From contig NZ_LMMA01000012.1 of the NCBI RefSeq assembly GCF_001422725.1, positions 242,967 to 306,966 on the forward strand: DNA of 64,000 nt, read 5' to 3'. The translations under genes and the position numbers were made by a program. Under the pieces are notes generated by a model, which worked only from the letters and a program-made list of their open reading frames with translations, did not search any database and had not been told where the DNA came from. Source of the DNA: Flavobacterium sp. Leaf82 (GTDB taxonomy: Bacteria; Bacteroidota; Bacteroidia; Flavobacteriales; Flavobacteriaceae). The stretch's first letter is position 1, and the number at the start of each line of letters is the position of its first letter. Below are positions 1 to 64,000 of this stretch, piece by piece.

Positions 1-3000
1 ACGTTGAATTCTTCTACTAATACTCTCGATGACCAAACGATTGCAGGAAACAATGTATGGAGAGGGCATATATACAATTTTACAAGTGGCGTACCTCCGG
101 GAGGAAGTTCTCCGGCAAATCCGGCAAATACAAACCCATTTGCAAGTGCGCAATACGTTGGATATAATGATTTTGGTTCAGAAACAATACCCACATCACT
201 TAATTTTGGTGGTAATACGGCTTGTTTTCCTGTTTATTCAAATGGTACACAACTCGCAAATATTTATACAGAACAATTTGCAGTAAGATCCCGCATGAAA
301 TCTACAAGAGCAGCAGGTTGTTATTTAGTAACCATAAAAGGAGATGATGGTGTGCGTTTGTATGTTGATAATGTACTTGTCTTTGATGAGTGGATACAAC
401 AAAGTGCTGCAACGTACTCAAGTTTACTGGTTTATTTAAATGGAAATTCGGATCTTATATTAGATTATTACGAAAATGATGGGGCTAACGAACTTAGTTT
501 TAGTATAACTCCTTTTTCTGCATCATCAAATACGGTTACTGTACCTGCTGCAACAACAGTTTGTAGCGCAACTTCTCCTGGTCTTTTAGATGGTTCTTCT
601 TACCCTTATAACGGTTCTACTGCAAATAAAACAATAAAATTTCAATGGCAATCAGCTCCGGATGTTTCAGGAGTTCCTGGTACATGGTCAAATATTGCAT
701 CAGCAACAGCAGAAGATTATACTCCGGGAGCAATAACTACAACGACAACTCCTAACGTTACATGGTACAGACGTACTGTTTCTGCAGCGGCATCAAATGC
801 CTCTTCTTGTACTTATAATAGTAATGAATTTGCTATAACTACTCGTGCTGCAACTGTAGGAGGAACAGTTACTGGAGGAGCAACAATATGCTCAGGAACA
901 CAGCCCGGAAATCTTACTTTGGCTGGAAATACAGGTTCTGTTACAAAATGGCAAAAAGCAAATAATGCTGGTTTTACCGTAGGTCTTACAGATATTGCAG
1001 TTACATCAAATACACTAACAGGTGCTACAATTGGAAACTTGACTGCTACGACGTATTTCAGAGCAGTAGTTCAAAATGCAGGTTGTCCAGCAAATTCCAG
1101 TTATGATACTGTCACAGTTACTCCGGTAAGTGTTGGAGGTACAGTTTCTGGAAGTAGTTCAGTTTGTGCAGGAACTAATAGTACGGTATTAACTTTAGCA
1201 GGAAATACAGGAAGTGTTGTTAGATGGGAATCCTCTACAGATAATTTTGCATCGGTAATTACGCCAATAACAAATGCAACTGCAACATTAACAGCAACAA
1301 ATGTTTTAGTTACAACTTATTATCGTGTAGTAGTACAAAACGGAACTTGTCCTGTTCAAACTTCTTCGGTAGGGTCAGTAATGATTACAAATCCAGATGC
1401 AACAGGAGTTTCAATTTGTCAGGGAAGTTCAGGTTCTCTAACATCTTCGGCTAGTTGTGGAGCAGTTGCACAAACACCATCAACTGCTTCAGGATCAGGT
1501 GGTATATCTAATGCTACAAATTATGGAGGTGCAGGTAATACAAATATTACTGTAAATTTCCCGGCATTACCAGCTGGTGCAGTGGTAACAGGTACTAATA
1601 TTATAATAAGCTTTAATTCGCTAGGTAATTCCTGGAAAAGTGAGTTACTGGTTAGAGCAACACCTCCTGCTGCATTTGGTGCAGCACAGTCTGATTTAAA
1701 TCCAGCTCCTTCTTCTACGGCTAATAATACCCCAGGTAGTGTTTCTAATCTACCATTAGGAACATGGGGAACAGGAAATCCGGCAGGTAACTGGTTATTT
1801 GAATTCAAAGAAAGTTTTGATGATAATGGTACTAATCCGGATGCGAATATTACAAATATTACAATTACAGTTAATTATACTTTGCCAGGAACAATAGATT
1901 GGTATACTGTAGCTTCAGGAGGAACAAAAATAGGATCAGGATCTCCATTTAATCCGGTTGGAGTTGCAGGTTCAGGTCTTGCAAATACAAATACTGCTGG
2001 TACAACATCTTACTATGCAGCTTGCTCGGGCGATTCAGGTTGTAGAACAAAAGTTGATTTTGTTATTAATAGCACAACGGCTCCAACGGTATCAACGACT
2101 CAGCCAACATGTTCAGTAAATACAGGAACTATTACAGTTAGCTCACCAGCACCAGGTCCAGGAATTACTTATAGTATAAACGGATCAACTTATACAAATA
2201 CGACAGGAGTATTTACAGGAGTAGCTGTAGGACCATATAACGTTACTACTAAAAATAGTTCAGGATGTACCTCTTCGGCGACACCAGTAAATATTAGTTC
2301 TGCTACTGTTAAAACATGGACAGGTTCAACCAGTACGAATTGGAATGTTGCAGGAAACTGGAGCCCAAGTGGTGTACCATCAGCTGCAGATTGCGTTGTT
2401 ATACCAAATGTTACGAATAAACCAATTATTACCGGAACAGGAGTAAACGGTTTTGCTCAAGTACTTACCGTAAATAATAATTCGTCTTTGACTGTAAATA
2501 GTGCAAATACTTTAACAGTTACAGATGGTATAACGGTAGTAGGACCTCTAGGGGCATTAGTATTCGAAAACAATGCAAGTTTAATTCAGGTAAATGATAG
2601 TCCTGCTATTAACACAGGAAACATAAGTTATAAACGTATTAGCCCGCAAATTCGAGTGGGAGATTTTACATATTGGTCAACTCCGGTAAGTCCTCAAACC
2701 TTATTTGATGTTTCTCAGGAAACACTATTCGATAAATTTTTTGGATATGATGGAGACAACTGGGTAGGGACAAACTCAAGTACAGTAATGACTGTAGGTA
2801 AAGGATATATTATTCGTGGTCCTCAAAGTTTTTCAAGAACAGTAAGAGCAGATTATTTAGCGACTTTTATAGGTGTGCCAAATAACGGAAACCTTTTTGG
2901 AGAAACATTGGCTGCAGATAAAGCTTATTTAATAGGGAATCCTTACCCGTCAGCTTTAGATGCGAAGAAATTTTTAGATGCAAATCTTTTCTTAAACGGT

Positions 3001-3972
3001 ACTCTTTATTTCTGGACTCAAAATACAGCAGTAGTTTTTGCTCCTGGATACCAATATAATTCAAATGATTATGCGGCCTATAATATTACTGGAGGTACAG
3101 CAACCTATGCAGCACCTAGTGGAAGCACACCAGGAAATGATGCTCGTATTCCGTCAGGTAAAATAGCTGCAGGGCAATCATTTTTTGCAAGCACAGGAAG
3201 CAGCGGAGGAACAGTTGCTTTTAACAATTCAATGCGTTTTGGAGCTGTAGATAATACTCAGTTTTATAAACCAGGAAAAACATCTGACGATACCGAAGCA
3301 AATCGTGTGTGGTTAAATCTAACAAATGAGGGTGGAGCGTTCAAACAACTGCTTGTTGGTTATATAGACGGAGCTACAAATGAATTTGAAAACAGATATG
3401 ATGGTGTAAGTTTTGATGCTAATGAATTTGTTGATTTCTACAGTTTCAACAACGGAAATAAATATGTAATTCAAGGACGTGCATTACCATTTACAGATTC
3501 TGATATTGTTCCTTTAGGATATCGTACAACAATCGAAGGAGATTTTACGATTTCGATAGATCAGACAGATGGAAGTCTGACAAGTCAAAATATTTATATC
3601 GAAGATAAAACAACGGGCAAAGTTCATGATCTGACAGCGTCTAATTATACTTTTACAACTGCAGTTGGTAATTTTACAGATCGTTTTGTTTTACGTTATA
3701 CAAATAAAACATTAGGAGTTGGAGACGTAGAAAATCTGGATAGTAATGTTCTGGTTTCGGTTAAAGAAAAAGTGATTAAGGTAACTTCAACCAAAGAAGA
3801 TATCAAACAAGTTACTATTTTTGATGTATCAGGAAAACTGCTTTATGACAAAAACAAGATCGCAACTACTGAAGTTCAATTGCAAAATTTACCAATAAGC
3901 AATCAGGTTTTACTAGTTAAGGTTATTTTGGAAAATGGTCATACCGTAACCAAAAAGATAATATTCAAATAA
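1..3972 (+). CDS. Giant secreted multidomain protein with T9SS type C sorting signal (5' end outside window)
   Basis: The reading frame is open from the window edge and shows no signal peptide, so the true start lies upstream; the TTG at 4 is only the first possible start inside the window. About 1,322 residues are visible. Residues ~5-175 look like a PA14 carbohydrate-binding domain, with the family motif [11 protein letters not shown] at 113-123. Ig-like repeats follow (~185-470, recurring pattern VGGTV..G...C.GT), then a proprotein-convertase P-domain-like segment (~485-635), a SprB-like repeat (~715-770) and a Trp-rich module starting near 775. The last ~80 residues match the T9SS sorting signal of the ChiA-like type C ([10 protein letters not shown]...[14 protein letters not shown]). 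The C-terminal ~450 residues resemble those of the next gene. It is probably a cell-surface or secreted adhesin or glycan-binding protein; no catalytic domain is recognisable. Confidence 0.85.
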
Positions 3973-3995
3973 AAGTATTAAACCCTTTTTTATAG

Positions 3996-4028
3996 AAATC
4001 CATTCCGTTTTGCGGAATGGATTTTTTT
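3996..4028 (+). terminator. Rho-independent terminator
   Basis: A 12-bp perfect stem (AAATCCATTCCG / CGGAATGGATTT) with a 5-nt loop runs into a seven-T tract, 24 bp after the stop codon of the large secreted protein. Confidence 0.9.
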
Positions 4029-4067
4029 ATGAAATTATCTTAAAAACAACACTTAAAATATGTATTG

Positions 4068-4095
4068 CACTCGTGAATAAAAAAGCTTATAATTG
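4068..4095 (+). promoter_or_regulatory. Upstream motif shared with the metalloprotease gene at 12309
   Basis: CACTCGT, four variable bases, AAAAAAGC and AATTG are found here and again at 12220-12246, about 23 matches over 28 positions. Both copies lie 70-90 bp in front of a T9SS-exported protein. A regulatory role is inferred; no known operator is recognised. Confidence 0.4.
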
Positions 4096-4140
4096 CAGTT
4101 AATTCTTACAATTTATTAATTGTAATTCAATACCTGTAAT

Positions 4141-7100
4141 TTGTTTAAAAAATTTATTCTCCCATTTATCCTGTTTGGTTTTTTTACTCAGATTAATATC
4201 TGCGCACAACAAGGCAAAGTAGATCGTACATTTAATACACTCGATAACGGATTAAACGGAGATGGTTTCGATAAAACAATACGAACTTTATCATTGCAAT
4301 CAGATGACAAACTCATTGTTGGCGGTGATTATTTAAATCTTAACGGAATTCCAACTTCTTATCTAAGCCGATTAAAACCTGATGGAACCATTGACAATAG
4401 CTTTGATACAGGAACCGGTTTAAATGGTAAAGTTTACGATTCGTATATCCGGAATGAAGGAAAAATAATTGTAGCGGGAAGTTTTACTACTTATAACGGA
4501 AATAGCGCAGGAAGACTTATCCGTTTAAACGAAAATGGTTCACAGGATACAACATTTAATACTTCGACAGGAGCAACAAACGGAATCATTTATAAAGTTT
4601 GCCTTCAACCTGACGGAAAAATTATAATCGTAGGAAGTTTTACAAAATATAATAATGTTACCGTAAACAGAATTGCAAGACTTCTCTCAAACGGCGAATT
4701 AGATACCTCATTTATTACAGGTTCTGGTGCTGCTTTAAACATAACAAACGCTGAAATTTTACCTAATGCAAAAATTTTAATTTCGGGTAATTTTATATCA
4801 TTTAATGGTATTGCAGTAAATAGAATTGCACGACTTTTTCCAGACGGGAATGTAGATACAAGCTTTAATATTGGATCGGGATTTAACGATGATGTTAATG
4901 CCATGGCTTCGCAGCAAGATGGTAAAATTATATTGGGAGGGAAATTCACTGATTATAACGGAACCACATCAAATAGAATTATTCGGCTTAATGAAAACGG
5001 CACAATAGATAATAATTTTTTGGCAGGATCAGGTTTATCTGCAGATGTTGTTCAGGTTATTAAAACAGATCGTGATGGTAATATTATGGTGGGCGGATCT
5101 TTTAAAGGTTTTTATAATGGAACTGAGGTAAACCGGATATTTTTCCTGAATCCGGACGGAAGTATAAAACCAAACTTTGATATTGGTTCCGGGCCTGGTT
5201 CGGCATCAGTTTTGGCGCTGGCAAATGGCAAAGAAGGTTCGTGGTATTTAGCAGGTTCATTTTCGGTTTTTGATGGTCAGAATCAGGGAAGACTTGCAAA
5301 AGTAAATGCAGATGGAGAGCATGATACAGCATATTTATCAGCCGGAATTGGTTTTGATAATGCAGTGCAAAAAGTACTGTCATTAGAAGATAAAAAAACG
5401 ATGGTGTTTGGTAATTTTACTAAATTCAACGGTAGTCCAGCATCCCGAATAATTAGGCTTTTAGAAAACGGTTTGTCTGATGATACTTTTACTTCAGGAC
5501 AATCAGGAGCAAATAATCTTATAAAAACCGCAGTTTTACAATCAGATAAAAAGATAATTATAGGAGGAAACTTTACAAAATATAACGAAACAATTTCTAA
5601 TCGTATAGTTCGAATTTTACCAAACGGAGCAATCGATAACACATTTAATATAGGTTACGGGTTTAAAAGTCAGGTCTATGCAATTGTAATGCAAGATGAA
5701 AAGGTAATTGTAGCCGGAAATTTTACCACTTATAATGATACGCCTTCCGGAAGAATCGTGAGATTACTAAATGATGGTTCGCGTGATCCTGATTTTAACA
5801 CTGGACTTGGTGCTGATGCTATAATCGAAGCTGTTTTAATTCAGCCTGACGGAAAAATTCTCGTTGCAGGAAGATTTAATACTTTCAATGGTCAGCCATT
5901 TTCGCGTTTGGTTCGATTGAATTATAACGGAAGCATTGATTGGAGTTTTAATGTAGGGACTGGTTTTGATAAAATTGTATATGCAATAGCTTTACAATCT
6001 GATCATAAAATAATTGTTGGCGGATCTTTTTTAAGTTATAACGGATTATCTCAAAAACGAATTATAAGACTTAATACAAACGGTAGTTTAGATCCCGCTT
6101 TTGATTCTGGTATTGGTTTTAGCAATGGTGATGTTTTGAGTCTCTTAGTTCAGCCTGACGATCGAATTTTGGTTGGAGGAAGTTTTTCCGGAACATATAA
6201 TACCAATCCCTCTTTGCGATTAATACGTTTATTTCAATCCGGGAATTATGATGCATCTTTTCTGGCAGATCTTAATGGTAAACTTAATTCCATGAGTTTT
6301 ACATCAGATCAGAAACTTATGATTGGCGGAGATTTTAATTCGATATCAGGAATTTCGAAACATAGAATTGCACGCCTGAAACTTTGCCTGGAAGCTACAA
6401 TGTGGAATAGTGTTTCCTGGTCAAATGGTTTCCCGTCAGGCGGAAAAGAATTAATCTTTAAAGCAGATTATCCCAATTTAATGACCGCAGATGTTTGTAG
6501 TTGTACAATTGATGAAGGAAAGGCAGTAACGCTTTTAAGTGGTAATACCTTAAGTCTGGAATTTGATTATTCAGGATTAGGAACCTTAGTTTTAGAAGAT
6601 TCAGCAAGTTTATATCAGTCAGATGATGATATATTAAACACAGGAATTGTTCATGCAAAAAGAAAATCATCTCCTATTTTAAGGTTCGATTATACTTATT
6701 GGTCATCTCCAGTTGAGAATCAGAAATTGGCTGATGTTTCTCCCAATACATTACCTGACAAATTTTTTTCTTTTGATTATGATTTAGGAAATTGGAAAGA
6801 GGAAAATCCGTCGCACATTATGATACCCGCAAAAGGATATATTATTCGTGGACCTCAGGACTTTTCGACAACAGTTTCATCAAAATTTGAAGCCACATTT
6901 AAAGGAATTCCAAACAACGGAAAAGTCATTTTGAATTTGGGAGGTATTGACATTTTCAACTTAATAGGAAATCCGTATCCATCATCTTTAGATGCTGATC
7001 TCTTCTTGTTAGAAAATAAATCAAACTTAAAAGGAGCGCTTTACTTCTGGACGCATAATACACCATATTTAAATAATCAATATTCCTCAGATGATTATGC

Positions 7101-7992
7101 CGTTTACAATTTGCTTGGAGGTGTTGGTACCAGAGGATCTTTATCAAAAGGCGTTAATGAAACAGAACCTAACGGAACGATTGCTTCCGGTCAGGCTTTT
7201 TTTATAGCAAGTAAAAATTCCGGCACTTTAGAGTTTAATAATAGTATGAGAATTCAGGGAAAAAATGCAACTTTTTTTAAACCCGGAAAAGAAAATAATA
7301 CTTCTGCAAACGAAATTAAAAGGCATCGTATCTGGTTGAATTTTGAAAACAAGCAAGGAATCTTTAAGCAAATTTTATTGGGTTATATTCAGGGAGCAAC
7401 AAATTTATATGATGAAGATTATGATGCGCAATCTTTTAACGGTAATAAATATGCAGATTTTTATAGTATAATCGAAAATGAAAATTTGGTTATTCAGGCA
7501 CGTGCTTTGCCATTTATAGACACAGATCAGATTCTATTGGGATATAAAACAGCAATTGCCGGAGAATTTACTATTTCGATAGACAAAACAGATGGTGATA
7601 TGAGCAATCAGCCTATTTATATCGAAGATAAAACTACCGGAATTGTTCATGATTTAACAAATAGCAATTACAGTTTTACAACCCAGATTGGGAATTTTAC
7701 AGATCGATTTGTGCTAAGATATACAGATATAACGTTAGGAAATAAAGACTTTGAAAACCTTGAAAATGATATTTTAGTTGCTGTAAAAAACAAAACAATC
7801 AAAATAGTGTCATTAAAGCAAAATATCAGAGAAGTCGCTATTTTTGATATTACAGGAAAATTGCTTTACAATAAAAAGAAAGTTGAAAATACAGAACTTT
7901 CTATTCAAAACGTATCATCAGAAAGTCAGGTATTAGTAGTAAAGGTAATTTTAGAAAATGAATTTATGACAACCAGAAAAATTATATTTTAG
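4141..7992 (+). CDS. Delta-60 repeat beta-propeller protein with T9SS type C sorting signal
   Basis: The 1,283-residue secreted protein starts at TTG; the first residues form a clean signal peptide (hydrophobic FILPFILFGFF, then CAQQ), which supports that start. Residues ~30-740 contain about a dozen and a half copies of the Delta-60 repeat (pattern DGKI.VGG.F..YNG....R..RL..DG..D..F), expected to fold as one or more beta-propellers. The C-terminal half (~750-1283) repeats the module layout of the preceding gene, including the motifs [29 protein letters not shown] and ALPF.D.D...LGY, and ends in a T9SS type C signal (VILENEFMTTRKIIF). The two genes are neighbours in the same direction but a strong terminator separates them. 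The function is unknown; a surface-attached or released binding protein is likely. Confidence 0.88.
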   Translation: MFKKFILPFILFGFFTQINICAQQGKVDRTFNTLDNGLNGDGFDKTIRTLSLQSDDKLIVGGDYLNLNGIPTSYLSRLKPDGTIDNSFDTGTGLNGKVYDSYIRNEGKIIVAGSFTTYNGNSAGRLIRLNENGSQDTTFNTSTGATNGIIYKVCLQPDGKIIIVGSFTKYNNVTVNRIARLLSNGELDTSFITGSGAALNITNAEILPNAKILISGNFISFNGIAVNRIARLFPDGNVDTSFNIGSGFNDDVNAMASQQDGKIILGGKFTDYNGTTSNRIIRLNENGTIDNNFLAGSGLSADVVQVIKTDRDGNIMVGGSFKGFYNGTEVNRIFFLNPDGSIKPNFDIGSGPGSASVLALANGKEGSWYLAGSFSVFDGQNQGRLAKVNADGEHDTAYLSAGIGFDNAVQKVLSLEDKKTMVFGNFTKFNGSPASRIIRLLENGLSDDTFTSGQSGANNLIKTAVLQSDKKIIIGGNFTKYNETISNRIVRILPNGAIDNTFNIGYGFKSQVYAIVMQDEKVIVAGNFTTYNDTPSGRIVRLLNDGSRDPDFNTGLGADAIIEAVLIQPDGKILVAGRFNTFNGQPFSRLVRLNYNGSIDWSFNVGTGFDKIVYAIALQSDHKIIVGGSFLSYNGLSQKRIIRLNTNGSLDPAFDSGIGFSNGDVLSLLVQPDDRILVGGSFSGTYNTNPSLRLIRLFQSGNYDASFLADLNGKLNSMSFTSDQKLMIGGDFNSISGISKHRIARLKLCLEATMWNSVSWSNGFPSGGKELIFKADYPNLMTADVCSCTIDEGKAVTLLSGNTLSLEFDYSGLGTLVLEDSASLYQSDDDILNTGIVHAKRKSSPILRFDYTYWSSPVENQKLADVSPNTLPDKFFSFDYDLGNWKEENPSHIMIPAKGYIIRGPQDFSTTVSSKFEATFKGIPNNGKVILNLGGIDIFNLIGNPYPSSLDADLFLLENKSNLKGALYFWTHNTPYLNNQYSSDDYAVYNLLGGVGTRGSLSKGVNETEPNGTIASGQAFFIASKNSGTLEFNNSMRIQGKNATFFKPGKENNTSANEIKRHRIWLNFENKQGIFKQILLGYIQGATNLYDEDYDAQSFNGNKYADFYSIIENENLVIQARALPFIDTDQILLGYKTAIAGEFTISIDKTDGDMSNQPIYIEDKTTGIVHDLTNSNYSFTTQIGNFTDRFVLRYTDITLGNKDFENLENDILVAVKNKTIKIVSLKQNIREVAIFDITGKLLYNKKKVENTELSIQNVSSESQVLVVKVILENEFMTTRKIIF

Positions 7993-8006
7993 AAATAATA
8001 AAACAT

Positions 8007-8046
8007 AAAAAGCAGTTACGGTTTTACACCAGAGACTGCTTTTTTG
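8007..8046. terminator. Bidirectional terminator between convergent genes
   Basis: The AAAAAGCAGT / ACTGCTTTTTT stem with an 18-nt loop lies between the Delta-60 gene (+) and the cupin gene (-). A/T runs on both sides allow termination in both directions. Confidence 0.8.
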
Positions 8047-8047
8047 A

Positions 8048-8929
8048 TTAAGAGACCTTTCTTAAAAAAGTCTTTTCTAAATTTTCATGTGTATTCCTGA
8101 TTGCTTTTTCGTTCTTATAATCAATCCATTTCTGACCTTTAAACTTTCGCATTAAAATATCAAAATGACGCATTATAAAAACATTATAAGCAGCTTTAGA
8201 TAAATTGGCAATACTTTTAGGGAAAGCGCGCAAACTCATCGAGAAACCAGGCGTTAAATACTTCATATAATGCCAATAACCTTCCGGCATATATAACATT
8301 TCACCATGTTTGAGATTCGTAATATATCCTTCGGCATTTTTAAGGGCAGGGAATTTTTCATAATCCGGATTATCAAAATCAATGTCTTCCCTTGAAATTA
8401 AAGCATGCGGAACCTTATACATATATTTAGATTGGTCAGGAGCAAAAATCATACATTGTTTTTCTCCATGAAAATGAAAATGAAGTATGTTCGAGTAATC
8501 AATATCATAATGCATAAATACTCTGGCATTTTGACCACCAAAAAACAACATAGGCATTTGCTTGACTAATTTAAGTCCAATATCAGGCCATAAAAAGTCA
8601 TTTCTAAGCACAGGCACTTGTTTCATTAGATTATAAAGAAAAATGCGGTAATTTGTAGGTTTAGATTCTAAAAGAGAGATATAGTCACTCATTTTCATTC
8701 TCTTGTGCGCTTCATTAAAACCTTCTTCATGATTCACAGGTCTGTCATCATATAATGGTACTGTGATATCACCTGCAATATCATTAATATATGATAATTT
8801 CCATTTATGGTAAGCAGGCCAGTCTTCGGTCAACTCTTCCACAACAACTGGAATTTGTTTTTTTACATATCGGGAAATAAAATCGGATTTTGAGATTTTT
8901 TTTACCCTTTCAATTTGCGTTAATTTCAT
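8048..8929 (-). CDS. JmjC/cupin_8-type Fe(II)/2-oxoglutarate oxygenase-like protein
   Basis: The 293-residue cytoplasmic protein has the cupin-like JmjC fold. The expected iron ligands are visible as H140-x-D142 (MHYDID) and H220 (YWHYMKY), followed by the small-residue strand GFSMSLRAF. The N-terminal part (PVVVEELTEDWPA, residues ~27-39) is the usual opening of cupin_8 proteins. Family members hydroxylate protein side chains or small molecules, but the substrate here cannot be told from sequence. It lies downstream of bioB in the same direction, separated from it by a good terminator, so it probably has its own promoter, although I do not see a clean TAnnTTTG box. Confidence 0.85.
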   Translation of the reverse strand: MKLTQIERVKKISKSDFISRYVKKQIPVVVEELTEDWPAYHKWKLSYINDIAGDITVPLYDDRPVNHEEGFNEAHKRMKMSDYISLLESKPTNYRIFLYNLMKQVPVLRNDFLWPDIGLKLVKQMPMLFFGGQNARVFMHYDIDYSNILHFHFHGEKQCMIFAPDQSKYMYKVPHALISREDIDFDNPDYEKFPALKNAEGYITNLKHGEMLYMPEGYWHYMKYLTPGFSMSLRAFPKSIANLSKAAYNVFIMRHFDILMRKFKGQKWIDYKNEKAIRNTHENLEKTFLRKVS

Positions 8930-8936
8930 ATTTATA

Positions 8937-8976
8937 ATAAAAAAAAATTGCTTATAACTCTGGTCATAAGCAATTT
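8937..8976 (-). terminator. Terminator downstream of bioB
   Basis: Read on the minus strand, AAATTGCTTAT and ATAAGCAATTT form an 11-bp stem around a 10-nt loop, followed by nine T residues. It lies between the bioB stop and the start of the cupin gene. Confidence 0.85.
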
Positions 8977-9010
8977 AAAAATATTTATTGATATTTATTA
9001 ACTCTATTAA

Positions 9011-10099
9011 TTAAATTTTTGATTTGATCGAAGCTTCAAGGTTTTTTTCTATCGTATGTCCCGGTCTTGACCATTTTGGTTTTTCTCCCAGCGAAGTAAA
9101 TTGAGAATCTGCTGCTTCAACAGTTTGTGGCTGCGAAACTTTTACAAATGGTTTTTGCGGAATCAATCCTAATAAGTCAAACATTTTCATGTCTTCCTGT
9201 ACATCAGGATTTGGTGTTGTAAGCAATTTATCTCCGGCGAAAATAGAATTTGCTCCGGCAAAAAAGCACATCGCTTGTCCTTCACGGCTCATATTTGTTC
9301 GTCCCGCAGATAAACGTACTTGTGTATCTGGCATTACAATTCTTGTAGTTGCCACCATACGGATCATTTCCCAAATCTCTACCGGTTTTTCTTCCTCCAT
9401 TGGCGTTCCTTCAACAGCAACCAAGGCATTTATGGGTACAGATTCAGGTTGTGGATTTAAAGTCGAAAGCGCTACAAGCATTCCCGCTCTGTCCTCGATA
9501 CTTTCTCCCATTCCAATAATTCCTCCACTACAAACCGTAACATTCGTTTTACGAACGTTTTCGATAGTTTGCAGACGATCTTCAAAACCGCGAGTCGAAA
9601 TAACATCTTTATAATATTCTTCAGAAGTATCTAAGTTGTGATTGTAAGCATATAAACCAGCTTCTGCCAAACGTTGCGCCTGATTTTCGGTAATCATACC
9701 CAAAGTACAGCAAACCTCCATATCCAGTTTATTAATAGTACGAACCATTTCTAAAACCTGATCAAACTCTTCGCCATCTTTTACATTTCTCCAGGCAGCT
9801 CCCATACAAACACGAGATGATCCGCTTGATTTTGCACGCAAAGCCTGAGCTTTTACCTGACTTACACTCATTAAATCATTGCCTTCAACTCCGGTGTTAT
9901 AACGCGCAGCTTGCGGGCAATAACCACAATCCTCCGGACAGCCTCCGGTTTTAATAGAAAGTAAAGTAGAAACCTGAACCACATTAGGATCGTGTTTTTG
10001 TCTGTGTATTGTTGCTGCTTCATACAGCAAATCCATCATAGGTTTATTATATATAGCGATTATCTCGTCTTTAGTCCAGTTGTGTTTTGTAATGCTCAT
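9011..10099 (-). CDS. bioB: Biotin synthase
   Basis: Radical-SAM enzyme that inserts sulfur into dethiobiotin in the last step of biotin synthesis. The SAM-cluster motif CPEDCGYC gives C54, C58 and C61 from the chosen start. Other BioB signatures are CMGAAWRN, LDTSEEYY, CSGGIIGMGE, and RLSAGRTNMSREGQAMCFFAGANSI split over residues ~285-310. The frame can be extended 39 codons upstream, but the start at 10099 (MSITKHNW) is preferred: a promoter (-33 at 10150-10153, -7 at 10123-10130) lies inside that extension, so its mRNA would begin near 10116, and the family normally starts there. The 362-residue length is typical. No other bio genes are nearby. Confidence 0.97.
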   Translation of the reverse strand: MSITKHNWTKDEIIAIYNKPMMDLLYEAATIHRQKHDPNVVQVSTLLSIKTGGCPEDCGYCPQAARYNTGVEGNDLMSVSQVKAQALRAKSSGSSRVCMGAAWRNVKDGEEFDQVLEMVRTINKLDMEVCCTLGMITENQAQRLAEAGLYAYNHNLDTSEEYYKDVISTRGFEDRLQTIENVRKTNVTVCSGGIIGMGESIEDRAGMLVALSTLNPQPESVPINALVAVEGTPMEEEKPVEIWEMIRMVATTRIVMPDTQVRLSAGRTNMSREGQAMCFFAGANSIFAGDKLLTTPNPDVQEDMKMFDLLGLIPQKPFVKVSQPQTVEAADSQFTSLGEKPKWSRPGHTIEKNLEASIKSKI

Positions 10100-10122
10100 G
10101 GAAAAATTGTTTTTTGATGCTT

Positions 10123-10153
10123 CAAAAGTAGTTAAATAGTTGTAATCACCAAA
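10123..10153 (-). promoter_or_regulatory. bioB promoter (TTTG-N19-TACTTTTG)
   Basis: On the minus strand a -33 TTTG (10150-10153) is followed after exactly 19 bp by TACTTTTG (10123-10130), a textbook Bacteroidetes sigma-A promoter. The predicted transcript begins about 17 nt before the ATG at 10099. Confidence 0.8.
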
Positions 10154-10266
10154 TGCTGAATCCTGTAAATGAAATTTTGAGGCGATTTTCCTAAAAACAA
10201 AAAACTCTAAAAACATAGAATTTATTTCGTATGATTTTAGAGCTTAAGAGTTTATGATTTTGAATA

Positions 10267-10704
10267 TTAATCGGCTATATATTTGTTGTTCCAATACAGC
10301 ATCATCATCAAAGTAACAATTACAGAAGAGGCGAGTCCCTCAAAAAGTAAGCAAATACAATAAGTAGGTACAGACGGATTTCCTCCAAACATAAAGGTTT
10401 CTGATAATGTTTTTACGTAAGCATCTCCTCCTCTTGCATAGCTGTAAACCAGTAATCCAAAAACGCTCATAGCCACACCAACTACAGAGGTTGCCATTGC
10501 AGAAACTGCATTCGATACAAAATTGGTTTCTCCTTCATGAAGATTCATTTTCATGGTCCTGTTTACTCCGTAAAATATAAAAAACACATTCAGGGTACGC
10601 AGATAGAATAAATCAGCTAAGCCTAAAAGATTCATCAATAAAAAATAAATTCCTATTCCCAGGAATATCAAAAAACCGTTGGTTATTTCTTTAGGTAATT
10701 TCAT
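10267..10704 (-). CDS. Four-helix integral membrane protein, unknown function
   Basis: The 145-residue protein has four likely membrane helices (~10-30, 35-47, 65-88 and 115-138) and no signal peptide or catalytic motif. The second loop holds a short charged stretch (NRTMKMNLHEGETNF). I do not recognise a named family, though similar small hydrophobic proteins are common in flavobacteria. It lies 168 bp upstream of the bioB start in the same direction, but bioB has its own promoter, so they need not be co-transcribed. A -7 box at 10760-10767 fits its transcription. Confidence 0.75.
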   Translation of the reverse strand: MKLPKEITNGFLIFLGIGIYFLLMNLLGLADLFYLRTLNVFFIFYGVNRTMKMNLHEGETNFVSNAVSAMATSVVGVAMSVFGLLVYSYARGGDAYVKTLSETFMFGGNPSVPTYCICLLFEGLASSVIVTLMMMLYWNNKYIAD

Positions 10705-10759
10705 AGTGGTTATTTTTAAAGAAGTTAATAGTAAATATTTGATAAACAGAGTTCTATAT

Positions 10760-10767
10760 CAAATTTA
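10760..10767 (-). promoter_or_regulatory. -7 box for the membrane-protein gene
   Basis: TAAATTTG on the minus strand, about 55 bp before the ATG at 10704, matches TAnnTTTG exactly. No clear -33 element is claimed. Confidence 0.5.
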
Positions 10768-10826
10768 CTAAAAAAATAACTACGATGATTTAAAAATGTT
10801 AAAAAGTGTACAGAGTAATTTTAATT

Positions 10827-10868
10827 AAAGAGTAAAGAAGAAAGAGTAAAGAAGAAAGATTAAAGATT
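10827..10868. repeat. Three-copy 14-bp tandem repeat
   Basis: Two identical units AAAGAGTAAAGAAG (10827-10840, 10841-10854) are followed by a diverged third (AAAGATTAAAGATT). Noncoding, upstream of the membrane-protein gene. Confidence 0.7.
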
Positions 10869-11183
10869 AAAGGGGAAAGAATAGAAATTGAAAAAATATT
10901 ACCTCAGAAGTTTAGTCCCTACGGGACATTTGTTTAGGCGCGATATGGTTTGCTACCAACATTTAACTCCTAGCGGAGTAATTTTGACGAAGATCTGCTA
11001 GTAAAGATGTAAAATTATAACCTGATGCAAATTATCTTCTATTAATAAAAGTTCTTAAGTAAAATATTTCGTAGAGATTATATCTTGGTAGAAAAAAAAT
11101 GACAAACGCGATATTTTGTCCCGTAGGGACTACACATTTTCATAAACGATAATTGAATTATGTTTCGCTAAAAAATAAATATT
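10869..11183. repeat. Gene-free stretch with paired palindromic elements
   Basis: No gene is seen here. The palindromes GTCCCTACGGGAC (10915-10927), ACTCCTAGCGGAGT (10966-10979) and GTCCCGTAGGGAC (11118-11130) are present. The first and third belong to two facing copies of a ~45-bp element: each contains TTGGTAG, then CGATAT or CGCGATAT, then TGTCCCGTAGGGACTA, one copy per strand. This looks like a dispersed intergenic repeat and not a regulatory site of one gene. Confidence 0.65.
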
Positions 11184-12113
11184 TTATAACTGGCTCACAA
11201 ATGCCAAAGCATCTTCTTTGTCCTGATTTAATTGGGATTTAAGCAAATCTATTGATCCAAATTTTTGTTCCTCACGAAGATATTGCAATAATGAAACTTC
11301 AATTTTTTGACCATAAATATCAGCATCAAAATCAAATAAATTCACTTCGATAGTTTGGTTTTGCCCATTTACAGTAGGATTAAAACCAATATTCATCATT
11401 CCGTAAACTTCCTTTTGATCAATAAGGGCTTTCACGACATAAACACCAACTTTTGGAATTAATTTATATTCTTCGTCAATCTTGATATTTGCTGTAGGAA
11501 ATCCAATTGTTCTTCCTAATTGTTTTCCTTTTACAACTTCGCCCGATAAAAAATATGCATAACCCAGATATTCATTGGCTAAAGCCATATTTCCTTCGTT
11601 TAAAGCTTTCCTGATTTTGGTCGAACTTACAGAAACATCCTGAATTTCCTGAGCCGAAATTTGTTCGACTTCAAAACCATATTCAGCTCCAAAAGCAATT
11701 AAATCATCAATATTGGCAGTTCTGTTTCTTCCAAAACGGTGATCGTGACCAATAATTATTTTTTGAATATGAAATTGATCGACTAATATTGAATGCACAA
11801 ATTCTTCAGCGGTTAATCTGGAAAAACTTTCGTTAAACGGATGAATAACAAGGTTTTCAATTCCGGTTGCTTCAAGAAGTTTTGTTTTTTCAGAAATAGT
11901 ATTCAAAAGTTTTATTTCTGATTTTTCCTGTAAAACCATTCTTGGATGCGGAAAAAAAGTAAGCACTAAACTTTCATATTTTCCGTTTTCTGTGTTTTGA
12001 GTAATTCGCTCCAGAATTTTTTTATGACCAATATGTACGCCGTCAAAGGTGCCAAGAGTTAAAATCGTTTTCTTGGTTGACTGAAAATCGTTTATAGAAT
12101 GAAAGAGCTTCAA
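11184..12113 (-). CDS. ribF: Bifunctional riboflavin kinase / FAD synthetase
   Basis: Converts riboflavin to FMN and FMN to FAD. The N-terminal adenylyltransferase domain shows LGTFDGVHIGHKK and IIGHDHRFGRNR; the C-terminal flavokinase domain shows LGRTIGFPTANI, GVYVV and NIGFNPT. I chose the TTG at 12113 (MKLFHSIN, 309 residues), where the family usually begins. An ATG exists 20 codons upstream at 12173, but a -7 box (12135-12142) lies between them, so the transcript should begin near 12130 and not contain that ATG. It is a single housekeeping gene, divergent from the metalloprotease gene. Confidence 0.95.
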   Translation of the reverse strand: MKLFHSINDFQSTKKTILTLGTFDGVHIGHKKILERITQNTENGKYESLVLTFFPHPRMVLQEKSEIKLLNTISEKTKLLEATGIENLVIHPFNESFSRLTAEEFVHSILVDQFHIQKIIIGHDHRFGRNRTANIDDLIAFGAEYGFEVEQISAQEIQDVSVSSTKIRKALNEGNMALANEYLGYAYFLSGEVVKGKQLGRTIGFPTANIKIDEEYKLIPKVGVYVVKALIDQKEVYGMMNIGFNPTVNGQNQTIEVNLFDFDADIYGQKIEVSLLQYLREEQKFGSIDLLKSQLNQDKEDALAFVSQL

Positions 12114-12134
12114 AACAAATAATTTAAGATGGTG

Positions 12135-12142
12135 CAAATTTA
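12135..12142 (-). promoter_or_regulatory. ribF -7 promoter box
   Basis: TAAATTTG followed by CACC on the minus strand matches TAnnTTTG. Its position inside the upstream extension of the ribF frame favours the TTG start at 12113. Confidence 0.65.
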
Positions 12143-12219
12143 TACTATCTATTTTAAATTTAATGCTAAGCACAATTGATTTTTTAAGAAGATTATGTTT
12201 CTTTTTGTAAAAATGAATC

Positions 12220-12246
12220 CACTCGTCGACAAAAAAGCATTAATTG
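12220..12246 (+). promoter_or_regulatory. Second copy of the shared upstream motif
   Basis: CACTCGT-N4-AAAAAAGC plus AATTG, closely matching 4068-4095. It lies just upstream of the promoter of the T9SS metalloprotease. Confidence 0.4.
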
Positions 12247-12279
12247 TCGTATATATGTAAGAATTTAATTTAATTCACT

Positions 12280-12287
12280 TAATTTTG
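12280..12287 (+). promoter_or_regulatory. -7 box of the metalloprotease gene
   Basis: TAATTTTG fits TAnnTTTG. It overlaps the in-frame TTG at 12285 and predicts an mRNA start near 12294, which makes ATG 12309 the start. Confidence 0.6.
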
Positions 12288-12308
12288 ATTATTCAATCCC
12301 AATCGAGT

Positions 12309-14993
12309 ATGAAAAAAAAGCTACTTTTTTTGTTTTTTATCCTTTGTTGCACAGCGATTCACGCTCAGAGTGATGACTTGTGGCAAAAAGTGAGTACAGT
12401 TTCTGCAGGTAAAACAATAAATTCGTCCGTTTCAGGAAGACTTTACTATAAGTTAAATACGAATTCCTTAAAGACCAAACTTTCAGGATTAACAGGTCAA
12501 TCGTCAAAAAATAACACTTCAGAAATTACCATTCCAAATTCAAACGGTGTTTTAGAAAGATTTAAAGTCTGGGAATCCTCTAATTTTGAACCTGAATTAC
12601 AGGCAAAGTATCCTAATATCAGGTCTTATGAAGGAATTGGACTAGATGATAAAACGGCTAAAATTAATTTTAGTCTGGCGCCAATTGGTTTGCAGACTAT
12701 GGTACTTCGTGCAGATAAACCATCAGAATATATAGAACAAGATTCAGATAATCAATCGCAATATGTATTATCGGCTAAAAACGATGATGCCTCGAAAAGA
12801 CTAAGTTGTAAAACGGCAGAATTAATTTCGAATAAAAATACGCCATCAACATCAAAAACAACCGCAAATAACAAGGTTTTCAAAACTATGCGATTAGCCT
12901 TGTCTTGTACAGGAGAATATACCGCTTTTTTTGGTGGTACAAAAGAAGGTGCTTTAGCCGGAATGAATGCTTCTATGACAAGAGTAAACGGAATTTTTAA
13001 CAGAGATCTTGCCGTAAAATTAATTTTGATCGCCAATACAGAAGATATAATATACACAAATCCTGCAACAGATCCTTATTCTAACGCAAATACAGGAACA
13101 TCAGATTATCAGGACAGATCAGATATTCAGGTTTGGAACGTAGAAACACAAAACAATATAACTAGTGTAATAGGCGAAGCTAATTATGATATTGGGCATT
13201 TGTTTGGAGCTTCGGGCGGCGGCGGAAATGCCGGTTGTATAGGATGTGTTTGCAACAGTCCAACGTCATCAAATATTACGGCAAAAGGAAGTGGCTATAC
13301 ATCACCATCAGATGGAAAACCACAAGGTGATACCTTTGATATTGATTTTGTAGCCCATGAAATGGGACATCAATTAGGGGCAACGCATACTTTTTCATAT
13401 TCTATCGAAGGAACCGGAACAAGTGTAGAACCAGGAAGTGGTTCTACAATAATGGGTTATGCCGGAATTACAGATTATGATGTTCAGGCTAATTCTGATG
13501 ATTATTTTGCTTATGCCAGTATTTTGCAAATTCAAAATAATCTGGTCTTCAAGACTTGTCCTGTAAATACAAGTATATCAAATAATCCGCCAACAATTGG
13601 TGCTGGTGCGGATTATACGATTCCAATAAGCACACCATTTGTTTTAACCGGTACAGGTTCAAATCCTGTAAATCCTGCCGTTACGTATACGTGGGAACAA
13701 AATGATAGTGCAACAACTACATCCGGTTCTAATAGTATTGCTAATGCAACAAAACCAGATGGACCTTTGTTTAGATCTATAAAACCGACTAATTCTCCTG
13801 TTCGATATATGCCTGCTTTAAGTACAGTAATTCAAAATACACTTACAACAACTTGGGAATCTGTTTCATCTATTGCCAGAACATTACATTTTACTTTAAC
13901 AGCAAGAGATAATGGAGCAGCCGGAGTAGCTCAAACAAATACAGATGCCATGACTGTAAATGTTGTTTCTAATGCTGGACCATTTACTGTTACTTCTCAA
14001 AATACGAATGATGTAAGCTGGCAATTGGGATCATTTCAAACAGTAACCTGGAATGTGAATAATACCAATACTTTGCAAGGATCTTCAAATGTAAATATCA
14101 AGTTATCTGTAGACGGAGGTTTGACATTTCCGGTAATTTTAGCTTCAAACACAGCAAATGATGGTTCAGAAATAGTTCAGATACCTACAAGTGTACAAGT
14201 ATCAACAAATTGCAGAGTATTAGTTGAGCCAACAGCAAATATATATTATGCCGTAAACAGCAAATCATTTGCAGTAGGATATACGTCAGCAACAACTTGT
14301 GATTCGTATAGTTTTGGGAACGCCTATGATATTCCTTTTGGAAACACTTATACCACAAGAACTGTAAATGTACCTGCGTCTACAGGATCAGTTTCTGATG
14401 TAAATGTTATGGTTAATTTTACCCATGCAAGACTTTCTGATGTAGAACTTCAGATCGTAAGTCCTAAAGGAACTGTCGTTAATTTATACAATAGAAGCTG
14501 TGGATCTATATCATCGACTTTGGCATTGCAATATGATGATGACGGAGTGCCTCTGGATTGCTCTAAAACAATAAGTCAAATTGTTGTTCCGGTCGAAGCA
14601 TTGAGTATTTTTAATGGAGAAGATCCTAAAGGAACCTGGACTTTTAGAGTTCGTGATGCCGTAGCGGGAAATTTTGGAAAAATAAATTCAGCTTCTTTAA
14701 ATGTTTGCAGTCAGACATTTACTTTAGGCGAACCTAATCTCGAAAAGATCGATTTTACGCTTTATCCAAATCCAAATAAAGGAAATTTCACCATTCAGTT
14801 TGAAAGTGATTCCATCAATCGAATACAGATTTTTGTGTACGATATTTTAGGAAAAAACGTTTATTCAAATTCATTTGACAGAACATTAAACTTTAATCAA
14901 AACATACAATTATCAAATGTGTCTTCCGGGTTTTACTTCGTTACCATTATAGATGGAGATCGTAGAATCGTCAGGAAAATAATCGTCAATTAA
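12309..14993 (+). CDS. Secreted reprolysin-type zinc metalloprotease with P-domain and T9SS type A signal
   Basis: The 894-residue protein is exported. A signal peptide (MKKKLLFLFFILCC...AIHAQ) is followed by a propeptide-like region and a reprolysin/M12B-like catalytic domain (~190-420). Its zinc site HEMGHQLGATH contains H350, E351, H354 and H360, with a Met-turn-like segment (STIMGYAG). Residues ~440-660 are Ig-like or linker sequence, ~665-775 match a proprotein-convertase P-domain (LSDVELQIVSPKGT, GTWTFRVRD), and the last ~80 residues are a T9SS type A sorting domain (LYPNPNKGNFTI...RKIIVN). An in-frame TTG at 12285 exists, but the signal peptide and the -7 box at 12280-12287 support ATG 12309. 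Probably released to digest extracellular protein. Confidence 0.93.
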   Translation: MKKKLLFLFFILCCTAIHAQSDDLWQKVSTVSAGKTINSSVSGRLYYKLNTNSLKTKLSGLTGQSSKNNTSEITIPNSNGVLERFKVWESSNFEPELQAKYPNIRSYEGIGLDDKTAKINFSLAPIGLQTMVLRADKPSEYIEQDSDNQSQYVLSAKNDDASKRLSCKTAELISNKNTPSTSKTTANNKVFKTMRLALSCTGEYTAFFGGTKEGALAGMNASMTRVNGIFNRDLAVKLILIANTEDIIYTNPATDPYSNANTGTSDYQDRSDIQVWNVETQNNITSVIGEANYDIGHLFGASGGGGNAGCIGCVCNSPTSSNITAKGSGYTSPSDGKPQGDTFDIDFVAHEMGHQLGATHTFSYSIEGTGTSVEPGSGSTIMGYAGITDYDVQANSDDYFAYASILQIQNNLVFKTCPVNTSISNNPPTIGAGADYTIPISTPFVLTGTGSNPVNPAVTYTWEQNDSATTTSGSNSIANATKPDGPLFRSIKPTNSPVRYMPALSTVIQNTLTTTWESVSSIARTLHFTLTARDNGAAGVAQTNTDAMTVNVVSNAGPFTVTSQNTNDVSWQLGSFQTVTWNVNNTNTLQGSSNVNIKLSVDGGLTFPVILASNTANDGSEIVQIPTSVQVSTNCRVLVEPTANIYYAVNSKSFAVGYTSATTCDSYSFGNAYDIPFGNTYTTRTVNVPASTGSVSDVNVMVNFTHARLSDVELQIVSPKGTVVNLYNRSCGSISSTLALQYDDDGVPLDCSKTISQIVVPVEALSIFNGEDPKGTWTFRVRDAVAGNFGKINSASLNVCSQTFTLGEPNLEKIDFTLYPNPNKGNFTIQFESDSINRIQIFVYDILGKNVYSNSFDRTLNFNQNIQLSNVSSGFYFVTIIDGDRRIVRKIIVN

Positions 14994-15008
14994 ATATTAA
15001 AACCTCAA

Positions 15009-15060
15009 AAAAAAATTCCAAATTCCAATAACTCTATAAGTCGGAATTTGGAATTTTTTT
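15009..15060. terminator. Bidirectional terminator between metalloprotease and comF-like gene
   Basis: A 14-bp stem (AAATTCCAAATTCC at 15013-15026, GGAATTTGGAATTT at 15043-15056) is flanked by A and T tracts, so it can end transcription from both convergent genes. Confidence 0.88.
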
Positions 15061-15078
15061 TAGTAGTTTCTATAATGA

Positions 15079-15762
15079 TTAGGAGTTTGCCATTGCCATA
15101 CAGGCAATACTTATTTTGGCACCCGGAATTTTTAATAAAGCCCGCGAACAAGCTTCGAGAGTTGCACCGGTTGTTAAAACATCATCAACAATTAAAAAGT
15201 GCTTGTTGTGATTTTCTTCCGTATCAAACGCATCAAATGTATCTTCGATACTATTAGATCTTCCTTCGAGATTTTTTTTTGATTGTGTTTTAGAATATTT
15301 CTTTCGATATAATACAGAGTCATTATACGGAATGTCTAAACCTTTGGCCAAAGCTTTTCCAAAAGTAGTAACTTGATTATAACCTCGTTCCTTAAATTTT
15401 TTAGGATGCAAAGGAACCGGAATTACAATATCAAAATCAGTTTCTAAAACTAATTCTTTTAAATCCTCCACATACCAATTTCCTAAAACAGTACCAATTT
15501 CTTCATGACCTTTGTATTTTAAATTGTGAATGAGTTCCTGAACAATTCCTTTTTTATTAAAATATAAAAGAGCAGATGCATGTTCGATCGCAATTTTGCC
15601 GTAAAATTTCTTGACAGCTTCGTTTTTTGGATCCAAATGATATTGAGTCAAAGGCATTTCATGTCGGCAATTCGTGCATAAAACAGATTCACTGGTAAGT
15701 AAAATAGTGTGGCAACCGGCACAAACCTTAGGGAAAAATAGATTAATAAGATAATTAAACAC
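15079..15762 (-). CDS. ComF family phosphoribosyltransferase-like protein
   Basis: The 227-residue protein carries an N-terminal zinc-finger-like segment (CAGC at ~15-18, CTNC at ~29-32) and a C-terminal type I phosphoribosyltransferase domain with the PRPP-binding loop FLIVDDVLTTGATLEAC and the upstream HPKKFKERGYNQ motif. This is the ComF/GntX architecture. ComF proteins take part in DNA uptake in naturally competent bacteria, but many non-competent species carry one, and no competence genes are nearby. Its promoter faces that of glyS. A role in transformation is possible but not shown. Confidence 0.9.
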   Translation of the reverse strand: MFNYLINLFFPKVCAGCHTILLTSESVLCTNCRHEMPLTQYHLDPKNEAVKKFYGKIAIEHASALLYFNKKGIVQELIHNLKYKGHEEIGTVLGNWYVEDLKELVLETDFDIVIPVPLHPKKFKERGYNQVTTFGKALAKGLDIPYNDSVLYRKKYSKTQSKKNLEGRSNSIEDTFDAFDTEENHNKHFLIVDDVLTTGATLEACSRALLKIPGAKISIACMAMANS

Positions 15763-15782
15763 AAATAGAAAGAATTTAGTTA

Positions 15783-15790
15783 CAAAAATA
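15783..15790 (-). promoter_or_regulatory. -7 box of the comF-like gene
   Basis: TATTTTTG on the minus strand, about 20 bp before the ATG at 15762. It fits TAnnTTTG and predicts a short leader. Confidence 0.55.
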
Positions 15791-15845
15791 ACGAAATGAA
15801 TCCTTCAATCTTTACTATTTTTCTTTTTTTTAAACGGACTTTTTA

Positions 15846-15853
15846 TATTTTTG
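15846..15853 (+). promoter_or_regulatory. -7 box of glyS, giving an almost leaderless mRNA
   Basis: TATTTTTG ends only 7 bp before the glyS ATG at 15861. Transcription from such boxes normally begins about 5-7 bp downstream, which would place the first nucleotide at or next to the start codon. Confidence 0.6.
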
Positions 15854-15860
15854 CATCACT

Positions 15861-17399
15861 ATGGCAAAACAAGAAGATTTATTTAAGAATGTGGTTTCGC
15901 ACGCAAAAGAGTACGGATTTATTTTTCCGTCAAGCGAAGTATACGACGGATTAAGTGCAGTGTATGATTATGCGCAAAATGGTGTCGAGTTAAAAAAGAA
16001 TATCCGTGAATATTGGTGGAAATCAATGGTTCAGATGAACGAGAATATTGTAGGCCTTGATGCTGCAATATTAATGCATCCAACGACTTGGAAAGCTTCA
16101 GGCCACGTTGATGCTTTCAATGATCCGTTAATTGATAATAAAGATTCGAAAAAGAGATATAGAGCTGACGTTTTAGTTGAAGATTATGCTGAAAAGTTAA
16201 ATGTAAAGGCTAAAAAAGAAATCGAAAAAGCAAAAGCTCGTTTTGGAGATGCTTTCAACGAACAAGAGTTTATTACAACAAATGCTCGTGTAGTTGAATA
16301 TTTAGCCAAAGAAAGAGAAATTCTGGAAAGACTTGCAAAAGGTATGAGCGAGGATCTTCAGGATGTAAAAGCTTTAATTGAAGAATTAGAAATTGCTGAT
16401 CCTGAAACCGGTTCAAGAAACTGGACAGATGTAAAGCAATTTAACTTAATGTTTGGGACTAAACTTGGAGCTTCTGCAGATTCTGCAATGGATTTATATT
16501 TACGTCCGGAAACGGCACAAGGTATTTTTGTAAACTTCCTGAATGTTCAAAAATCTGGTCGTATGAAAGTTCCTTTTGGAATTGCTCAAACCGGTAAAGC
16601 TTTCAGAAATGAGATTGTTGCGAGACAATTCATTTTCCGTATGCGTGAATTCGAGCAAATGGAAATGCAATTTTTTGTACGTCCGGGAGAAGAAATGAAA
16701 TGGTACCACCACTGGAAAGAAACGCGTTTAAACTGGCATTTATCTTTAGGATTAGGAAAAGAAAATTACCGTTTTCACGATCACGAAAAATTAGCGCACT
16801 ATGCAAATGCAGCAGCTGATATTGAGTTTAATTTTCCTTTTGGATTCAAAGAACTGGAAGGGATTCACTCTCGTACAGATTTTGACTTAAAAGCACACGA
16901 AAAGTTTTCAGGTAGAAAATTACAATATTTTGATGCTGAACTAAACGAAAACTACGTTCCGTATGTAGTAGAAACATCTGTAGGTTTAGATCGTATGTTC
17001 CTGGCTGTTTTTGCAACATCATTGCAGGAAGAAACATTAGAAGACGGATCTACAAGAACAGTTTTAAAATTACCATCAGTTTTAGCACCAACAAAAGCAG
17101 CCGTTTTACCATTAGTTAAAAAAGACGGATTGCCTGAAATTTCTAAAAAAATCATCGAAGATTTAAAATGGGATTTCAATGTAGCTTATGATGAAAAAGA
17201 TGCTGTAGGACGTCGTTACAGAAGACAAGATGCTCTTGGAACTCCGTTTTGTATCACAGTAGACCATCAAACAATCGAAGACGAAACAGTAACAATTCGT
17301 CATAGAGATACAATGAAACAAGATCGTGTAAAAATTTCTGAATTGAAAGATATTATCGAAAACGAAGTTTCTATGAAAAACTGGTTGATGAAAATGTAA
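15861..17399 (+). CDS. glyS: Glycine--tRNA ligase (single-chain type)
   Basis: Charges tRNA-Gly with glycine. The 512-residue length and motifs identify the homodimeric, eukaryote/archaea-like class IIa enzyme used by Bacteroidetes, in contrast to the two-subunit GlyQ/GlyS form. Visible signatures are RPETAQGIFVNF, AQTGKAFRNEI, FRMREFEQMEMQFF (motif 2), VETSVGLDRMFLAVF (motif 3), and a C-terminal anticodon-binding domain (~400-505). The start ATG lies immediately after a -7 box; moving it downstream would remove conserved sequence. It is a stand-alone gene with its own terminator. Confidence 0.97.
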   Translation: MAKQEDLFKNVVSHAKEYGFIFPSSEVYDGLSAVYDYAQNGVELKKNIREYWWKSMVQMNENIVGLDAAILMHPTTWKASGHVDAFNDPLIDNKDSKKRYRADVLVEDYAEKLNVKAKKEIEKAKARFGDAFNEQEFITTNARVVEYLAKEREILERLAKGMSEDLQDVKALIEELEIADPETGSRNWTDVKQFNLMFGTKLGASADSAMDLYLRPETAQGIFVNFLNVQKSGRMKVPFGIAQTGKAFRNEIVARQFIFRMREFEQMEMQFFVRPGEEMKWYHHWKETRLNWHLSLGLGKENYRFHDHEKLAHYANAAADIEFNFPFGFKELEGIHSRTDFDLKAHEKFSGRKLQYFDAELNENYVPYVVETSVGLDRMFLAVFATSLQEETLEDGSTRTVLKLPSVLAPTKAAVLPLVKKDGLPEISKKIIEDLKWDFNVAYDEKDAVGRRYRRQDALGTPFCITVDHQTIEDETVTIRHRDTMKQDRVKISELKDIIENEVSMKNWLMKM

Positions 17400-17420
17400 T
17401 ATTTTAAATTACCCACATAT

Positions 17421-17458
17421 AAAATCCCAAATTCCGTATAGGAGTTTGGGATTTTTTT
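17421..17458 (+). terminator. glyS terminator
   Basis: AATCCCAAA (17423-17431) pairs with TTTGGGATT (17445-17453), extended inward by CC/GG pairs around a GTATA loop and followed by a T run. Confidence 0.88.
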
Positions 17459-17656
17459 AATTGTAAAGATGTATTTTGTCGGATATATTAGCATTTTACA
17501 TTTATGTGTTAACATTTCACAATAATGTATTAACAATGAAATAGTAAAATAATTGAAATTCGTAATTTAATTGCGAATAAAAGACCAAAATGATTTTTTG
17601 ATAAAATTAAAAGAGTAATTATCTGGGATTTCGGGAAAATTAATAGAAACTAAATA

Positions 17657-18466
17657 TTGAAAAATTATTCATATATAATTATAGATGATGATGCTGAAAG
17701 TATTTTGAAAACCAAAAAAATTGCAGACGGTTTTTCAGGATTGACTTTTGTGGCGTCTGCCACGAATTATGAAGAAGGATTGAATTTAGTTTTAGAACAT
17801 AACCCATCGATTATTTTTCTCGAAATTGATCCTGAAAATATATTAAGTAATTTATCACTTGCTTTTATAAATGAGCTTCACAGGTTTTTATCCCATATTC
17901 CTAAAATAATTATTACCACAGCAAAAAAAGAACTCGCTTATGAAGCCATTCAGTACAACGTTTTTGATTATTTATTGAAACCTGTTTTGCCAATTGATTT
18001 AATTAAAACACTTTTAAAACTTGAAAAAAGCGTTTTAAATATAAATGCAGTCGAAATAAACAAAGAAATACCTTCTTCGGTACTTCCGTTTGTTCAAAAC
18101 ACAAAAAATATAATAGAGCCGCTTATTATCTGTATTAAATCATATGGTGATTATCGGTATATTACAGCAACGGATATTTGTTATTTTCAGGCCGATAATA
18201 ATTCAACGGATATCTATTTGAATTCCGGCGAAATGATCACCGCTTTTAAAACACTTAAACATTTTGAGAGTATTTTATCGCATCCTTTTATCAGAATTCA
18301 CAACAGTTATATTATAAATAAAAATTACATTTCGAGAATTCATAACGGAAGCTCAGTTTGTTACATAAAAAACTCCTCGAAAAAGATTCCTTTTTCTAAA
18401 ACTTACAAATCAAATGTGGATCTAATTATCGCTGATTTTTCTAAAGGAAATTACCTAGAAGTCTAA
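17657..18466 (+). CDS. LytTR-family response regulator with atypical receiver domain
   Basis: The 269-residue protein starts at TTG (no ATG is available near the N-terminus). Residues ~4-120 form a CheY-like receiver with the acidic pocket IIIDDD, the switch region IIITTAKKE and the conserved LKPV lysine. At the position of the phosphorylated Asp, however, the sequence is IIFLEID, which puts Glu56 where Asp is expected. Residues ~165-265 are a LytTR DNA-binding domain (YRYITATDICYFQADNNST, FIRIHNSYIINKNYI). Substitution of Glu may mimic constant phosphorylation, so activity could be independent of a kinase. No histidine kinase of the LytS type is adjacent; the next kinase belongs to a different family. 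Confidence 0.88.
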   Translation: MKNYSYIIIDDDAESILKTKKIADGFSGLTFVASATNYEEGLNLVLEHNPSIIFLEIDPENILSNLSLAFINELHRFLSHIPKIIITTAKKELAYEAIQYNVFDYLLKPVLPIDLIKTLLKLEKSVLNINAVEINKEIPSSVLPFVQNTKNIIEPLIICIKSYGDYRYITATDICYFQADNNSTDIYLNSGEMITAFKTLKHFESILSHPFIRIHNSYIINKNYISRIHNGSSVCYIKNSSKKIPFSKTYKSNVDLIIADFSKGNYLEV

Positions 18467-18639
18467 TAATTAAGAGATTACATTCATTTGCCACTCATTG
18501 ACTATCAATTGGGTATGTTCTACCATAAACCTGTTTTTTCGTATATATTTTTTTTGATTTAGGTGTTAGTTTTACACCATGATTCGCACAAAGCGATGAT
18601 GCCCCAAACAAAAAATCAAACATTTAATACCTTCAGATC

Positions 18640-18891
18640 ATGAAAAAAGCAGCTTTAACATTCGCATTATTTTCTACAGTAATTGTAGCAACTTCATTTA
18701 CAACTCCAGAAACAAATTTATCATCAAATACAAATACTTCAAACTTTTTTGAAGAAGGTGGTAGTGGTGCTACAACAAATCAAAAAAGAAAACTTGATTT
18801 TCATGAAACAGGTAATAAATTGGATAATAACAATCAATTAAATTTCACTAATGTTAATCAGTCATTAGGAGGAAATAAAAAAATAGACTAA
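18640..18891 (+). CDS. Small secreted protein, unknown function
   Basis: The 83-residue protein has a signal peptide (KKAALTFALFSTVIVATSF) and a mature part of ~60 polar, Asn/Ser/Thr-rich residues with a GGSG element and a basic patch (NQKRK). It has no cysteine and no known domain. It is bounded by a strong terminator 27 bp downstream and lies between the LytTR regulator and a histidine kinase with a presumably periplasmic TPR sensor. A role as target or ligand of that signalling system is only a guess from position. Confidence 0.7.
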   Translation: MKKAALTFALFSTVIVATSFTTPETNLSSNTNTSNFFEEGGSGATTNQKRKLDFHETGNKLDNNNQLNFTNVNQSLGGNKKID

Positions 18892-18917
18892 AATAATTCA
18901 TTTAGTATTTAGCACTT

Positions 18918-18948
18918 AGGCTGTCAATTTTTTGGCAGCCTTTTTTTG
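18918..18948 (+). terminator. Terminator after the small secreted protein
   Basis: A 10-bp stem (AGGCTGTCAA / TTGGCAGCCT, one G-U pair) with a TTTT loop and a seven-T tail. Confidence 0.9.
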
Positions 18949-18990
18949 TATTAATAGTTTTACTATTTTTGGTGAAATTCAAAAACACAA

Positions 18991-21045
18991 TTGAAAAAAA
19001 ATTGTCAAATATTATTTTTTTTACTTATTGTTTTATCATTTGCTTGTAATAGAAAAAATCAGGTAAATAAAAGTATTGCGTCTTCAGAAGATAGCCTTCC
19101 CGTATATCTTAAATTAGCAAATGATATTAATTTGCCTTTAAGTTTCAAGCAAAAATACAATCAGAAATCTCTTGATATTATTTTAAATCAGAAGAACGAT
19201 TCCGTTAATAAAATAAATTTATTTAAAGTTGCCAATCGATATTACAATATGAGCGATTGGAAAGCATATCTTAAAACAACCAAATTAATTTTAGAGCGTT
19301 CGCGTATTACTAAAGATTCTGTAAATATGGCTAAGTCATACACTTATCTTGGTGATTATTATGTGTCTGTGTCTATTTCTGATAGTGCGTTTTTGAATTA
19401 TTTCAAAGCTGAGAAAATTTATATACGAATTGGTGATGAATATAATTTAGCAAAAACCTATCTCAGCAAAGCAAGTCTTCAATATAATGAAGGTGATTTT
19501 TTTGAAAGCGAAATAGCAGTTTTTAAAGCCTTGCGTAATTTAAAAGGACTAAAAAATGTAAACGATCAATATTATGAGTGTTATAATCTTTTGGGAATTC
19601 TATACAACGAAAGAGAAGAATATACTAAAGCCTTAGAATTTCAAAATAAAGCCCTGAAAGCTTTAGAAGATAAATCAATTCCCAGAGAACTTCATTTTAC
19701 AGCAACTTCATTAAATAATTTGGGTTTCATTTACATGAAAATGCACAATTATAAAGAAGCAAAATTATATTTTCAGAGAGGTTTAAATGAAAAAAGATTA
19801 TTCGAAGAAAATACAATTTTATATGCTATGCTGTTAGATAACCTTGCATATTCTAAGTTTAAACTAAAAGAGTCTGAGGATCTGCCAAAGTTGTTTTTCA
19901 GGTCTCTAAAAATTAGGGATAGTTTGATGTTGAAATCAGCAATAGTATCAAATAAAATTCATTTATCAGAATACTATGCGGCAAAAAAGGATACTTTCAA
20001 AGCCATTCAGTTTTCAAAGCAAGCTTTGATTTTATCTCGTACTTCAAGTAAGTTAAACAGCACATTAGCGGCCCTTAAACAAATTGCAGTTGTTGATCCT
20101 AAAAAAGAATCCATATACTCTAAAGAATATATCAGCTTAAATGAAAAACTGCAGAAAGCAGAGCGTAAGATGGGGGAAAAATTTTCCCGTATTGAATATG
20201 AAACCAACGAAATAAAAGATCAAAACTCAAACCTGCAGGAGAAAAACAAAACCCTTATTTACGTTTTTAGTATTTGCACCCTGATAGGTTTGTTTTTCTA
20301 TGTTTATAAAACCCAGCAAGCTAAGAACAGAGAATTAATTTTTAAGCAGCAACAGCAAATTGCAAATGAGGATATTTATAATTTAATGCTTTCCCAGCAA
20401 AACGATATCGAGTTAACCCGTATTAAAGAAAAGAAAAAAGTAGCGCAGGATTTGCACGATGGTGTTCTGGGCAGAATGTTTGGAGTAAGGATTAGTTTAG
20501 ACAGCTTAGATAAAGTTGAAGAAGCAGAAGCGGCTCCAAAACGAAAAAAATACCTCACAGAACTAAAGCATATCGAAGAAGATATCCGCGAAATTTCGCA
20601 TGATTTAAATCGGGAGAAGTCAGAATTAATTAATAATTTTATTGCGATTTTGAACAAATTGTTCGACGATCAGCAAAATACGTATGATTCAGAATTAATT
20701 ACATCATTTGATTCTAATATAAAATGGGATCTGGTTAGTAATGCCGTTAAAATTAATTTATACAGAATCATTCAGGAAGCCCTTCAGAATTGTAATAAAT
20801 ATGCTGATGCAAATACGATTACAATTGAATTTAAAAGTGAAATTGACCATTTAGTGCTCTCAATTTCTGATGATGGAGTTGGTTTTAATGCCAACAGAAC
20901 AAAAAACGGTATAGGTTTGCAAAACATTTATTATAGAGCTGCAGAATGTAACGGAACAGTGAACATAAAATCTGCCAAAGGAGAAGGAACGCTTCTTGTG
21001 ATTAAAGTCCCTATAGATCAGAAAATTAACCTACAGAATACATGA
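18991..21045 (+). CDS. TPR-sensor histidine kinase (HisKA_3 / NarX-like)
   Basis: The 684-residue protein starts at TTG. The N-terminus is hydrophobic and ends in a lipobox-like LSFAC (Cys19). Residues ~60-380 contain several tetratricopeptide repeats (pattern NLLGILYNEREEYTKALEFQNKAL; NNLGFIYMKM.NYKEAKLYFQ), then a coiled coil (~385-415), one membrane helix (~420-440), a second coiled coil, a HisKA_3 dimerisation domain with H489 (VAQDLHDGV) and a HATPase_c domain (EALQNCNKYA; DDGVGFN; NGIGLQNI). The TPR part is therefore expected outside the inner membrane. The stop overlaps the start of the following response regulator by ATGA, so the two are translationally coupled partners. Confidence 0.93.
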   Translation: MKKNCQILFFLLIVLSFACNRKNQVNKSIASSEDSLPVYLKLANDINLPLSFKQKYNQKSLDIILNQKNDSVNKINLFKVANRYYNMSDWKAYLKTTKLILERSRITKDSVNMAKSYTYLGDYYVSVSISDSAFLNYFKAEKIYIRIGDEYNLAKTYLSKASLQYNEGDFFESEIAVFKALRNLKGLKNVNDQYYECYNLLGILYNEREEYTKALEFQNKALKALEDKSIPRELHFTATSLNNLGFIYMKMHNYKEAKLYFQRGLNEKRLFEENTILYAMLLDNLAYSKFKLKESEDLPKLFFRSLKIRDSLMLKSAIVSNKIHLSEYYAAKKDTFKAIQFSKQALILSRTSSKLNSTLAALKQIAVVDPKKESIYSKEYISLNEKLQKAERKMGEKFSRIEYETNEIKDQNSNLQEKNKTLIYVFSICTLIGLFFYVYKTQQAKNRELIFKQQQQIANEDIYNLMLSQQNDIELTRIKEKKKVAQDLHDGVLGRMFGVRISLDSLDKVEEAEAAPKRKKYLTELKHIEEDIREISHDLNREKSELINNFIAILNKLFDDQQNTYDSELITSFDSNIKWDLVSNAVKINLYRIIQEALQNCNKYADANTITIEFKSEIDHLVLSISDDGVGFNANRTKNGIGLQNIYYRAAECNGTVNIKSAKGEGTLLVIKVPIDQKINLQNT

Positions 21046-21740
21046 CAGTTCACCCAAACGCCACAGATCCTCAATTAATTAAAAAGAATATATTGATTGT
21101 TGACGATCATCCTTTTATTATCGAAGGATATAAAAATGCAATAACACGCTACAATCCCAAGCAATATGAATTCCTGATTTCGCAGGCCCATGATTGTAAA
21201 TCAGGATACGATTTAATCAAAGATCCGGAAACCCCTAATTTTGATGTTGCTTTTTTAGATATCAGCATGCCGGCTTATGAGGAAAAAGATATTTTTTCTG
21301 GCGAAGATCTGGCAAAACTCATTCTCGATAAAATGCCAAACTGCAAAGTTATTTTATTAACGATGTATACAGAATTGCTTAAAATCAAAACCATAATAAG
21401 AACCATAAAACCCAATGGTTTAGTGATTAAAAACGATCTCACGTTTGACGAATTGCTTTTCGCGTTTGATAAAGTCATGAAAAATGATAAATATTACAGT
21501 CAGTCAGTTCAAAAAATACTGAATCAATCCCCACATAATTCAATAGAAATTGACGAGTTCGACAAGCAAATTTTATTTCATTTATCAAAAGGAACTCCAG
21601 TCGAAGATATGCCACAATATATTCCGATTTCTCTCAATGCAATCGAAAAACGAAGAGTAAGCTTAAAAGAACTACTAAAAATTAAATCAGGTTTAGACGA
21701 AGAATTAGTAAAAGAAGCCAAAAGCAAAGGACTTTTCTAA
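21042..21740 (+). CDS. Response regulator partner of the TPR histidine kinase
   Basis: The 232-residue protein has a receiver domain (~15-145) with acidic pocket VDDHP, phosphoacceptor D73 in VAFLDISMP, threonine in LLTMYT and a lysine in VIKND. The C-terminal ~60 residues (DEFDKQILFHLSKGTPVEDMPQ...IEKRRVSLKELL) are an HTH region of the LuxR/NarL kind, though shorter and more diverged than usual. The 4-nt ATGA overlap with the kinase gene and the NarX-like kinase type argue for a cognate pair. The output promoter is not identifiable from the window. Confidence 0.9.
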   Translation: MTVHPNATDPQLIKKNILIVDDHPFIIEGYKNAITRYNPKQYEFLISQAHDCKSGYDLIKDPETPNFDVAFLDISMPAYEEKDIFSGEDLAKLILDKMPNCKVILLTMYTELLKIKTIIRTIKPNGLVIKNDLTFDELLFAFDKVMKNDKYYSQSVQKILNQSPHNSIEIDEFDKQILFHLSKGTPVEDMPQYIPISLNAIEKRRVSLKELLKIKSGLDEELVKEAKSKGLF

Positions 21741-21764
21741 GAATTTTAGATTTAAGATGCAATC

Positions 21765-21806
21765 AAAAAAAAATCCTAACAACTTTAAAAGCTGTTAGGA
21801 TTTTTT
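21765..21806. terminator. Bidirectional terminator between response regulator and thiL
   Basis: AATCCTAACA (21772-21781) pairs with TGTTAGGATT (21793-21802), with A and T runs on both sides, between convergent genes. Confidence 0.87.
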
Positions 21807-21847
21807 ATATACTAATTGAATACTGAGACTGAATACTGCGACTAAAT

Positions 21848-22894
21848 TTACTCACTCAAAGCATCCCAACCACGAGCCTTTAAAGGAATTTGGGTATTTG
21901 CACGTGTAACTAAATTTATCCCTTCGCTTTCGTCTGCCATATGACCAATAACAGAGAAATTTGGATTTCCTTTTATTTTGTCGAAATCATTAATGTCGAT
22001 TGTAAATAATAATTCATAATCTTCACCACCATTAATAGCAACCGTTGTACTGTCGATATTAAATTCTTCGCAAGTCGAAATAAACTGCGGATCTAGCGGA
22101 AGTTTATCTTCGTATAAATTGCAACCCACTTTAGATTGTTTGCATAAATGAATAATCTCAGATGATAATCCGTCAGAGATATCAATCATCGAAGTTGGTT
22201 TAATTTCCAGAGCGTGCAATAAAGTACGAACATCTTTTCGCGCTTCAGGTTTTAACTGGCGTTCGATCAGGTAACTGTACATATCAAGATCAGGCTGACT
22301 GTTTGGGTTAACCTGAAAAACTTGTTTCTCGCGTTCAAGAACCTGTAAGCCCATATAAGCCGCACCAATATCACCCGTTACAACAAGTAAATCTGTTTGT
22401 TTGGCACCATTTCTATACACAATTTCCTCCTCATCAGCTTCACCAATTGCGGTAATACTAATAATCAGACCTTTTTGCGATGAGGTAGTGTCCCCGCCAA
22501 TAACATCAACTTTATATTCTTTTGCAGCGTGTGTAATTCCTTCAAATAATTCTTCTAAAGCTTCTAACGGAAAACGATTAGAAACAGCCACAGAAACCGT
22601 TATTTGTGTTGGTCTGGCGTTCATAGCACAAATATCAGACAGATTTACAACAACTGACTTGTATCCTAAATGTTTTAAGGGCATATAAGCCAGGTCAAAA
22701 TGCACGCCTTCAATCAATAAATCAGTAGAAACAACTACTTTTTTATCCTTAAAATCAAGAACTGCTGCATCATCACCAATACTTTTTAAAGTTGATTCCT
22801 GAGTAACATCAAAATTTTTGGTTAAATGTTCAATTAAGCCAAATTCACCTAATTGCGCTATACTCGTACGTTGCGGATTTTTATCTTCGATCAT
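21848..22894 (-). CDS. thiL: Thiamine-monophosphate kinase
   Basis: Phosphorylates thiamine monophosphate to the cofactor thiamine diphosphate. The 348-residue protein has the AIRS/ThiL fold with the metal-binding N-terminus (SIGDDAAVLDF), STDLLIEGVHFD, VVNLSDICAMNARP, VTGDIGAAYMG, and the C-terminal SMIDISDGLSSEIIHLC and NGGEDYELLF motifs typical of ThiL. It is a single gene with a promoter at 22925-22932 and a shared terminator. No other thiamine genes are in the window. Confidence 0.95.
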   Translation of the reverse strand: MIEDKNPQRTSIAQLGEFGLIEHLTKNFDVTQESTLKSIGDDAAVLDFKDKKVVVSTDLLIEGVHFDLAYMPLKHLGYKSVVVNLSDICAMNARPTQITVSVAVSNRFPLEALEELFEGITHAAKEYKVDVIGGDTTSSQKGLIISITAIGEADEEEIVYRNGAKQTDLLVVTGDIGAAYMGLQVLEREKQVFQVNPNSQPDLDMYSYLIERQLKPEARKDVRTLLHALEIKPTSMIDISDGLSSEIIHLCKQSKVGCNLYEDKLPLDPQFISTCEEFNIDSTTVAINGGEDYELLFTIDINDFDKIKGNPNFSVIGHMADESEGINLVTRANTQIPLKARGWDALSE

Positions 22895-22924
22895 TTCTTT
22901 TTAAGTTCCAAAGTTTCTAAGCCG

Positions 22925-22953
22925 CAAAGGTACAAAGGTTTTATCGAATTCAA
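22925..22953 (-). promoter_or_regulatory. thiL promoter
   Basis: TACCTTTG (22925-22932, minus strand) with a TTG 18 bp further upstream fits the Bacteroidetes consensus. The predicted leader is about 24 nt. I see no TPP riboswitch. Confidence 0.65.
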
Positions 22954-23395
22954 TGAGATGTTAACCGCGAACGCCTTATTTATGTATAGATATACGCTAA
23001 ACCCGACAGGTTTTTATCCCTGGGCTTCGGGCAATGTGATTAAGTTAAGGGGGAAATCTACAAAGTTACTTAACAGTTTAATCAATAAAGTAATTAGAAA
23101 AATCCGTTTTTATCAGCGTTTTCGCTTTAGCGAATCAGTAAAATCAGTGTCTAATTTTGACGCGGATAAAACAGATTTACTTCGTAAAAACGCAGATAAA
23201 AACGGATTTATTTTCTAAATGCTTAACTTAATGACATTAGGTTTCGGGACTGAAACGCCTTTACTCCAAAGAAAGACTATGTTTCTATGTGTTAGAATTA
23301 TAGAAAAGGCGAACGTCGTCTCAATCTTTTATGGATTTTCTTCTTTTACAAACAACATTTTTTTCAGATCTTTAAAAGAATTAAAAAAGATAAAA
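22954..23395. repeat. Gene-free stretch with a large hairpin repeat
   Basis: No convincing gene. 23100-23122 and 23187-23209 are inverted copies (22 of 23 bases match; core ATCCGTTTTTATC) enclosing ~64 bp. Near 23000 there is an AACCCGACAGGTTTTT fragment also found in the hairpin at 47363. These look like dispersed intergenic repeats of the genome. Confidence 0.6.
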
Positions 23396-24328
23396 ATGAA
23401 AACATTCGATATAGTTACACTAACCGTAAATCCTTCGGTAGATAAAAGCACCCATTTTTCAGGTCTAATTGCAGAGCAGAAAATTAGATGCGCAACACCA
23501 CAATTTGATGCCGGAGGCGGCGGAATAAATGTTTCTAAAGCTATTTCTCGCTTACGCGGAAATTCACTGGCGGTTTTTACATCAGGCGGACCAGTGGGCG
23601 AAATGCTGAAAGATCTAGTAAAAAAGGAATCAGTAGATTTTCAGGCAATTGAAACCAAAACCGCAACCAGAGAAAATTTTATTGCAGTTGATGACAATAC
23701 AAATTCTCAATATCGTTTTGGATTTACCGGAGATGTATTATCTGATTCAGAAGTAAAAGAAGTTTTAGAAAACATCTCAAAGTTAAAACCAAAATTCCTT
23801 GTTGCCAGCGGAAGTTTAAACGAAGGTTTATCAACTGATTTTTATCAAAAAGTAGCGAAAATTGCCAAAGAATCAAATTCAAAACTAATTGTAGATACTT
23901 CAGGAGAAGCCCTAAAGAAAGTTCTGGAAACCGGAGCCTATTTAATAAAACCCAATGTAGGCGAACTCGCAAAATTAGTTGGGGTAGAACGCCTGGAAAT
24001 GGAAGAAGTAAACGAAGCCGCTAAAAAAATCATTGCAAAAGGCGGAGCTGAGATTGTCGTAGTTTCTCTTGGTCCTCAAGGAGCAGTCTTAGTTACAAAA
24101 GACGATTATGAATATGTTCCTGCACCCAATGTTGCCAAAAAAAGTACCGTTGGAGCCGGAGACAGTATGGTAGGCGGAATAGTCTGGGCATTATCTCAAA
24201 ACAAAAGCCTGAAAGAAGTAATTCGTTGGGGAGTTGCCTGCGGATCAGCTGCAACAATGAACGAAGGAACACAATTGTTTAAATACGAAGATGCAAATCG
24301 TCTGTTTGAATGGTTGAAGAATAAATAA
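23396..24328 (+). CDS. pfkB: PfkB-type 6-phosphofructokinase (PFK-2 like)
   Basis: Ribokinase-fold sugar kinase of 310 residues. It resembles E. coli PfkB closely at diagnostic places: FDAGGGGINVSKAISRL (substrate glycines), VDTSGEAL, KPNVGEL, VVVSLGPQGA and the catalytic loop STVGAGDSMVGG with its anion hole and base Asp. PfkB converts fructose-6-phosphate to the 1,6-bisphosphate; the related 1-phosphofructokinase or tagatose-6-phosphate kinase activities cannot be fully excluded, but there is no fructose transport system next to it. The frame extends 59 codons upstream into repeat DNA; ATG 23396, preceded by an A-rich AAAAAGATAAAA, is the family start. Confidence 0.9.
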   Translation: MKTFDIVTLTVNPSVDKSTHFSGLIAEQKIRCATPQFDAGGGGINVSKAISRLRGNSLAVFTSGGPVGEMLKDLVKKESVDFQAIETKTATRENFIAVDDNTNSQYRFGFTGDVLSDSEVKEVLENISKLKPKFLVASGSLNEGLSTDFYQKVAKIAKESNSKLIVDTSGEALKKVLETGAYLIKPNVGELAKLVGVERLEMEEVNEAAKKIIAKGGAEIVVVSLGPQGAVLVTKDDYEYVPAPNVAKKSTVGAGDSMVGGIVWALSQNKSLKEVIRWGVACGSAATMNEGTQLFKYEDANRLFEWLKNK

Positions 24329-24365
24329 AAATCAAAATAAAACAAGACACATCCACAATCCATAT

Positions 24366-24536
24366 CGTAGAGACGCACAGCAGTGCGTCTCCACAACGTA
24401 ACCACAATTATTATATTCGACGCAATATCTCGTAGCGTATATTTCCTTAACTCTTTTCTTGTATCTCTTTTGTAAATTTTTTTTGTGCATAAAATGGGGT
24501 TACTGGGCGTTAGACGCACTGCTGTGCGTCTCTACG
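24366..24536. repeat. Paired inverted palindromes (REPIN-like)
   Basis: A 25-base sequence (24366-24390) recurs exactly inverted at 24512-24536. Each copy is itself a palindrome (AGACGCAC-AGCA-GTGCGTCT or its complement). Two facing REP-type palindromes separated by ~120 bp are the layout of a REPIN. No RAYT transposase gene is in the window. Confidence 0.75.
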
Positions 24537-24539
24537 TTT

Positions 24540-24580
24540 GTCAACAGGAAAAAAAAATACTTTTTTTATTTCCTGTTGAC
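24540..24580. other. Strong hairpin upstream of the DinB gene
   Basis: GTCAACAGGAAA (24540-24551) pairs perfectly with TTTCCTGTTGAC (24569-24580), with A/T runs inside. It may end transcription coming from pfkB or be part of the adjacent repeat. Confidence 0.55.
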
Positions 24581-24603
24581 AAACTGTTGTCACCGACCCT
24601 CAA

Positions 24604-24611
24604 TAATTTTG
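24604..24611 (+). promoter_or_regulatory. -7 box of the DinB gene
   Basis: TAATTTTG, 30 bp before the ATG at 24642; it matches TAnnTTTG. Confidence 0.5.
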
Positions 24612-24641
24612 AAGTATTAAAATAATTAAAACTTTAAAACC

Positions 24642-25124
24642 ATGAAAACATTAGCTGCCCAAGTAATTACGCCCGAAGATTTATTGAAACACTGGCAAGG
24701 TCATCGCGCCCTTACACGTCGTGTGATCGAATTATTTCCTGAAAAAGACTTCTTTGAATTTTCGATAGGAGGAATGAGACCTTTCGCTAAATTGGCCGAT
24801 GAACTTCTTGCAATTGCAGTTCCGGGACTTAAAGGAATTGTTACTAAAGAAGTCAAAGCATTTAGTGAAGAAGAATCAGAAAAATTGATTTTTAAAGCGC
24901 AATATCTTGAAAAATGGGATGAAGCAACTGCAGAACTTAATCAGTATTGGGAGAAATTATCGATAGAAGATTTCAATGAAAGCTTTAATCTTTTTGGTCA
25001 ATATGAATTTCCGGTAATTCAGAATATCCTGTATTTTATTGATAATGAAGTGCACCACCGCGGACAAGGATATGTTTATTTGAGAGCTTTAGGAATCGAA
25101 CCGCCTTTTTTCTGGGAAAGATAG
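24642..25124 (+). CDS. DinB-family protein
   Basis: The 160-residue four-helix-bundle protein of the DinB/YfiT superfamily resembles damage-inducible or thiol-transferase-like metalloproteins. The C-terminal motif DNEVHHRGQGYVYLRALG carries the usual metal-ligand histidines of helix 4; the early helix has KHWQGHRALTRR. The helix 2 position where many relatives have His reads FAKLADELL, so metal binding may be altered. The gene converges with a YafY-type WYL regulator, an association often seen for DinB proteins, but a functional link is inference. The substrate is unknown. Confidence 0.82.
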   Translation: MKTLAAQVITPEDLLKHWQGHRALTRRVIELFPEKDFFEFSIGGMRPFAKLADELLAIAVPGLKGIVTKEVKAFSEEESEKLIFKAQYLEKWDEATAELNQYWEKLSIEDFNESFNLFGQYEFPVIQNILYFIDNEVHHRGQGYVYLRALGIEPPFFWER

Positions 25125-25146
25125 AATTTTTGAAGAGTGCTAAATA

Positions 25147-25193
25147 AAAAAAACTCCTAACTATGAAATGAAATTCAGGTTAGGAGTTTTTTT
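25147..25193. terminator. Bidirectional terminator
   Basis: AAACTCCTAAC (25151-25161) pairs with GTTAGGAGTTT (25179-25189), between the DinB gene and the convergent WYL regulator, with A/T tails on both sides. Confidence 0.88.
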
Positions 25194-26151
25194 ATAATAA
25201 CCTTTTTCGGTTAACATCCAGTAATTCCAGCGTTCTGATTTTTAATCTTTCCGGTTCCAGAATTGTGGCATAATCACCAAACATTAGAAACCAACGCGGA
25301 AAACCGCTTTCTATATCGCGGCACATAAAAGTCATTTCTATTTTTCCGTCTACTTCTTTTTCAGATACATAACCGTGATATTTTCTTTCGAATTCTAAAT
25401 ATCGGGCAATTTTTTTATCAATTAAAATTCGGACTTTAGTCGTTGGGATTGTTTCATTTTTATTCAAGTAAGTTTCCAGAGCATCATGTTCTATTGTAAA
25501 ATCACAATCGGTTTTTTGAATACCCTGAATTCTGTCCGTTCTAAACTGGCGATAATCTTTCCTTAAATGGCAATATCCCAGAAAATACCAATTGTTATGA
25601 TCGTGAAAAACGCCTACAGGTTCTATATTTCTTGTGGTAGGTTCTTCGGCTTCCAGCGTTTTATACGATAAGATAATTTGTTTTTTTTCTGCAATACTTT
25701 CAAAAAGCAATGCCAGAGTATTGGGCGATTTATCATGAAAAAGCGGTTCTGCAGTTTGCATGACAACCCTGGATTCAATATTCGAAAGCCAATCTTTATC
25801 CGTACTTCTCAAAACCGATTTCAACTTATACATCGCAGCTGCATAATGTGATCCAAGAGAAGGATCTGTAAATTTTTGCATTAACTTTTCGGCAGCAATA
25901 AAACTGCTTACTTCTTCGCGCGTAAACATGACCGGAGGCAAACGATAACCATCCATTAAAGCATAGCCAACTCCGGCTTCGCTGTAAATAGGAACTCCGG
26001 AAGCTTCAAGAGTTCGAATATCTCTGTAAATAGTTCTTAGGCTAACTTCAAAACGGTTTGCCAATTCTTGTGCTTTTACAATTTTTTTAGATTGTAACTG
26101 AATAAGAATAGCGACAATTCGGTCGAATCGTTTTGGAGTTTCGTCAAGCAT
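25192..26151 (-). CDS. YafY-type HTH/WYL transcriptional regulator
   Basis: The 319-residue regulator has an N-terminal DeoR-like winged helix (~8-60; VKAQELANRFEVSLRTIYRDIRTLEASGVPI), a middle segment, and a WYL ligand-binding domain (~140-215; RNIEPVGVFHDHNNWYFLGYCHLRKDYRQFRTDRI) with a C-terminal WCX-like extension. Such regulators sense nucleic-acid or small-molecule ligands; the target is unknown. It faces the DinB gene and shares a terminator with it. Confidence 0.9.
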   Translation of the reverse strand: MLDETPKRFDRIVAILIQLQSKKIVKAQELANRFEVSLRTIYRDIRTLEASGVPIYSEAGVGYALMDGYRLPPVMFTREEVSSFIAAEKLMQKFTDPSLGSHYAAAMYKLKSVLRSTDKDWLSNIESRVVMQTAEPLFHDKSPNTLALLFESIAEKKQIILSYKTLEAEEPTTRNIEPVGVFHDHNNWYFLGYCHLRKDYRQFRTDRIQGIQKTDCDFTIEHDALETYLNKNETIPTTKVRILIDKKIARYLEFERKYHGYVSEKEVDGKIEMTFMCRDIESGFPRWFLMFGDYATILEPERLKIRTLELLDVNRKRLL

Positions 26152-26204
26152 TTTTTTCTAAATTACCATCCCCAAGTTCGGGTTTGAGTTGAGGTTACAG
26201 GAAC

Positions 26205-26220
26205 CAAAGATACAAAGGTA
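26205..26220 (-). promoter_or_regulatory. Two overlapping -7-like boxes upstream of the WYL regulator
   Basis: On the minus strand TACCTTTG is directly followed by TATCTTTG; both match TAnnTTTG, ~55-70 bp before the ATG at 26151. Either could serve. Confidence 0.5.
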
Positions 26221-26236
26221 AAGATTCAAAGAAAAC

Positions 26237-26268
26237 AAAAAAGCTGTCCCAAATTGAGACAGCTTTTT
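26237..26268 (-). terminator. Terminator of the outer-membrane barrel gene
   Basis: AAAAGCTGTC (26239-26248) pairs with GACAGCTTTT (26258-26267); on the minus strand the stem is followed by TTTTTTG. Confidence 0.82.
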
Positions 26269-26289
26269 GATATTTGATTTAATATAAAC

Positions 26290-26904
26290 CTAGAATCTGT
26301 ACAAAAGACCAAATTGTGGCTGATCGAAAATGTTTTCAAATAAATTAATATTTAAATTAAAAGTATCTGATGACGCACCATTTTCTGGAGAAACACTATT
26401 ATAGGCTAACACATTAGCTAATGTAAAAGTTACCGCAATGTTTTTGGTTACAAAATAGTTTAAACCTACAGTAATGTCCGCAGTAATACTGTTATCCGTA
26501 TCTTCTATTCCTTCAATTTCAGTTTTATTTCTTCCAAATCCTAAACCGGCTTCAGCAAAAGCTTTAAAACGTTTTTTGTCTAATTCTAAAAAGTAGTATC
26601 TCGCAAAAGCACCAACGCCAAATACATCGGTTTTTGTTTCCGGAGCTTCTTCTTTTTCACTAGAGTAATTTAGTTTTGCCCCAACAGCAAATTTATCATT
26701 TAGTAAATAACCAAATTTTGGACTAAATCCATAATAATCGCTTTCTCCGCCCGTGCTAATTTTAATGGAACCTTCCAGGAACATATCTCCTTTTTCAAAA
26801 GTGACACCTTTTGCAGAGTTCATTTCAGAGTCTACTTCTTCTTGTTGCGCATTCGCAAATGAAAAAGTTAGCATCGATAAAATAATAAAAAATTTCGTTT
26901 TCAT
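26290..26904 (-). CDS. Outer-membrane beta-barrel protein
   Basis: The 204-residue protein has a signal peptide (MKTKFFIILSMLTFSFANAQ) and alternating-hydrophobic strands typical of small 8-stranded outer-membrane barrels (FGVGAFARYYF, ADITVGLNYFVTKNIAVTFTLANV), ending in aromatic FGLLYRF, a normal C-terminal barrel signature. It belongs to the general OmpW/OMP_b-brl type; the function (porin, adhesin or stress protein) cannot be assigned. It is a single gene with its own terminator. Confidence 0.85.
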   Translation of the reverse strand: MKTKFFIILSMLTFSFANAQQEEVDSEMNSAKGVTFEKGDMFLEGSIKISTGGESDYYGFSPKFGYLLNDKFAVGAKLNYSSEKEEAPETKTDVFGVGAFARYYFLELDKKRFKAFAEAGLGFGRNKTEIEGIEDTDNSITADITVGLNYFVTKNIAVTFTLANVLAYNSVSPENGASSDTFNLNINLFENIFDQPQFGLLYRF

Positions 26905-27107
26905 AATAATTGCTTTTAAATGTTTGTAAGATTAAAATTATGTTTTTACAATTTAAAAATCTGCAATAGCAATCAATCGAATCAAAAATGAAGTTATTGA
27001 GTTAATATTCTTACTTTTTAATAAGTTTTTACCTGTTTATTTTGAAGGAATAATGTTATATAAGTTGGGTTAACGCCATATAAATGGGAGGGAAATTAGT
27101 TTTTTAC

Positions 27108-27141
27108 AAACAAAAAACCCGACAACTTTCGTCATCGGGTT
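27108..27141 (-). terminator. lepA terminator
   Basis: AACCCGA (27116-27122) pairs with TCGGGTT (27135-27141); on the minus strand it continues into TTTTTTG. Confidence 0.8.
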
Positions 27142-27185
27142 CAATCTATATTCTATTCTCTTTATTCTTTTTTCTAAAAAAAAAG

Positions 27186-28982
27186 TTAGTCATTCAATTT
27201 CAAAACAGCCATAAAAGCTTCTTGAGGAATTTCAACGTTTCCTACTTGTCTCATACGTTTTTTACCTTTTTTCTGTTTTTCAAGAAGTTTACGCTTACGC
27301 GAAATATCTCCACCGTAACATTTTGCGGTAACGTCTTTACGAAGTGCTTTAATCGTTTCACGAGCAATAATTTTTGCCCCGATTGCAGCTTGAATCGGAA
27401 TATCAAATTGTTGTCTTGGGATTAACTCACGTAATTTCTCGGTCATTTTTTTACCAATATTATACGCATTGTCTTCGTGAATTAATGCAGAAAGTGCATC
27501 AACCGTTTGAGCATTCAAAAGAACATCCAGTTTTACTAATTTTGAAGTTCTCATTCCTATAGGAGAGTAATCAAAAGAAGCATAACCTTTAGAAACTGTT
27601 TTTAGGCGATCATAAAAATCGAATACAATTTCTGCCAGCGGCATATCAAAATTCAATTCAACACGTTCTGTAGTCAAATACGTTTGGTTGGTAATTTGAC
27701 CACGTTTTTCGATACATAAACTCATTACGTTTCCAACAAAGTCAGATTTTGTAATGATTGTTGCTTTAATATATGGTTCTTCAACTCTGTCTAAACGAGA
27801 TGGTTCAGGCAAGTCAGAAGGATTGTTTACAATAAAAGGAACTTCTGGTTCTTTTTTGGTATAAGCTAAATACGAAACGTTAGGAACCGTAGTAATTACA
27901 GTCATATCGAACTCACGCTCTAAACGTTCCTGGATAATTTCCATGTGAAGCATTCCTAAGAATCCACAACGGAAACCAAATCCTAAAGCCGCAGAACTTT
28001 CAGGAGTAAAAACTAGCGAAGCATCATTCAATTGCAATTTCTCCATAGAAGAACGCAAATCTTCATAATCTTCAGTATCTACAGGATAAATTCCGGCAAA
28101 TACCATTGGTTTTACATCCTCAAAACCAGTAATCATATTAGTTGTAGGCGTTTTAGCATCCGTTAGCGTATCACCAACTTTTACTTCTTTGGCTTCTTTA
28201 ATTCCAGAAATTAAATATCCAACATCACCTGCAGAAATTACATTTTTAGGAACCTGATTTAATTTCAACGTTCCAATTTCGTCAGCAAAATATTCATTGC
28301 CAGTAGCCATGAATTTAATTTTTTGCCCTTTTCTAATTTCTCCATTTACAACTCTAAAAATTACTTCGATTCCACGAAACGGATTGTAATGCGAGTCGAA
28401 AATCAAAGCTTGTAATGGTTCATCCACATTTCCTGACGGAGGTGGAATTTTTTCGATAATGGCAGCCAAAATATTTTCGACACCAAAACCTGTTTTTCCA
28501 GATGCATGAATAATATCTTCTAATTTACATCCCAATAAATCGATAATATCGTCACTAACCTCTTCCGGATTAGCACTTGGTAAATCAACTTTATTCAAAA
28601 CCGGAATAATTTCCAGGTCATTCTCTAAAGCAAGATATAAGTTAGAAATTGTTTGTGCCTGAATACTTTGTGCAGCATCAACGATCAAAAGCGCACCTTC
28701 GCAGGCAGCAATAGATCGGGAAACTTCGTATGAAAAGTCAACGTGACCAGGAGTGTCAATTAAATTTAAAATATATTCTTCTCCTTTATAAGTATATTCC
28801 ATTTGAATGGCATGACTCTTAATGGTGATTCCACGCTCACGCTCCAGATCCATGTTGTCAAGCAATTGTGCTTTTTCTTCACGAGCTGTAACGGTTTGTG
28901 TAGCGCCCAATAATCGGTCTGCCAATGTACTTTTACCGTGGTCAATGTGTGCAATAATGCAAAAGTTACGTATCTTCTTCAT
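27186..28982 (-). CDS. lepA: Elongation factor 4 (LepA)
   Basis: Ribosome-binding GTPase that acts on translation and ribosome assembly. The 598-residue, full-length protein has G1 AHIDHGKST, switch [14 protein letters not shown]3 [12 protein letters not shown] and G4 LNKVD, followed by domain II, domains III and V with the LepA-specific FCGFRCG-type segment (here [16 protein letters not shown]), and the unique C-terminal domain (~490-598) with basic [24 protein letters not shown]. The promoter lies ~90 bp upstream (29074-29081). Confidence 0.98.
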
Positions 28983-29073
28983 TTTAATATATCAATTCTC
29001 TAAGCGAGTTTTAAGTAATTTCAGGGTATAAATTTGCGCTGCAGCAATTGCTTTAGAGCAGGTTATTAAGGCG

Positions 29074-29081
29074 CAAAGATA
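29074..29081 (-). promoter_or_regulatory. Probable lepA -7 box
   Basis: TATCTTTG followed by CGCC on the minus strand; it would give a leader of about 85 nt. Confidence 0.5.
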
Positions 29082-29481
29082 GCGCAAAGTTTTGGATTCT
29101 GGAATGTAGTTGTTCGATTTTGAATTTTGAGGACATAAAGCCGTTTCAAATAGGCTAATAAACTCGTAATTCATTTATAATCAAGAGGCCACTTAATATC
29201 AAAAACTTAAAGAATGTTTTCTTTACAGCGTCAATTAAGGCAGTTGATTATTAAAAAAAAGACTGAAATTACTTTTGATTGAAAGATCTGTATTTTTTGT
29301 GCGAATAATTGTCGATTTGGCAGAATATAACTATACTTGTAGTCATTATAACTATAAGTGTAATCGATTTATAGTGTTGCTTTTTAGTGACTTTTCCTGA
29401 AGAATCTATGCGCAGGATTTATTTAAGAAAGGAATCTAAGAAGAGTGTTTATTTTTTATTAATAATTAAATCAAACAAATT
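29082..29481. promoter_or_regulatory. Gene-free upstream region of the orphan peptide gene, with a dyad at 29335-29359
   Basis: No coding region is supported here. ACTTGTAGT (29335-29343) and ACTATAAGT (29351-29359) form an imperfect dyad with a 7-bp spacer; a third TTATAGTGT lies at 29370-29377. The same half-sites stand in front of xylB (31500-31546). The ~120 bp between the dyad and the ATG at 29482 contain no clear TAnnTTTG box. Confidence 0.5.
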
Positions 29482-29691
29482 ATGAAAAAACAAACCATGC
29501 AGCTGGCCGAAAAATTTGGCAGGCTGTCAAACGATGAAATGAAAAATATTATGGGCGGCGTAACTCCCGTTGGCCGATTTACTGTTCCTAAAAGCATTTG
29601 CGCTTCTGGTTACGGATTAGTGGCAACTGGCTGTCAGGGATCTTCGTATCCTATGCTCGACGGTTACACTTGTGTTCTTACCTGTTTGTAA
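29482..29691 (+). CDS. Double-glycine-leader peptide (putative bacteriocin/RiPP precursor)
   Basis: The 69-residue peptide has a leader of the Bacteroidetes kind, LSNDEMKNIMGG, with cleavage expected after Gly26. The 43-residue core that follows is rich in Gly/Ser/Thr and has four cysteines (C40, C51, C64, C68). Such leaders are recognised by peptidase-containing ABC transporters, and many precede lanthipeptides or other modified peptides. No dehydratase, cyclase, radical SAM enzyme, ATP-grasp enzyme or C39 peptidase transporter lies in the window, so this is an orphan precursor. It is followed by its own terminator. Confidence 0.75.
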   Translation: MKKQTMQLAEKFGRLSNDEMKNIMGGVTPVGRFTVPKSICASGYGLVATGCQGSSYPMLDGYTCVLTCL

Positions 29692-29708
29692 TCAGATCTA
29701 AAGAGCAT

Positions 29709-29743
29709 AAAAAAAGAGGCAGTCTCAATAGATTGCCTTTTTG
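29709..29743 (+). terminator. Terminator after the peptide gene
   Basis: GGCAGTCT (29718-29725) pairs with AGATTGCC (29730-29737) around CAAT, one G-U pair, then TTTTTG. Confidence 0.82.
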
Positions 29744-29746
29744 TTT

Positions 29747-30481
29747 TTAAAACTCGAAATTAAATCCTCTTTCGGTTAACTTCTTGTAGATTTCAGGATC
29801 AAACTTATATAGTTTAGCAGCTCTGTGCGATACATCTTGTTGTTTTTCATCGAGAGCAACAAGTAGTTTCATATGCAGAATTTTTCTTCTAAAATTAGAT
29901 TTGTCCAATTCAATTCCTAATATTTCTTCATAAAGATGCATCAATTGTAACAAAGTAAATTTTTCCGGCAAGAGATTAAAACCAATCGGAGCTTGTCGAA
30001 CGCGATTGCGCAATTGCTGTAAACTAAATTCCAGAATTTCGTTATGATCAAAAATCAAATCAGGAACATCTTCAATCTTGTGCCATTTTGCTTCAATTAC
30101 AGAAACGCTTGCCTGAATATTATAATCTTCCCTGTTTACCAAAGTATAGTAACCAACGGTAATAACTCTTTCGGTTTTTACACGATCCGGATCTGTAAAT
30201 GCTTTTAATTGCTCCAGAAAAATATTGTCGAGACTGGTAAGTTCATATAATATTCGAAGTGCTGCATTATCCAGGCTTTCTTCCAGATATAAATTTCCTC
30301 CCAGAAGTCCCCATTTTCCAATACTTGCTCCTTCGGCATGTTGTACTAACAGCACTTCAAGGTTTTTTTTATCAAAAGAAAATATAGCACAGTCAATCGA
30401 AATGCCGTCTATAACTGATTTTGAACCTCTGGTTATTATAGTAGTAGTTTGCGGAATATTTTGCGGTGATGAAAAAGTCAT
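29747..30481 (-). CDS. NrtR-like Nudix-domain transcriptional regulator, copy 2
   Basis: The 244-residue protein has a Nudix-fold N-terminal domain (~25-155) and a C-terminal winged-helix region (~158-244). The Nudix box is degenerate: G62, E68, R76 and E80 remain, but the other catalytic glutamates are replaced (I77, L81) and the box glycine is S83, so hydrolase activity is unlikely. The C-terminal 86 residues differ from those of the upstream paralogue at only four positions. Its ATG overlaps the stop of that gene (TAATG), which indicates translational coupling. In Bacteroides, the Nudix-type regulator AraR represses arabinose genes; a pentose-sensing role is inferred from that and from the divergent xylBA genes. 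Confidence 0.85.
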   Translation of the reverse strand: MTFSSPQNIPQTTTIITRGSKSVIDGISIDCAIFSFDKKNLEVLLVQHAEGASIGKWGLLGGNLYLEESLDNAALRILYELTSLDNIFLEQLKAFTDPDRVKTERVITVGYYTLVNREDYNIQASVSVIEAKWHKIEDVPDLIFDHNEILEFSLQQLRNRVRQAPIGFNLLPEKFTLLQLMHLYEEILGIELDKSNFRRKILHMKLLVALDEKQQDVSHRAAKLYKFDPEIYKKLTERGFNFEF

Positions 30482-31197
30482 TAAAATTCGAAGTTAAATC
30501 CCTTTTCGGTCAATTTATTGTAAATGTCAGGATCAAACTTATACAATTTTGCAGCCCTGTGAGAGACATCCTGTTGTTTTTCGTCTAAGGCAACTAATAA
30601 TTTCATGTGCAGAATTTTTCTTCTAAAATTAGATTTGTCCATTTCTATTCCCAGAATCTCTTCGTATAAATGCATCAATTGCAATAAAGTAAATTTTTCC
30701 GGCAATAAATTAAATCCAATAGGTGCCTGACGAACCCTGTTTTGAAGGTGTTTCAGGCTATATGCTAAAATTTCGTTATGGTCATAAATCAAATCCGGAA
30801 TACTATTTATTTTATACCATTTTGCATCAGATGCCGTAAAACCTGCCTTAATATTATAATCTTCTCTTTTTACCAAAGCATAATAACCAATCGTAATAAC
30901 ACGACGAAGCGGGAAACGATCCGGATCTCCAAATGCTTTCAATTGCTCTAAGTAAATATTATCAAGACCTGTAAGTTCGTTCAATAATCGGTGAGCAGCA
31001 TTATCTGTACTTTCCTTTTTGTAAATCCAACCTCCCGGAAGTCCCCATTTTCCTTTACTGATTCCTTCTCCGTGTTGTACTAAAAGCACTTCAAGACTTC
31101 CTTTATCAAAACCAAATATGACACAGTCAATCGTGATCGCGTTCATTGCGGTTTGCTCGCTTTTTAAAGCTGAATCGTCGGATACATTTTTAACCAT
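30481..31197 (-). CDS. NrtR-like Nudix-domain transcriptional regulator, copy 1
   Basis: The 238-residue paralogue of the following gene is first in a two-gene operon and divergent from xylB. The Nudix box keeps G56, E62, R70, E74 and G77 but has Leu at 71 and 75 in place of the metal-binding glutamates; this points to a ligand sensor and not an enzyme. The N-terminal half is clearly different from its partner while the C-terminal winged helix is almost the same. The simplest reading is two regulators with a common operator but different effectors. It is the nearest regulator gene to the xyloglucan locus. Confidence 0.87.
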   Translation of the reverse strand: MVKNVSDDSALKSEQTAMNAITIDCVIFGFDKGSLEVLLVQHGEGISKGKWGLPGGWIYKKESTDNAAHRLLNELTGLDNIYLEQLKAFGDPDRFPLRRVITIGYYALVKREDYNIKAGFTASDAKWYKINSIPDLIYDHNEILAYSLKHLQNRVRQAPIGFNLLPEKFTLLQLMHLYEEILGIEMDKSNFRRKILHMKLLVALDEKQQDVSHRAAKLYKFDPDIYNKLTEKGFNFEF

Positions 31198-31586
31198 ATG
31201 CTATTTAAATTTTGACAAATTAAATAAATTAAATGAATACTAGCCTTGATAAAAGCTTTATATTTTTTTTAACGCAACAATTTTCTGACAATCAATCATT
31301 TGGAATTCTGCTAAAAATGCCATTCTAAAATATTAATTCTTAATTGGCTGATTGTCAAATTGCTAATTCATTATTTTTTTGATATTTTTTTATTCCATTT
31401 AGAACCATATTTTATTGTATTCATAAAAATGAAGTTCCTATTATCAGAATTGAAAAAAAATAACCCTAATATTTTGTTAATATAGAAAAAATGTTTTACA
31501 CTTGTAGTCAAATTAACCATAAGATAAGTTCGTTTTGACTATAAGTTTAAAAGGACAAATCTATAACTAACTTAAAATACCACCAA
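31198..31586. promoter_or_regulatory. Divergent control region between Nudix regulators and xylB, with candidate operators
   Basis: No gene is seen. ACTTGTAGTCAAA (31500-31512) and its near-inverse TTTGACTATAAGT (31534-31546) form a dyad with a 21-bp spacer, ~40-85 bp before the xylB ATG. A second inverted pair, TGACAATCA (31286-31294) and TGATTGTCA (31349-31357), lies nearer the regulators. No perfect TAnnTTTG box is visible towards xylB, which would suit an activated or weak promoter. Confidence 0.55.
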
Positions 31587-33080
31587 ATGTTTTTTTTAGG
31601 AATTGATTTAGGAAGCTCTTCGATAAAATTATCAGTGTTCGATCCTGAAAAAGGAGTCACTATTGGAGCTGTTAGCGTTCCTGATTTTGAAATGCCAATT
31701 ATTGCCCCAAAATTTGGCTGGGCAGAACAAGATCCTGAATCGTGGTGGCAATTTGTAAAAGACGGAATCAAACAATTGGGTGCAAAATCTGATATTGATT
31801 TAAAAAAGATTGCCGGAATTGGGATTGCCTATCAAATGCATGGTTTGGTTTTAACCGATGAAAATTTAAACCCCGTTCGTTCTTCGATTATTTGGTGCGA
31901 CAGTCGTGCAGCCATTATTGGAGACGAAATTTATACTAAAATCGGAGCTGAAAATTGTCAGCAGCAAATTTTAGGAAGTCCCGGAAACTTTACCGCTTCA
32001 AAACTAAAATGGGTAAAAGAAAATCAGCCTGAAGTTTTTGCAAAAGCAAAATATATGATGCTTCCCGGTGATTTTATTGCTGCGAAATTATCAAAAGTGG
32101 CTCAAATAAGTACTTCGGGATTATCAGAAGCAGCTTTATGGAATTTCTCAGAAGGAAAACTGGCAACCGAAATTCTTTCTCAAATGGGATTATCTGCAGA
32201 TATTGTTCCCGAAATTGTTTCAAATTTTGGAATCCAGGCTACAATTCACGCCGATATTGCAAACGAATTAGGACTTAATCCTGATGCAAAAATAACATAC
32301 AGAGCCGGAGATCAACCTAACAATGCTTTGTCATTGAATGTTTTGAAACCCGGAGAAATCGCTACAACAGCCGGAACTTCGGCAGTAGTTTATGCCGTAA
32401 GCGATCAGGATGCTTATGACAAACAAAACAGAATCAATACTTTTTTACACGTCAATAATACGAAAGTCGAAAAACGAAACGGCGTAATGCTGTGCATTAA
32501 TGGTTCAGGAATTTTATACCAATGGTTGCGAAAAATCATATCGGTTGACAGAGCTGAGTTAATTGCGTACGAGAAACTAAATGCCGAAGCTGCAAAAGTA
32601 GACGCAGGAAGTAACGGACTTCGTTTTTACCCTTTCGGAAATGGTGTAGAAAGAATCTTCAACAATAAAAATGCGACTTCAGGAATCCAGAATTTAAACT
32701 TCAATATACATCAGCCGTCACATTTGGTGCGCGCTGCCTGCGAAGGAATTGTGTTTGCCATGAATTATGGTTTTGATGTAATGAAGGAAACAGGAGTTTC
32801 AGGAACTGTGGTTCGCGCCGGAAATTCGAACTTGTTTCTAAGTCCGGTTTTCAGGGAAATCTTTACCAATACAACCCAAACAACTTTAGAATTATACAAT
32901 ACATCCGGTGCCGAAGGTGCTGCAAGAGGAGCAGCTTACGGATACGGTTTTTACAATTCGCTGGACGAAGCTTTTCAGGGATTGCAATGTTTAGACAGAA
33001 TTGAACCAAACAAAATCCTGACATCTCAATATCAGGATTTATATCAGGAATGGAAAAATCAAATTAAAATAGAACAATAA
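31587..33080 (+). CDS. xylB: Xylulokinase
   Basis: Phosphorylates D-xylulose to xylulose-5-phosphate. The 497-residue FGGY-family kinase has the N-terminal ATPase motif [17 protein letters not shown], the substrate motif [11 protein letters not shown] (the MHG signature of xylulokinases), the second phosphate site [10 protein letters not shown] and the C-terminal [14 protein letters not shown]. It is the first gene of the 14-gene locus and ends 2 bp before xylA, so the two are certainly co-transcribed. It processes xylose released by the downstream alpha-xylosidase and other enzymes. Confidence 0.95.
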
Positions 33081-33082
33081 TA

Positions 33083-34402
33083 ATGAGCACAACTAACGAA
33101 TATTTTAAAAACATCGATACAATTAAGTTCGAAGGTAGAGAAAGTGATAACCCATTAGCGTTTAAATGGTATGATGAAAATCGTATCGTAGCGGGAAAAA
33201 CTTTAAAAGAGCATTTGCGTTTTTCGATGGCATACTGGCACACGCTATGTAATACCGGAGGAGATCCGTTTGGAGCTTCGACTGAAACTTTTTCATGGGA
33301 TAAAAATGAAAATGCAATTTTAAGAGCCAAAGACAAAATGGATGCGGCTTTTGAATTCATGACTAAGTTAGGTTTGCCATATTATTGTTTTCATGATGTT
33401 GATGTGGTCGATGATGCACCAACATTAGCAGAATTCGAAACCCGTATTCAAACTATGGTTGAATATGCAAAACAAAAACAACAAGAATCAGGCATTAAAT
33501 TGTTGTGGGGAACTTCAAACTTATTCAGCAATCCGCGCTATATGAATGGTGCTGCTACAAACCCAAACTTTGATGTTTTGGCATATGCAGGAGCTCAGGC
33601 AAAAATCGCAATCGATGCAACTATTGCACTTGGCGGCGAAAATTATGTTTTCTGGGGAGGACGCGAAGGATATATGAGTTTGTTGAACACAGACATGAAA
33701 AGAGAATTGGACCATTTAGGAAGATTCCTGAATACGTGTAAAGATTATGCTCGTAAAGAAGGTTTTAAAGGAAACTTCCTGATCGAACCAAAACCAATGG
33801 AACCAACAAAACATCAATATGATTTTGATGCTGCGACTTCATTAGGTTTCATTAATAAATACGGACTTCAAAATGATTTTAAACTAAATCTTGAAGTAAA
33901 TCACGCAACGCTTGCCGGACACTCTTTTGAGCATGAATTGCAGGTTGCAGTTGATGCTGGAATGTTAGGAAGTATTGATGCAAACCGTGGAGATTACCAA
34001 AACGGTTGGGATACAGATCAATTCCCAATAAATCTTCAGGAAGTTACTCAGGCAATGTTAGTTATCCTTGAAGGTGGCGGAATTCAGGGTGGAGGAGTAA
34101 ACTTTGATGCAAAAGTGAGAAGAAATTCAATCGATTTAGAAGATAAATTCATAGCACACATTTCAGGAATGGATGTTTTTGCAAGAGGATTAATCTGCGC
34201 AGATCACATACTTCAAAATACAGATTACAGAAAATTACGCACGCAGCGTTACAGTTCATTTGACGGCGGAAACGGAGCGAAGTTCGAAAACGGAGAATTG
34301 TCTCTGGAAGATCTTAGTAAAATTGCCCGTGCAAGTGGAGAACCTCAACCACTTAGTGGAAGACAGGAATTATTCGAGCAAATTATTTCGAATGCATACT
34401 AA
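33083..34402 (+). CDS. xylA: Xylose isomerase
   Basis: Converts D-xylose to D-xylulose. The 439-residue class II enzyme shows HDVDVVDD, the first signature [17 protein letters not shown] with its catalytic and metal residues, [18 protein letters not shown] and the metal site [17 protein letters not shown]. It follows xylB after a 2-bp gap (TAATAATG) and precedes a TonB receptor by 49 bp. No xylose permease gene is present in the window. Confidence 0.98.
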
Positions 34403-34422
34403 ATTAAATTATAAGGTAACTA

Positions 34423-34431
34423 ACTATAAAT
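34423..34431 (+). promoter_or_regulatory. Possible further half-site before susC
   Basis: ACTATAAAT followed by TTAA, in the 49-bp gap between xylA and the SusC gene, differs by one base from the half-site ACTATAAGT at 31538-31546. It may be chance. Confidence 0.25.
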
Positions 34432-34451
34432 TTAACCAATTCTTAATTATT

Positions 34452-37400
34452 ATGAAAAGCAAATATTGTATAAAAACAACAATGCTTCCGTTTTGTATAG
34501 CGCTGCTGCTAAGCGTTTTTACAATACAGTCTGGTTTTGCACAAGAGCAGTCCAAATTTGTAAGCGGAAATGTAACATCTGCAGATGACAATATGGGAGT
34601 TCCGGGCGCAACGGTTTTAGTCCAGGGAACAAAAACAAGCACAGCAACTGACTTTGATGGATTATATAAAATAGAAGCTAAAGCCGGCGATGTACTGGTA
34701 TTTAGTTTTATGGGATATAAAACACAAAAAGTTACAGTAGGTACACAAACCAAAATAAATGTAACACTAAGTGCAGAAACTGCAGAACTAAAGGAAATCG
34801 TAGTTATTGGTTATGGTACTCAAAAGAAAAAAGTAAACACAGCAGCAACTTCATTAGTATCAGGAAAAGACATTCAGAACGTTGCCAGTCTTGATGTAGT
34901 AAATGCATTGCAAGGACAGGCTTCAGGAGTAAATGTTACTTCGACTTCAGGACAACCCGGAGCAGGAATGGCAGTAAACATTCGTGGAGTTGGTACGGCA
35001 GGAAACAGTACACCGCTTTATGTTGTTGATGGTGTAGTGGTTGATAACGGGATTGGATATCTTGATCCGTCAGCGATAGAAAGAATCGACGTTCTTAAAG
35101 ATGCTTCGGCTGGATCTATTTATGGTGCAAGAGCAGCAAACGGAGTTATTTTGGTTACAACCAAAAAAGGAAAAGAAGGTAAAATAAATGTAGCGTTCAA
35201 TACTTACACAGGTTTTCAGCAAGTTGCTAAAAAACTGGATTTATTAAACACACAAGAATACACTACTATTATGAACGAAGCTCGTGTAAATTCTGGTTTA
35301 ACACCTTTATATTCGCAAGCACAAATTGCAGCTTTTCCTAATCACGACTGGCAAAAAGATTTATTCAATAATGGTGCAATGAAACAAAATCACTCTCTTA
35401 CCATTAGCGGAGGTGATAAAAAATCTACAATTTCTACAGGATTGTCTTATTATGGACAAGAAGGTTTAATTGGCGGAGTAACCAATCAATCAGATTATAA
35501 TCGTGTTACTTTCAATGTAAACTCAACTTCGGAAGTAATTGAAAATCATTTAAAAATTGGAGAAAATTTCTCATTTGCAAACATCAAAAGTTCAGGAGTT
35601 GCAGATCAGGGAATTTACAGCAACGGTATCAGAAGCTTCTTAAATGCTGCGCCAATTGATGCTGCTTACGACGAAAATGGAGATTTTGCACATTCTGTTA
35701 TTTCTGCAGATATCAGCAATCCGTTAGGATCTTTGTACTACAACAACTTCAACGAAACGAAATCAAACCGTTATGTAGGGAATATTTTTGCAGAATTAAA
35801 ATTCTTAAAAAACTTTACATACAGAACAAGTTTTGGTGTTGATATGACAGACAGTAATTATCGTTCATTCAGACCGGTTTATTCTCTTTCTTCAAATGAT
35901 AATAATACTGTTTCTAGTGTTACACAAAACGCTACTAAATCATTAGGGTGGATTTTTGAAAACACAATTCAATACAAAGCAACAGTTGCCGGATCACATA
36001 ATTTTGATGTATTAGTTGGTACATCTGCTAAAAAGAATACGTCTGACTTTATGGAAGCTACAGGCCGAAACTTAACTTTTGATGATTTTGCACATGCTTA
36101 TTTAAGCAATGCTACAGATCAAACATCAAATACAGTAAAAGGAAACCGTGCTGATTATGCTATTCAATCTTATTTTGGACGTTTGCTTTATGACTATAAT
36201 AACAAATACTTATTTACGGCAACAATTAGAAGAGACGGTTCATCAAACTTTGCAAATTCAAACAGATACGGAAATTTTCCATCCGTTTCTGCAGGTTGGA
36301 ACGTAGATAAAGAAAGCTTCTTCCCGGAAAATAAAGTAGTAAATAATCTAAAATTAAGAGCAAGCTGGGGAGAAAATGGTAACGACCAAATTCCTGCTTT
36401 TTCTTATATGTCAACGATTAGTTCTTATAATAAAAACTACCATTTTGGTACAGGCGACGAAACATTGCAAACAGGTGCAAGCCCGGATCAGCTTTCGAAC
36501 CGTGACCTGAAATGGGAAACATCAGAGCAGTTAGATTTAGGTTTTGATGCTACATTGTTTACGAATTTCACTTTATCATTTGATTATTACGACAAGAAAA
36601 CAAAAGACTGGTTAGTTCTTGCTTCTATCCCAACTTATGCAGGTGCAACTGCTCCTTATATTAATGGTGGAGATATCCAGAATAAAGGTGTCGAGCTTTC
36701 GCTTGCTTACCGTACTAATTTTGGAAAAGACTGGAATTTCTCTATAAACGGAAATATTTCGCATAACCAAAACGAAGTTCTTAGAGTTGCAAACAGCGAA
36801 GGAATTATTCACGGAGAAACAAACTTATTGTTTCAGGGAACAGATGAGATGAACCGTGTTGAAGTTGGTCAGCCAATAGGTTATTTCTACGGATTAAAAA
36901 CTGCCGGGATTTTCCAGAACGCTGCTGAAGTTGCTGCCGGTGTACAACCAAACGCAGTACCGGGAGATGTTCGTTTTGTAGACTTAAACGGAGACGGAAA
37001 AATTGATGCAGATGATAAAACGAAAATCGGAAATCCAAATCCTGATTTTACATATGGTTTAAATTTCGATCTTTCATACAAAGCATTTGACTTGTCAGTT
37101 TATACGTATGGAGTTGCAGGAAGTCAAAACGTTTTTGGAATTCACGATCCAACTCGTGCTTACACCAATAACACAACAGATGTTTTAAACAGATGGACAA
37201 CAGAAGGAAGTTCTAACAAAGTTCCAAGAGTAACTTACGGAGCAGATACTAATGGTAACTACACTAAATTCTCTGACTTATATGTTCAAAATGCAGATTT
37301 CTACAGAATTAAAAGTCTTACTGTTGGATGTGATTTCACAAAATTAACAAACAAGTTGAGTTTCTTCAGCAAATTCAGATTGTATGTTGCGGCAAACAAC

Positions 37401-37565
37401 CTGTTTACGTTTACAAAATACCAGGGAATGGATCCTGAAATTGGTTTTGGAAACACAAACAGAGACGCTAATGGTAACTTGACGCAACCATGGGCAAAAG
37501 GTATAGACGTAGGTTATTATCCGCAGCCAAGAACATACATGATGGGTCTTAATGTTAACTTTTAA
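34452..37565 (+). CDS. SusC/RagA-family TonB-dependent glycan transporter
   Basis: Outer-membrane importer for oligosaccharides, 1,037 residues from the ATG at 34452. That start is chosen because a signal peptide follows (CIALLLSVFTIQSGFAQ); the upstream extension lies inside xylA. A carboxypeptidase-regulatory-like domain (~35-115; VPGATVLVQGT, TDFDGLYKI), the SusC motif KEIVVIGYGTQKKK, a plug domain (IRGVG...PLYVVDGVVV; GSIYGARAANGVILVTTKKG) and a long beta-barrel ending in MMGLNVNF are visible. Together with the SusD gene 3 bp downstream it forms the binding and transport complex, presumably for xyloglucan oligosaccharides. Confidence 0.97.
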   Translation: MKSKYCIKTTMLPFCIALLLSVFTIQSGFAQEQSKFVSGNVTSADDNMGVPGATVLVQGTKTSTATDFDGLYKIEAKAGDVLVFSFMGYKTQKVTVGTQTKINVTLSAETAELKEIVVIGYGTQKKKVNTAATSLVSGKDIQNVASLDVVNALQGQASGVNVTSTSGQPGAGMAVNIRGVGTAGNSTPLYVVDGVVVDNGIGYLDPSAIERIDVLKDASAGSIYGARAANGVILVTTKKGKEGKINVAFNTYTGFQQVAKKLDLLNTQEYTTIMNEARVNSGLTPLYSQAQIAAFPNHDWQKDLFNNGAMKQNHSLTISGGDKKSTISTGLSYYGQEGLIGGVTNQSDYNRVTFNVNSTSEVIENHLKIGENFSFANIKSSGVADQGIYSNGIRSFLNAAPIDAAYDENGDFAHSVISADISNPLGSLYYNNFNETKSNRYVGNIFAELKFLKNFTYRTSFGVDMTDSNYRSFRPVYSLSSNDNNTVSSVTQNATKSLGWIFENTIQYKATVAGSHNFDVLVGTSAKKNTSDFMEATGRNLTFDDFAHAYLSNATDQTSNTVKGNRADYAIQSYFGRLLYDYNNKYLFTATIRRDGSSNFANSNRYGNFPSVSAGWNVDKESFFPENKVVNNLKLRASWGENGNDQIPAFSYMSTISSYNKNYHFGTGDETLQTGASPDQLSNRDLKWETSEQLDLGFDATLFTNFTLSFDYYDKKTKDWLVLASIPTYAGATAPYINGGDIQNKGVELSLAYRTNFGKDWNFSINGNISHNQNEVLRVANSEGIIHGETNLLFQGTDEMNRVEVGQPIGYFYGLKTAGIFQNAAEVAAGVQPNAVPGDVRFVDLNGDGKIDADDKTKIGNPNPDFTYGLNFDLSYKAFDLSVYTYGVAGSQNVFGIHDPTRAYTNNTTDVLNRWTTEGSSNKVPRVTYGADTNGNYTKFSDLYVQNADFYRIKSLTVGCDFTKLTNKLSFFSKFRLYVAANNLFTFTKYQGMDPEIGFGNTNRDANGNLTQPWAKGIDVGYYPQPRTYMMGLNVNF

Positions 37566-37568
37566 ATT

Positions 37569-39155
37569 ATGAAAACGATGAAAACATATATAAAATTATT
37601 TGCTGTTTCAAGCTTGTTCGTTTTAGGAGCTTGTTCGACTGATTTTTTAGACACAGAACCTTCTACAATTAAGGTTGAAGAAAATTTTTATAAAACTCCA
37701 AACGATGCATACCAGGGATTAGTTTCTATTTATGATGTATTGCAGCGTGAAGCTTACGGAGGACAATTGTTGATTAGCGAGCAGGCTTCTGATGATTGTT
37801 TTGGAGGATATGGAGTTGCAGATGCGCAGGCAGATGTTGAATGGGACCGTTTTTTATACGTAACCAATAAAGACATGAATACAGATGTTTGGAAAAACTC
37901 GTATTTAGGAATTTACAGAGCGAATATTTTATTGGCAAATCTTGATAAAATAAACTGGGGAACAGATACAGCATTAAAAACAAGATACGAAGCAGAAGCA
38001 CGTTTTTTAAGAGCACACTTTCATTTTCAGGCAGCAAAAATGTTTGGGGATATAGTGCCTTTAGATCACATTATTACCTCTAGTGAATTTCAATTGCCAA
38101 GACAAAGTGCTGAGGTTACTTATGCTTTGATTGCAAATGATTTGAAATTTGCTGCTGATAATTTAAATAACGATAACTATTCTCAAAACGGAAACGCTAA
38201 TTACGGACGTATCACAAAATGGGCTGCCGAAGCGTATTTAGCAAGAACCTTTTTGTTTTATACAGATTATTACAAAAAAGCTGATATGGCAGGTGTAATT
38301 ACAAAAGCACAAGCTGTAACTTATATTAATGATGTAGTTAGCAATAGCGGACACGGTTTAGTAGCTGATTTTGCGAATCTTTGGCTTGCTGCTTCTTTTG
38401 AAAATTTTGCGGGAGAAGACAATACCGAAATGGTTTGGGCTGTACGTTTTAATGGTTCAGGAAAAGGAAACTGGGCACTAAACGAAGGAAACCGTTTTCA
38501 GGTAAATATTGCACCTCGTGGAGGATCAATAGGAAAATATGCAACAGGATGGGGAGGAGCAACTGTAAACCCAAAACTATATAATGCATACGAAACCGGA
38601 GATACACGTAGAGATGCAACTATTATAAATTTTGCAGGAGAAGGTTTGAATTTTAATGCCGAAGCCAGAGAACAACGTCAGTACACAGGTTACTCCTGGA
38701 AAAAATATTGCCCAATTACCAACGCAGCAGGAACAGCAATTGTAGAAATTAACGGAGGAAATTTCCAGATTGATAACTACCAGGATTATGCTATTATTCG
38801 TTATGCAGATGTTTTATTAATGGCTGCCGAATTGAATTTAGGTACAAATAATGCATTGGCTCAAGCCGATTTAGATAAAGTTCGTGACCGTGCTTTTAAA
38901 AGTACAACACACAGAGTAACCGTTTCTAAAACAGTTATTATGGAAGAACGCCGCTTAGAATTAGCACTTGAAGGACAACGTTATTTTGACTTAATCAGAC
39001 AAGGTGTAGATGTAGCAAAAGCTGCAATAGACAATACAGGATCTGATGCTCAATTTAATGTGACTTTTAGAAAAGAAACTTTAGGTTGGTTGCCATTGCC
39101 ACAATCTCAAATAGTAATTTCTAACGGTACTATCTCACAAAATCCAGGTTGGTAA
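37569..39155 (+). CDS. SusD/RagB-family surface glycan-binding lipoprotein
   Basis: The 528-residue lipoprotein has a signal peptide and lipobox LFVLGACS (Cys22), followed by STDFLDTEP. The SusD N-terminal TPR part (EENFYKTPNDAYQGLVSIYDVLQ, RANILLANLDKI, YEAEARFLRAHFHFQAAKMFGDI) and C-terminal lid (IMEERRLELALEGQRYFDLIRQG, NPGW end) are complete. It starts 3 bp after the SusC stop and caps the SusC barrel in known systems. Ligand assignment to xyloglucan comes from the enzyme content of the locus. Confidence 0.96.
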   Translation: MKTMKTYIKLFAVSSLFVLGACSTDFLDTEPSTIKVEENFYKTPNDAYQGLVSIYDVLQREAYGGQLLISEQASDDCFGGYGVADAQADVEWDRFLYVTNKDMNTDVWKNSYLGIYRANILLANLDKINWGTDTALKTRYEAEARFLRAHFHFQAAKMFGDIVPLDHIITSSEFQLPRQSAEVTYALIANDLKFAADNLNNDNYSQNGNANYGRITKWAAEAYLARTFLFYTDYYKKADMAGVITKAQAVTYINDVVSNSGHGLVADFANLWLAASFENFAGEDNTEMVWAVRFNGSGKGNWALNEGNRFQVNIAPRGGSIGKYATGWGGATVNPKLYNAYETGDTRRDATIINFAGEGLNFNAEAREQRQYTGYSWKKYCPITNAAGTAIVEINGGNFQIDNYQDYAIIRYADVLLMAAELNLGTNNALAQADLDKVRDRAFKSTTHRVTVSKTVIMEERRLELALEGQRYFDLIRQGVDVAKAAIDNTGSDAQFNVTFRKETLGWLPLPQSQIVISNGTISQNPGW

Positions 39156-39175
39156 TTAACTAAAAACAATTGATT

Positions 39176-40039
39176 ATGAAACGTACATTATATATAATAA
39201 TAGCTGCAATAACCATAGGTTCAGGATTATATTCTTGTGAGCCTGTTGAAGATCGAGAAAGTTTAGATGCCGTTACATTAACGCCGGCTACAACTAAATT
39301 TTCAATCACTCAAAACCCTGCCAACGATCATGAAGTTATCGTGAAAAACGAAGATCCAAGTGTAATTCCGTACTGGCATTATATTGACAGCAAAGGAAAT
39401 GAGTTAGGACATTCGAACAAAGGAGATGATAAAATCATACTTCCGTTTGGAGGAAGTTATAAGATTTATTATACCGCATATACCAGAGGTGGCGCAGTAC
39501 AAGCAGATCCTGTATCAGTTACAGTAGCAAAAAATGATGATGCCTACTTTAGTGATCCAAGATGGAGCAACCTGACAAACGGAATAGCAGGAAAAACATG
39601 GGTATTAGACATGATAAAACCGCTTGAATTTGTTGACTCAAACTATATCAACAGCACACTTAGTCCTGCAGGATGGTGGCCGGTACTTACAGATATTTCA
39701 TGGGCCGGATTAGAAAATAAAAACTGGGGAGAAATTACCTTTGACCTTAACGGAGGATATAATGTTTCAGTAACACAAACAAATCCAAAACTTGGCAGTA
39801 CGGTACAAACTACTAAAAAGGCAACTTTCAACTTTACACTTACAACAGAGTCAAGAAATGACAGAATAGTTTTTAATGGAGGAACAGAAATGCTGCACCC
39901 AAATGAAGCGAGTTATTTTAGTTCTGCATCCAGCTTTGCCAATGTAAAAATTGTTGAGTTAACACCAACAACATTAAGCTTTTTAGCTATTAGAGCAGAT
40001 GGTGGTTACCTGGTTTACCACTTAATTGTTAAGCCATAA
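39176..40039 (+). CDS. Third PUL lipoprotein, probable surface glycan-binding protein
   Basis: The 287-residue lipoprotein starts at ATG 39176 (a TTG two codons earlier is possible) with lipobox IGSGLYSC. A bacterial Ig-like or PKD-like N-terminal part (~25-115) is followed by a beta-rich domain with many aromatic residues (GKTWVLDM, PAGWWPVLTDISWAG, NKNWGEITFDL). It occupies the SusE/SGBP position after SusC and SusD and is expected to hold polysaccharide at the surface. No catalytic motif is seen. A long hairpin follows it, separating the import genes from the hydrolases. Confidence 0.75.
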   Translation: MKRTLYIIIAAITIGSGLYSCEPVEDRESLDAVTLTPATTKFSITQNPANDHEVIVKNEDPSVIPYWHYIDSKGNELGHSNKGDDKIILPFGGSYKIYYTAYTRGGAVQADPVSVTVAKNDDAYFSDPRWSNLTNGIAGKTWVLDMIKPLEFVDSNYINSTLSPAGWWPVLTDISWAGLENKNWGEITFDLNGGYNVSVTQTNPKLGSTVQTTKKATFNFTLTTESRNDRIVFNGGTEMLHPNEASYFSSASSFANVKIVELTPTTLSFLAIRADGGYLVYHLIVKP

Positions 40040-40052
40040 TTATTTAATTCAT

Positions 40053-40099
40053 AGTCTCAGTTTTAAAGACATTTTATACTGTTCTTTAAAACTGAGACT
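40053..40099 (+). other. 16-bp perfect hairpin between import and enzyme genes
   Basis: AGTCTCAGTTTTAAAG (40053-40068) pairs with CTTTAAAACTGAGACT (40084-40099) with a 15-nt loop. There is no T run after it, so mRNA 3'-end protection or a partial terminator is more likely than full termination. Confidence 0.6.
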
Positions 40100-40174
40100 T
40101 AAATTATACTGAATAGAAAATAAGAATAGCTTTTTTTATTTCTAAATTCAATTTCCAAAATAAAAATTATACCA

Positions 40175-42661
40175 ATGAATAATAGGAAAAACTTAAACAG
40201 TGGAATATCATTATTAATGCTGCTCGCAATTATCTTACTAGATTCCTGCAGCAAAAAAGAAGATAATTTTAGCGATAGAAAAGTTTCTTTTAATTCAGAT
40301 TGGAGCTTTCATTTAAATGACAGCATAAAAGACAAAGATACTATTGGAGCTTCAACCCAATGGAGAACATTAAACGTTCCTCACGATTGGAGCGTTGAAG
40401 GAAAGTTTGACGAAAAAAGCCCTGCCGGATATGGAGGCGGAGCTCTTAACGGAGGTTTAGGCTGGTATAAAAAAACATTTAAAGTTAATGCTCAGGACAG
40501 CACAAAAATAACTTCAATTACTTTTGACGGTGTTTATAAAAACAGCGAAGTCTGGGTAAACGGACATTATTTAGGAAAACGTCCAAACGGATATATTGGT
40601 TTTCAATATGAAATCTCTAAATACTTAAATTACGGAGATAAAAACAATGAAATTATTGTAAAGGTTGACAATTCAAAACAACCCAATTCACGCTGGTATT
40701 CAGGATCAGGGATTTTTAGAAACGTCTGGATCGAAACCACAGATAAAGTACACGTTGCACAATGGGGAACTTATGTGACAACACCCAAAGTTACTGCACA
40801 AAAAGCTTCGGTACATTTTGAAACTACTATTCAAAATCAAAACACCACTTCAAAAAAAGCAACAGTAACCACAACTATTTTTAAAGAAGATACCAAAGTA
40901 ACATCCGTTACCCAAAATATAACGATTGGTGCAAATGCCAATCAAACCATCAAACAAGAAACTCAGGTCGAAACACCAATTTTATGGTCGGTTGAAAAAC
41001 CGGAATTGTATACAGCAGTTACTGAAATTGCTATAGAAGATAAAATTGTAGATCAATACAAAACCAATTTTGGAATCAGGGATTTTAAATTTGATGCTGA
41101 TAAAGGCTTTATCCTGAACGGAAAACAAGTAAAAATAAAAGGAGTTTGTTTACACCATGATTTAGGTCCGTTAGGTTCTGCAATTAATACAAGAGCCATC
41201 GAACGTCAATTAGAGATTATGAAAGAAATGGGCGTGAACGGAATCAGGACTTCACACAATCCACCTGCTCCGGAACTTTTAGACTTATGTGATAAAATGG
41301 GTTTTATTGTAATGGATGAAGCTTTTGACATGTGGAAACAAACCAAAACCAAATACGATTACGGAAATGACTGGGACAAATGGCACAAAAAAGATCTAAT
41401 CGATCAATTGCTTCGAGACCGTAATCATGCCAGTATTTTTATGTGGAGTATTGGTAATGAAATTCCGGAACAATGGAACGAGGACGGAGTAACAATTGCT
41501 AAAGAATTAGCCGCAATTACACGTCAGTACGATAAAACCCGTCCAATTACCGCAGCGATGAATCCGCCTGTGAATATGAATCTTGACGGAGTAAATTTAC
41601 AATTCGAAAAAGCAGCGGTTCAATACAATAAAATTGCAAAATCTGGTGCTTTGGATCTTATTGGATACAATTATGCGCATCAAACATATGAATATCACAA
41701 ACAAAATTTTCCGGGAATTCCTTTCATCGCCACAGAAACTACGTCAGGTTTACAAACACGAGGTTATTATGATGCCGTTTCAGACACTATAAAAAAATGG
41801 CCAGTTAGCTGGGATAAAAAATTTACTGGAGGAAATCCGGGTAACACAGTTTCTGCTTACGATCAGGTACAAACACCTTGGGGTTCAACGCACGAAGCAA
41901 CCTGGAAAGTAATTAAAAAACATGATTTCCTTGCCGGAATGTACATCTGGACAGGTTTCGATTATATTGGCGAACCAACTCCGTATGAATGGCCGTCGAT
42001 TAGTTCTTATTTCGGAATTGTCGATTTAGCCGGTTTCCCAAAAGATGTTTATTATATGTACCAAAGCGAATGGACAGACAAAACGGTTCTGCACATTTTC
42101 CCGCACTGGAACTGGAAAGCAGGACAAACCGTTGACGTTTGGGCATATTACAATAATGCGGATGAGGTTGAATTATTCCTTAACGGAAAATCAGTTGGAG
42201 TTCGCAGTAAAAAAGGAGACGATTTACATGTAATGTGGAGAATTCCTTTTCAATCCGGAACACTAAAAGCAATCTCCCGTAAAAACGGAAAAACAGTTCT
42301 GGAAACCGAAATTAAAACAGCCGGAAATCCATCAGCTTTAAAACTTACCGCAGACAGAAGCACGATTAAAGCAGATGGAAATGATTTGTCTTTTGTAACC
42401 GTAGACATTCTCGATGCAAAAGGAATTTTAGCTCCAAATGCTACTAACGAAATCAACTTCTCCTTAAAAGGAAACGGAAAAATTGTAGGCGTTTCCAGCG
42501 GAAATCCCGTTAGTCACGAATCATACAAAGGCTCAAAACACACGGCGCTGGCAGGAAAATGTCTGGTAATTGTACAATCAGGTGATAAATCCGGAAGATT
42601 AGAATTAACGGCAAAAGCAAATGGGTTAAAACAATCTACAATTGTAATTACAGCAGAATAA
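40175..42661 (+). CDS. GH2 glycosidase, probable beta-galactosidase (lipoprotein)
   Basis: The 828-residue enzyme has lipobox LLDSC (Cys25) followed by SKKED. The GH2 order is complete: sugar-binding domain (~40-190; NVPHDWSVEG, WYSGSGIFRNVWIE), Ig-like domain, TIM barrel (~300-600) and C-terminal domains including a DUF4982-like and an Ig-like part. The acid/base is E429 (WSIGNEIP) and the nucleophile E521 (IATETTSG); GIRTSHNPPAPELLDLCDKMG is the usual barrel signature. Removal of galactose from xyloglucan side chains fits the neighbours; other beta-glycosidase activities of GH2 cannot be excluded. The KKED after the lipid cysteine resembles surface-export signals of Bacteroidetes lipoproteins. 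Confidence 0.92.
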   Translation: MNNRKNLNSGISLLMLLAIILLDSCSKKEDNFSDRKVSFNSDWSFHLNDSIKDKDTIGASTQWRTLNVPHDWSVEGKFDEKSPAGYGGGALNGGLGWYKKTFKVNAQDSTKITSITFDGVYKNSEVWVNGHYLGKRPNGYIGFQYEISKYLNYGDKNNEIIVKVDNSKQPNSRWYSGSGIFRNVWIETTDKVHVAQWGTYVTTPKVTAQKASVHFETTIQNQNTTSKKATVTTTIFKEDTKVTSVTQNITIGANANQTIKQETQVETPILWSVEKPELYTAVTEIAIEDKIVDQYKTNFGIRDFKFDADKGFILNGKQVKIKGVCLHHDLGPLGSAINTRAIERQLEIMKEMGVNGIRTSHNPPAPELLDLCDKMGFIVMDEAFDMWKQTKTKYDYGNDWDKWHKKDLIDQLLRDRNHASIFMWSIGNEIPEQWNEDGVTIAKELAAITRQYDKTRPITAAMNPPVNMNLDGVNLQFEKAAVQYNKIAKSGALDLIGYNYAHQTYEYHKQNFPGIPFIATETTSGLQTRGYYDAVSDTIKKWPVSWDKKFTGGNPGNTVSAYDQVQTPWGSTHEATWKVIKKHDFLAGMYIWTGFDYIGEPTPYEWPSISSYFGIVDLAGFPKDVYYMYQSEWTDKTVLHIFPHWNWKAGQTVDVWAYYNNADEVELFLNGKSVGVRSKKGDDLHVMWRIPFQSGTLKAISRKNGKTVLETEIKTAGNPSALKLTADRSTIKADGNDLSFVTVDILDAKGILAPNATNEINFSLKGNGKIVGVSSGNPVSHESYKGSKHTALAGKCLVIVQSGDKSGRLELTAKANGLKQSTIVITAE

Positions 42662-42692
42662 AAGACTATTAATAAAACTAAATAACCACACA

Positions 42693-45092
42693 ATGAAAAA
42701 AATACAGATAGCTTCTTTATCTCTATTCATGGGTTTTGGATTGTTGCTTTCGCCAAAAGCATCAGCACAAATTCAGAACGCAGATGTGCTAAATGCTCCG
42801 GTAGATATCAGCAAGGATTTTCAGAATTATCTGAACACCTTTTATTTTGCTGATGAACTTACCGCTTTTGATCCTGCAACAGGAAAAGGAACTTTAAAAT
42901 ATTTGAGATACAATTATAAAACGCGTCAGGCTTTCAACAACATGATGATGAAACCGGATACCGTTGCAGCAAACGAATTTCCAACAACAGAATATCAGGC
43001 TTCACCAGAATTACCATTTCAGATTCAGTTTGTCTCAGACAGAACCATTAGAATCAAAACCACTTCAGGACCACAATTTCACCCTGAAAAAGAATCTTTA
43101 ATGTTGATAAATGGTGTTGCGCCAAATCATCCGGAATTATGGAAATATGCTAAAATCGAAGGTGGTCACAGTTATACAAGCAAACACGGAAAAGTAGAAA
43201 TTTTGACCAAACCGTGGCATGTAAAAATTTACGATGAAACCGGAAAACTGCTGACAAGTACACTTCACGATTCAGATTTTAAAAATACGTATACACCAAC
43301 ACTTCCGTTTTCGTATGTGCGCAGAAACAGCGATTATTCCAGAAGTATGGGCGCAGCTTTTAGCTTAGAACCGGACGAAAAAATATTTGGTTGCGGAGAA
43401 TCATTTACACAATTCAACAAACGCGGACAAAAAGTAGTTTTGTGGGCAGATGACGCCAACGGAATTCAGAACGAAACGATGTACAAACCTGTTCCGTTTT
43501 ATATGAGCAGTCGTGGTTACGGAGTTTTCATGCACCATTCGACCCCAATTACAGTTGACTTTGGTAGATATTATTCTAGTGCCAACGAAATGTATATTGG
43601 TGATGACGAAGCCGATTTGTTTTTCTTTATCGGAGAACCAAAAGACGTTCTGGATCAATACACAGATTTAACCGGAAAAGCAGCAATGCCACCACTTTGG
43701 TCATTTGGTTTCTGGATGAGCAGAATCACTTATTTCTCAGAAAAAGAAGGAAGAGATGTAGCAAGAGATTTACGTAAATATAAAATCCCAACAGATGTTA
43801 TTCACTTTGACACCGGTTGGTTTGATGTAGATTGGAGAAACAATTACGAGTTTGCAAAAGCACGTTTTCCGGATGCACAAAAAATGATGACCGATTTAAA
43901 GAAAGACGGATTTCAGGTTTGTTTATGGCAATTGCCTTATTTCTCACCAAAAAACTCATTGTTTGATGAAATCATGGATAAGAATTTAGCCGTAAGAGAC
44001 CGCAAAGGAAATCTTCCGTATGAAGATGCAGTTCTGGATTTCTCAAATCCTGAAACCGTAAGCTGGTATCAGGCAAAACTGAAACATTTATTCGATCAGG
44101 GAGTAGCAGTTTTCAAAGTAGATTTTGGAGAAGCAGCTCCGCCAGACGGAATTTACCATTCAGGAAGAACAGGATTTTACGAACATAATTTATATCCGTT
44201 ACGATACAATAAGGCTGTTGCCGAAATTACTCAAAAAGAAAAAGGATATACTTTAATCTGGGCAAGAAGTACCTGGGCAGGATCTCAACGTTACCCGTTA
44301 CATTGGGGTGGAGATGCTGAAACCACAAACGGAGCAATGTCGGCAGAATTACGCGGCGGACTTTCATTAGGATTAAGCGGATTCAGTTTCTGGAGTCATG
44401 ACGTAGGAGGATTTGCAACAAAATCCCCAGAGAATTTATACAGAAGATGGGCGCCTTTCGGGATGTTTACTTCACACGTAAGAAGCCACGGAGAACCTCC
44501 GCGCGAACCTTGGTTGTACAGCAAAGATTTCCTTGAAGGATTTAGAAAAGCAGATAATATGCGTTACGAATTAATGCCATATATCTACGCTCAGGCAAAA
44601 GAAAGCTCTCAAAAAGGATTACCAATGATGCGTGCTTTATTTGTAGAATATCCAAATGATCCGGGAGCCTGGTTGGTAGACAACGAATATTTATTTGGTT
44701 CAAGTATGTTGGTTGCGCCACTTTTTGAAGAAGTAACAGAAAGAGATGTTTACCTTCCGGAAGGAACATGGATTGACTATCAAACCAAAAAAGTATACCA
44801 ATCCGGTTGGCATAAAATCAAAGCAGGCGAAGTACCAATTGTAGTTTTAGTAAAAGACGGAACAGCTTTGCCCCACATCGCTTTAGCACAATCTACAAAA
44901 GACATGGATTGGAGCAAATTAACTTTGAAAGTTTACGCAAGTGACAAAACAACTTCGGCTACAGCCAAAGTATTTTTACCGGAAGGTGATGCAGTACAAG
45001 AAATAAAAGTTACAAAATCCGGAAACAATTTTGACGTAACTTCAAACCCGTTACAAGGAAAAACAACTCTAAAAACAGAGTGGATAAAATAA
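42693..45092 (+). CDS. GH31 glycosidase, probable alpha-xylosidase
   Basis: The 799-residue enzyme has a signal peptide ending in ASAQ, so it is periplasmic. The N-terminal beta-sandwich (~100-330; GCGESFTQFNKRGQ) precedes a TIM barrel with HFDTGWFDVDW, nucleophile D477 (FKVDFGEAAP) and acid/base D541 (HWGGDAETT). The KVDFGE context is that of YicI-like alpha-xylosidases, whereas alpha-glucosidases usually have WxDMNE. It should remove alpha-1,6-xylose from the non-reducing end of xyloglucan oligosaccharides, which supplies xylose to XylA and XylB. Confidence 0.93.
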   Translation: MKKIQIASLSLFMGFGLLLSPKASAQIQNADVLNAPVDISKDFQNYLNTFYFADELTAFDPATGKGTLKYLRYNYKTRQAFNNMMMKPDTVAANEFPTTEYQASPELPFQIQFVSDRTIRIKTTSGPQFHPEKESLMLINGVAPNHPELWKYAKIEGGHSYTSKHGKVEILTKPWHVKIYDETGKLLTSTLHDSDFKNTYTPTLPFSYVRRNSDYSRSMGAAFSLEPDEKIFGCGESFTQFNKRGQKVVLWADDANGIQNETMYKPVPFYMSSRGYGVFMHHSTPITVDFGRYYSSANEMYIGDDEADLFFFIGEPKDVLDQYTDLTGKAAMPPLWSFGFWMSRITYFSEKEGRDVARDLRKYKIPTDVIHFDTGWFDVDWRNNYEFAKARFPDAQKMMTDLKKDGFQVCLWQLPYFSPKNSLFDEIMDKNLAVRDRKGNLPYEDAVLDFSNPETVSWYQAKLKHLFDQGVAVFKVDFGEAAPPDGIYHSGRTGFYEHNLYPLRYNKAVAEITQKEKGYTLIWARSTWAGSQRYPLHWGGDAETTNGAMSAELRGGLSLGLSGFSFWSHDVGGFATKSPENLYRRWAPFGMFTSHVRSHGEPPREPWLYSKDFLEGFRKADNMRYELMPYIYAQAKESSQKGLPMMRALFVEYPNDPGAWLVDNEYLFGSSMLVAPLFEEVTERDVYLPEGTWIDYQTKKVYQSGWHKIKAGEVPIVVLVKDGTALPHIALAQSTKDMDWSKLTLKVYASDKTTSATAKVFLPEGDAVQEIKVTKSGNNFDVTSNPLQGKTTLKTEWIK

Positions 45093-45101
45093 AGAAATGT
45101 A

Positions 45102-45235
45102 TGCCACAGATTGCACAGATTAAAAGGATTAAAAATTGAGAATTAAAAAAATAAATCTGCTTAAATCTGTGAGATCTGCGTGAAAAAAAAACACACAGAA
45201 TTTAAAAATCATTTTAATCTGTGTAATCTGTGGCA
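45102..45235. repeat. Long inverted repeat in the GH31-GH97 gap
   Basis: A 24-base arm beginning TGCCACAGATT (45102-45125) recurs inverted at 45212-45235 with one mismatch, and inner CTGCTTAAATCTGTGAGATCTGCG adds smaller pairings. It belongs to the same type of repeat as 60978-61135. The 254-bp gap holds no gene. Confidence 0.7.
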
Positions 45236-45346
45236 AAAAAAATAAATCCTTAGTCGGATAAAAATAAGTTTTTGTTGAGTTTTTAAATCGGGTGAAGTCT
45301 CATACGCAACACCCGATTTATTAAAAATGAATTAAGAAAAAAAATC

Positions 45347-47350
45347 ATGAAAAATTACCTCATTCTTCCCGCTTTAATCCTTTCGGTTTCGATTGGATAC
45401 AGTCAGAAAAATAAAAATGCTTATGAATTGGCATCGCCAAACGGGCAAAACAAAATTAAATTCGAGTTAGTAAAAAACGCTCCAAAATATGCGGTGTCAC
45501 ACGGAAAAACCGAAGTGATAACACCATCGGATATGGGTTTTTTATTAAAAGGAAATGAAAATTTAAGCACAGATTTCGAAATTAAAAGCGTGAAAAACTC
45601 GACTTTTGATGAAACCTGGGAACAAGTTTGGGGAGAAAAGAAAAACATTAGAAACAATTACAATCAGCTTTCTGTAGAATTACAGCAAAAAAGCGGAAAC
45701 AAACGTAAATTAGAAATTCAGTTTCGTGCGTTTGATGACGGAATCGCTTTTAGATATGTATATCCAAAACAAAGTGTAAAAGACAGTATTTTCATTATGG
45801 ATGAAAAAACGACTTTTAACTTAAAAGAAGATGGAAAAGCATGGTGGATTCCTGCAAACAGAGAAAATCGTGATGAATATCTTTTTAAAGATGCGCCTGT
45901 AAGTACACTTGATACCGTTTTGACTCCGTTAACAATCGAAAGCAAAAGCGGATTAGCCTTGAGTTTTCACGAAGCAAATTTAGTTGATTTTGCCAGTATG
46001 ACTTTGGTCAATACAACCGGAACACAATTAAAATCTGATTTGGTGCCGTGGTCTGATGGTGTAAAAGTTCGTGTAAAGGACACCTTTACTTCTTCTTGGA
46101 GAACGCTTCAAATAGGTGAAACTCCAGCAGATTTAATTACATCATATTTGATTTTAAACCTGAACGAGCCAAACAAATTAAAGAATGCAAGTTATTTTAA
46201 ACCATACAAATACTTTGGAATTTGGTGGGGAATGCACATTGGAAAATATACTTTTTGGGAAAGCGATAAACAAGGCGCAACTACCAAACATGCCGAAGAA
46301 TATATTGATTTTACAGCAAAAGAAGGATTTCACCATTTATTGATCGAAGGCTGGAACAAAGGCTGGACGCCACAATGGTATGAAAACCATATGCACATGT
46401 TTAGCTTTACGAAAAGTGCAGACAATTTTGACTTAGAGAAAGTTGTTGAATACGGAAACAAGAAGGGCGTTGCACTTATTGGATATCACGAAACGGGTTC
46501 GAACTTAATAAATTATTTAAAAGAAGTTGACGAAGGTTTTGCCTTGTACAAAAAACTAGGAATGCACTCCGTTAAAATTGGACACGTAGGTTCTAAACTG
46601 AACATGAAAGAAAATCACTTTGGACAATTTGGAGTGAACTATTTCAGATATATTTTAGAAAAAGCAGCACAATATGATTTAGCCGTATTATATCATGAAT
46701 CTATAAAAGATACCGGAGAACGCAGAACTTTCCCAAACATGGTTTCAAGAGAAGCCGCACGTGGACAAGAATATAATGCATGGAGCGAAGGAAATCCGCC
46801 AAATCACTTAACGATTATTCCGTTTACCAGATTACTTTCAGGACCAATGGACTTTACACCGGGAATTTTTGATGTTGAGGTAAAACAAGGATATCCTGGA
46901 AAAAGAGTACACGGAACAACAGCGCAGCAATTAGCATTGTACGTTACGATTTATGCACCAATCCAGATGATGGCAGATCTTCCTGAAAATTACGAAGGAA
47001 AACCGGCATTACAATTCTTAAAAGATGTTCCGACAGATTGGGAAGACACAAAAGTATTAGACGGAAAAATTGGTGAATACATCACAACAGCTCGTAAAGA
47101 CAGAAACAGCGCCGATTGGTATTTAGGAACAATCACAAACGAAAACGCAAGAGACGTAAATGTTTCTTTATCATTCTTAGATCCAAGCGCAACTTATGAA
47201 GCACAGATTTATGCTGACGCCGAAGGAACTGACGAAACACACAATCCATCAGCAGTAGCGATTTCGAAGAAAACCGTAAAAGCTTCAGATTCGCTAAAAT
47301 TACATTTAGGCGGAGCCGGAGGAACAGCAATCCGTTTCAAAAAACTATAG
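45347..47350 (+). CDS. GH97 glycosidase, SusB-like inverting alpha-glucosidase type
   Basis: The 667-residue periplasmic enzyme has signal peptide MKNYLILPALILSVSIGYSQ. An N-terminal beta-sandwich (~25-280) precedes the catalytic barrel. The three glutamates of SusB-type inverting enzymes are seen as E382 (GYHETGSN), E451 (LYHESIKD) and E475 (ARGQEY); the spacings 69 and 24 equal those of SusB E439, E508 and E532. The retaining alpha-galactosidase branch has Asp as nucleophile where this protein reads VKIGHVGS. Alpha-glucosidase activity is unexpected in a xyloglucan locus because that polymer has no known alpha-glucosyl residues, so the substrate is an open question. Confidence 0.9.
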   Translation: MKNYLILPALILSVSIGYSQKNKNAYELASPNGQNKIKFELVKNAPKYAVSHGKTEVITPSDMGFLLKGNENLSTDFEIKSVKNSTFDETWEQVWGEKKNIRNNYNQLSVELQQKSGNKRKLEIQFRAFDDGIAFRYVYPKQSVKDSIFIMDEKTTFNLKEDGKAWWIPANRENRDEYLFKDAPVSTLDTVLTPLTIESKSGLALSFHEANLVDFASMTLVNTTGTQLKSDLVPWSDGVKVRVKDTFTSSWRTLQIGETPADLITSYLILNLNEPNKLKNASYFKPYKYFGIWWGMHIGKYTFWESDKQGATTKHAEEYIDFTAKEGFHHLLIEGWNKGWTPQWYENHMHMFSFTKSADNFDLEKVVEYGNKKGVALIGYHETGSNLINYLKEVDEGFALYKKLGMHSVKIGHVGSKLNMKENHFGQFGVNYFRYILEKAAQYDLAVLYHESIKDTGERRTFPNMVSREAARGQEYNAWSEGNPPNHLTIIPFTRLLSGPMDFTPGIFDVEVKQGYPGKRVHGTTAQQLALYVTIYAPIQMMADLPENYEGKPALQFLKDVPTDWEDTKVLDGKIGEYITTARKDRNSADWYLGTITNENARDVNVSLSFLDPSATYEAQIYADAEGTDETHNPSAVAISKKTVKASDSLKLHLGGAGGTAIRFKKL

Positions 47351-47362
47351 ATATAGATTGTC

Positions 47363-47395
47363 AAACCCGACAGGTTTTAAAAACCTGTCGGGTTT
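47363..47395 (+). terminator. GC-richer hairpin after the GH97 gene
   Basis: AAACCCGACAGGTTTT pairs with AAAACCTGTCGGGTTT over 16 bp around a one-base turn (in practice a small A/T loop). It is a transcript stop or processing point; no long T run follows. The CCCGACAGGTTTT sequence also occurs near 23000 and in part at 59257. Confidence 0.6.
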
Positions 47396-47476
47396 ACTAA
47401 CGTAACGATTAGATTTAGTAAAGTATCCTAACAAGTTTCCAAAACCTGTTAGATATCAATAATATAAAAAAAACAA

Positions 47477-49057
47477 ATGAAAAAATATTCAGCAATACTA
47501 TTTCTTTCATTACTTCTAATCAATGCAAAATTGATTGGACAAAATACTACTGCTGAAAACAGAACCATCAAAGTCGATTACAATAAAACAGCAGGAAAAC
47601 TGAACACCATGTTTAAAGAATGTATTGGCGCAGGAAGAGCAAACGAAGGTTTACGCGCAGATTGGCAACAACAATTGGCGATGACCAAAAAAGAATGCGA
47701 TTTTAAATACATCAGAATGCACGGTTTATTGTCTGATGATATGGCGGTTTATCGCGAAGACTCAAAAGGAAATCCCGAATATAATTACCAATATATCGAT
47801 GCTCTGTATGATTTTATATTGAGTATTAAAATGAAGCCTTTTGTAGAATTGGGTTTCATGCCATCGGCTTTAGCGAGCGGAAGTCAGACTATTTTCTGGT
47901 GGAAAGGAAATGTAACCCCTCCAAAAGATTATAAAAAATGGGAAGATTTAATTCGAAACTTAACCCATCATTTTACAGAACGTTACGGAGCCGAAGAAGT
48001 AAAAACATGGTATTTTGAAGTTTGGAACGAACCCAATTTATCTCCGGGTTTCTGGACAGGAACTCAGGCAGAATATTTTAAACTATATGAGTACGCAGCT
48101 CACGGAATCAAAAGCGTAAATTCGGCTTACAAAATAGGCGGTCCCGCAACTGCAGGAGCGGCGTGGGTTCCGGAAACAATTGAATTTTGTGCTAAAAACA
48201 ATGTTCCGTTAGATTTTATATCTACACATACTTACGGCGTAAAACAAGGATTTCTGGATGAATTTGGAACTTCGGGAACAATTCTGAATAAAGACGAATC
48301 GAGTATAAGCGGCGACGTGATTAATTCCCGCAAACAAATTTCAAATTCGGCTAAGCCAAAACTTGAATTGCATTATACAGAATGGAGCTCTTCTTATACT
48401 CCAGCAGATCCTGTTCATGACAGTTATCATTCTGCGGCTTATATTCTTCAAAAATTAAAACAAGTAGGCAATGCCGCAAACTCCATGTCATATTGGGTTT
48501 TCACTGATATATTTGAAGAAGCAGGTCCAAGATTTACCCCTTTTCACGGAGGATTTGGATTATTGAATACACAGGGAATCAAAAAACCGGCTTATTTTTC
48601 TTATTCTTTTTTGAATAAATTAGGAGAAACGGAACTTCAAAATAAAGACACCTCTTCCTGGGTAACCAAAAATTCAAAAGGAGATGTTCAGTTATTATTT
48701 TGGGATTTTACCAATACACATCCCGGAGATTCCATGAATAATCAAACCTATTATATTAAGGATTTACCATCAAAACCAAAAGGCAGTATAAAAATTGAAG
48801 TCGATGGTTTACAAAAAGGTAACTACACTTTAGAAATTTATAAAGTAGGTTATAAAGTCAATGATGCTTACGCCGATTATTTGGCAATGGGAAAACCAAG
48901 TCAATTATCACGAGAACAAGTAAAGAGTATAAAAGAAAAAAATAATGGTGCTTTGATCGCAACAGAAAAAGTAGCAATTAATGCAAAAGGAACTTTTAGC
49001 AAAGACTATAAAATCAGTGAAAATGATGTTGTATTGTTCAATTTTGTAAAGCAATGA
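47477..49057 (+). CDS. GH39 glycosidase, probable beta-xylosidase type
   Basis: The 526-residue exported enzyme has a signal peptide ending LIGQN. A TIM barrel carries acid/base E185 in FEVWNEPNLSPGFW and nucleophile E302 in LHYTEWSSSY, the clan GH-A pattern of GH39 xylosidases; FKYIRMHGLLSDDMAVY is the GH39 first-strand signature. A beta-sandwich follows (~400-526). GH39 acts on beta-xylosides, alpha-L-iduronides or related sugars. In this locus it could clip beta-linked xylose or arabinopyranose from substituted xyloglucan, or process xylan fragments; sequence alone does not decide. Confidence 0.88.
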   Translation: MKKYSAILFLSLLLINAKLIGQNTTAENRTIKVDYNKTAGKLNTMFKECIGAGRANEGLRADWQQQLAMTKKECDFKYIRMHGLLSDDMAVYREDSKGNPEYNYQYIDALYDFILSIKMKPFVELGFMPSALASGSQTIFWWKGNVTPPKDYKKWEDLIRNLTHHFTERYGAEEVKTWYFEVWNEPNLSPGFWTGTQAEYFKLYEYAAHGIKSVNSAYKIGGPATAGAAWVPETIEFCAKNNVPLDFISTHTYGVKQGFLDEFGTSGTILNKDESSISGDVINSRKQISNSAKPKLELHYTEWSSSYTPADPVHDSYHSAAYILQKLKQVGNAANSMSYWVFTDIFEEAGPRFTPFHGGFGLLNTQGIKKPAYFSYSFLNKLGETELQNKDTSSWVTKNSKGDVQLLFWDFTNTHPGDSMNNQTYYIKDLPSKPKGSIKIEVDGLQKGNYTLEIYKVGYKVNDAYADYLAMGKPSQLSREQVKSIKEKNNGALIATEKVAINAKGTFSKDYKISENDVVLFNFVKQ

Positions 49058-49103
49058 TTTCTAAAAAAACGAATTCCAAAAAACTAAAATAAATTTATTA
49101 AGC

Positions 49104-51341
49104 ATGAAAAATAAAATTATATGCCTATCAGCTGCATTTGCATTTCTGGCATTTGCTTCTTGTAAAAATGATGCAAAAAGCCCAGACTCTGATTCGGCGC
49201 AGACAGAAGAATACAAAGGAAGAGAAATAGGAACAGAATTCGATGCAGAGATCGACAAGCTGGTTTCTCAAATGACGCTTGAAGAAAAAATTGGCATGCT
49301 GCACGGTAACAGTATGTTTACTTCTGGCGGTGTAAAACGTTTAGGCATTCCGGAACTTAAAATGGCAGATGGACCGTTAGGAGTTCGTGAAGAAATTTCT
49401 CGCGACAACTGGGCTCCGGCAGGATTAAAAGATGATTTCGCAACCTATTACCCAGCCGGTGGAGGACTTGCTGCAACATGGAATGCTGAAATGGCATATA
49501 CCTTCGGGAATAGCCTTGGACAGGAAATGCGTGCCAGAGATAAAGATATGTTGCTTTCACCAGCCATAAATATTGTTAGAACGCCACTTGGAGGAAGAAC
49601 ATATGAATATATGTCTGAAGACCCGTTTTTGAACAAAAAAATTGCAGTGCCGTTAATTGTTGGTTTACAGGATAACGATGTTATGGCTTGTGTAAAGCAT
49701 TATGCAGCAAACAATCAGGAAACAAATCGTGATTTTGTCGATGTACAAATTGACGAACGTACACTTCGTGAAATTTATCTTCCGGCATTCGAAGCTTCGA
49801 TAAAAGAAGCGCACGCTTATAGCGTTATGGGAGCTTACAATAAATTTAGAGGAGAATATTTATGTGAGAATGACTATATGCTAAACAAAATCCTTCGTGA
49901 CGAATGGGGATTTAAAGGCGTTGTAGTGTCAGATTGGGCTGCGGTACACTCTACAGTAAAATCATTAAAAAGCGGATTAGATATTGAAATGGGAACTCCA
50001 AAACCATTCAATGAATTTTTCCTTGCCGATAAATTAATTGCTGCTGCTAAAAACAAAGAAATTTCAGAAGCAGAAATTGATATCCACGTAAAAAGAATCC
50101 TGCGCACTTTATTTCAGGTAAAAGCAATGGGCGGAAAAGAGCGTGCAAAAGGAAGCATCGCAACCGAAGCACATTATCAGGACGCTTATAAAATTGCTGC
50201 AGAAGCAATCGTATTATTGAAAAACGATAACAATGCATTACCATTAAAACTAGACGGAGTAAAATCTATTGCCGTAATTGGAAACAATGCTACAAAGAAA
50301 AACGCGCTTGGCGGATTTGGGGCAGGAGTAAAAACCAAAAGAGAAATTACACCACTTGAAGGTTTAAAAAACAGATTGCCATCATCAATTACAATCAATT
50401 ATGCTGAAGGTTATTTAGAGCGATACGACGAGAAAAACAAGGGAAATTTAGGAAATATAACTTCAAATGGTCCAGTAACGATCGATCAGTTAGATCCTGC
50501 TAAATTGCAGGAAGCTATTGAAACCGCTAAAAAATCTGATGTTGCGATTATTTTTGCAGGTTCAAACCGTGATTACGAAACAGAAGCTTCTGACCGTAGA
50601 AACTTAAAATTACCATTTGGACAAGAAGAATTAATTCAGAAAGTATTAGCCGTAAACCCAAAAACTATTGTAGTTATGGTTGCAGGAGCTCCGTTTGATA
50701 TTGATGCCGTAAGCAAAAAAACATCGGCATTAGTATGGACATGGTTTAATGGTTCTGAAGGAGGAAATGCTTTGGCAGATGTACTTTTAGGAAAAGTAAA
50801 CCCGTCAGGAAAATTACCTTGGACAATGCCTAAACAAATCATGGATTCTCCGGCACACGCTACAAATAGTTTCCCTGGAGGAAAAGCTGTAAACTATGCC
50901 GAAGGAATTTTGGTAGGATACCGTTGGTTCGACACTAAAAATATTACTCCGTTATATCCTTTTGGATTTGGATTATCGTATACCACTTTTGCTTTCGATA
51001 ACGCAAAAACGGATAAAACTACTTACGCGCAAAACGAAACAATTTCAGTTTCTGTAGACGTAAAAAATACCGGAAAAGTTGATGGTAAAGAAGTCGTTCA
51101 GTTGTATACTTCTAAATCAGATTCTAAAATAAGTCGTGCAGCACAAGAATTAAAAGGTTTCCAGAAAACATTAGTAAAATCAGGAAGTTCTAATACAGTA
51201 ACAATTAAAGTTCCGGTAAAAGAATTGGCTTACTACGATGTAACCGCTAAAAAATGGACCGTTGAGCCAGGAAAATATACTTTAAAATTAGGAAACTCTT
51301 CAAGAGATATCAAGAAAGAAGTTGTCGTAACGATAAAGTAA
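49104..51341 (+). CDS. GH3 beta-glucosidase/beta-xylosidase (lipoprotein)
   Basis: The 745-residue enzyme has lipobox LAFASC (Cys20). The (beta/alpha)8 domain shows MADGPLGVRE, the substrate-binding CVKHYAANNQETNR and nucleophile D277 in GVVVSDWAAVHS. The alpha/beta sandwich domain and the C-terminal fibronectin type III-like domain (YPFGFGLSYTTF; VDVKNTGKVDGKEVVQLY) are complete. In xyloglucan degradation a GH3 beta-glucosidase removes unsubstituted backbone glucose after the alpha-xylosidase has acted. Overlapping glucosidase and xylosidase activities are common in the family. Confidence 0.93.
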   Translation: MKNKIICLSAAFAFLAFASCKNDAKSPDSDSAQTEEYKGREIGTEFDAEIDKLVSQMTLEEKIGMLHGNSMFTSGGVKRLGIPELKMADGPLGVREEISRDNWAPAGLKDDFATYYPAGGGLAATWNAEMAYTFGNSLGQEMRARDKDMLLSPAINIVRTPLGGRTYEYMSEDPFLNKKIAVPLIVGLQDNDVMACVKHYAANNQETNRDFVDVQIDERTLREIYLPAFEASIKEAHAYSVMGAYNKFRGEYLCENDYMLNKILRDEWGFKGVVVSDWAAVHSTVKSLKSGLDIEMGTPKPFNEFFLADKLIAAAKNKEISEAEIDIHVKRILRTLFQVKAMGGKERAKGSIATEAHYQDAYKIAAEAIVLLKNDNNALPLKLDGVKSIAVIGNNATKKNALGGFGAGVKTKREITPLEGLKNRLPSSITINYAEGYLERYDEKNKGNLGNITSNGPVTIDQLDPAKLQEAIETAKKSDVAIIFAGSNRDYETEASDRRNLKLPFGQEELIQKVLAVNPKTIVVMVAGAPFDIDAVSKKTSALVWTWFNGSEGGNALADVLLGKVNPSGKLPWTMPKQIMDSPAHATNSFPGGKAVNYAEGILVGYRWFDTKNITPLYPFGFGLSYTTFAFDNAKTDKTTYAQNETISVSVDVKNTGKVDGKEVVQLYTSKSDSKISRAAQELKGFQKTLVKSGSSNTVTIKVPVKELAYYDVTAKKWTVEPGKYTLKLGNSSRDIKKEVVVTIK

Positions 51342-51487
51342 TCAGGAGTTTTTACATTAATTGTGTGGGTCTTTAATAGTTTTAAGTAAAACAGGAAAGT
51401 TTGATGAAACTATTTTTTTCAAATGCGTTTAGTGTTATTTAAGTTAGTAAAAAGAGAACCACACAATTAATAGTAAAAAATCAAAAA

Positions 51488-52744
51488 ATGAAAAAAAACG
51501 TAAAAAGTTATTTGTTTAGTGCTATTTTATCTTTGTCTTTTTTAAGCATTTTGGCATGCAGTTCTGATAAAGAAGCAGAAGCACAAGTAAAAACCGAAGC
51601 AGGAATAGAAAAAGTTGTTGCTGCCGGATTATATCCAGGTTACAATACAAATCCTATTGCAGCTGATGCAAACGGAATGGGAAGTAATGCGGTACAATTA
51701 GCAGCAAAAATAAAACTGGGCTGGAATATTGGCAACACCTTAGAAGCAACTGGCGGAGAAACTGCCTGGGGAAATCCAAAAGTAACAAAAGCATTAATCG
51801 ATGCTGTAAAAGCAAACGGATTCAATGCCATCAGAATTCCATGTTCGTGGAATCAGTATTTAGAAAATTCGGCAACAGCCAAACTAAAAACCGATTGGCT
51901 GAACAGGGTAAAAGAAGTCGTGCAATATTGTGTTGACAATAATATGTATGTAGTCGTTAACATTCACTGGGACGGTGGCTGGTTAGAAAACAATATTACC
52001 GAAGCTAAAAAAGTAGAAAACAACGCCAAACAAAAAGCTTTTTGGGAACAAATTGCAACACACTTAAGAGGTTTTGACGAGCATTTACTTTTTGCAAGCG
52101 CCAATGAACCAGCAGTTGAAGACGCAGCACAAATGGCAGTTTTAACTTCGTATCACCAAACCTTTATCGATGCTGTTCGTTCAACCGGAGGAAAAAACAC
52201 CTACAGAACATTAATAGTTCAGGGACCAACAACAGATATCGAAAAAACAAATAAATTAATGACCACTTTGCCTACAGATAAAACGGCAAGCCGCATGATG
52301 GTCGAAGTGCATTATTATGCTCCATGGAATTTTGGAGGATTAACCAAAGACGAATCCTGGGGAAAAATGTTCTATTATTGGGGAGCGGGATTTCATTCGA
52401 CAACAGAACTGGATAGAAATGCAAGTTATGGAGAAGAAGCGGATCTTACTAAAAACTTCAAACTAATGAAAACCCAGTTTGTCGATAAAGGAATTCCGGT
52501 TTTATTAGGCGAGTTTGGCGCAATTCGCCGTACTACTTTAACAGGCAGTGCATTGACTTTGCATTTAAACTCCAGAGCCTATTATTTAAAGACCGTAGTA
52601 AAAACAGCCAAAGCAAATGGATTATTGCCGTTTTATTGGGATGAGGGAAATCTGGGTAACAACGGTTTCGGAATTATCAACAGAACCAATAATACTGTTT
52701 TTGATACTCAGGCATTGAATGCAATGAAAGAAGGATTACAGTAA
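51488..52744 (+). CDS. GH5 endo-glucanase, probable xyloglucanase (lipoprotein)
   Basis: The 418-residue lipoprotein has lipobox LSILAC (Cys24) followed by SSDKEAEAQ, an acidic stretch fitting surface export. The catalytic barrel begins with LGWNIGNTLEATGGETAWGNP; acid/base is E207 (FASANEPAVED) and nucleophile E342 (LLGEFGAIRR); HWDGGWLE and VEVHYYAPWNF are further active-site segments. The order and motifs agree with GH5 subfamily 4, which includes the surface endo-xyloglucanase of the Bacteroides ovatus xyloglucan locus. It is the only endo-acting candidate of the locus and probably makes the first cut outside the cell. Confidence 0.9.
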   Translation: MKKNVKSYLFSAILSLSFLSILACSSDKEAEAQVKTEAGIEKVVAAGLYPGYNTNPIAADANGMGSNAVQLAAKIKLGWNIGNTLEATGGETAWGNPKVTKALIDAVKANGFNAIRIPCSWNQYLENSATAKLKTDWLNRVKEVVQYCVDNNMYVVVNIHWDGGWLENNITEAKKVENNAKQKAFWEQIATHLRGFDEHLLFASANEPAVEDAAQMAVLTSYHQTFIDAVRSTGGKNTYRTLIVQGPTTDIEKTNKLMTTLPTDKTASRMMVEVHYYAPWNFGGLTKDESWGKMFYYWGAGFHSTTELDRNASYGEEADLTKNFKLMKTQFVDKGIPVLLGEFGAIRRTTLTGSALTLHLNSRAYYLKTVVKTAKANGLLPFYWDEGNLGNNGFGIINRTNNTVFDTQALNAMKEGLQ

Positions 52745-52973
52745 AATATAAATTCAGCATATAAGTAATATAAGAAATTATAAGTCTGGCTTAAAAACCC
52801 GAACTTCGTTTTCAATTATCTACAATCTTATCATTTCGACATACGGAGAAATCAAACTCGTTAATCGACAAAAATTGGAGACATTGATTACGGAATTTCT
52901 AGTGTGATTTCTCCTTACGTCGAAATGACAAATTATGGCGTCTTTGCATTTAATTAAATAAAAATACAAATTC
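52745..52973. repeat. Gene-free stretch with nested repeats
   Basis: 52753-52784 is a decayed copy of the arm of the hairpin at 52974-53049. Between them, TCATTTCGAC...GGAGAAATCA (52831-52854) is inverted with two mismatches at 52905-52928. No coding sequence is supported. Confidence 0.6.
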
Positions 52974-53049
52974 ACCATATAAGTGATATAAGAAAATTTA
53001 AGCACAAACTATATCAAAAGCTTAAATTTTCTTATATCACTTATATGGT
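52974..53049. repeat. 30-bp perfect inverted repeat before the acetylesterase gene
   Basis: Arms 52974-53003 and 53020-53049 match perfectly over 30 bp (beginning ACCATATAAGTGATATAAG) with a 16-nt loop, ending 16 bp before the ATG at 53066. A transcript through it would form a very stable hairpin close to the ribosome site. Confidence 0.85.
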
Positions 53050-53065
53050 TTAAAAAACAAATGAA

Positions 53066-55015
53066 ATGAAGAAAAACATAATGTTTCTTTTTTTGATGTG
53101 CAGTATCATGGCAAATGCCAATGTTAGAATGCCTTTGTTATTTTCTGACGGCATGGTTTTGCAGCGCAACAAAGAAATTCCGGTTTGGGGTTGGGCAGAT
53201 GCAAACGAAAAAGTCGAAGTTCATTTTAACAAACAAACTAAAACCGTTCAAGCTGATAAAAACGGAAAATGGATGATAAAACTGTCTGCAGAAAAAGCAG
53301 GTGGACCTTTTGAATTATCCATTAAAGGAAAAAACAAAATCATTATAAAAGATGTTTTGGTTGGCGAAGTATGGATTTGCAGCGGACAATCAAACATGGA
53401 ATTTCAGATGTATAAAACGCTGAATGCCGAAAAAGAAATGGCCGATTCTGATTATCCTATGATTCGCCATTTTGGAGTTGCACAAGATTTAAGCGGAACA
53501 CCAAAAGAAGATCTAAAAGAAGGAAAATGGGCAGTTGCTAACAAAGAAAATATTCGGGACTTTACAGCCGCAGGTTTCTTTTTTGCCAAAAAATTATATG
53601 CTGAATTAAAAATCCCAATCGGAATTATCAATATTTCCTGGGGCGGAACAAATGTAGAAACCTGGACAAGCCGTCAGGCTTTCGAAAAAAGCAATGACTT
53701 TAAAGCCGTGATTGCAGATGTTCCTCAGGTAGATATGGATGCTGTTTTTGAAGTTTATAAAAAGTCAGTTCTTGACAACATAAAGAAAATTCAGGGATTT
53801 GATGTTTCGATGGAAAATGAAAATCAATACAAAGATTTCAATTTTAACGATAAAAACTGGCCGGAAATAAAAGTGCCGTCTTTATGGGAAAACCAACAAA
53901 TAGGCAATATTGATGGAATTGTCTGGATGCGAAAAACAATTACTTTAACTGCAGAACAAGCTAAAAGCGAAGCTGTTTTACATTTATCCAAAGTCGACGA
54001 CGAAGATATCACCTATATTAATGGAGTTGAGGTAGGAACCAATAAAATCTGGGAAACATTACGCGTTTATAAAATTCCTGCAGGAACGTTAAAAGAAGGC
54101 AAAAATGTAATTGCAGTTCGTATTGCAGATTATTCAGGCGGTGGCGGAATCTACGGCGATCCTTCTGACTTAAAAATTCAGTTTAAAGACAACAATATTC
54201 CACTCAAAGGACTTTGGAAATTCAATGTCGTTCAGGTAAAAATTGCCGTTTCACCAAATAGTTATCCATCGTTATTATACAATGCAATGGTGAATCCGCT
54301 CGTTCCGTATGTTTTTCAGGGCGTTTTATGGTATCAGGGCGAAGCCAATGTTTGGAGAGCAAAACAATACAAAAAAGCATTTCCGTTAATGATCACAGAT
54401 TGGCGAACAAAATGGAATCAAGGCAATTTTCCTTTCTACTTCGTACAATTATCAACTTTTGATGAATTCAAAGGCAATAGTAAAGTCGGAAGCCGTTGGG
54501 CAGAACTTCGCGAAGCCCAACTTGAAACCCTAAAATTACCCAATACCGGAATGGTCGTAACCACAGATATTGGTAATGCAAAAGACATTCATCCAAAAAA
54601 TAAACAAGACGTAGGTTTACGTTTGGCAGCAATTGCGTTGAATAATGTCTATGATAAAAAACAAATTTACAGCGGACCAACTTTTAAGTCTCAGGAAATA
54701 AAAGGAAACGAAATTATCCTTACTTTCGACAATATCGGAAGCGGATTATCTGCTTCTGATAATTCTGAAAACCTAAAAGGATTCGAAATCGCCGGAGCTG
54801 ACAAAATTTTTCATTCCGCGAAAGCAATAATCAAAAACAATAAAGTCATTGTTTCAAGCGAAAACGTAAAAAATCCCGTAGCCGTTCATTATGGCTGGGC
54901 AGATGATGATACAGAAATCAATCTTTTTAACAAAGAAAAATTTCCTGCATCGCCCTTTAGAACTGATAATTGGGAAATGATTACGGCAAACGAAATATAT
55001 AAAGTGAGTAAATAA
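53066..55015 (+). CDS. SASA-domain carbohydrate acetylesterase (sialate O-acetylesterase-like)
   Basis: The 649-residue exported SGNH-type esterase has signal peptide MKKNIMFLFLMCSIMANA. The nucleophile block is VWICSGQSNMEFQM (GQSN at ~109-112); further family blocks are ISWGGTNVETW and VLWYQGEANVWRAKQYKKAF. A jelly-roll beta-galactosidase-type insert (~270-390; WPEIKVPSLWE...WMRKTITL...YINGVEVG) is embedded, as in many proteins of this type. In a xyloglucan locus it is best read as an enzyme removing O-acetyl groups from side-chain galactose or xylose so that the glycosidases can act. It is followed by the GH43 gene after 8 bp. Confidence 0.88.
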   Translation: MKKNIMFLFLMCSIMANANVRMPLLFSDGMVLQRNKEIPVWGWADANEKVEVHFNKQTKTVQADKNGKWMIKLSAEKAGGPFELSIKGKNKIIIKDVLVGEVWICSGQSNMEFQMYKTLNAEKEMADSDYPMIRHFGVAQDLSGTPKEDLKEGKWAVANKENIRDFTAAGFFFAKKLYAELKIPIGIINISWGGTNVETWTSRQAFEKSNDFKAVIADVPQVDMDAVFEVYKKSVLDNIKKIQGFDVSMENENQYKDFNFNDKNWPEIKVPSLWENQQIGNIDGIVWMRKTITLTAEQAKSEAVLHLSKVDDEDITYINGVEVGTNKIWETLRVYKIPAGTLKEGKNVIAVRIADYSGGGGIYGDPSDLKIQFKDNNIPLKGLWKFNVVQVKIAVSPNSYPSLLYNAMVNPLVPYVFQGVLWYQGEANVWRAKQYKKAFPLMITDWRTKWNQGNFPFYFVQLSTFDEFKGNSKVGSRWAELREAQLETLKLPNTGMVVTTDIGNAKDIHPKNKQDVGLRLAAIALNNVYDKKQIYSGPTFKSQEIKGNEIILTFDNIGSGLSASDNSENLKGFEIAGADKIFHSAKAIIKNNKVIVSSENVKNPVAVHYGWADDDTEINLFNKEKFPASPFRTDNWEMITANEIYKVSK

Positions 55016-55023
55016 TCTTAATT

Positions 55024-56526
55024 ATGAAAAAGATAATTTTTTTATTGATAGGCGTATTCTCACTTGCAATTAATGCACAGCAACAAAATATAAAAACAGG
55101 TGATGAATTTTATCAAAACCCAATATTCAGAGGAGACTATCCGGATCCGTCTATAATTAGAGATGGTGAGGATTATTATATTGTGCATTCTTCATTTAAT
55201 TATTATCCCGGACTATTAATATGGACTTCAAAAGATTTGGTAAATTGGAAACCGGTTACACACGCACTTCAAAAAAGTGTAGGATCAGTTTGGGCGCCTG
55301 ATTTAGTAAAATACAATAACAAATTTTACATCTATTTCCCTGCAAACGAAACCAATTATGTAGTTTGGGCAGATAACATCAACGGACCATGGAGTGATCC
55401 AGTTGATTTAAAAATTGGGAATATCGACCCCGGACATTTTACAGACGAAAAAGGAAATCGATATTTATATTTTAGTAATGGCGATTATGTGCCTTTGTCT
55501 AAAGATGGACTTTCAGTTTCCGGAACAGGCAAACATGTTTACGACGGATGGAAAATTCCTGTAGAATGGTCGATAGAATGTTTTTGTATGGAAGGACCAA
55601 AAGTATTAAAGCAAGGAAATTATTATTATCTAACGGTTGCCGAAGGCGGAACTGCGGGACCTGCTACAAGCCACATGGTGATTTCGGCAAGATCAAAATC
55701 GCCTTTAGGACCTTGGGAAAATTCTCCATACAATCCAATCTTAAGAACCAACGATAGTTCAGAAAAATGGTGGTCAAAAGGTCATGCCACATTAATTGAT
55801 GATGTAAACGGAAAATGGTGGATGGTTTTTCATGGTTATGAAAACGGATACTATAATATGGGTCGCCAAACGTTGCTACAACCTGTAGAATGGACAAATG
55901 ATGGCTGGTTTAAAAGTCCGGAAAACATCAAAACCGAACAACCAATAAAAAAACCGGCAGGAAAAACTTTAAAAACTAATTTTACACTTTCTGATACTTT
56001 TTCAGGTACTGAACTTGAGCCACAATGGCAATTTTTCGATCATTATGACGCTGAAAGATTTAAAGTCACCAAAGACGGAATTCAGATAAAAGCAAAAGGG
56101 AAAAACATTGGCGAAAGCTCTCCTTTATTATGTACACCATCTGATCATTCTTACACAGCAGAAGTTGAAGCCGAAATAGAAGGCAATGCCACAGCGGGAC
56201 TTATTCTGTTTTACGACAATAAACTTTATACCGGAATTGCTGCCGATAAAGACAATGTTTTAGCCATATTACGATCATGGCAGTTTCCAACTCAGAAAGG
56301 TGTAAACAAAGCGCATTTATTTCTTCGTTTAGAAAAGAAAGAACAACTTGTAAACATGTTTTACAGTATCGACGGAAAAGTTTGGATTAAGATTGAAAAC
56401 TCTGCAGAAGTATCATCATTTAATCATAATGTATTAAGCGGTTTCATGAGTCTTCGTTTAGGGCTTTCTTCAGTTGGTGAAGGTAAGGTTACATTCAAAA
56501 ATTTCATTTATAAAGCGACAAATTAA
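55024..56526 (+). CDS. GH43 glycosidase, beta-xylosidase/alpha-L-arabinofuranosidase type
   Basis: The 500-residue exported enzyme has signal peptide MKKIIFLLIGVFSLAINAQ. A five-bladed propeller (~30-320) has general base D41 (GDYPDPSIIRDG), the pKa-setting Asp in NIDPGHF (D135) and acid E190 (CMEGPKV). A C-terminal concanavalin-like beta-sandwich (~335-498) follows, as in the two-domain xylosidases and arabinofuranosidases. It starts 8 bp after the acetylesterase. The most likely task is release of arabinose from arabinoxyloglucan side chains, or xylose from oligosaccharides. Confidence 0.92.
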   Translation: MKKIIFLLIGVFSLAINAQQQNIKTGDEFYQNPIFRGDYPDPSIIRDGEDYYIVHSSFNYYPGLLIWTSKDLVNWKPVTHALQKSVGSVWAPDLVKYNNKFYIYFPANETNYVVWADNINGPWSDPVDLKIGNIDPGHFTDEKGNRYLYFSNGDYVPLSKDGLSVSGTGKHVYDGWKIPVEWSIECFCMEGPKVLKQGNYYYLTVAEGGTAGPATSHMVISARSKSPLGPWENSPYNPILRTNDSSEKWWSKGHATLIDDVNGKWWMVFHGYENGYYNMGRQTLLQPVEWTNDGWFKSPENIKTEQPIKKPAGKTLKTNFTLSDTFSGTELEPQWQFFDHYDAERFKVTKDGIQIKAKGKNIGESSPLLCTPSDHSYTAEVEAEIEGNATAGLILFYDNKLYTGIAADKDNVLAILRSWQFPTQKGVNKAHLFLRLEKKEQLVNMFYSIDGKVWIKIENSAEVSSFNHNVLSGFMSLRLGLSSVGEGKVTFKNFIYKATN

Positions 56527-56544
56527 CTGCTAAATAATTAAATT

Positions 56545-56705
56545 TAGAATCTAAACAGGATTTACGTTGATAATTTGGGCGTGACCACATTTACAAAAGG
56601 CGCTATTTAACAAACCGCTTATGTGCGCCTTTCGCAAATGCGGTCGGGCTATACGCATTACTTCGGTAATTTGCTTCTATCCCTCACGCGGGCAAAGTGG
56701 GTTTC
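56545..56705. repeat. Candidate dispersed intergenic element
   Basis: The stretch is richer in G+C than its surroundings and carries the phrases GGGCGTGACCAC, CGGTCGGGCTATACGC and CTATCCCTCACGCGGG. I recall similar phrases in intergenic DNA of many flavobacteria, but cannot verify that here. It has no open frame. Confidence 0.45.
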
Positions 56706-56801
56706 GATATCCTAACCCGTTTCCAAAACCTGTTAGGTATATTTGTCAAAGCAATTAAAAAATTAGAATACCTAACAGGTTGAAAAACGGGTTAGGATAT
56801 C
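56706..56801. repeat. Inverted repeat before the GH95 gene
   Basis: The arms 56706-56740 and 56768-56801 match except in the centre (CCGTTTCCAAAACC against CCGTTTTTCAACC). A single related arm occurs at 47424-47458. Confidence 0.7.
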
Positions 56802-56823
56802 ATCAATAAAAAAGAAATATTGA

Positions 56824-59232
56824 ATGAAATCAAACATCATAAAAAAAATATTTTTCATTTTGCTATTCACCTCGTTCTGCATCAATATGACGGCGCAATC
56901 GAATCATGTTTTGTGGTACAATCAACCCGCAGAATTTTTTGAGGAAAGCTTGGTTTTAGGAAACGGAAAAATGGGAGCCACGGTTTTTGGCGGCGCAAAT
57001 TCAGATAAAATTTATTTGAATGATGCCACACTTTGGTCAGGCGAACCCGTAAACGCGAACATGAATCCGGAAGCTTACAAAAATATTCCGGCAATTAGGG
57101 AAGCGCTCAAAAATGAAAACTACAAACTAGCCGACGAACTCAACAAGAAGCTCGAAGGCAAAAACTCTGAATCCTACGCACCTCTTGGAACATTAGAAAT
57201 CAACAATTCTGAGAAAGGAAAAGCTGCAAATTATTATCGTGAACTGGATATTTCGAATGCAATCTCAAAAGTGAGCTATGAAATGAACGGAATAAAATTT
57301 ACCCGTGAATATTTTGTTTCGGCACCAGACCAAATCATGGTAATCAAATTAACGAGCAGCGCAAAAGGAGGTTTGAATTTTGATATTAATTTAAGGAGTT
57401 TACTAAAATCAAATGTTGAAGTAAGAAATAATATTCTGGTAATGACCGGACTTGCTCCAATTCATGAAAATGCAGGATATCCCGTTTTGCCAAAATACAA
57501 GGAAGTAAAAGAAAGAGGAACAAGATTCACCGCTTTAATCCAAATCAAAAAAACAGACGGAAAAATTACAAGTTCCAGAGAATCTTTAAGCTTAAAAGAT
57601 GCGACAGAAGCTTATGTTTATATATCTGTTGCCACAAGTTTTAATGGTTTTAACAAAAATCCTGCAACCGAGGGCTTAGATGATGTATCAATTGCATTGC
57701 AAAACCTGAACAAAGCATTTGCAAAATCATTCGATAAATTAAAAGAAGCCCACATTGCTGATTATCAGAAATATTACAACAGAGTAACTTTAGATTTAGG
57801 AAAAACAACCGCACCGGATGTAGCAACAGACGAACGTTTATTGCGCTACGCTGACGGTAAAGAAGACAAAAATCTTGAAATTCTATATTTCAATTACGGA
57901 CGTTATTTACTCATAAGCAGTTCCAGAACAATGGGTGTTCCGGCAAATTTACAAGGCATTTGGAATCCGCATCTAAATCCGCCATGGAGCAGTAATTATA
58001 CGATGAATATCAATCTCGAAGAGAATTACTGGCTGGCAGAAAACACCAATCTATCCGAGATGCATTTGTCGCTTTTGAGCTTTATAAAAAATCTTTCTGT
58101 AACCGGAAAAGTTACGGCAAAAACTTTTTATGGCGTAAACCAAGGTTGGGCTGCGGCACATAATTCAGATATTTGGGCAATGACAAATCCGGTGGGACAA
58201 TTTGGTAAAGAAGATCCAAGTTGGGCTTGCTGGCCATTATCAGGAGCTTGGTTAAGTACCCATATTTGGGAACATTATATTTTTACACAAGATAAAAATT
58301 ATCTAAAAAACGAAGGATATCCAATTATGAAAGGTGCTTCTGAGTTTTTTTTAGGCTGGATGATTACAGACAAAAACGGAAATCTAATTACATCGCCATC
58401 CACTTCACCTGAAAATAAATACATTGCGCCAGACGGTTTCATTGGAGCGACAATGTATGGAGGAACAGCAGATTTAGCGATGATAAGAGAATGTTTTGAA
58501 AAAACGATAAAAGCCTCTAAAGTTCTAAATACCGATGCTGATTTTAGAGCAAAACTAGAAACGGCACTTTCTAAATTTCATCCGTATCAAATTGGCAAAA
58601 AAGGAAACCTTCAGGAATGGTATTTTGATTGGAATGACGAAGATCCAAAACACCGCCATCAATCACAATTATTCGGACTTTTTCCCGGAGATCATATCAC
58701 GCCCGAAAAAACACCTGATTTGGCCGAAGCATCTAAAAAGACTCTAGAAATAAAAGGAGACGAAACAACCGGCTGGTCAAAAGGATGGAGAATTAATCTT
58801 TGGGCAAGACTTTGGGACGGAAATCGTGCTTATAAAATGTTTAGAGAACTATTAAAGTATGTCGATCCGGACGGAAAGAAAACTGATAAACCCAGAAGAG
58901 GAGGAGGAACATACCCGAATTTGTTCGATGCACATCCGCCATTTCAAATCGATGGAAATTTTGGCGGAGCCGCAGCTGTTGCTGAAATGCTGTTGCAATC
59001 TGATGAAAATGAAATTAGATTATTACCCGCTTTACCAGACGCTTGGGAAACTGGATCAGTAAAAGGAATTTGTGCCCGTGGCGGATTTGAAATCGAAATG
59101 AACTGGGAAAATAAGATTCTGAAAAAAGTTTCAATTTCTTCAAAAACAGGAGGAAAAACAGTTTTAATAAATGGAAATAAAAAACAAAATATCATATTAA
59201 AAAAAGGAGAAAAATTAGAAATAAACTGGTAA
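56824..59232 (+). CDS. GH95 alpha-L-fucosidase/galactosidase
   Basis: The 802-residue exported enzyme has a signal peptide ending NMTAQ. The N-terminal beta-domain opens with [28 protein letters not shown], split over residues 30-57 (the GH95 opening), and precedes an alpha/alpha6 barrel. Family catalytic residues are present: the Asn pair N395/N397 ([11 protein letters not shown]), the acid E530 (STSPENKY) and the late Asp in [11 protein letters not shown]95 enzymes remove alpha-1,2-linked L-fucose or, in some branches, L-galactose; both occur at the tip of xyloglucan side chains. It is the last gene of the locus and has a strong terminator. Confidence 0.94.
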
Positions 59233-59256
59233 AATAGTTCTAAACACAATCTTGTC

Positions 59257-59298
59257 AAACCCGACAATCCCAATTCTTCGGGATTGTCGGGTTTATTA
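59257..59298 (+). terminator. Terminator of the xyloglucan locus
   Basis: A 15-bp perfect stem (AAACCCGACAATCCC / GGGATTGTCGGGTTT) with an 8-nt loop, 24 bp after the GH95 stop. Confidence 0.85.
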
Positions 59299-59320
59299 TT
59301 ATTTGAAAACTAATGTCATC

Positions 59321-59373
59321 CTGAGCGAAGTCGAAGGCTTGGATTATAGGAAATGGGCTTCGACTTCGCTCAG
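59321..59373. repeat. Inverted repeat of the CTGAGCGAAGTCGAAG type
   Basis: CTGAGCGAAGTCGAAG (59321-59336) recurs inverted at 59358-59373. This sequence is a frequent intergenic repeat in many bacterial genomes; it marks the boundary after the locus. Confidence 0.7.
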
Positions 59374-59430
59374 CCTGATAAACGTTTTAAAATCTTTTCG
59401 ATTTACTCATTAAGCCTTGATTTACATTGC

Positions 59431-59476
59431 AATAAGTTTTTAAAATTTTGTTGCAAACTTATTTTAATTAACTTTG
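59431..59476 (+). promoter_or_regulatory. Promoter and dyad of the Panacea gene pair
   Basis: A TTTTG (ending 59450) lies 18 bp before TAACTTTG (59469-59476), a good promoter giving a leader of about 11 nt. AATAAGTTT (59431-59439) and AAACTTATT (59455-59463) form a perfect 9-bp dyad across the -33 region, a suitable place for autorepression. Confidence 0.6.
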
Positions 59477-59493
59477 ATTAAAATATTATAATC

Positions 59494-59952
59494 ATGACTT
59501 ACAATCCAACAACAGTCGCTAATTATTTCATAGATAAATATTCCAAAACGGGAAATCTTACGCCAATGAAAATAATTAAGCTAACATATATTGCTTATGG
59601 CTGGTATTTGGCTTTGACAGACAAAAAAGAAAGATTGCTTGATGAAAGTCCTATTGCCTGGGATTTTGGACCTGTTTTTCCATCTCTTTATTATAGTATA
59701 AAACAATACAAAAAAGAGAAGATTACAGAGAAAATTCCGAATGCGATAAAAGATGAAAAAATAACCAGCGAAGACGAGAAATTTTTAGATAAAATATGGG
59801 AAGTCTACGGGAGATTTGACGGTATTTATTTAAGTGCCTTAACGCATAATGACGGTACGCCGTGGAGAAAAGTATACCGCAAAGATTCGAATGCTCTTAT
59901 TTCTGATGATGATATTTTTGAACATTATAAAACTAAGTTAAAACCAATTTAA
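59494..59952 (+). CDS. Panacea (SocA-like, DUF4065) domain protein, putative antitoxin
   Basis: The 152-residue protein is made almost wholly of a Panacea domain: NYFIDKYSKTGNLTPMKIIKLTYIAYGWYLA, split over residues 11-41, then SPIAWDFGPVFPSLYYSIKQY and LTHNDGTPWRKVY, the family's end motif. Panacea proteins include SocA, a ClpXP adaptor antitoxin of Caulobacter, and the PanA antitoxins that neutralise very different toxins. Seven base pairs downstream follows a small membrane protein in the same direction. The pair has its own promoter and lies between a terminator and an opposing gene, as expected for a self-contained module. Confidence 0.85.
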   Translation: MTYNPTTVANYFIDKYSKTGNLTPMKIIKLTYIAYGWYLALTDKKERLLDESPIAWDFGPVFPSLYYSIKQYKKEKITEKIPNAIKDEKITSEDEKFLDKIWEVYGRFDGIYLSALTHNDGTPWRKVYRKDSNALISDDDIFEHYKTKLKPI

Positions 59953-59959
59953 ACTTATT

Positions 59960-60322
59960 ATGTCCTCCCTAAATCTAAATCAAATTTCAATTACAAATAG
60001 TTCTTCATTAACTCCTGAAGACCTAAGTAAAGCGCGTTTACAAAATCAAATCCTTGAGGACAGATTAGGAAATGCAAAAGTGGGCCGTTTTTTAGAAGAT
60101 ACAAGACTTAGAAGGCATTTAACCTATATTTTTGCCGGTATTATTTTTCTTTGGCTGGCTTCTGTTGTATCGGTTTTGTATTTTAATGATAATTTACTTC
60201 ATCTCAATCTTTCAGAAAATGTATTGATTACATTGCTGACAACTTCGTCTGTAAATGTAATAGGAATGATGTTGATTATTTTGAAAAATTTATTTCCAAA
60301 ACCACTGCATGACGACGAATAG
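59960..60322 (+). CDS. Small two-helix membrane protein, candidate toxin of the Panacea pair
   Basis: The 120-residue protein has an N-terminal ~50-residue soluble part with a charged helix (DLSKARLQNQILEDRLGNAKVGRFLEDTRLRRHL, residues ~21-54), then two membrane helices (~55-76 and ~88-110) joined by a short loop, and a short charged tail. No known domain is recognised. It follows the Panacea gene after 7 bp. Experimentally tested Panacea systems include toxins that are small membrane proteins and depolarise the cell; that is the precedent for this reading. A phage or defence accessory role is an alternative. Confidence 0.65.
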   Translation: MSSLNLNQISITNSSSLTPEDLSKARLQNQILEDRLGNAKVGRFLEDTRLRRHLTYIFAGIIFLWLASVVSVLYFNDNLLHLNLSENVLITLLTTSSVNVIGMMLIILKNLFPKPLHDDE

Positions 60323-60330
60323 ATTAAATT

Positions 60331-60356
60331 AATAGTTGTTTTAAACTATTCTTTTT
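60331..60356 (+). terminator. Weak terminator after the Panacea pair
   Basis: AATAGTT / AACTATT with a 6-nt loop, then CTTTTT; it overlaps the end of the convergent cvpA-type gene. Confidence 0.4.
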
Positions 60357-60897
60357 CAGTTTCAGTTTTGTTTTCTTCGGCAGATTTTTTATCATGTTCT
60401 TCCTTAAAATTCTCGTACCATTTCTCGATCGAAGGATAAACAAAAGCAGCTACTTTTTTTACAGGATTATAAAAAATAGATTTATCCAGCGTTTCTTTTT
60501 TTGCAAAAGTTTCATTGAAGTTTATTTTCTCAAACAACGCAATAAAAATACTCATAATCAGGATAGTTTTTAGGATTCTGAAAAAACCTCCACCCAGTTT
60601 ATTTGCCCATCCCAAAAAAGCAAAATCAGCAATTCCGGTAAGGATTTTAGCTAAGAAATAAACACCAATAACCACCAGAATAAAAGTCAGGATAAAAGCT
60701 GTAACCTGTATGGTGTTTGGATTCCAGGAAACATGTTTCATGATTAGTTCCTTCATGAAAGAAGAGAATTTTATAGCAATATAAATTCCAAGTAATAAAG
60801 AAATAAAAGAAGCAATTTCTACAAAAAGACCATTTTTAATTCCTTTGTATAAACTAAAAGCCAAAAGAGCTCCAAAAATCATGTCAAAAAGACTCAT
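60346..60897 (-). CDS. CvpA-family membrane protein
   Basis: The 183-residue protein has four membrane helices (~5-22, 27-45, 62-87, 103-121) and the CvpA pattern of a hydrophobic N-terminal part with GxxxG-type elements (LYKGIKNGLFVEIASFISLLLGIY at ~18-41) and a highly charged cytoplasmic tail (EEHDKKSAEENKTETEKE). CvpA was named from colicin V production and is linked to envelope stress and purine gene neighbourhoods; its exact role is unclear. A clear promoter lies at 60921-60928. It is a common neighbour of pheS in flavobacteria as far as I recall. Confidence 0.88.
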   Translation of the reverse strand: MSLFDMIFGALLAFSLYKGIKNGLFVEIASFISLLLGIYIAIKFSSFMKELIMKHVSWNPNTIQVTAFILTFILVVIGVYFLAKILTGIADFAFLGWANKLGGGFFRILKTILIMSIFIALFEKINFNETFAKKETLDKSIFYNPVKKVAAFVYPSIEKWYENFKEEHDKKSAEENKTETEKE

Positions 60898-60920
60898 ATT
60901 TTCTGTGTTTTATTGAGGCG

Positions 60921-60928
60921 CAAATATA
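60921..60928 (-). promoter_or_regulatory. -7 box of the CvpA-family gene
   Basis: TATATTTG followed by CGCC on the minus strand, 24 bp before the ATG at 60897; it matches TAnnTTTG. Confidence 0.65.
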
Positions 60929-60977
60929 GATTTTTTTTAGATTCAGAGTTACAATGGTTCTAATGTTCTAAGGTTTT

Positions 60978-61135
60978 TTGGCCCACAGATTATACGGATG
61001 TAACAGATTTACACGGATTAAAGTTATTTGGCTGATTTATGGCTTAGAATTTTCGTGATTTGCCGTTAAAGATTACAGAGTAAGAAAAATAAAATCTGTA
61101 TAAATCAGTTAAAATCCGCGTCATCTGTGTACCAT
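60978..61135. repeat. Decayed inverted repeat of the CAGATT/CGGATT type
   Basis: CCCACAGATTATACGGATG... at the left and ...AAAATCCGCGTCATCTGTGTACC at the right are imperfect inverse copies, related to 45102-45235. The gap 60898-61285 has no gene besides promoter boxes. Confidence 0.5.
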
Positions 61136-61191
61136 TTCAATCTCTTAAAACGGATGTATTTAATTTTTGAGGTCTTTGGATTTGAAGTTCC

Positions 61192-61199
61192 TATCTTTG
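61192..61199 (+). promoter_or_regulatory. -7 box of the gene at 61286
   Basis: TATCTTTG followed by CAAATC; predicted mRNA start near 61206. The ~80-nt leader contains several ATCTAAA repeats able to pair with TTTAGATT upstream. Confidence 0.55.
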
Positions 61200-61285
61200 C
61201 AAATCTAATTTTAGAATTCAGATTGCAGATTTTAGATTTTTTAAGTCAGCAATCTAAAATCTAAAATCTAAAATCACAAATATAT

Positions 61286-61642
61286 ATGTCCAGAGATACA
61301 CAATTAAAAGAGCGATGGGAAAAGCTCGTCGATATATTATCTAATCAATTTTCGCAAGGTGAAGATTTAGATTTAGATGCCATAATTTACTTAATAGGAG
61401 TTCAGGAACTTGGTAAAGTACACCGCGAATTCAAAAAAGATGAAAAATTAAACCTGATGCACATCGCCATTTGCCGATTACTAGAACCATACGGGTTTTA
61501 TGAATTTGATTTTTATGATGCTGATGGATGGCCGCATTACAAAGTAAAAGAAGAATTACCGGCATTAAAAGCAGGAGAACAATCTGTTTTAATGAAAGAA
61601 GCCATTGTGAGTTATTTTTTAGAACGAAAACTTATTGAATAG
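61286..61642 (+). CDS. Conserved small cytoplasmic protein, unknown function
   Basis: The 118-residue acidic protein has no signal peptide or membrane helix. Helical N-terminal half (RWEKLVDILSNQFSQGEDLDLDAIIYLIGVQELG), then MHIAICRLLEPYGFYEFDFYDADGWPHYKV. I do not recognise a characterised family; the well-ordered composition and own promoter argue for a real gene, probably conserved in flavobacteria. A hairpin of 23-bp arms follows. Confidence 0.75.
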   Translation: MSRDTQLKERWEKLVDILSNQFSQGEDLDLDAIIYLIGVQELGKVHREFKKDEKLNLMHIAICRLLEPYGFYEFDFYDADGWPHYKVKEELPALKAGEQSVLMKEAIVSYFLERKLIE

Positions 61643-61648
61643 GTTTTT

Positions 61649-61703
61649 AGTTTTCAGTCTCAGTTTTCAGTGCCAATTAAACTGAAAACTGAGACTGAAA
61701 ACT
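61649..61703. repeat. 23-bp perfect inverted repeat
   Basis: The arms 61649-61671 and 61681-61703 (core CAGTCTCAGTTTTCAG) pair perfectly with a 9-nt loop. It shares AGTCTCAGTTTT with the hairpin at 40053 and could act as a transcript end for the preceding gene. Confidence 0.75.
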
Positions 61704-61731
61704 GAAAACCGCGACTGAAAACTAGAAAGAA

Positions 61732-62259
61732 ATGTGTAGATATGCCATGGTTTCGTATAAACCACATTATGCTTGTTTTAAGTGTCGGAAGACATTTAAA
61801 AGAAGACTTATGAATGACATAAAACGAGGCGAAAAATCAATTCTGGAAGCAAAGTGTCCGGATTGTGGAGACTTGACGGCTAATATGGGACTTGATTTTG
61901 AATCGCCAAAAAAAGACGATATCAAAAAATGGGAACATATTAAAAGTTTATATTCTGTTGGAATCGCATTTCATTCCTGTGGTTGCAGCGGTCCGGGTTA
62001 TATTCCTAATTCTAAAGAAAAACTAATTGAATATTTTGAAGATTTAAAAGAAAAATACTTTAAAAACATGGAATTTTGGCGCTCGAGAACAGAACCAACT
62101 AATGCTGTCGAGAGAGATAAGGAATGGAATAAAAACTGGATTGAGTTGGGTAAAATAGCATCAAAACACAGAAAAGAAATTATTACAAATCAGGAAGGAA
62201 TAAGCTTTTGGCTGGAAAAAGTGAAACAAATAGAAACCAAAATTAGCCTGATAAGATAG
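61732..62259 (+). CDS. Zinc-ribbon-like protein, unknown function
   Basis: The 175-residue protein begins with paired cysteines suggestive of a zinc ribbon (CFKC at ~15-18 and CPDC at ~42-45) and has a further HSCGCSG cluster near 81-87, then a long charged helical region (~95-175). No catalytic domain is recognised. It lies alone between two repeat-bearing gaps upstream of pheS. Confidence 0.72.
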   Translation: MCRYAMVSYKPHYACFKCRKTFKRRLMNDIKRGEKSILEAKCPDCGDLTANMGLDFESPKKDDIKKWEHIKSLYSVGIAFHSCGCSGPGYIPNSKEKLIEYFEDLKEKYFKNMEFWRSRTEPTNAVERDKEWNKNWIELGKIASKHRKEIITNQEGISFWLEKVKQIETKISLIR

Positions 62260-62304
62260 ATTATTTGATTTGAAAGGAAACTTTAAACTTTAAACACCAT
62301 ACTT

Positions 62305-62329
62305 GGAACAAATTCCTTAAATTTGTTCC
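62305..62329 (+). promoter_or_regulatory. pheS promoter overlapped by a perfect dyad
   Basis: GGAACAAATT and AATTTGTTCC form a perfect 10-bp inverted repeat with a 5-bp spacer. The -7 box TAAATTTG (62318-62325) lies inside the right arm, so a dimeric regulator bound here would block RNA polymerase. The mRNA should start near 62332. Confidence 0.6.
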
Positions 62330-62347
62330 CTCAATTATTGAAGGAAA

Positions 62348-63367
62348 ATGATAGACAAGATAAAACAACATATAGAGGAAGCCAAAGCCTTTAATGATAA
62401 AAATAAAGAATCTTTAGAGCAATTCCGTGTTAAATATTTAGGTAGTAAAGGGTTGTTGAAAGAGCTTTTTACAGAGTTCAAAAATATTCCAAACGACCAG
62501 AAAAAAGACTTTGGACAAGTAATAAATACTTTAAAAGCTGTTGCCGAAGAGAAAGTAAGAGTTATTCAGGAAGAACTGGAAAGTAAAGAAGAAGTAAAAG
62601 GACTTTTTGGTGATTTAACACGTGCCGCAGAGCCTGTAATTATTGGTTCCCGTCACCCAATTTCGATCGTTAAAAATCAAATCATAGATATTTTTGCCAA
62701 CATTGGTTTCAATGTTTCCGAAGGTCCGGAAATCGAAGACGACTGGCACAATTTTACTGCATTAAACCTGCCAGAATATCATCCGGCTCGTGATATGCAG
62801 GACACATTTTTCATTCAGACAAATCCTGATGTGTTGTTGCGTACGCATACATCATCTGTTCAGGTGCGTTATATGGAAAATCACAAACCGCCAATTCGTA
62901 CAATTTCTCCGGGACGTGTGTTTCGTAACGAAGCAGTTTCGTCACGTTCGCACTGTATTTTTCATCAGGTAGAAGGATTGTATATTGACAAAGATGTATC
63001 GTTTGCTGATTTAAAACAGACATTACTTTATTTTACTAAAGAAATGTTCGGGAAATCGAAGATTCGTTTACGTCCGTCCTATTTTCCTTTTACAGAACCT
63101 AGTGCCGAAATTGATATTTATTGGGGTTTAAAAACCGAAACGGATTACCGTATCACTAAAGGAACTGGTTGGTTAGAAATTGGAGGTTGCGGAATGGTAG
63201 ATCCAAACGTTCTTAAAAATTGCGATATCAATCCTGACGAATACAACGGTTTTGCCTTTGGAATGGGAGTAGAGCGTATTGCAATGTTATTATACCAAAT
63301 TGGTGATATTCGTATGTTTTACGAAAACGACGTTCGTTTCTTAGAGCAATTCAAAGCAAATATTTAA
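62348..63367 (+). CDS. pheS: Phenylalanine--tRNA ligase alpha subunit
   Basis: Catalytic subunit of the (alpha-beta)2 class II synthetase. The 339-residue protein has an N-terminal coiled coil (~1-85; VKYLGSKGLLKELF), motif 1 GPEIEDDWHNFTALN, the MQDTFF segment, motif 2 TISPGRVFRNEAVSSRSHCIFHQVEG (residues ~184-209) and motif 3 FAFGMGVERIAMLLY. It is full length. pheT is not adjacent, as is common in Bacteroidetes, where the two genes are separated. Confidence 0.98.
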   Translation: MIDKIKQHIEEAKAFNDKNKESLEQFRVKYLGSKGLLKELFTEFKNIPNDQKKDFGQVINTLKAVAEEKVRVIQEELESKEEVKGLFGDLTRAAEPVIIGSRHPISIVKNQIIDIFANIGFNVSEGPEIEDDWHNFTALNLPEYHPARDMQDTFFIQTNPDVLLRTHTSSVQVRYMENHKPPIRTISPGRVFRNEAVSSRSHCIFHQVEGLYIDKDVSFADLKQTLLYFTKEMFGKSKIRLRPSYFPFTEPSAEIDIYWGLKTETDYRITKGTGWLEIGGCGMVDPNVLKNCDINPDEYNGFAFGMGVERIAMLLYQIGDIRMFYENDVRFLEQFKANI

Positions 63368-63375
63368 TTTAAATC

Positions 63376-63446
63376 CAAAAGTCATAAAGTCGAAAGTCGA
63401 AGGTCTCACAGCAGTGACTTTATGACTTTCGACTTTATGACTTTTG
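63376..63446. repeat. 23-bp inverted repeat after pheS
   Basis: The arms 63376-63398 and 63424-63446 (CAAAAGTCATAAAGTCGAAAG...) are exact inverse copies built from AAGTC units, with a 25-nt loop. It ends 21 bp before the next ATG. Confidence 0.75.
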
Positions 63447-63467
63447 ACTTTTAAACTTTTGACACAT

Positions 63468-63875
63468 ATGAAAGCAGATATAACAATACCAGAAGTAGAA
63501 AACGTATTTCTGGCCGCCGTTCAGGAATGGAGCGACGATTTTATGGAAAAAGTGTGGTACGCTTATCTTGTAAACGATAGCGACTTTAATCTGGATAGCG
63601 TAATGGTAGTTTCTAAAGCATTTGGAACTATCGATGGCGAAATGAAAAAAACATCAGTTCTTCGTCACGCCTTTGTTGAAGTTCCGGCAGTTTCGGTAGT
63701 AAAAATCGAAATGATCGAAAAGAGTTTGCTGGTTTTAAACAACGAATTCATGGTAACATTCTTCATAGGAAACACTTTATACGACAAGAAATTCATTTTT
63801 AAATCAAACCTAATCAACGAAAATAAAACAGAAGAAGTGCCTATTTTATTTGTTGAAGGGGTGATGGTAAAGTAA
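63468..63875 (+). CDS. Conserved hypothetical protein
   Basis: The 135-residue cytoplasmic protein is probably an alpha/beta fold (ENVFLAAVQEWSDDFMEKVWYAYLVNDSDFNLDSVMVVSKAFG, residues ~8-50; then VEVPAVSVVKIEMIEKSLLVLNNEFMVTFFIG). I chose ATG 63468; the frame can be extended eight codons but that part is repeat DNA. No known domain is recognised. Its position after pheS may be conserved in flavobacteria but this cannot be checked here. Confidence 0.72.
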   Translation: MKADITIPEVENVFLAAVQEWSDDFMEKVWYAYLVNDSDFNLDSVMVVSKAFGTIDGEMKKTSVLRHAFVEVPAVSVVKIEMIEKSLLVLNNEFMVTFFIGNTLYDKKFIFKSNLINENKTEEVPILFVEGVMVK

Positions 63876-63885
63876 GTTTTTTTAG

Positions 63886-63971
63886 AAGCAAGAAGCAAGA
63901 AGCAAGAGAAAAGAAGCAAGAAGCAAGAGAAAAGAAGCAAGAAGCAAGAGAAAAGAAGCAAGAAAATAGAG
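63886..63971. repeat. 21-bp tandem repeat
   Basis: Units of AGAAGCAAGAAGCAAGAGAAA repeat at a 21-bp period (GAGAA at 63906, 63927, 63948), about 3.5 copies. Each unit is two AGAAGCA heptamers plus AGAGAAA. Noncoding. Confidence 0.85.
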
Positions 63972-64000
63972 TAAAGAGAATAGATTTCTATACTTTGAGA

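What the first reader, a model, noticed from the sequence alone, without database searches (positions are those of the whole stretch)
29482..29691. Orphan double-glycine peptide with four cysteines
Leader LSNDEMKNIMGG and a 43-residue core with cysteines at core positions 14, 25, 38 and 42. No maturation or export gene lies within 29 kb on the left or 34 kb on the right. It could use a distant transporter, or be a signalling peptide controlled with the sugar locus.
Basis: partly seen in the sequence, partly recalled or inferred. Interest (0 to 1): 0.58.

Follow-up and report, generated by a model that had tools for sequence, protein, structure and literature searches.

The report
Xylose-controlled orphan secreted peptide, Flavobacterium
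A bacterium of the genus Flavobacterium carries a small export-tagged peptide gene with four cysteines that has no export gene beside it but appears to be switched on together with its xylose-eating genes, which hints at a short-range weapon or signal released while it feeds on plant sugars.

Summary
In detail: 29482-29691 is a real gene for a 69-aa double-glycine precursor (26-aa leader, 43-aa core, Cys at core 14, 25, 38, 42). I found it in sixteen Flavobacterium genomes, always between lepA and NrtR-family regulator genes; the core is under strong purifying selection (pN/pS 0.045). It is an orphan in its window, but the genome has two C39-ABC exporters, one beside a VKOR-type protein whose C39-like stretch lacks the catalytic residues.

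The new result is its control. A 23-bp semipalindrome, CTTRTRGTYA-N3-TRACYAYAAG, overlaps the peptide promoter and recurs before xylulokinase; these are the only two exact sites in the 5.67-Mb genome. Both sites are kept in 16 of 16 carriers. In other Flavobacterium the motif often precedes xylose or xylosidase genes. Two AraR/NrtR-type regulator genes lie between the sites. The peptide is therefore probably a member of a pentose-responsive regulon.

The cassette is patchy: 23 of 25 non-carrier loci examined have an empty 161-165 bp gap and one keeps a remnant. Two core types sit at the same place and do not follow the lepA tree.

Most likely: a xylose-induced, disulfide-bonded, bacteriocin-like peptide exported in trans. 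Activity is inferred, not shown.

The parts
29482..29691 (+). double-glycine precursor peptide gene, 69 aa, core type A
29482..29559 (+). leader, 26 aa, ending in GG; 58% identical to the leader of a peptide encoded beside VKOR and C39-ABC genes (L075)
29560..29688 (+). core, 43 aa, Cys at 14, 25, 38, 42
29309..29339 (+). Flavobacterium-type promoter: TTG (29309-29311), 20 nt, TATACTTG (29332-29339, one base off TAnnTTTG); conserved in orthologs
   Evidence: the role of the upstream TTG is recalled
29336..29358 (.). operator-like semipalindrome CTTGTAGTCATTATAACTATAAG overlapping the -7 box
29713..29742 (+). intrinsic terminator-like hairpin with T-run
29747..30481 (-). NrtR2: AraR/NrtR-family regulator (NUDIX + winged helix)
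30481..31197 (-). NrtR1: AraR/NrtR-family regulator; its DNA-binding part is 82/86 identical to that of NrtR2
31501..31523 (.). second operator-like site CTTGTAGTCAAATTAACCATAAG, before xylB
31587..33080 (+). xylulokinase-like XylB (FGGY kinase; best NCBIfam model TIGR01312, below its cut-off)
33083..34402 (+). xylose isomerase XylA (over the TIGR02630 cut-off)

Best explanation
This is a self-contained cassette (promoter, operator, double-glycine precursor, terminator) lying between lepA and the NrtR-family regulator genes of the xylose locus. Without pentose, an AraR-like NrtR repressor sits on the operator over the -7 box of the peptide promoter; xylose (or a related pentose) releases it, so the peptide is made together with XylB and XylA. 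The precursor is then handled in trans by a hub elsewhere in the genome. A VKOR-type protein with a C39-like stretch that has lost its catalytic residues would bind the leader and oxidise the core to two disulfides; a C39-ABC exporter would cut after GG and export it with its HlyD-like partner. The product would be a 43-aa bacteriocin-like peptide acting on related Bacteroidota that compete for the same plant sugar. Shown by computation: the gene, its conservation, the shared motif, presence of the hub genes, two core types. Inferred: repressor identity, pentose response, trans export, disulfides, antibacterial action.
For: Operator: two matches in the window, both perfect, against 0.00 in shuffles; two perfect sites in the whole genome; both places kept in 16 of 16 carrier loci; 23-bp block 93% conserved against 71% and 64% in the spacers on either side; with at most one mismatch 88 of 398 genus genomes have it, reversed control 0; of 40 loci with it that I fetched, 16 have xylB beside it, 3 a GH43 and 2 a GH39 ortholog. 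Regulators: AraR is the nearest solved structure of both; BtAraR binds 21-bp semipalindromic sites and is released by L-arabinose (PMC4666351, passages). Export: C39 in 13 of 13 carriers of the genus sample; P0002 homologs in the same 13 of 13; P0002 keeps CXXC pairs and loop cysteines but not the C39 Cys and His (four-sequence alignment; which residues are catalytic is recalled); leader kinship to peptides beside VKOR-type proteins. Bacteriocin-like features: GG leader, 43-aa core, four Cys, as in bacteroidetocins (PMC6671954, passages); patchy presence and core types that cross the lepA tree, AU p 0.0003.
Against: C39 genes are also in 171 of 385 non-carriers and P0002 homologs in 2 of 3 non-carriers tested, so the hub is not specific to carriers. 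The P0002 ortholog of G432 is interrupted by stops, though that genome has another VKOR-type gene. With up to 3 mismatches the reversed control pattern also gave 3 hits in the own genome, so only the perfect or one-mismatch sites carry weight. The operator is only the 37th best of 459 23-bp windows upstream; the 25 best all lie in the lepA promoter region. In 2 of 16 carriers the peptide site has two mismatches. Thirteen non-carriers have two or more sites too, at other genes. Carrier G400 lacks NrtR2. No immunity gene was noticed, but bacteroidetocin producers are sensitive to their own toxin (PMC8546649, passages). The structure prediction is poor (mean pLDDT 53.5) and says nothing on disulfides.
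Confidence: 0.5

Rival explanations
1. A secreted signal or recognition peptide (pheromone-like) rather than a killer: made when pentose is sensed, exported and read by relatives of the same core type. The two core types would be signal types.
For: Within each type the core is nearly invariant although synonymous sites differ at about 45%, while the types differ strongly; types swap across the lepA tree. Control by a nutrient sensor suits a signal.
Against: No receptor gene travels with it: the direct neighbours are lepA and the NrtR genes in 16 of 16. No pheromone family among the matches.
Confidence: 0.25
2. A modified RiPP (lanthipeptide or radical-SAM product) matured by a distant enzyme.
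For: Weak leader hits to NF038158 (class I lanthipeptide) and TIGR04149 (rSAM-modified), E 0.025 and 0.039, well below cut-off. The core holds Ser, Thr and Cys.
Against: No LanC-like gene in the genome (control rang in 2 of 14 genomes). The closest leader relatives have VKOR-type proteins as neighbours (only the L075 one was checked by Pfam). The LanB search is uninformative because its control rang nowhere; radical SAM maturases were not searched genome-wide.
Confidence: 0.1
3. A conserved small protein that is not exported; the GG is incidental and the peptide acts inside the cell in pentose metabolism.
For: Fixed place beside the pentose regulators and shared operator.
Against: Leader kinship to precursors encoded beside VKOR-type proteins and, in L075, a C39-ABC; both glycines invariant in 16 of 16; many genomes keep the regulators and operator without the peptide.
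Confidence: 0.1

Closest known systems
Bacteroidetocins (class IIf bacteriocins; PMC6671954, passages read)
   Same: Bacteroidota, double-glycine leader, core of about 42-48 aa with four cysteines in the best studied members; a thiol oxidoreductase and a C39-ABC exporter (here elsewhere in the genome).
   Different: Leader 26 aa instead of 15-16; no exporter, TM protein or oxidoreductase gene next to it; shared motif with xylose genes. Core similarity was not tested because their sequences were not on hand.
NrtR-family pentose regulons: BtAraR (BT0354) and predicted BtXylR (BT0791) (PMC4666351 and PMC3878776, passages read)
   Same: Same regulator family; semipalindromic operators of similar size before pentose genes; regulator encoded within the locus.
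   Different: Another motif; no secreted peptide is named as a target in the passages read; here two paralogs with nearly the same DNA-binding part.
NCBIfam bacteriocin-like leaders (NF047798 leader_Chryseo, TIGR01847)
   Same: Short leader ending in or near GG; the L075 relative reaches NF047798 at E 0.0024, 18 bits against a cut-off of 23.5; P0001 reaches TIGR01847 at E 0.083.
   Different: P0001 passes no curated cut-off.

Membership tests
Double-glycine (C39-processed) precursors | Leader ending in GG, related to leaders of peptides encoded beside C39-ABC or VKOR-type genes | tested here: met
   GG invariant in 16 of 16
Double-glycine (C39-processed) precursors | C39 exporter available in the genome | tested here: met
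   two C39-ABC genes
Double-glycine (C39-processed) precursors | Cleavage after GG and secretion | not testable with these tools
   needs mass spectrometry
Bacteroidetocins | Leader of 15-16 aa | tested here: not met
   26 aa against 15-16
Bacteroidetocins | Adjacent genes for a TM protein and a C39-ABC exporter | tested here: not met
   neighbours are lepA and NrtR genes
Bacteroidetocins | Small core with at least two, in the best studied four, cysteines | tested here: met
   type A 43 aa, type B 49-51 aa, four Cys each
Bacteroidetocins | Kills Bacteroidota through BamA | not testable with these tools
   needs bench work
NrtR/AraR-type pentose regulon | Regulator with NUDIX and NrtR/AraR winged-helix domains encoded in the locus | tested here: met
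NrtR/AraR-type pentose regulon | Shared semipalindromic site before pentose genes and the peptide, conserved across species | tested here: met
NrtR/AraR-type pentose regulon | Regulator binds the site and is released by the sugar | not testable with these tools
   needs EMSA
Class I lanthipeptide | LanC cyclase in the genome | tested here: not met
   control rang in 2 of 14 genomes, 1 over the cut-off
Class I lanthipeptide | LanB dehydratase in the genome | tested here: inconclusive
   control rang nowhere
TIGR04149 rSAM-modified RiPP | Score above curated cut-off | tested here: not met
   13.8 bits against 25

The most novel reading that the evidence does not exclude
A short-range competition or recognition peptide wired directly into a pentose regulon: the cell releases it only while it eats xylan-derived xylose, using a shared exporter and oxidase hub. 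The chromosomal slot beside the xylose regulators holds one of two alternative core types that are exchanged between species by recombination downstream of a common promoter and leader, so strains fall into two peptide types plus empty-slot strains.
Probability: 0.35. Interest if true: 0.75.

Novelty: new variant of a known kind. Interest (0 to 1): 0.6.

Why it matters
If right, it links feeding on a plant polymer to release of a secreted peptide through a sugar-sensing repressor. It gives an orphan precursor a testable inducer (xylose), a testable repressor and a testable exporter, and it suggests that one export hub serves several scattered orphan precursors, which gene-cluster mining based on neighbours would miss. 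The two core types at one slot offer a natural experiment on specificity.

Tried and rejected
Rejected: an ORF artefact (16 orthologs, purifying selection); a known phage or plasmid gene (no match among 72,556 plasmid or 50,697 phage records at E 0.01; in viral contigs 20 pattern matches, none a relative); a known RNA element (none at gathering score in 28900-31700); a LanC-dependent lanthipeptide.

Rows dropped before counting: in the family scan (299 genomes, one of them another Flavobacterium) 46 genomes had E <= 1 but, apart from the own one, the best was E 0.024 with stops inside. In the genus scan 71 of 398 had E <= 1; I kept the 13 at E <= 2.1e-6; the next was E 0.0044 with stops inside. 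A few weaker rows (L075-L078) were read as leader relatives by eye.

Led nowhere: AlphaFold2 of the precursor (mean pLDDT 53.5; no fold search made); profile search of solved structures with the peptide (best E 0.099); PADLOC (nothing for the peptide); literature on a VKOR/double-glycine system in Bacteroidota (0 papers with 4 of 6 terms) and on xylose and bacteriocins in F. johnsoniae (4 papers, listing only); a xylan paper whose XylR proved to be of another family (PMC12125979, passages); the LanB search (uninformative).

Weak points: the lepA tree is poorly resolved (10 of 38 inner branches starred, bootstrap not settled) and lepA can itself recombine; its non-carriers were picked from genomes with an operator hit, not at random, as were the 40 loci. 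The C39 association is confounded by clade and genome size. The leader profile contained two of the own genome's leaders, so its two best hits are by construction.

Full report
What is there. Window 29482-29691 (+) encodes a 26-aa leader, MKKQTMQLAEKFGRLSNDEMKNIMGG, and a 43-residue core with Cys at 14, 25, 38 and 42. The genome belongs to Flavobacterium (kinship), 5.67 Mb in 37 contigs, window on contig C12. The best curated family hits are leader models below cut-off; Pfam has nothing.

Conservation. Of 398 genus genomes (own included) 13 carry the gene at E <= 2.1e-6. A scan of named genomes gave nine loci: six are the same records as unnamed ones (equal contig lengths) and three are new (F. 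bizetiae, Flavobacterium sp. HTF, 'Flavobacteriaceae bacterium CRH'). That makes 16 carriers. In 16 of 16 the peptide lies divergent from lepA with an NrtR-type gene on its other side; 15 of 16 have nrtR2 then nrtR1, G400 only nrtR1 (the G388 copy was masked by an antisense ORF and located). A sample of 299 genomes of the family showed no credible relative outside the genus.

Two core types. Type A (window, F. johnsoniae CI04, HSC-32F16, F. nitrogenifigens, G406, G432) and type B (the other ten) share leader, promoter and place. All 16 have four core cysteines; three are in invariant columns, while the fourth is central in A (core 25) and near the start in B. This is what one would expect if one partner of a pair had moved, but pairing is inferred. 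Cores are very constrained within a type: pN/pS 0.045 in A (six sequences) and 0.080 in B (six of ten), pS 0.46 and 0.45; the leaders are less so, 0.13 and 0.42. The window's core is 76-88% identical in DNA to the five other type A copies and 22-53% to the eight type B copies compared, whereas just upstream (29360-29482) it is closer to the type B strain SLB02 (65-81%) than to CI04 (45-65%). On a lepA tree of 41 rows (16 carriers, 25 non-carriers) type A is rejected as one clade against type B (AU p 0.0003) and needs four changes; carrier status needs twelve. The tree is weakly resolved, so the number of events is rough.

Empty sites. In 25 non-carrier loci the gap between lepA and the next NrtR gene is 161-165 bp in 23, 209 in one and 332 in one. 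It is 764 bp in the window and 730-877 bp in the other 15 carriers, from the coordinates. The 332-bp case (G372, whose NrtR2 is 95% identical) keeps a scrap of the peptide start but neither operator nor core, so it looks like a deletion remnant. Gain by insertion is the simplest reading of the uniform empty sites, but direction was not tested.

Control. Alignment of the 16 upstream regions shows a conserved block: TTG, 20 nt, TATACTTG, close to the flavobacterial -7 consensus TAnnTTTG (PMC9723704, passages), merging into CTTGTAGTCATTATAACTATAAG. The block 29336-29358 is 93% conserved against 71% (29110-29290) and 64% (29359-29450) beside it; it ranks 37th of 459 23-bp windows, the 25 best all lying in the lepA promoter region. 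The same motif precedes xylB at 31501-31523. In the window both matches are perfect and shuffles gave 0.00. In the whole genome two sites are perfect and a third has 3 mismatches; the reversed control also gave 3 hits at that laxity, but 0 at one mismatch. Both sites are present in 16 of 16 carrier loci, each with 0-2 mismatches to CTTRTRGTYANNNTRACYAYAAG; where xylB is missing from the locus the second site lies before the SusC-like gene that follows. Across the genus 88 of 398 genomes have the motif with at most one mismatch, reversed control 0; 12 of 13 carriers have two sites at that stringency (G634's peptide site has two mismatches), and 13 non-carriers also have two or more. Of 40 loci that I picked and fetched, 25 show lepA, NrtR gene(s) and the motif in the same order; xylB lies beside the motif in 16 (9 of these 25 and 7 others); an ortholog of the window's GH43 gene (55024-56526) follows in 3 and of its GH39 gene (47477-49057) in 2 (families); three have none of these beside the motif, one of them an NrtR-like gene. 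So the motif marks a xylose/xylosidase regulon, and the peptide probably belongs to it.

Regulators. Both neighbours have NUDIX, NrtR winged-helix and AraR C-terminal domains and AraR (5bs6) as nearest solved structure, E 1e-52 and 5e-48. In the window they are 90/158 identical in the sensor part and 82/86 in the DNA-binding part; three other genomes gave 52-60% and 91-98%. Two sensors that read one operator is my inference. BtAraR is released from DNA by L-arabinose and only partly by D-xylose (PMC4666351, passages); which pentose acts here is unknown.

Export and oxidation. The genome has two C39-ABC genes and a third, borderline C39 match (22 bits, E 4.6e-4) that lies inside the VKOR-type gene. 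One locus (C1, L080) encodes that 519-aa protein (P0002), a 63-aa Cys-rich GG peptide, a 730-aa C39-ABC and a 430-aa protein that resembles HlyD by eye. P0002 has a VKOR domain (3.4e-9); its N-terminal stretch aligns with C39 domains but lacks their Cys and His, and it keeps two loop cysteines, a CVMC and a CEHC pair. Pfam names a thioredoxin domain only in the L075 relative. C39 is found in 13 of 13 carriers and 171 of 385 non-carriers; P0002 homologs in 13 of 13 carriers, interrupted in G432, and in 2 of 3 non-carriers tested. The closest leader relatives (four peptides in L075, L076 and L078, 50-58% identical) lie near such proteins (L075 by Pfam, the others by eye) and in L075 near a C39-ABC. 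A leader profile that contained two own leaders finds these two by construction and, independently, two tandem four-Cys GG peptides at C12:398 kb (E 2.7e-4, 7.9e-4) and a weak 68-aa one on C34 (E 0.49): several orphans, one hub. That the C39-like stretch reads leaders is inference.

Function. Size, cysteines, leader type and an oxidase resemble bacteroidetocins, whose producers are sensitive to their own toxin, so a missing immunity gene is no strong objection (PMC6671954; PMC8546649; passages only). But leader length and gene neighbourhood do not meet that family's description, so I do not file it there. Patchy presence and exchange of core types fit competition or recognition. I put the whole best explanation at one half and signalling at one quarter; these are judgements.

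Print status. In the searches made (open-licence PMC papers; listings plus the passages named) I saw no report of this peptide or of a secreted peptide in an NrtR pentose regulon. That is not proof of absence.

Noticed in passing
L080 (G000:C1), 6908-8467: VKOR-type protein with a C39-like stretch lacking Cys and His; possibly a leader-guided thiol oxidase. Homologs in 15 of 16 genomes tested.
   Followed up: partly
L193 4424-4839 (G000:C12 about 398 kb): Two tandem GG peptides with four cysteines each; no exporter was obvious by eye among the ORFs of the 10-kb stretch, which was not scanned for families.
   Followed up: no
window 29747-31197: Two NrtR paralogs with nearly identical DNA-binding parts but diverged sensor parts.
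   Followed up: partly
L126 (G372), gap between lepA and nrtR2: Apparent remnant of the peptide cassette in a relative: a scrap of the start region is kept, operator and core are gone.
   Followed up: partly
window 59494-60322: SocA/Panacea-domain protein followed by a 120-aa protein, possibly a toxin-antitoxin pair.
   Followed up: no
L075 5334-6164; similar by eye in L076 and L078: DUF6625 proteins (Pfam hit in L075) recur near GG peptides and VKOR-type proteins; role unknown.
   Followed up: no
G432:C1:1476091-1477643: The P0002 ortholog of this genome is interrupted by stop codons; another VKOR-type gene exists there.
   Followed up: no
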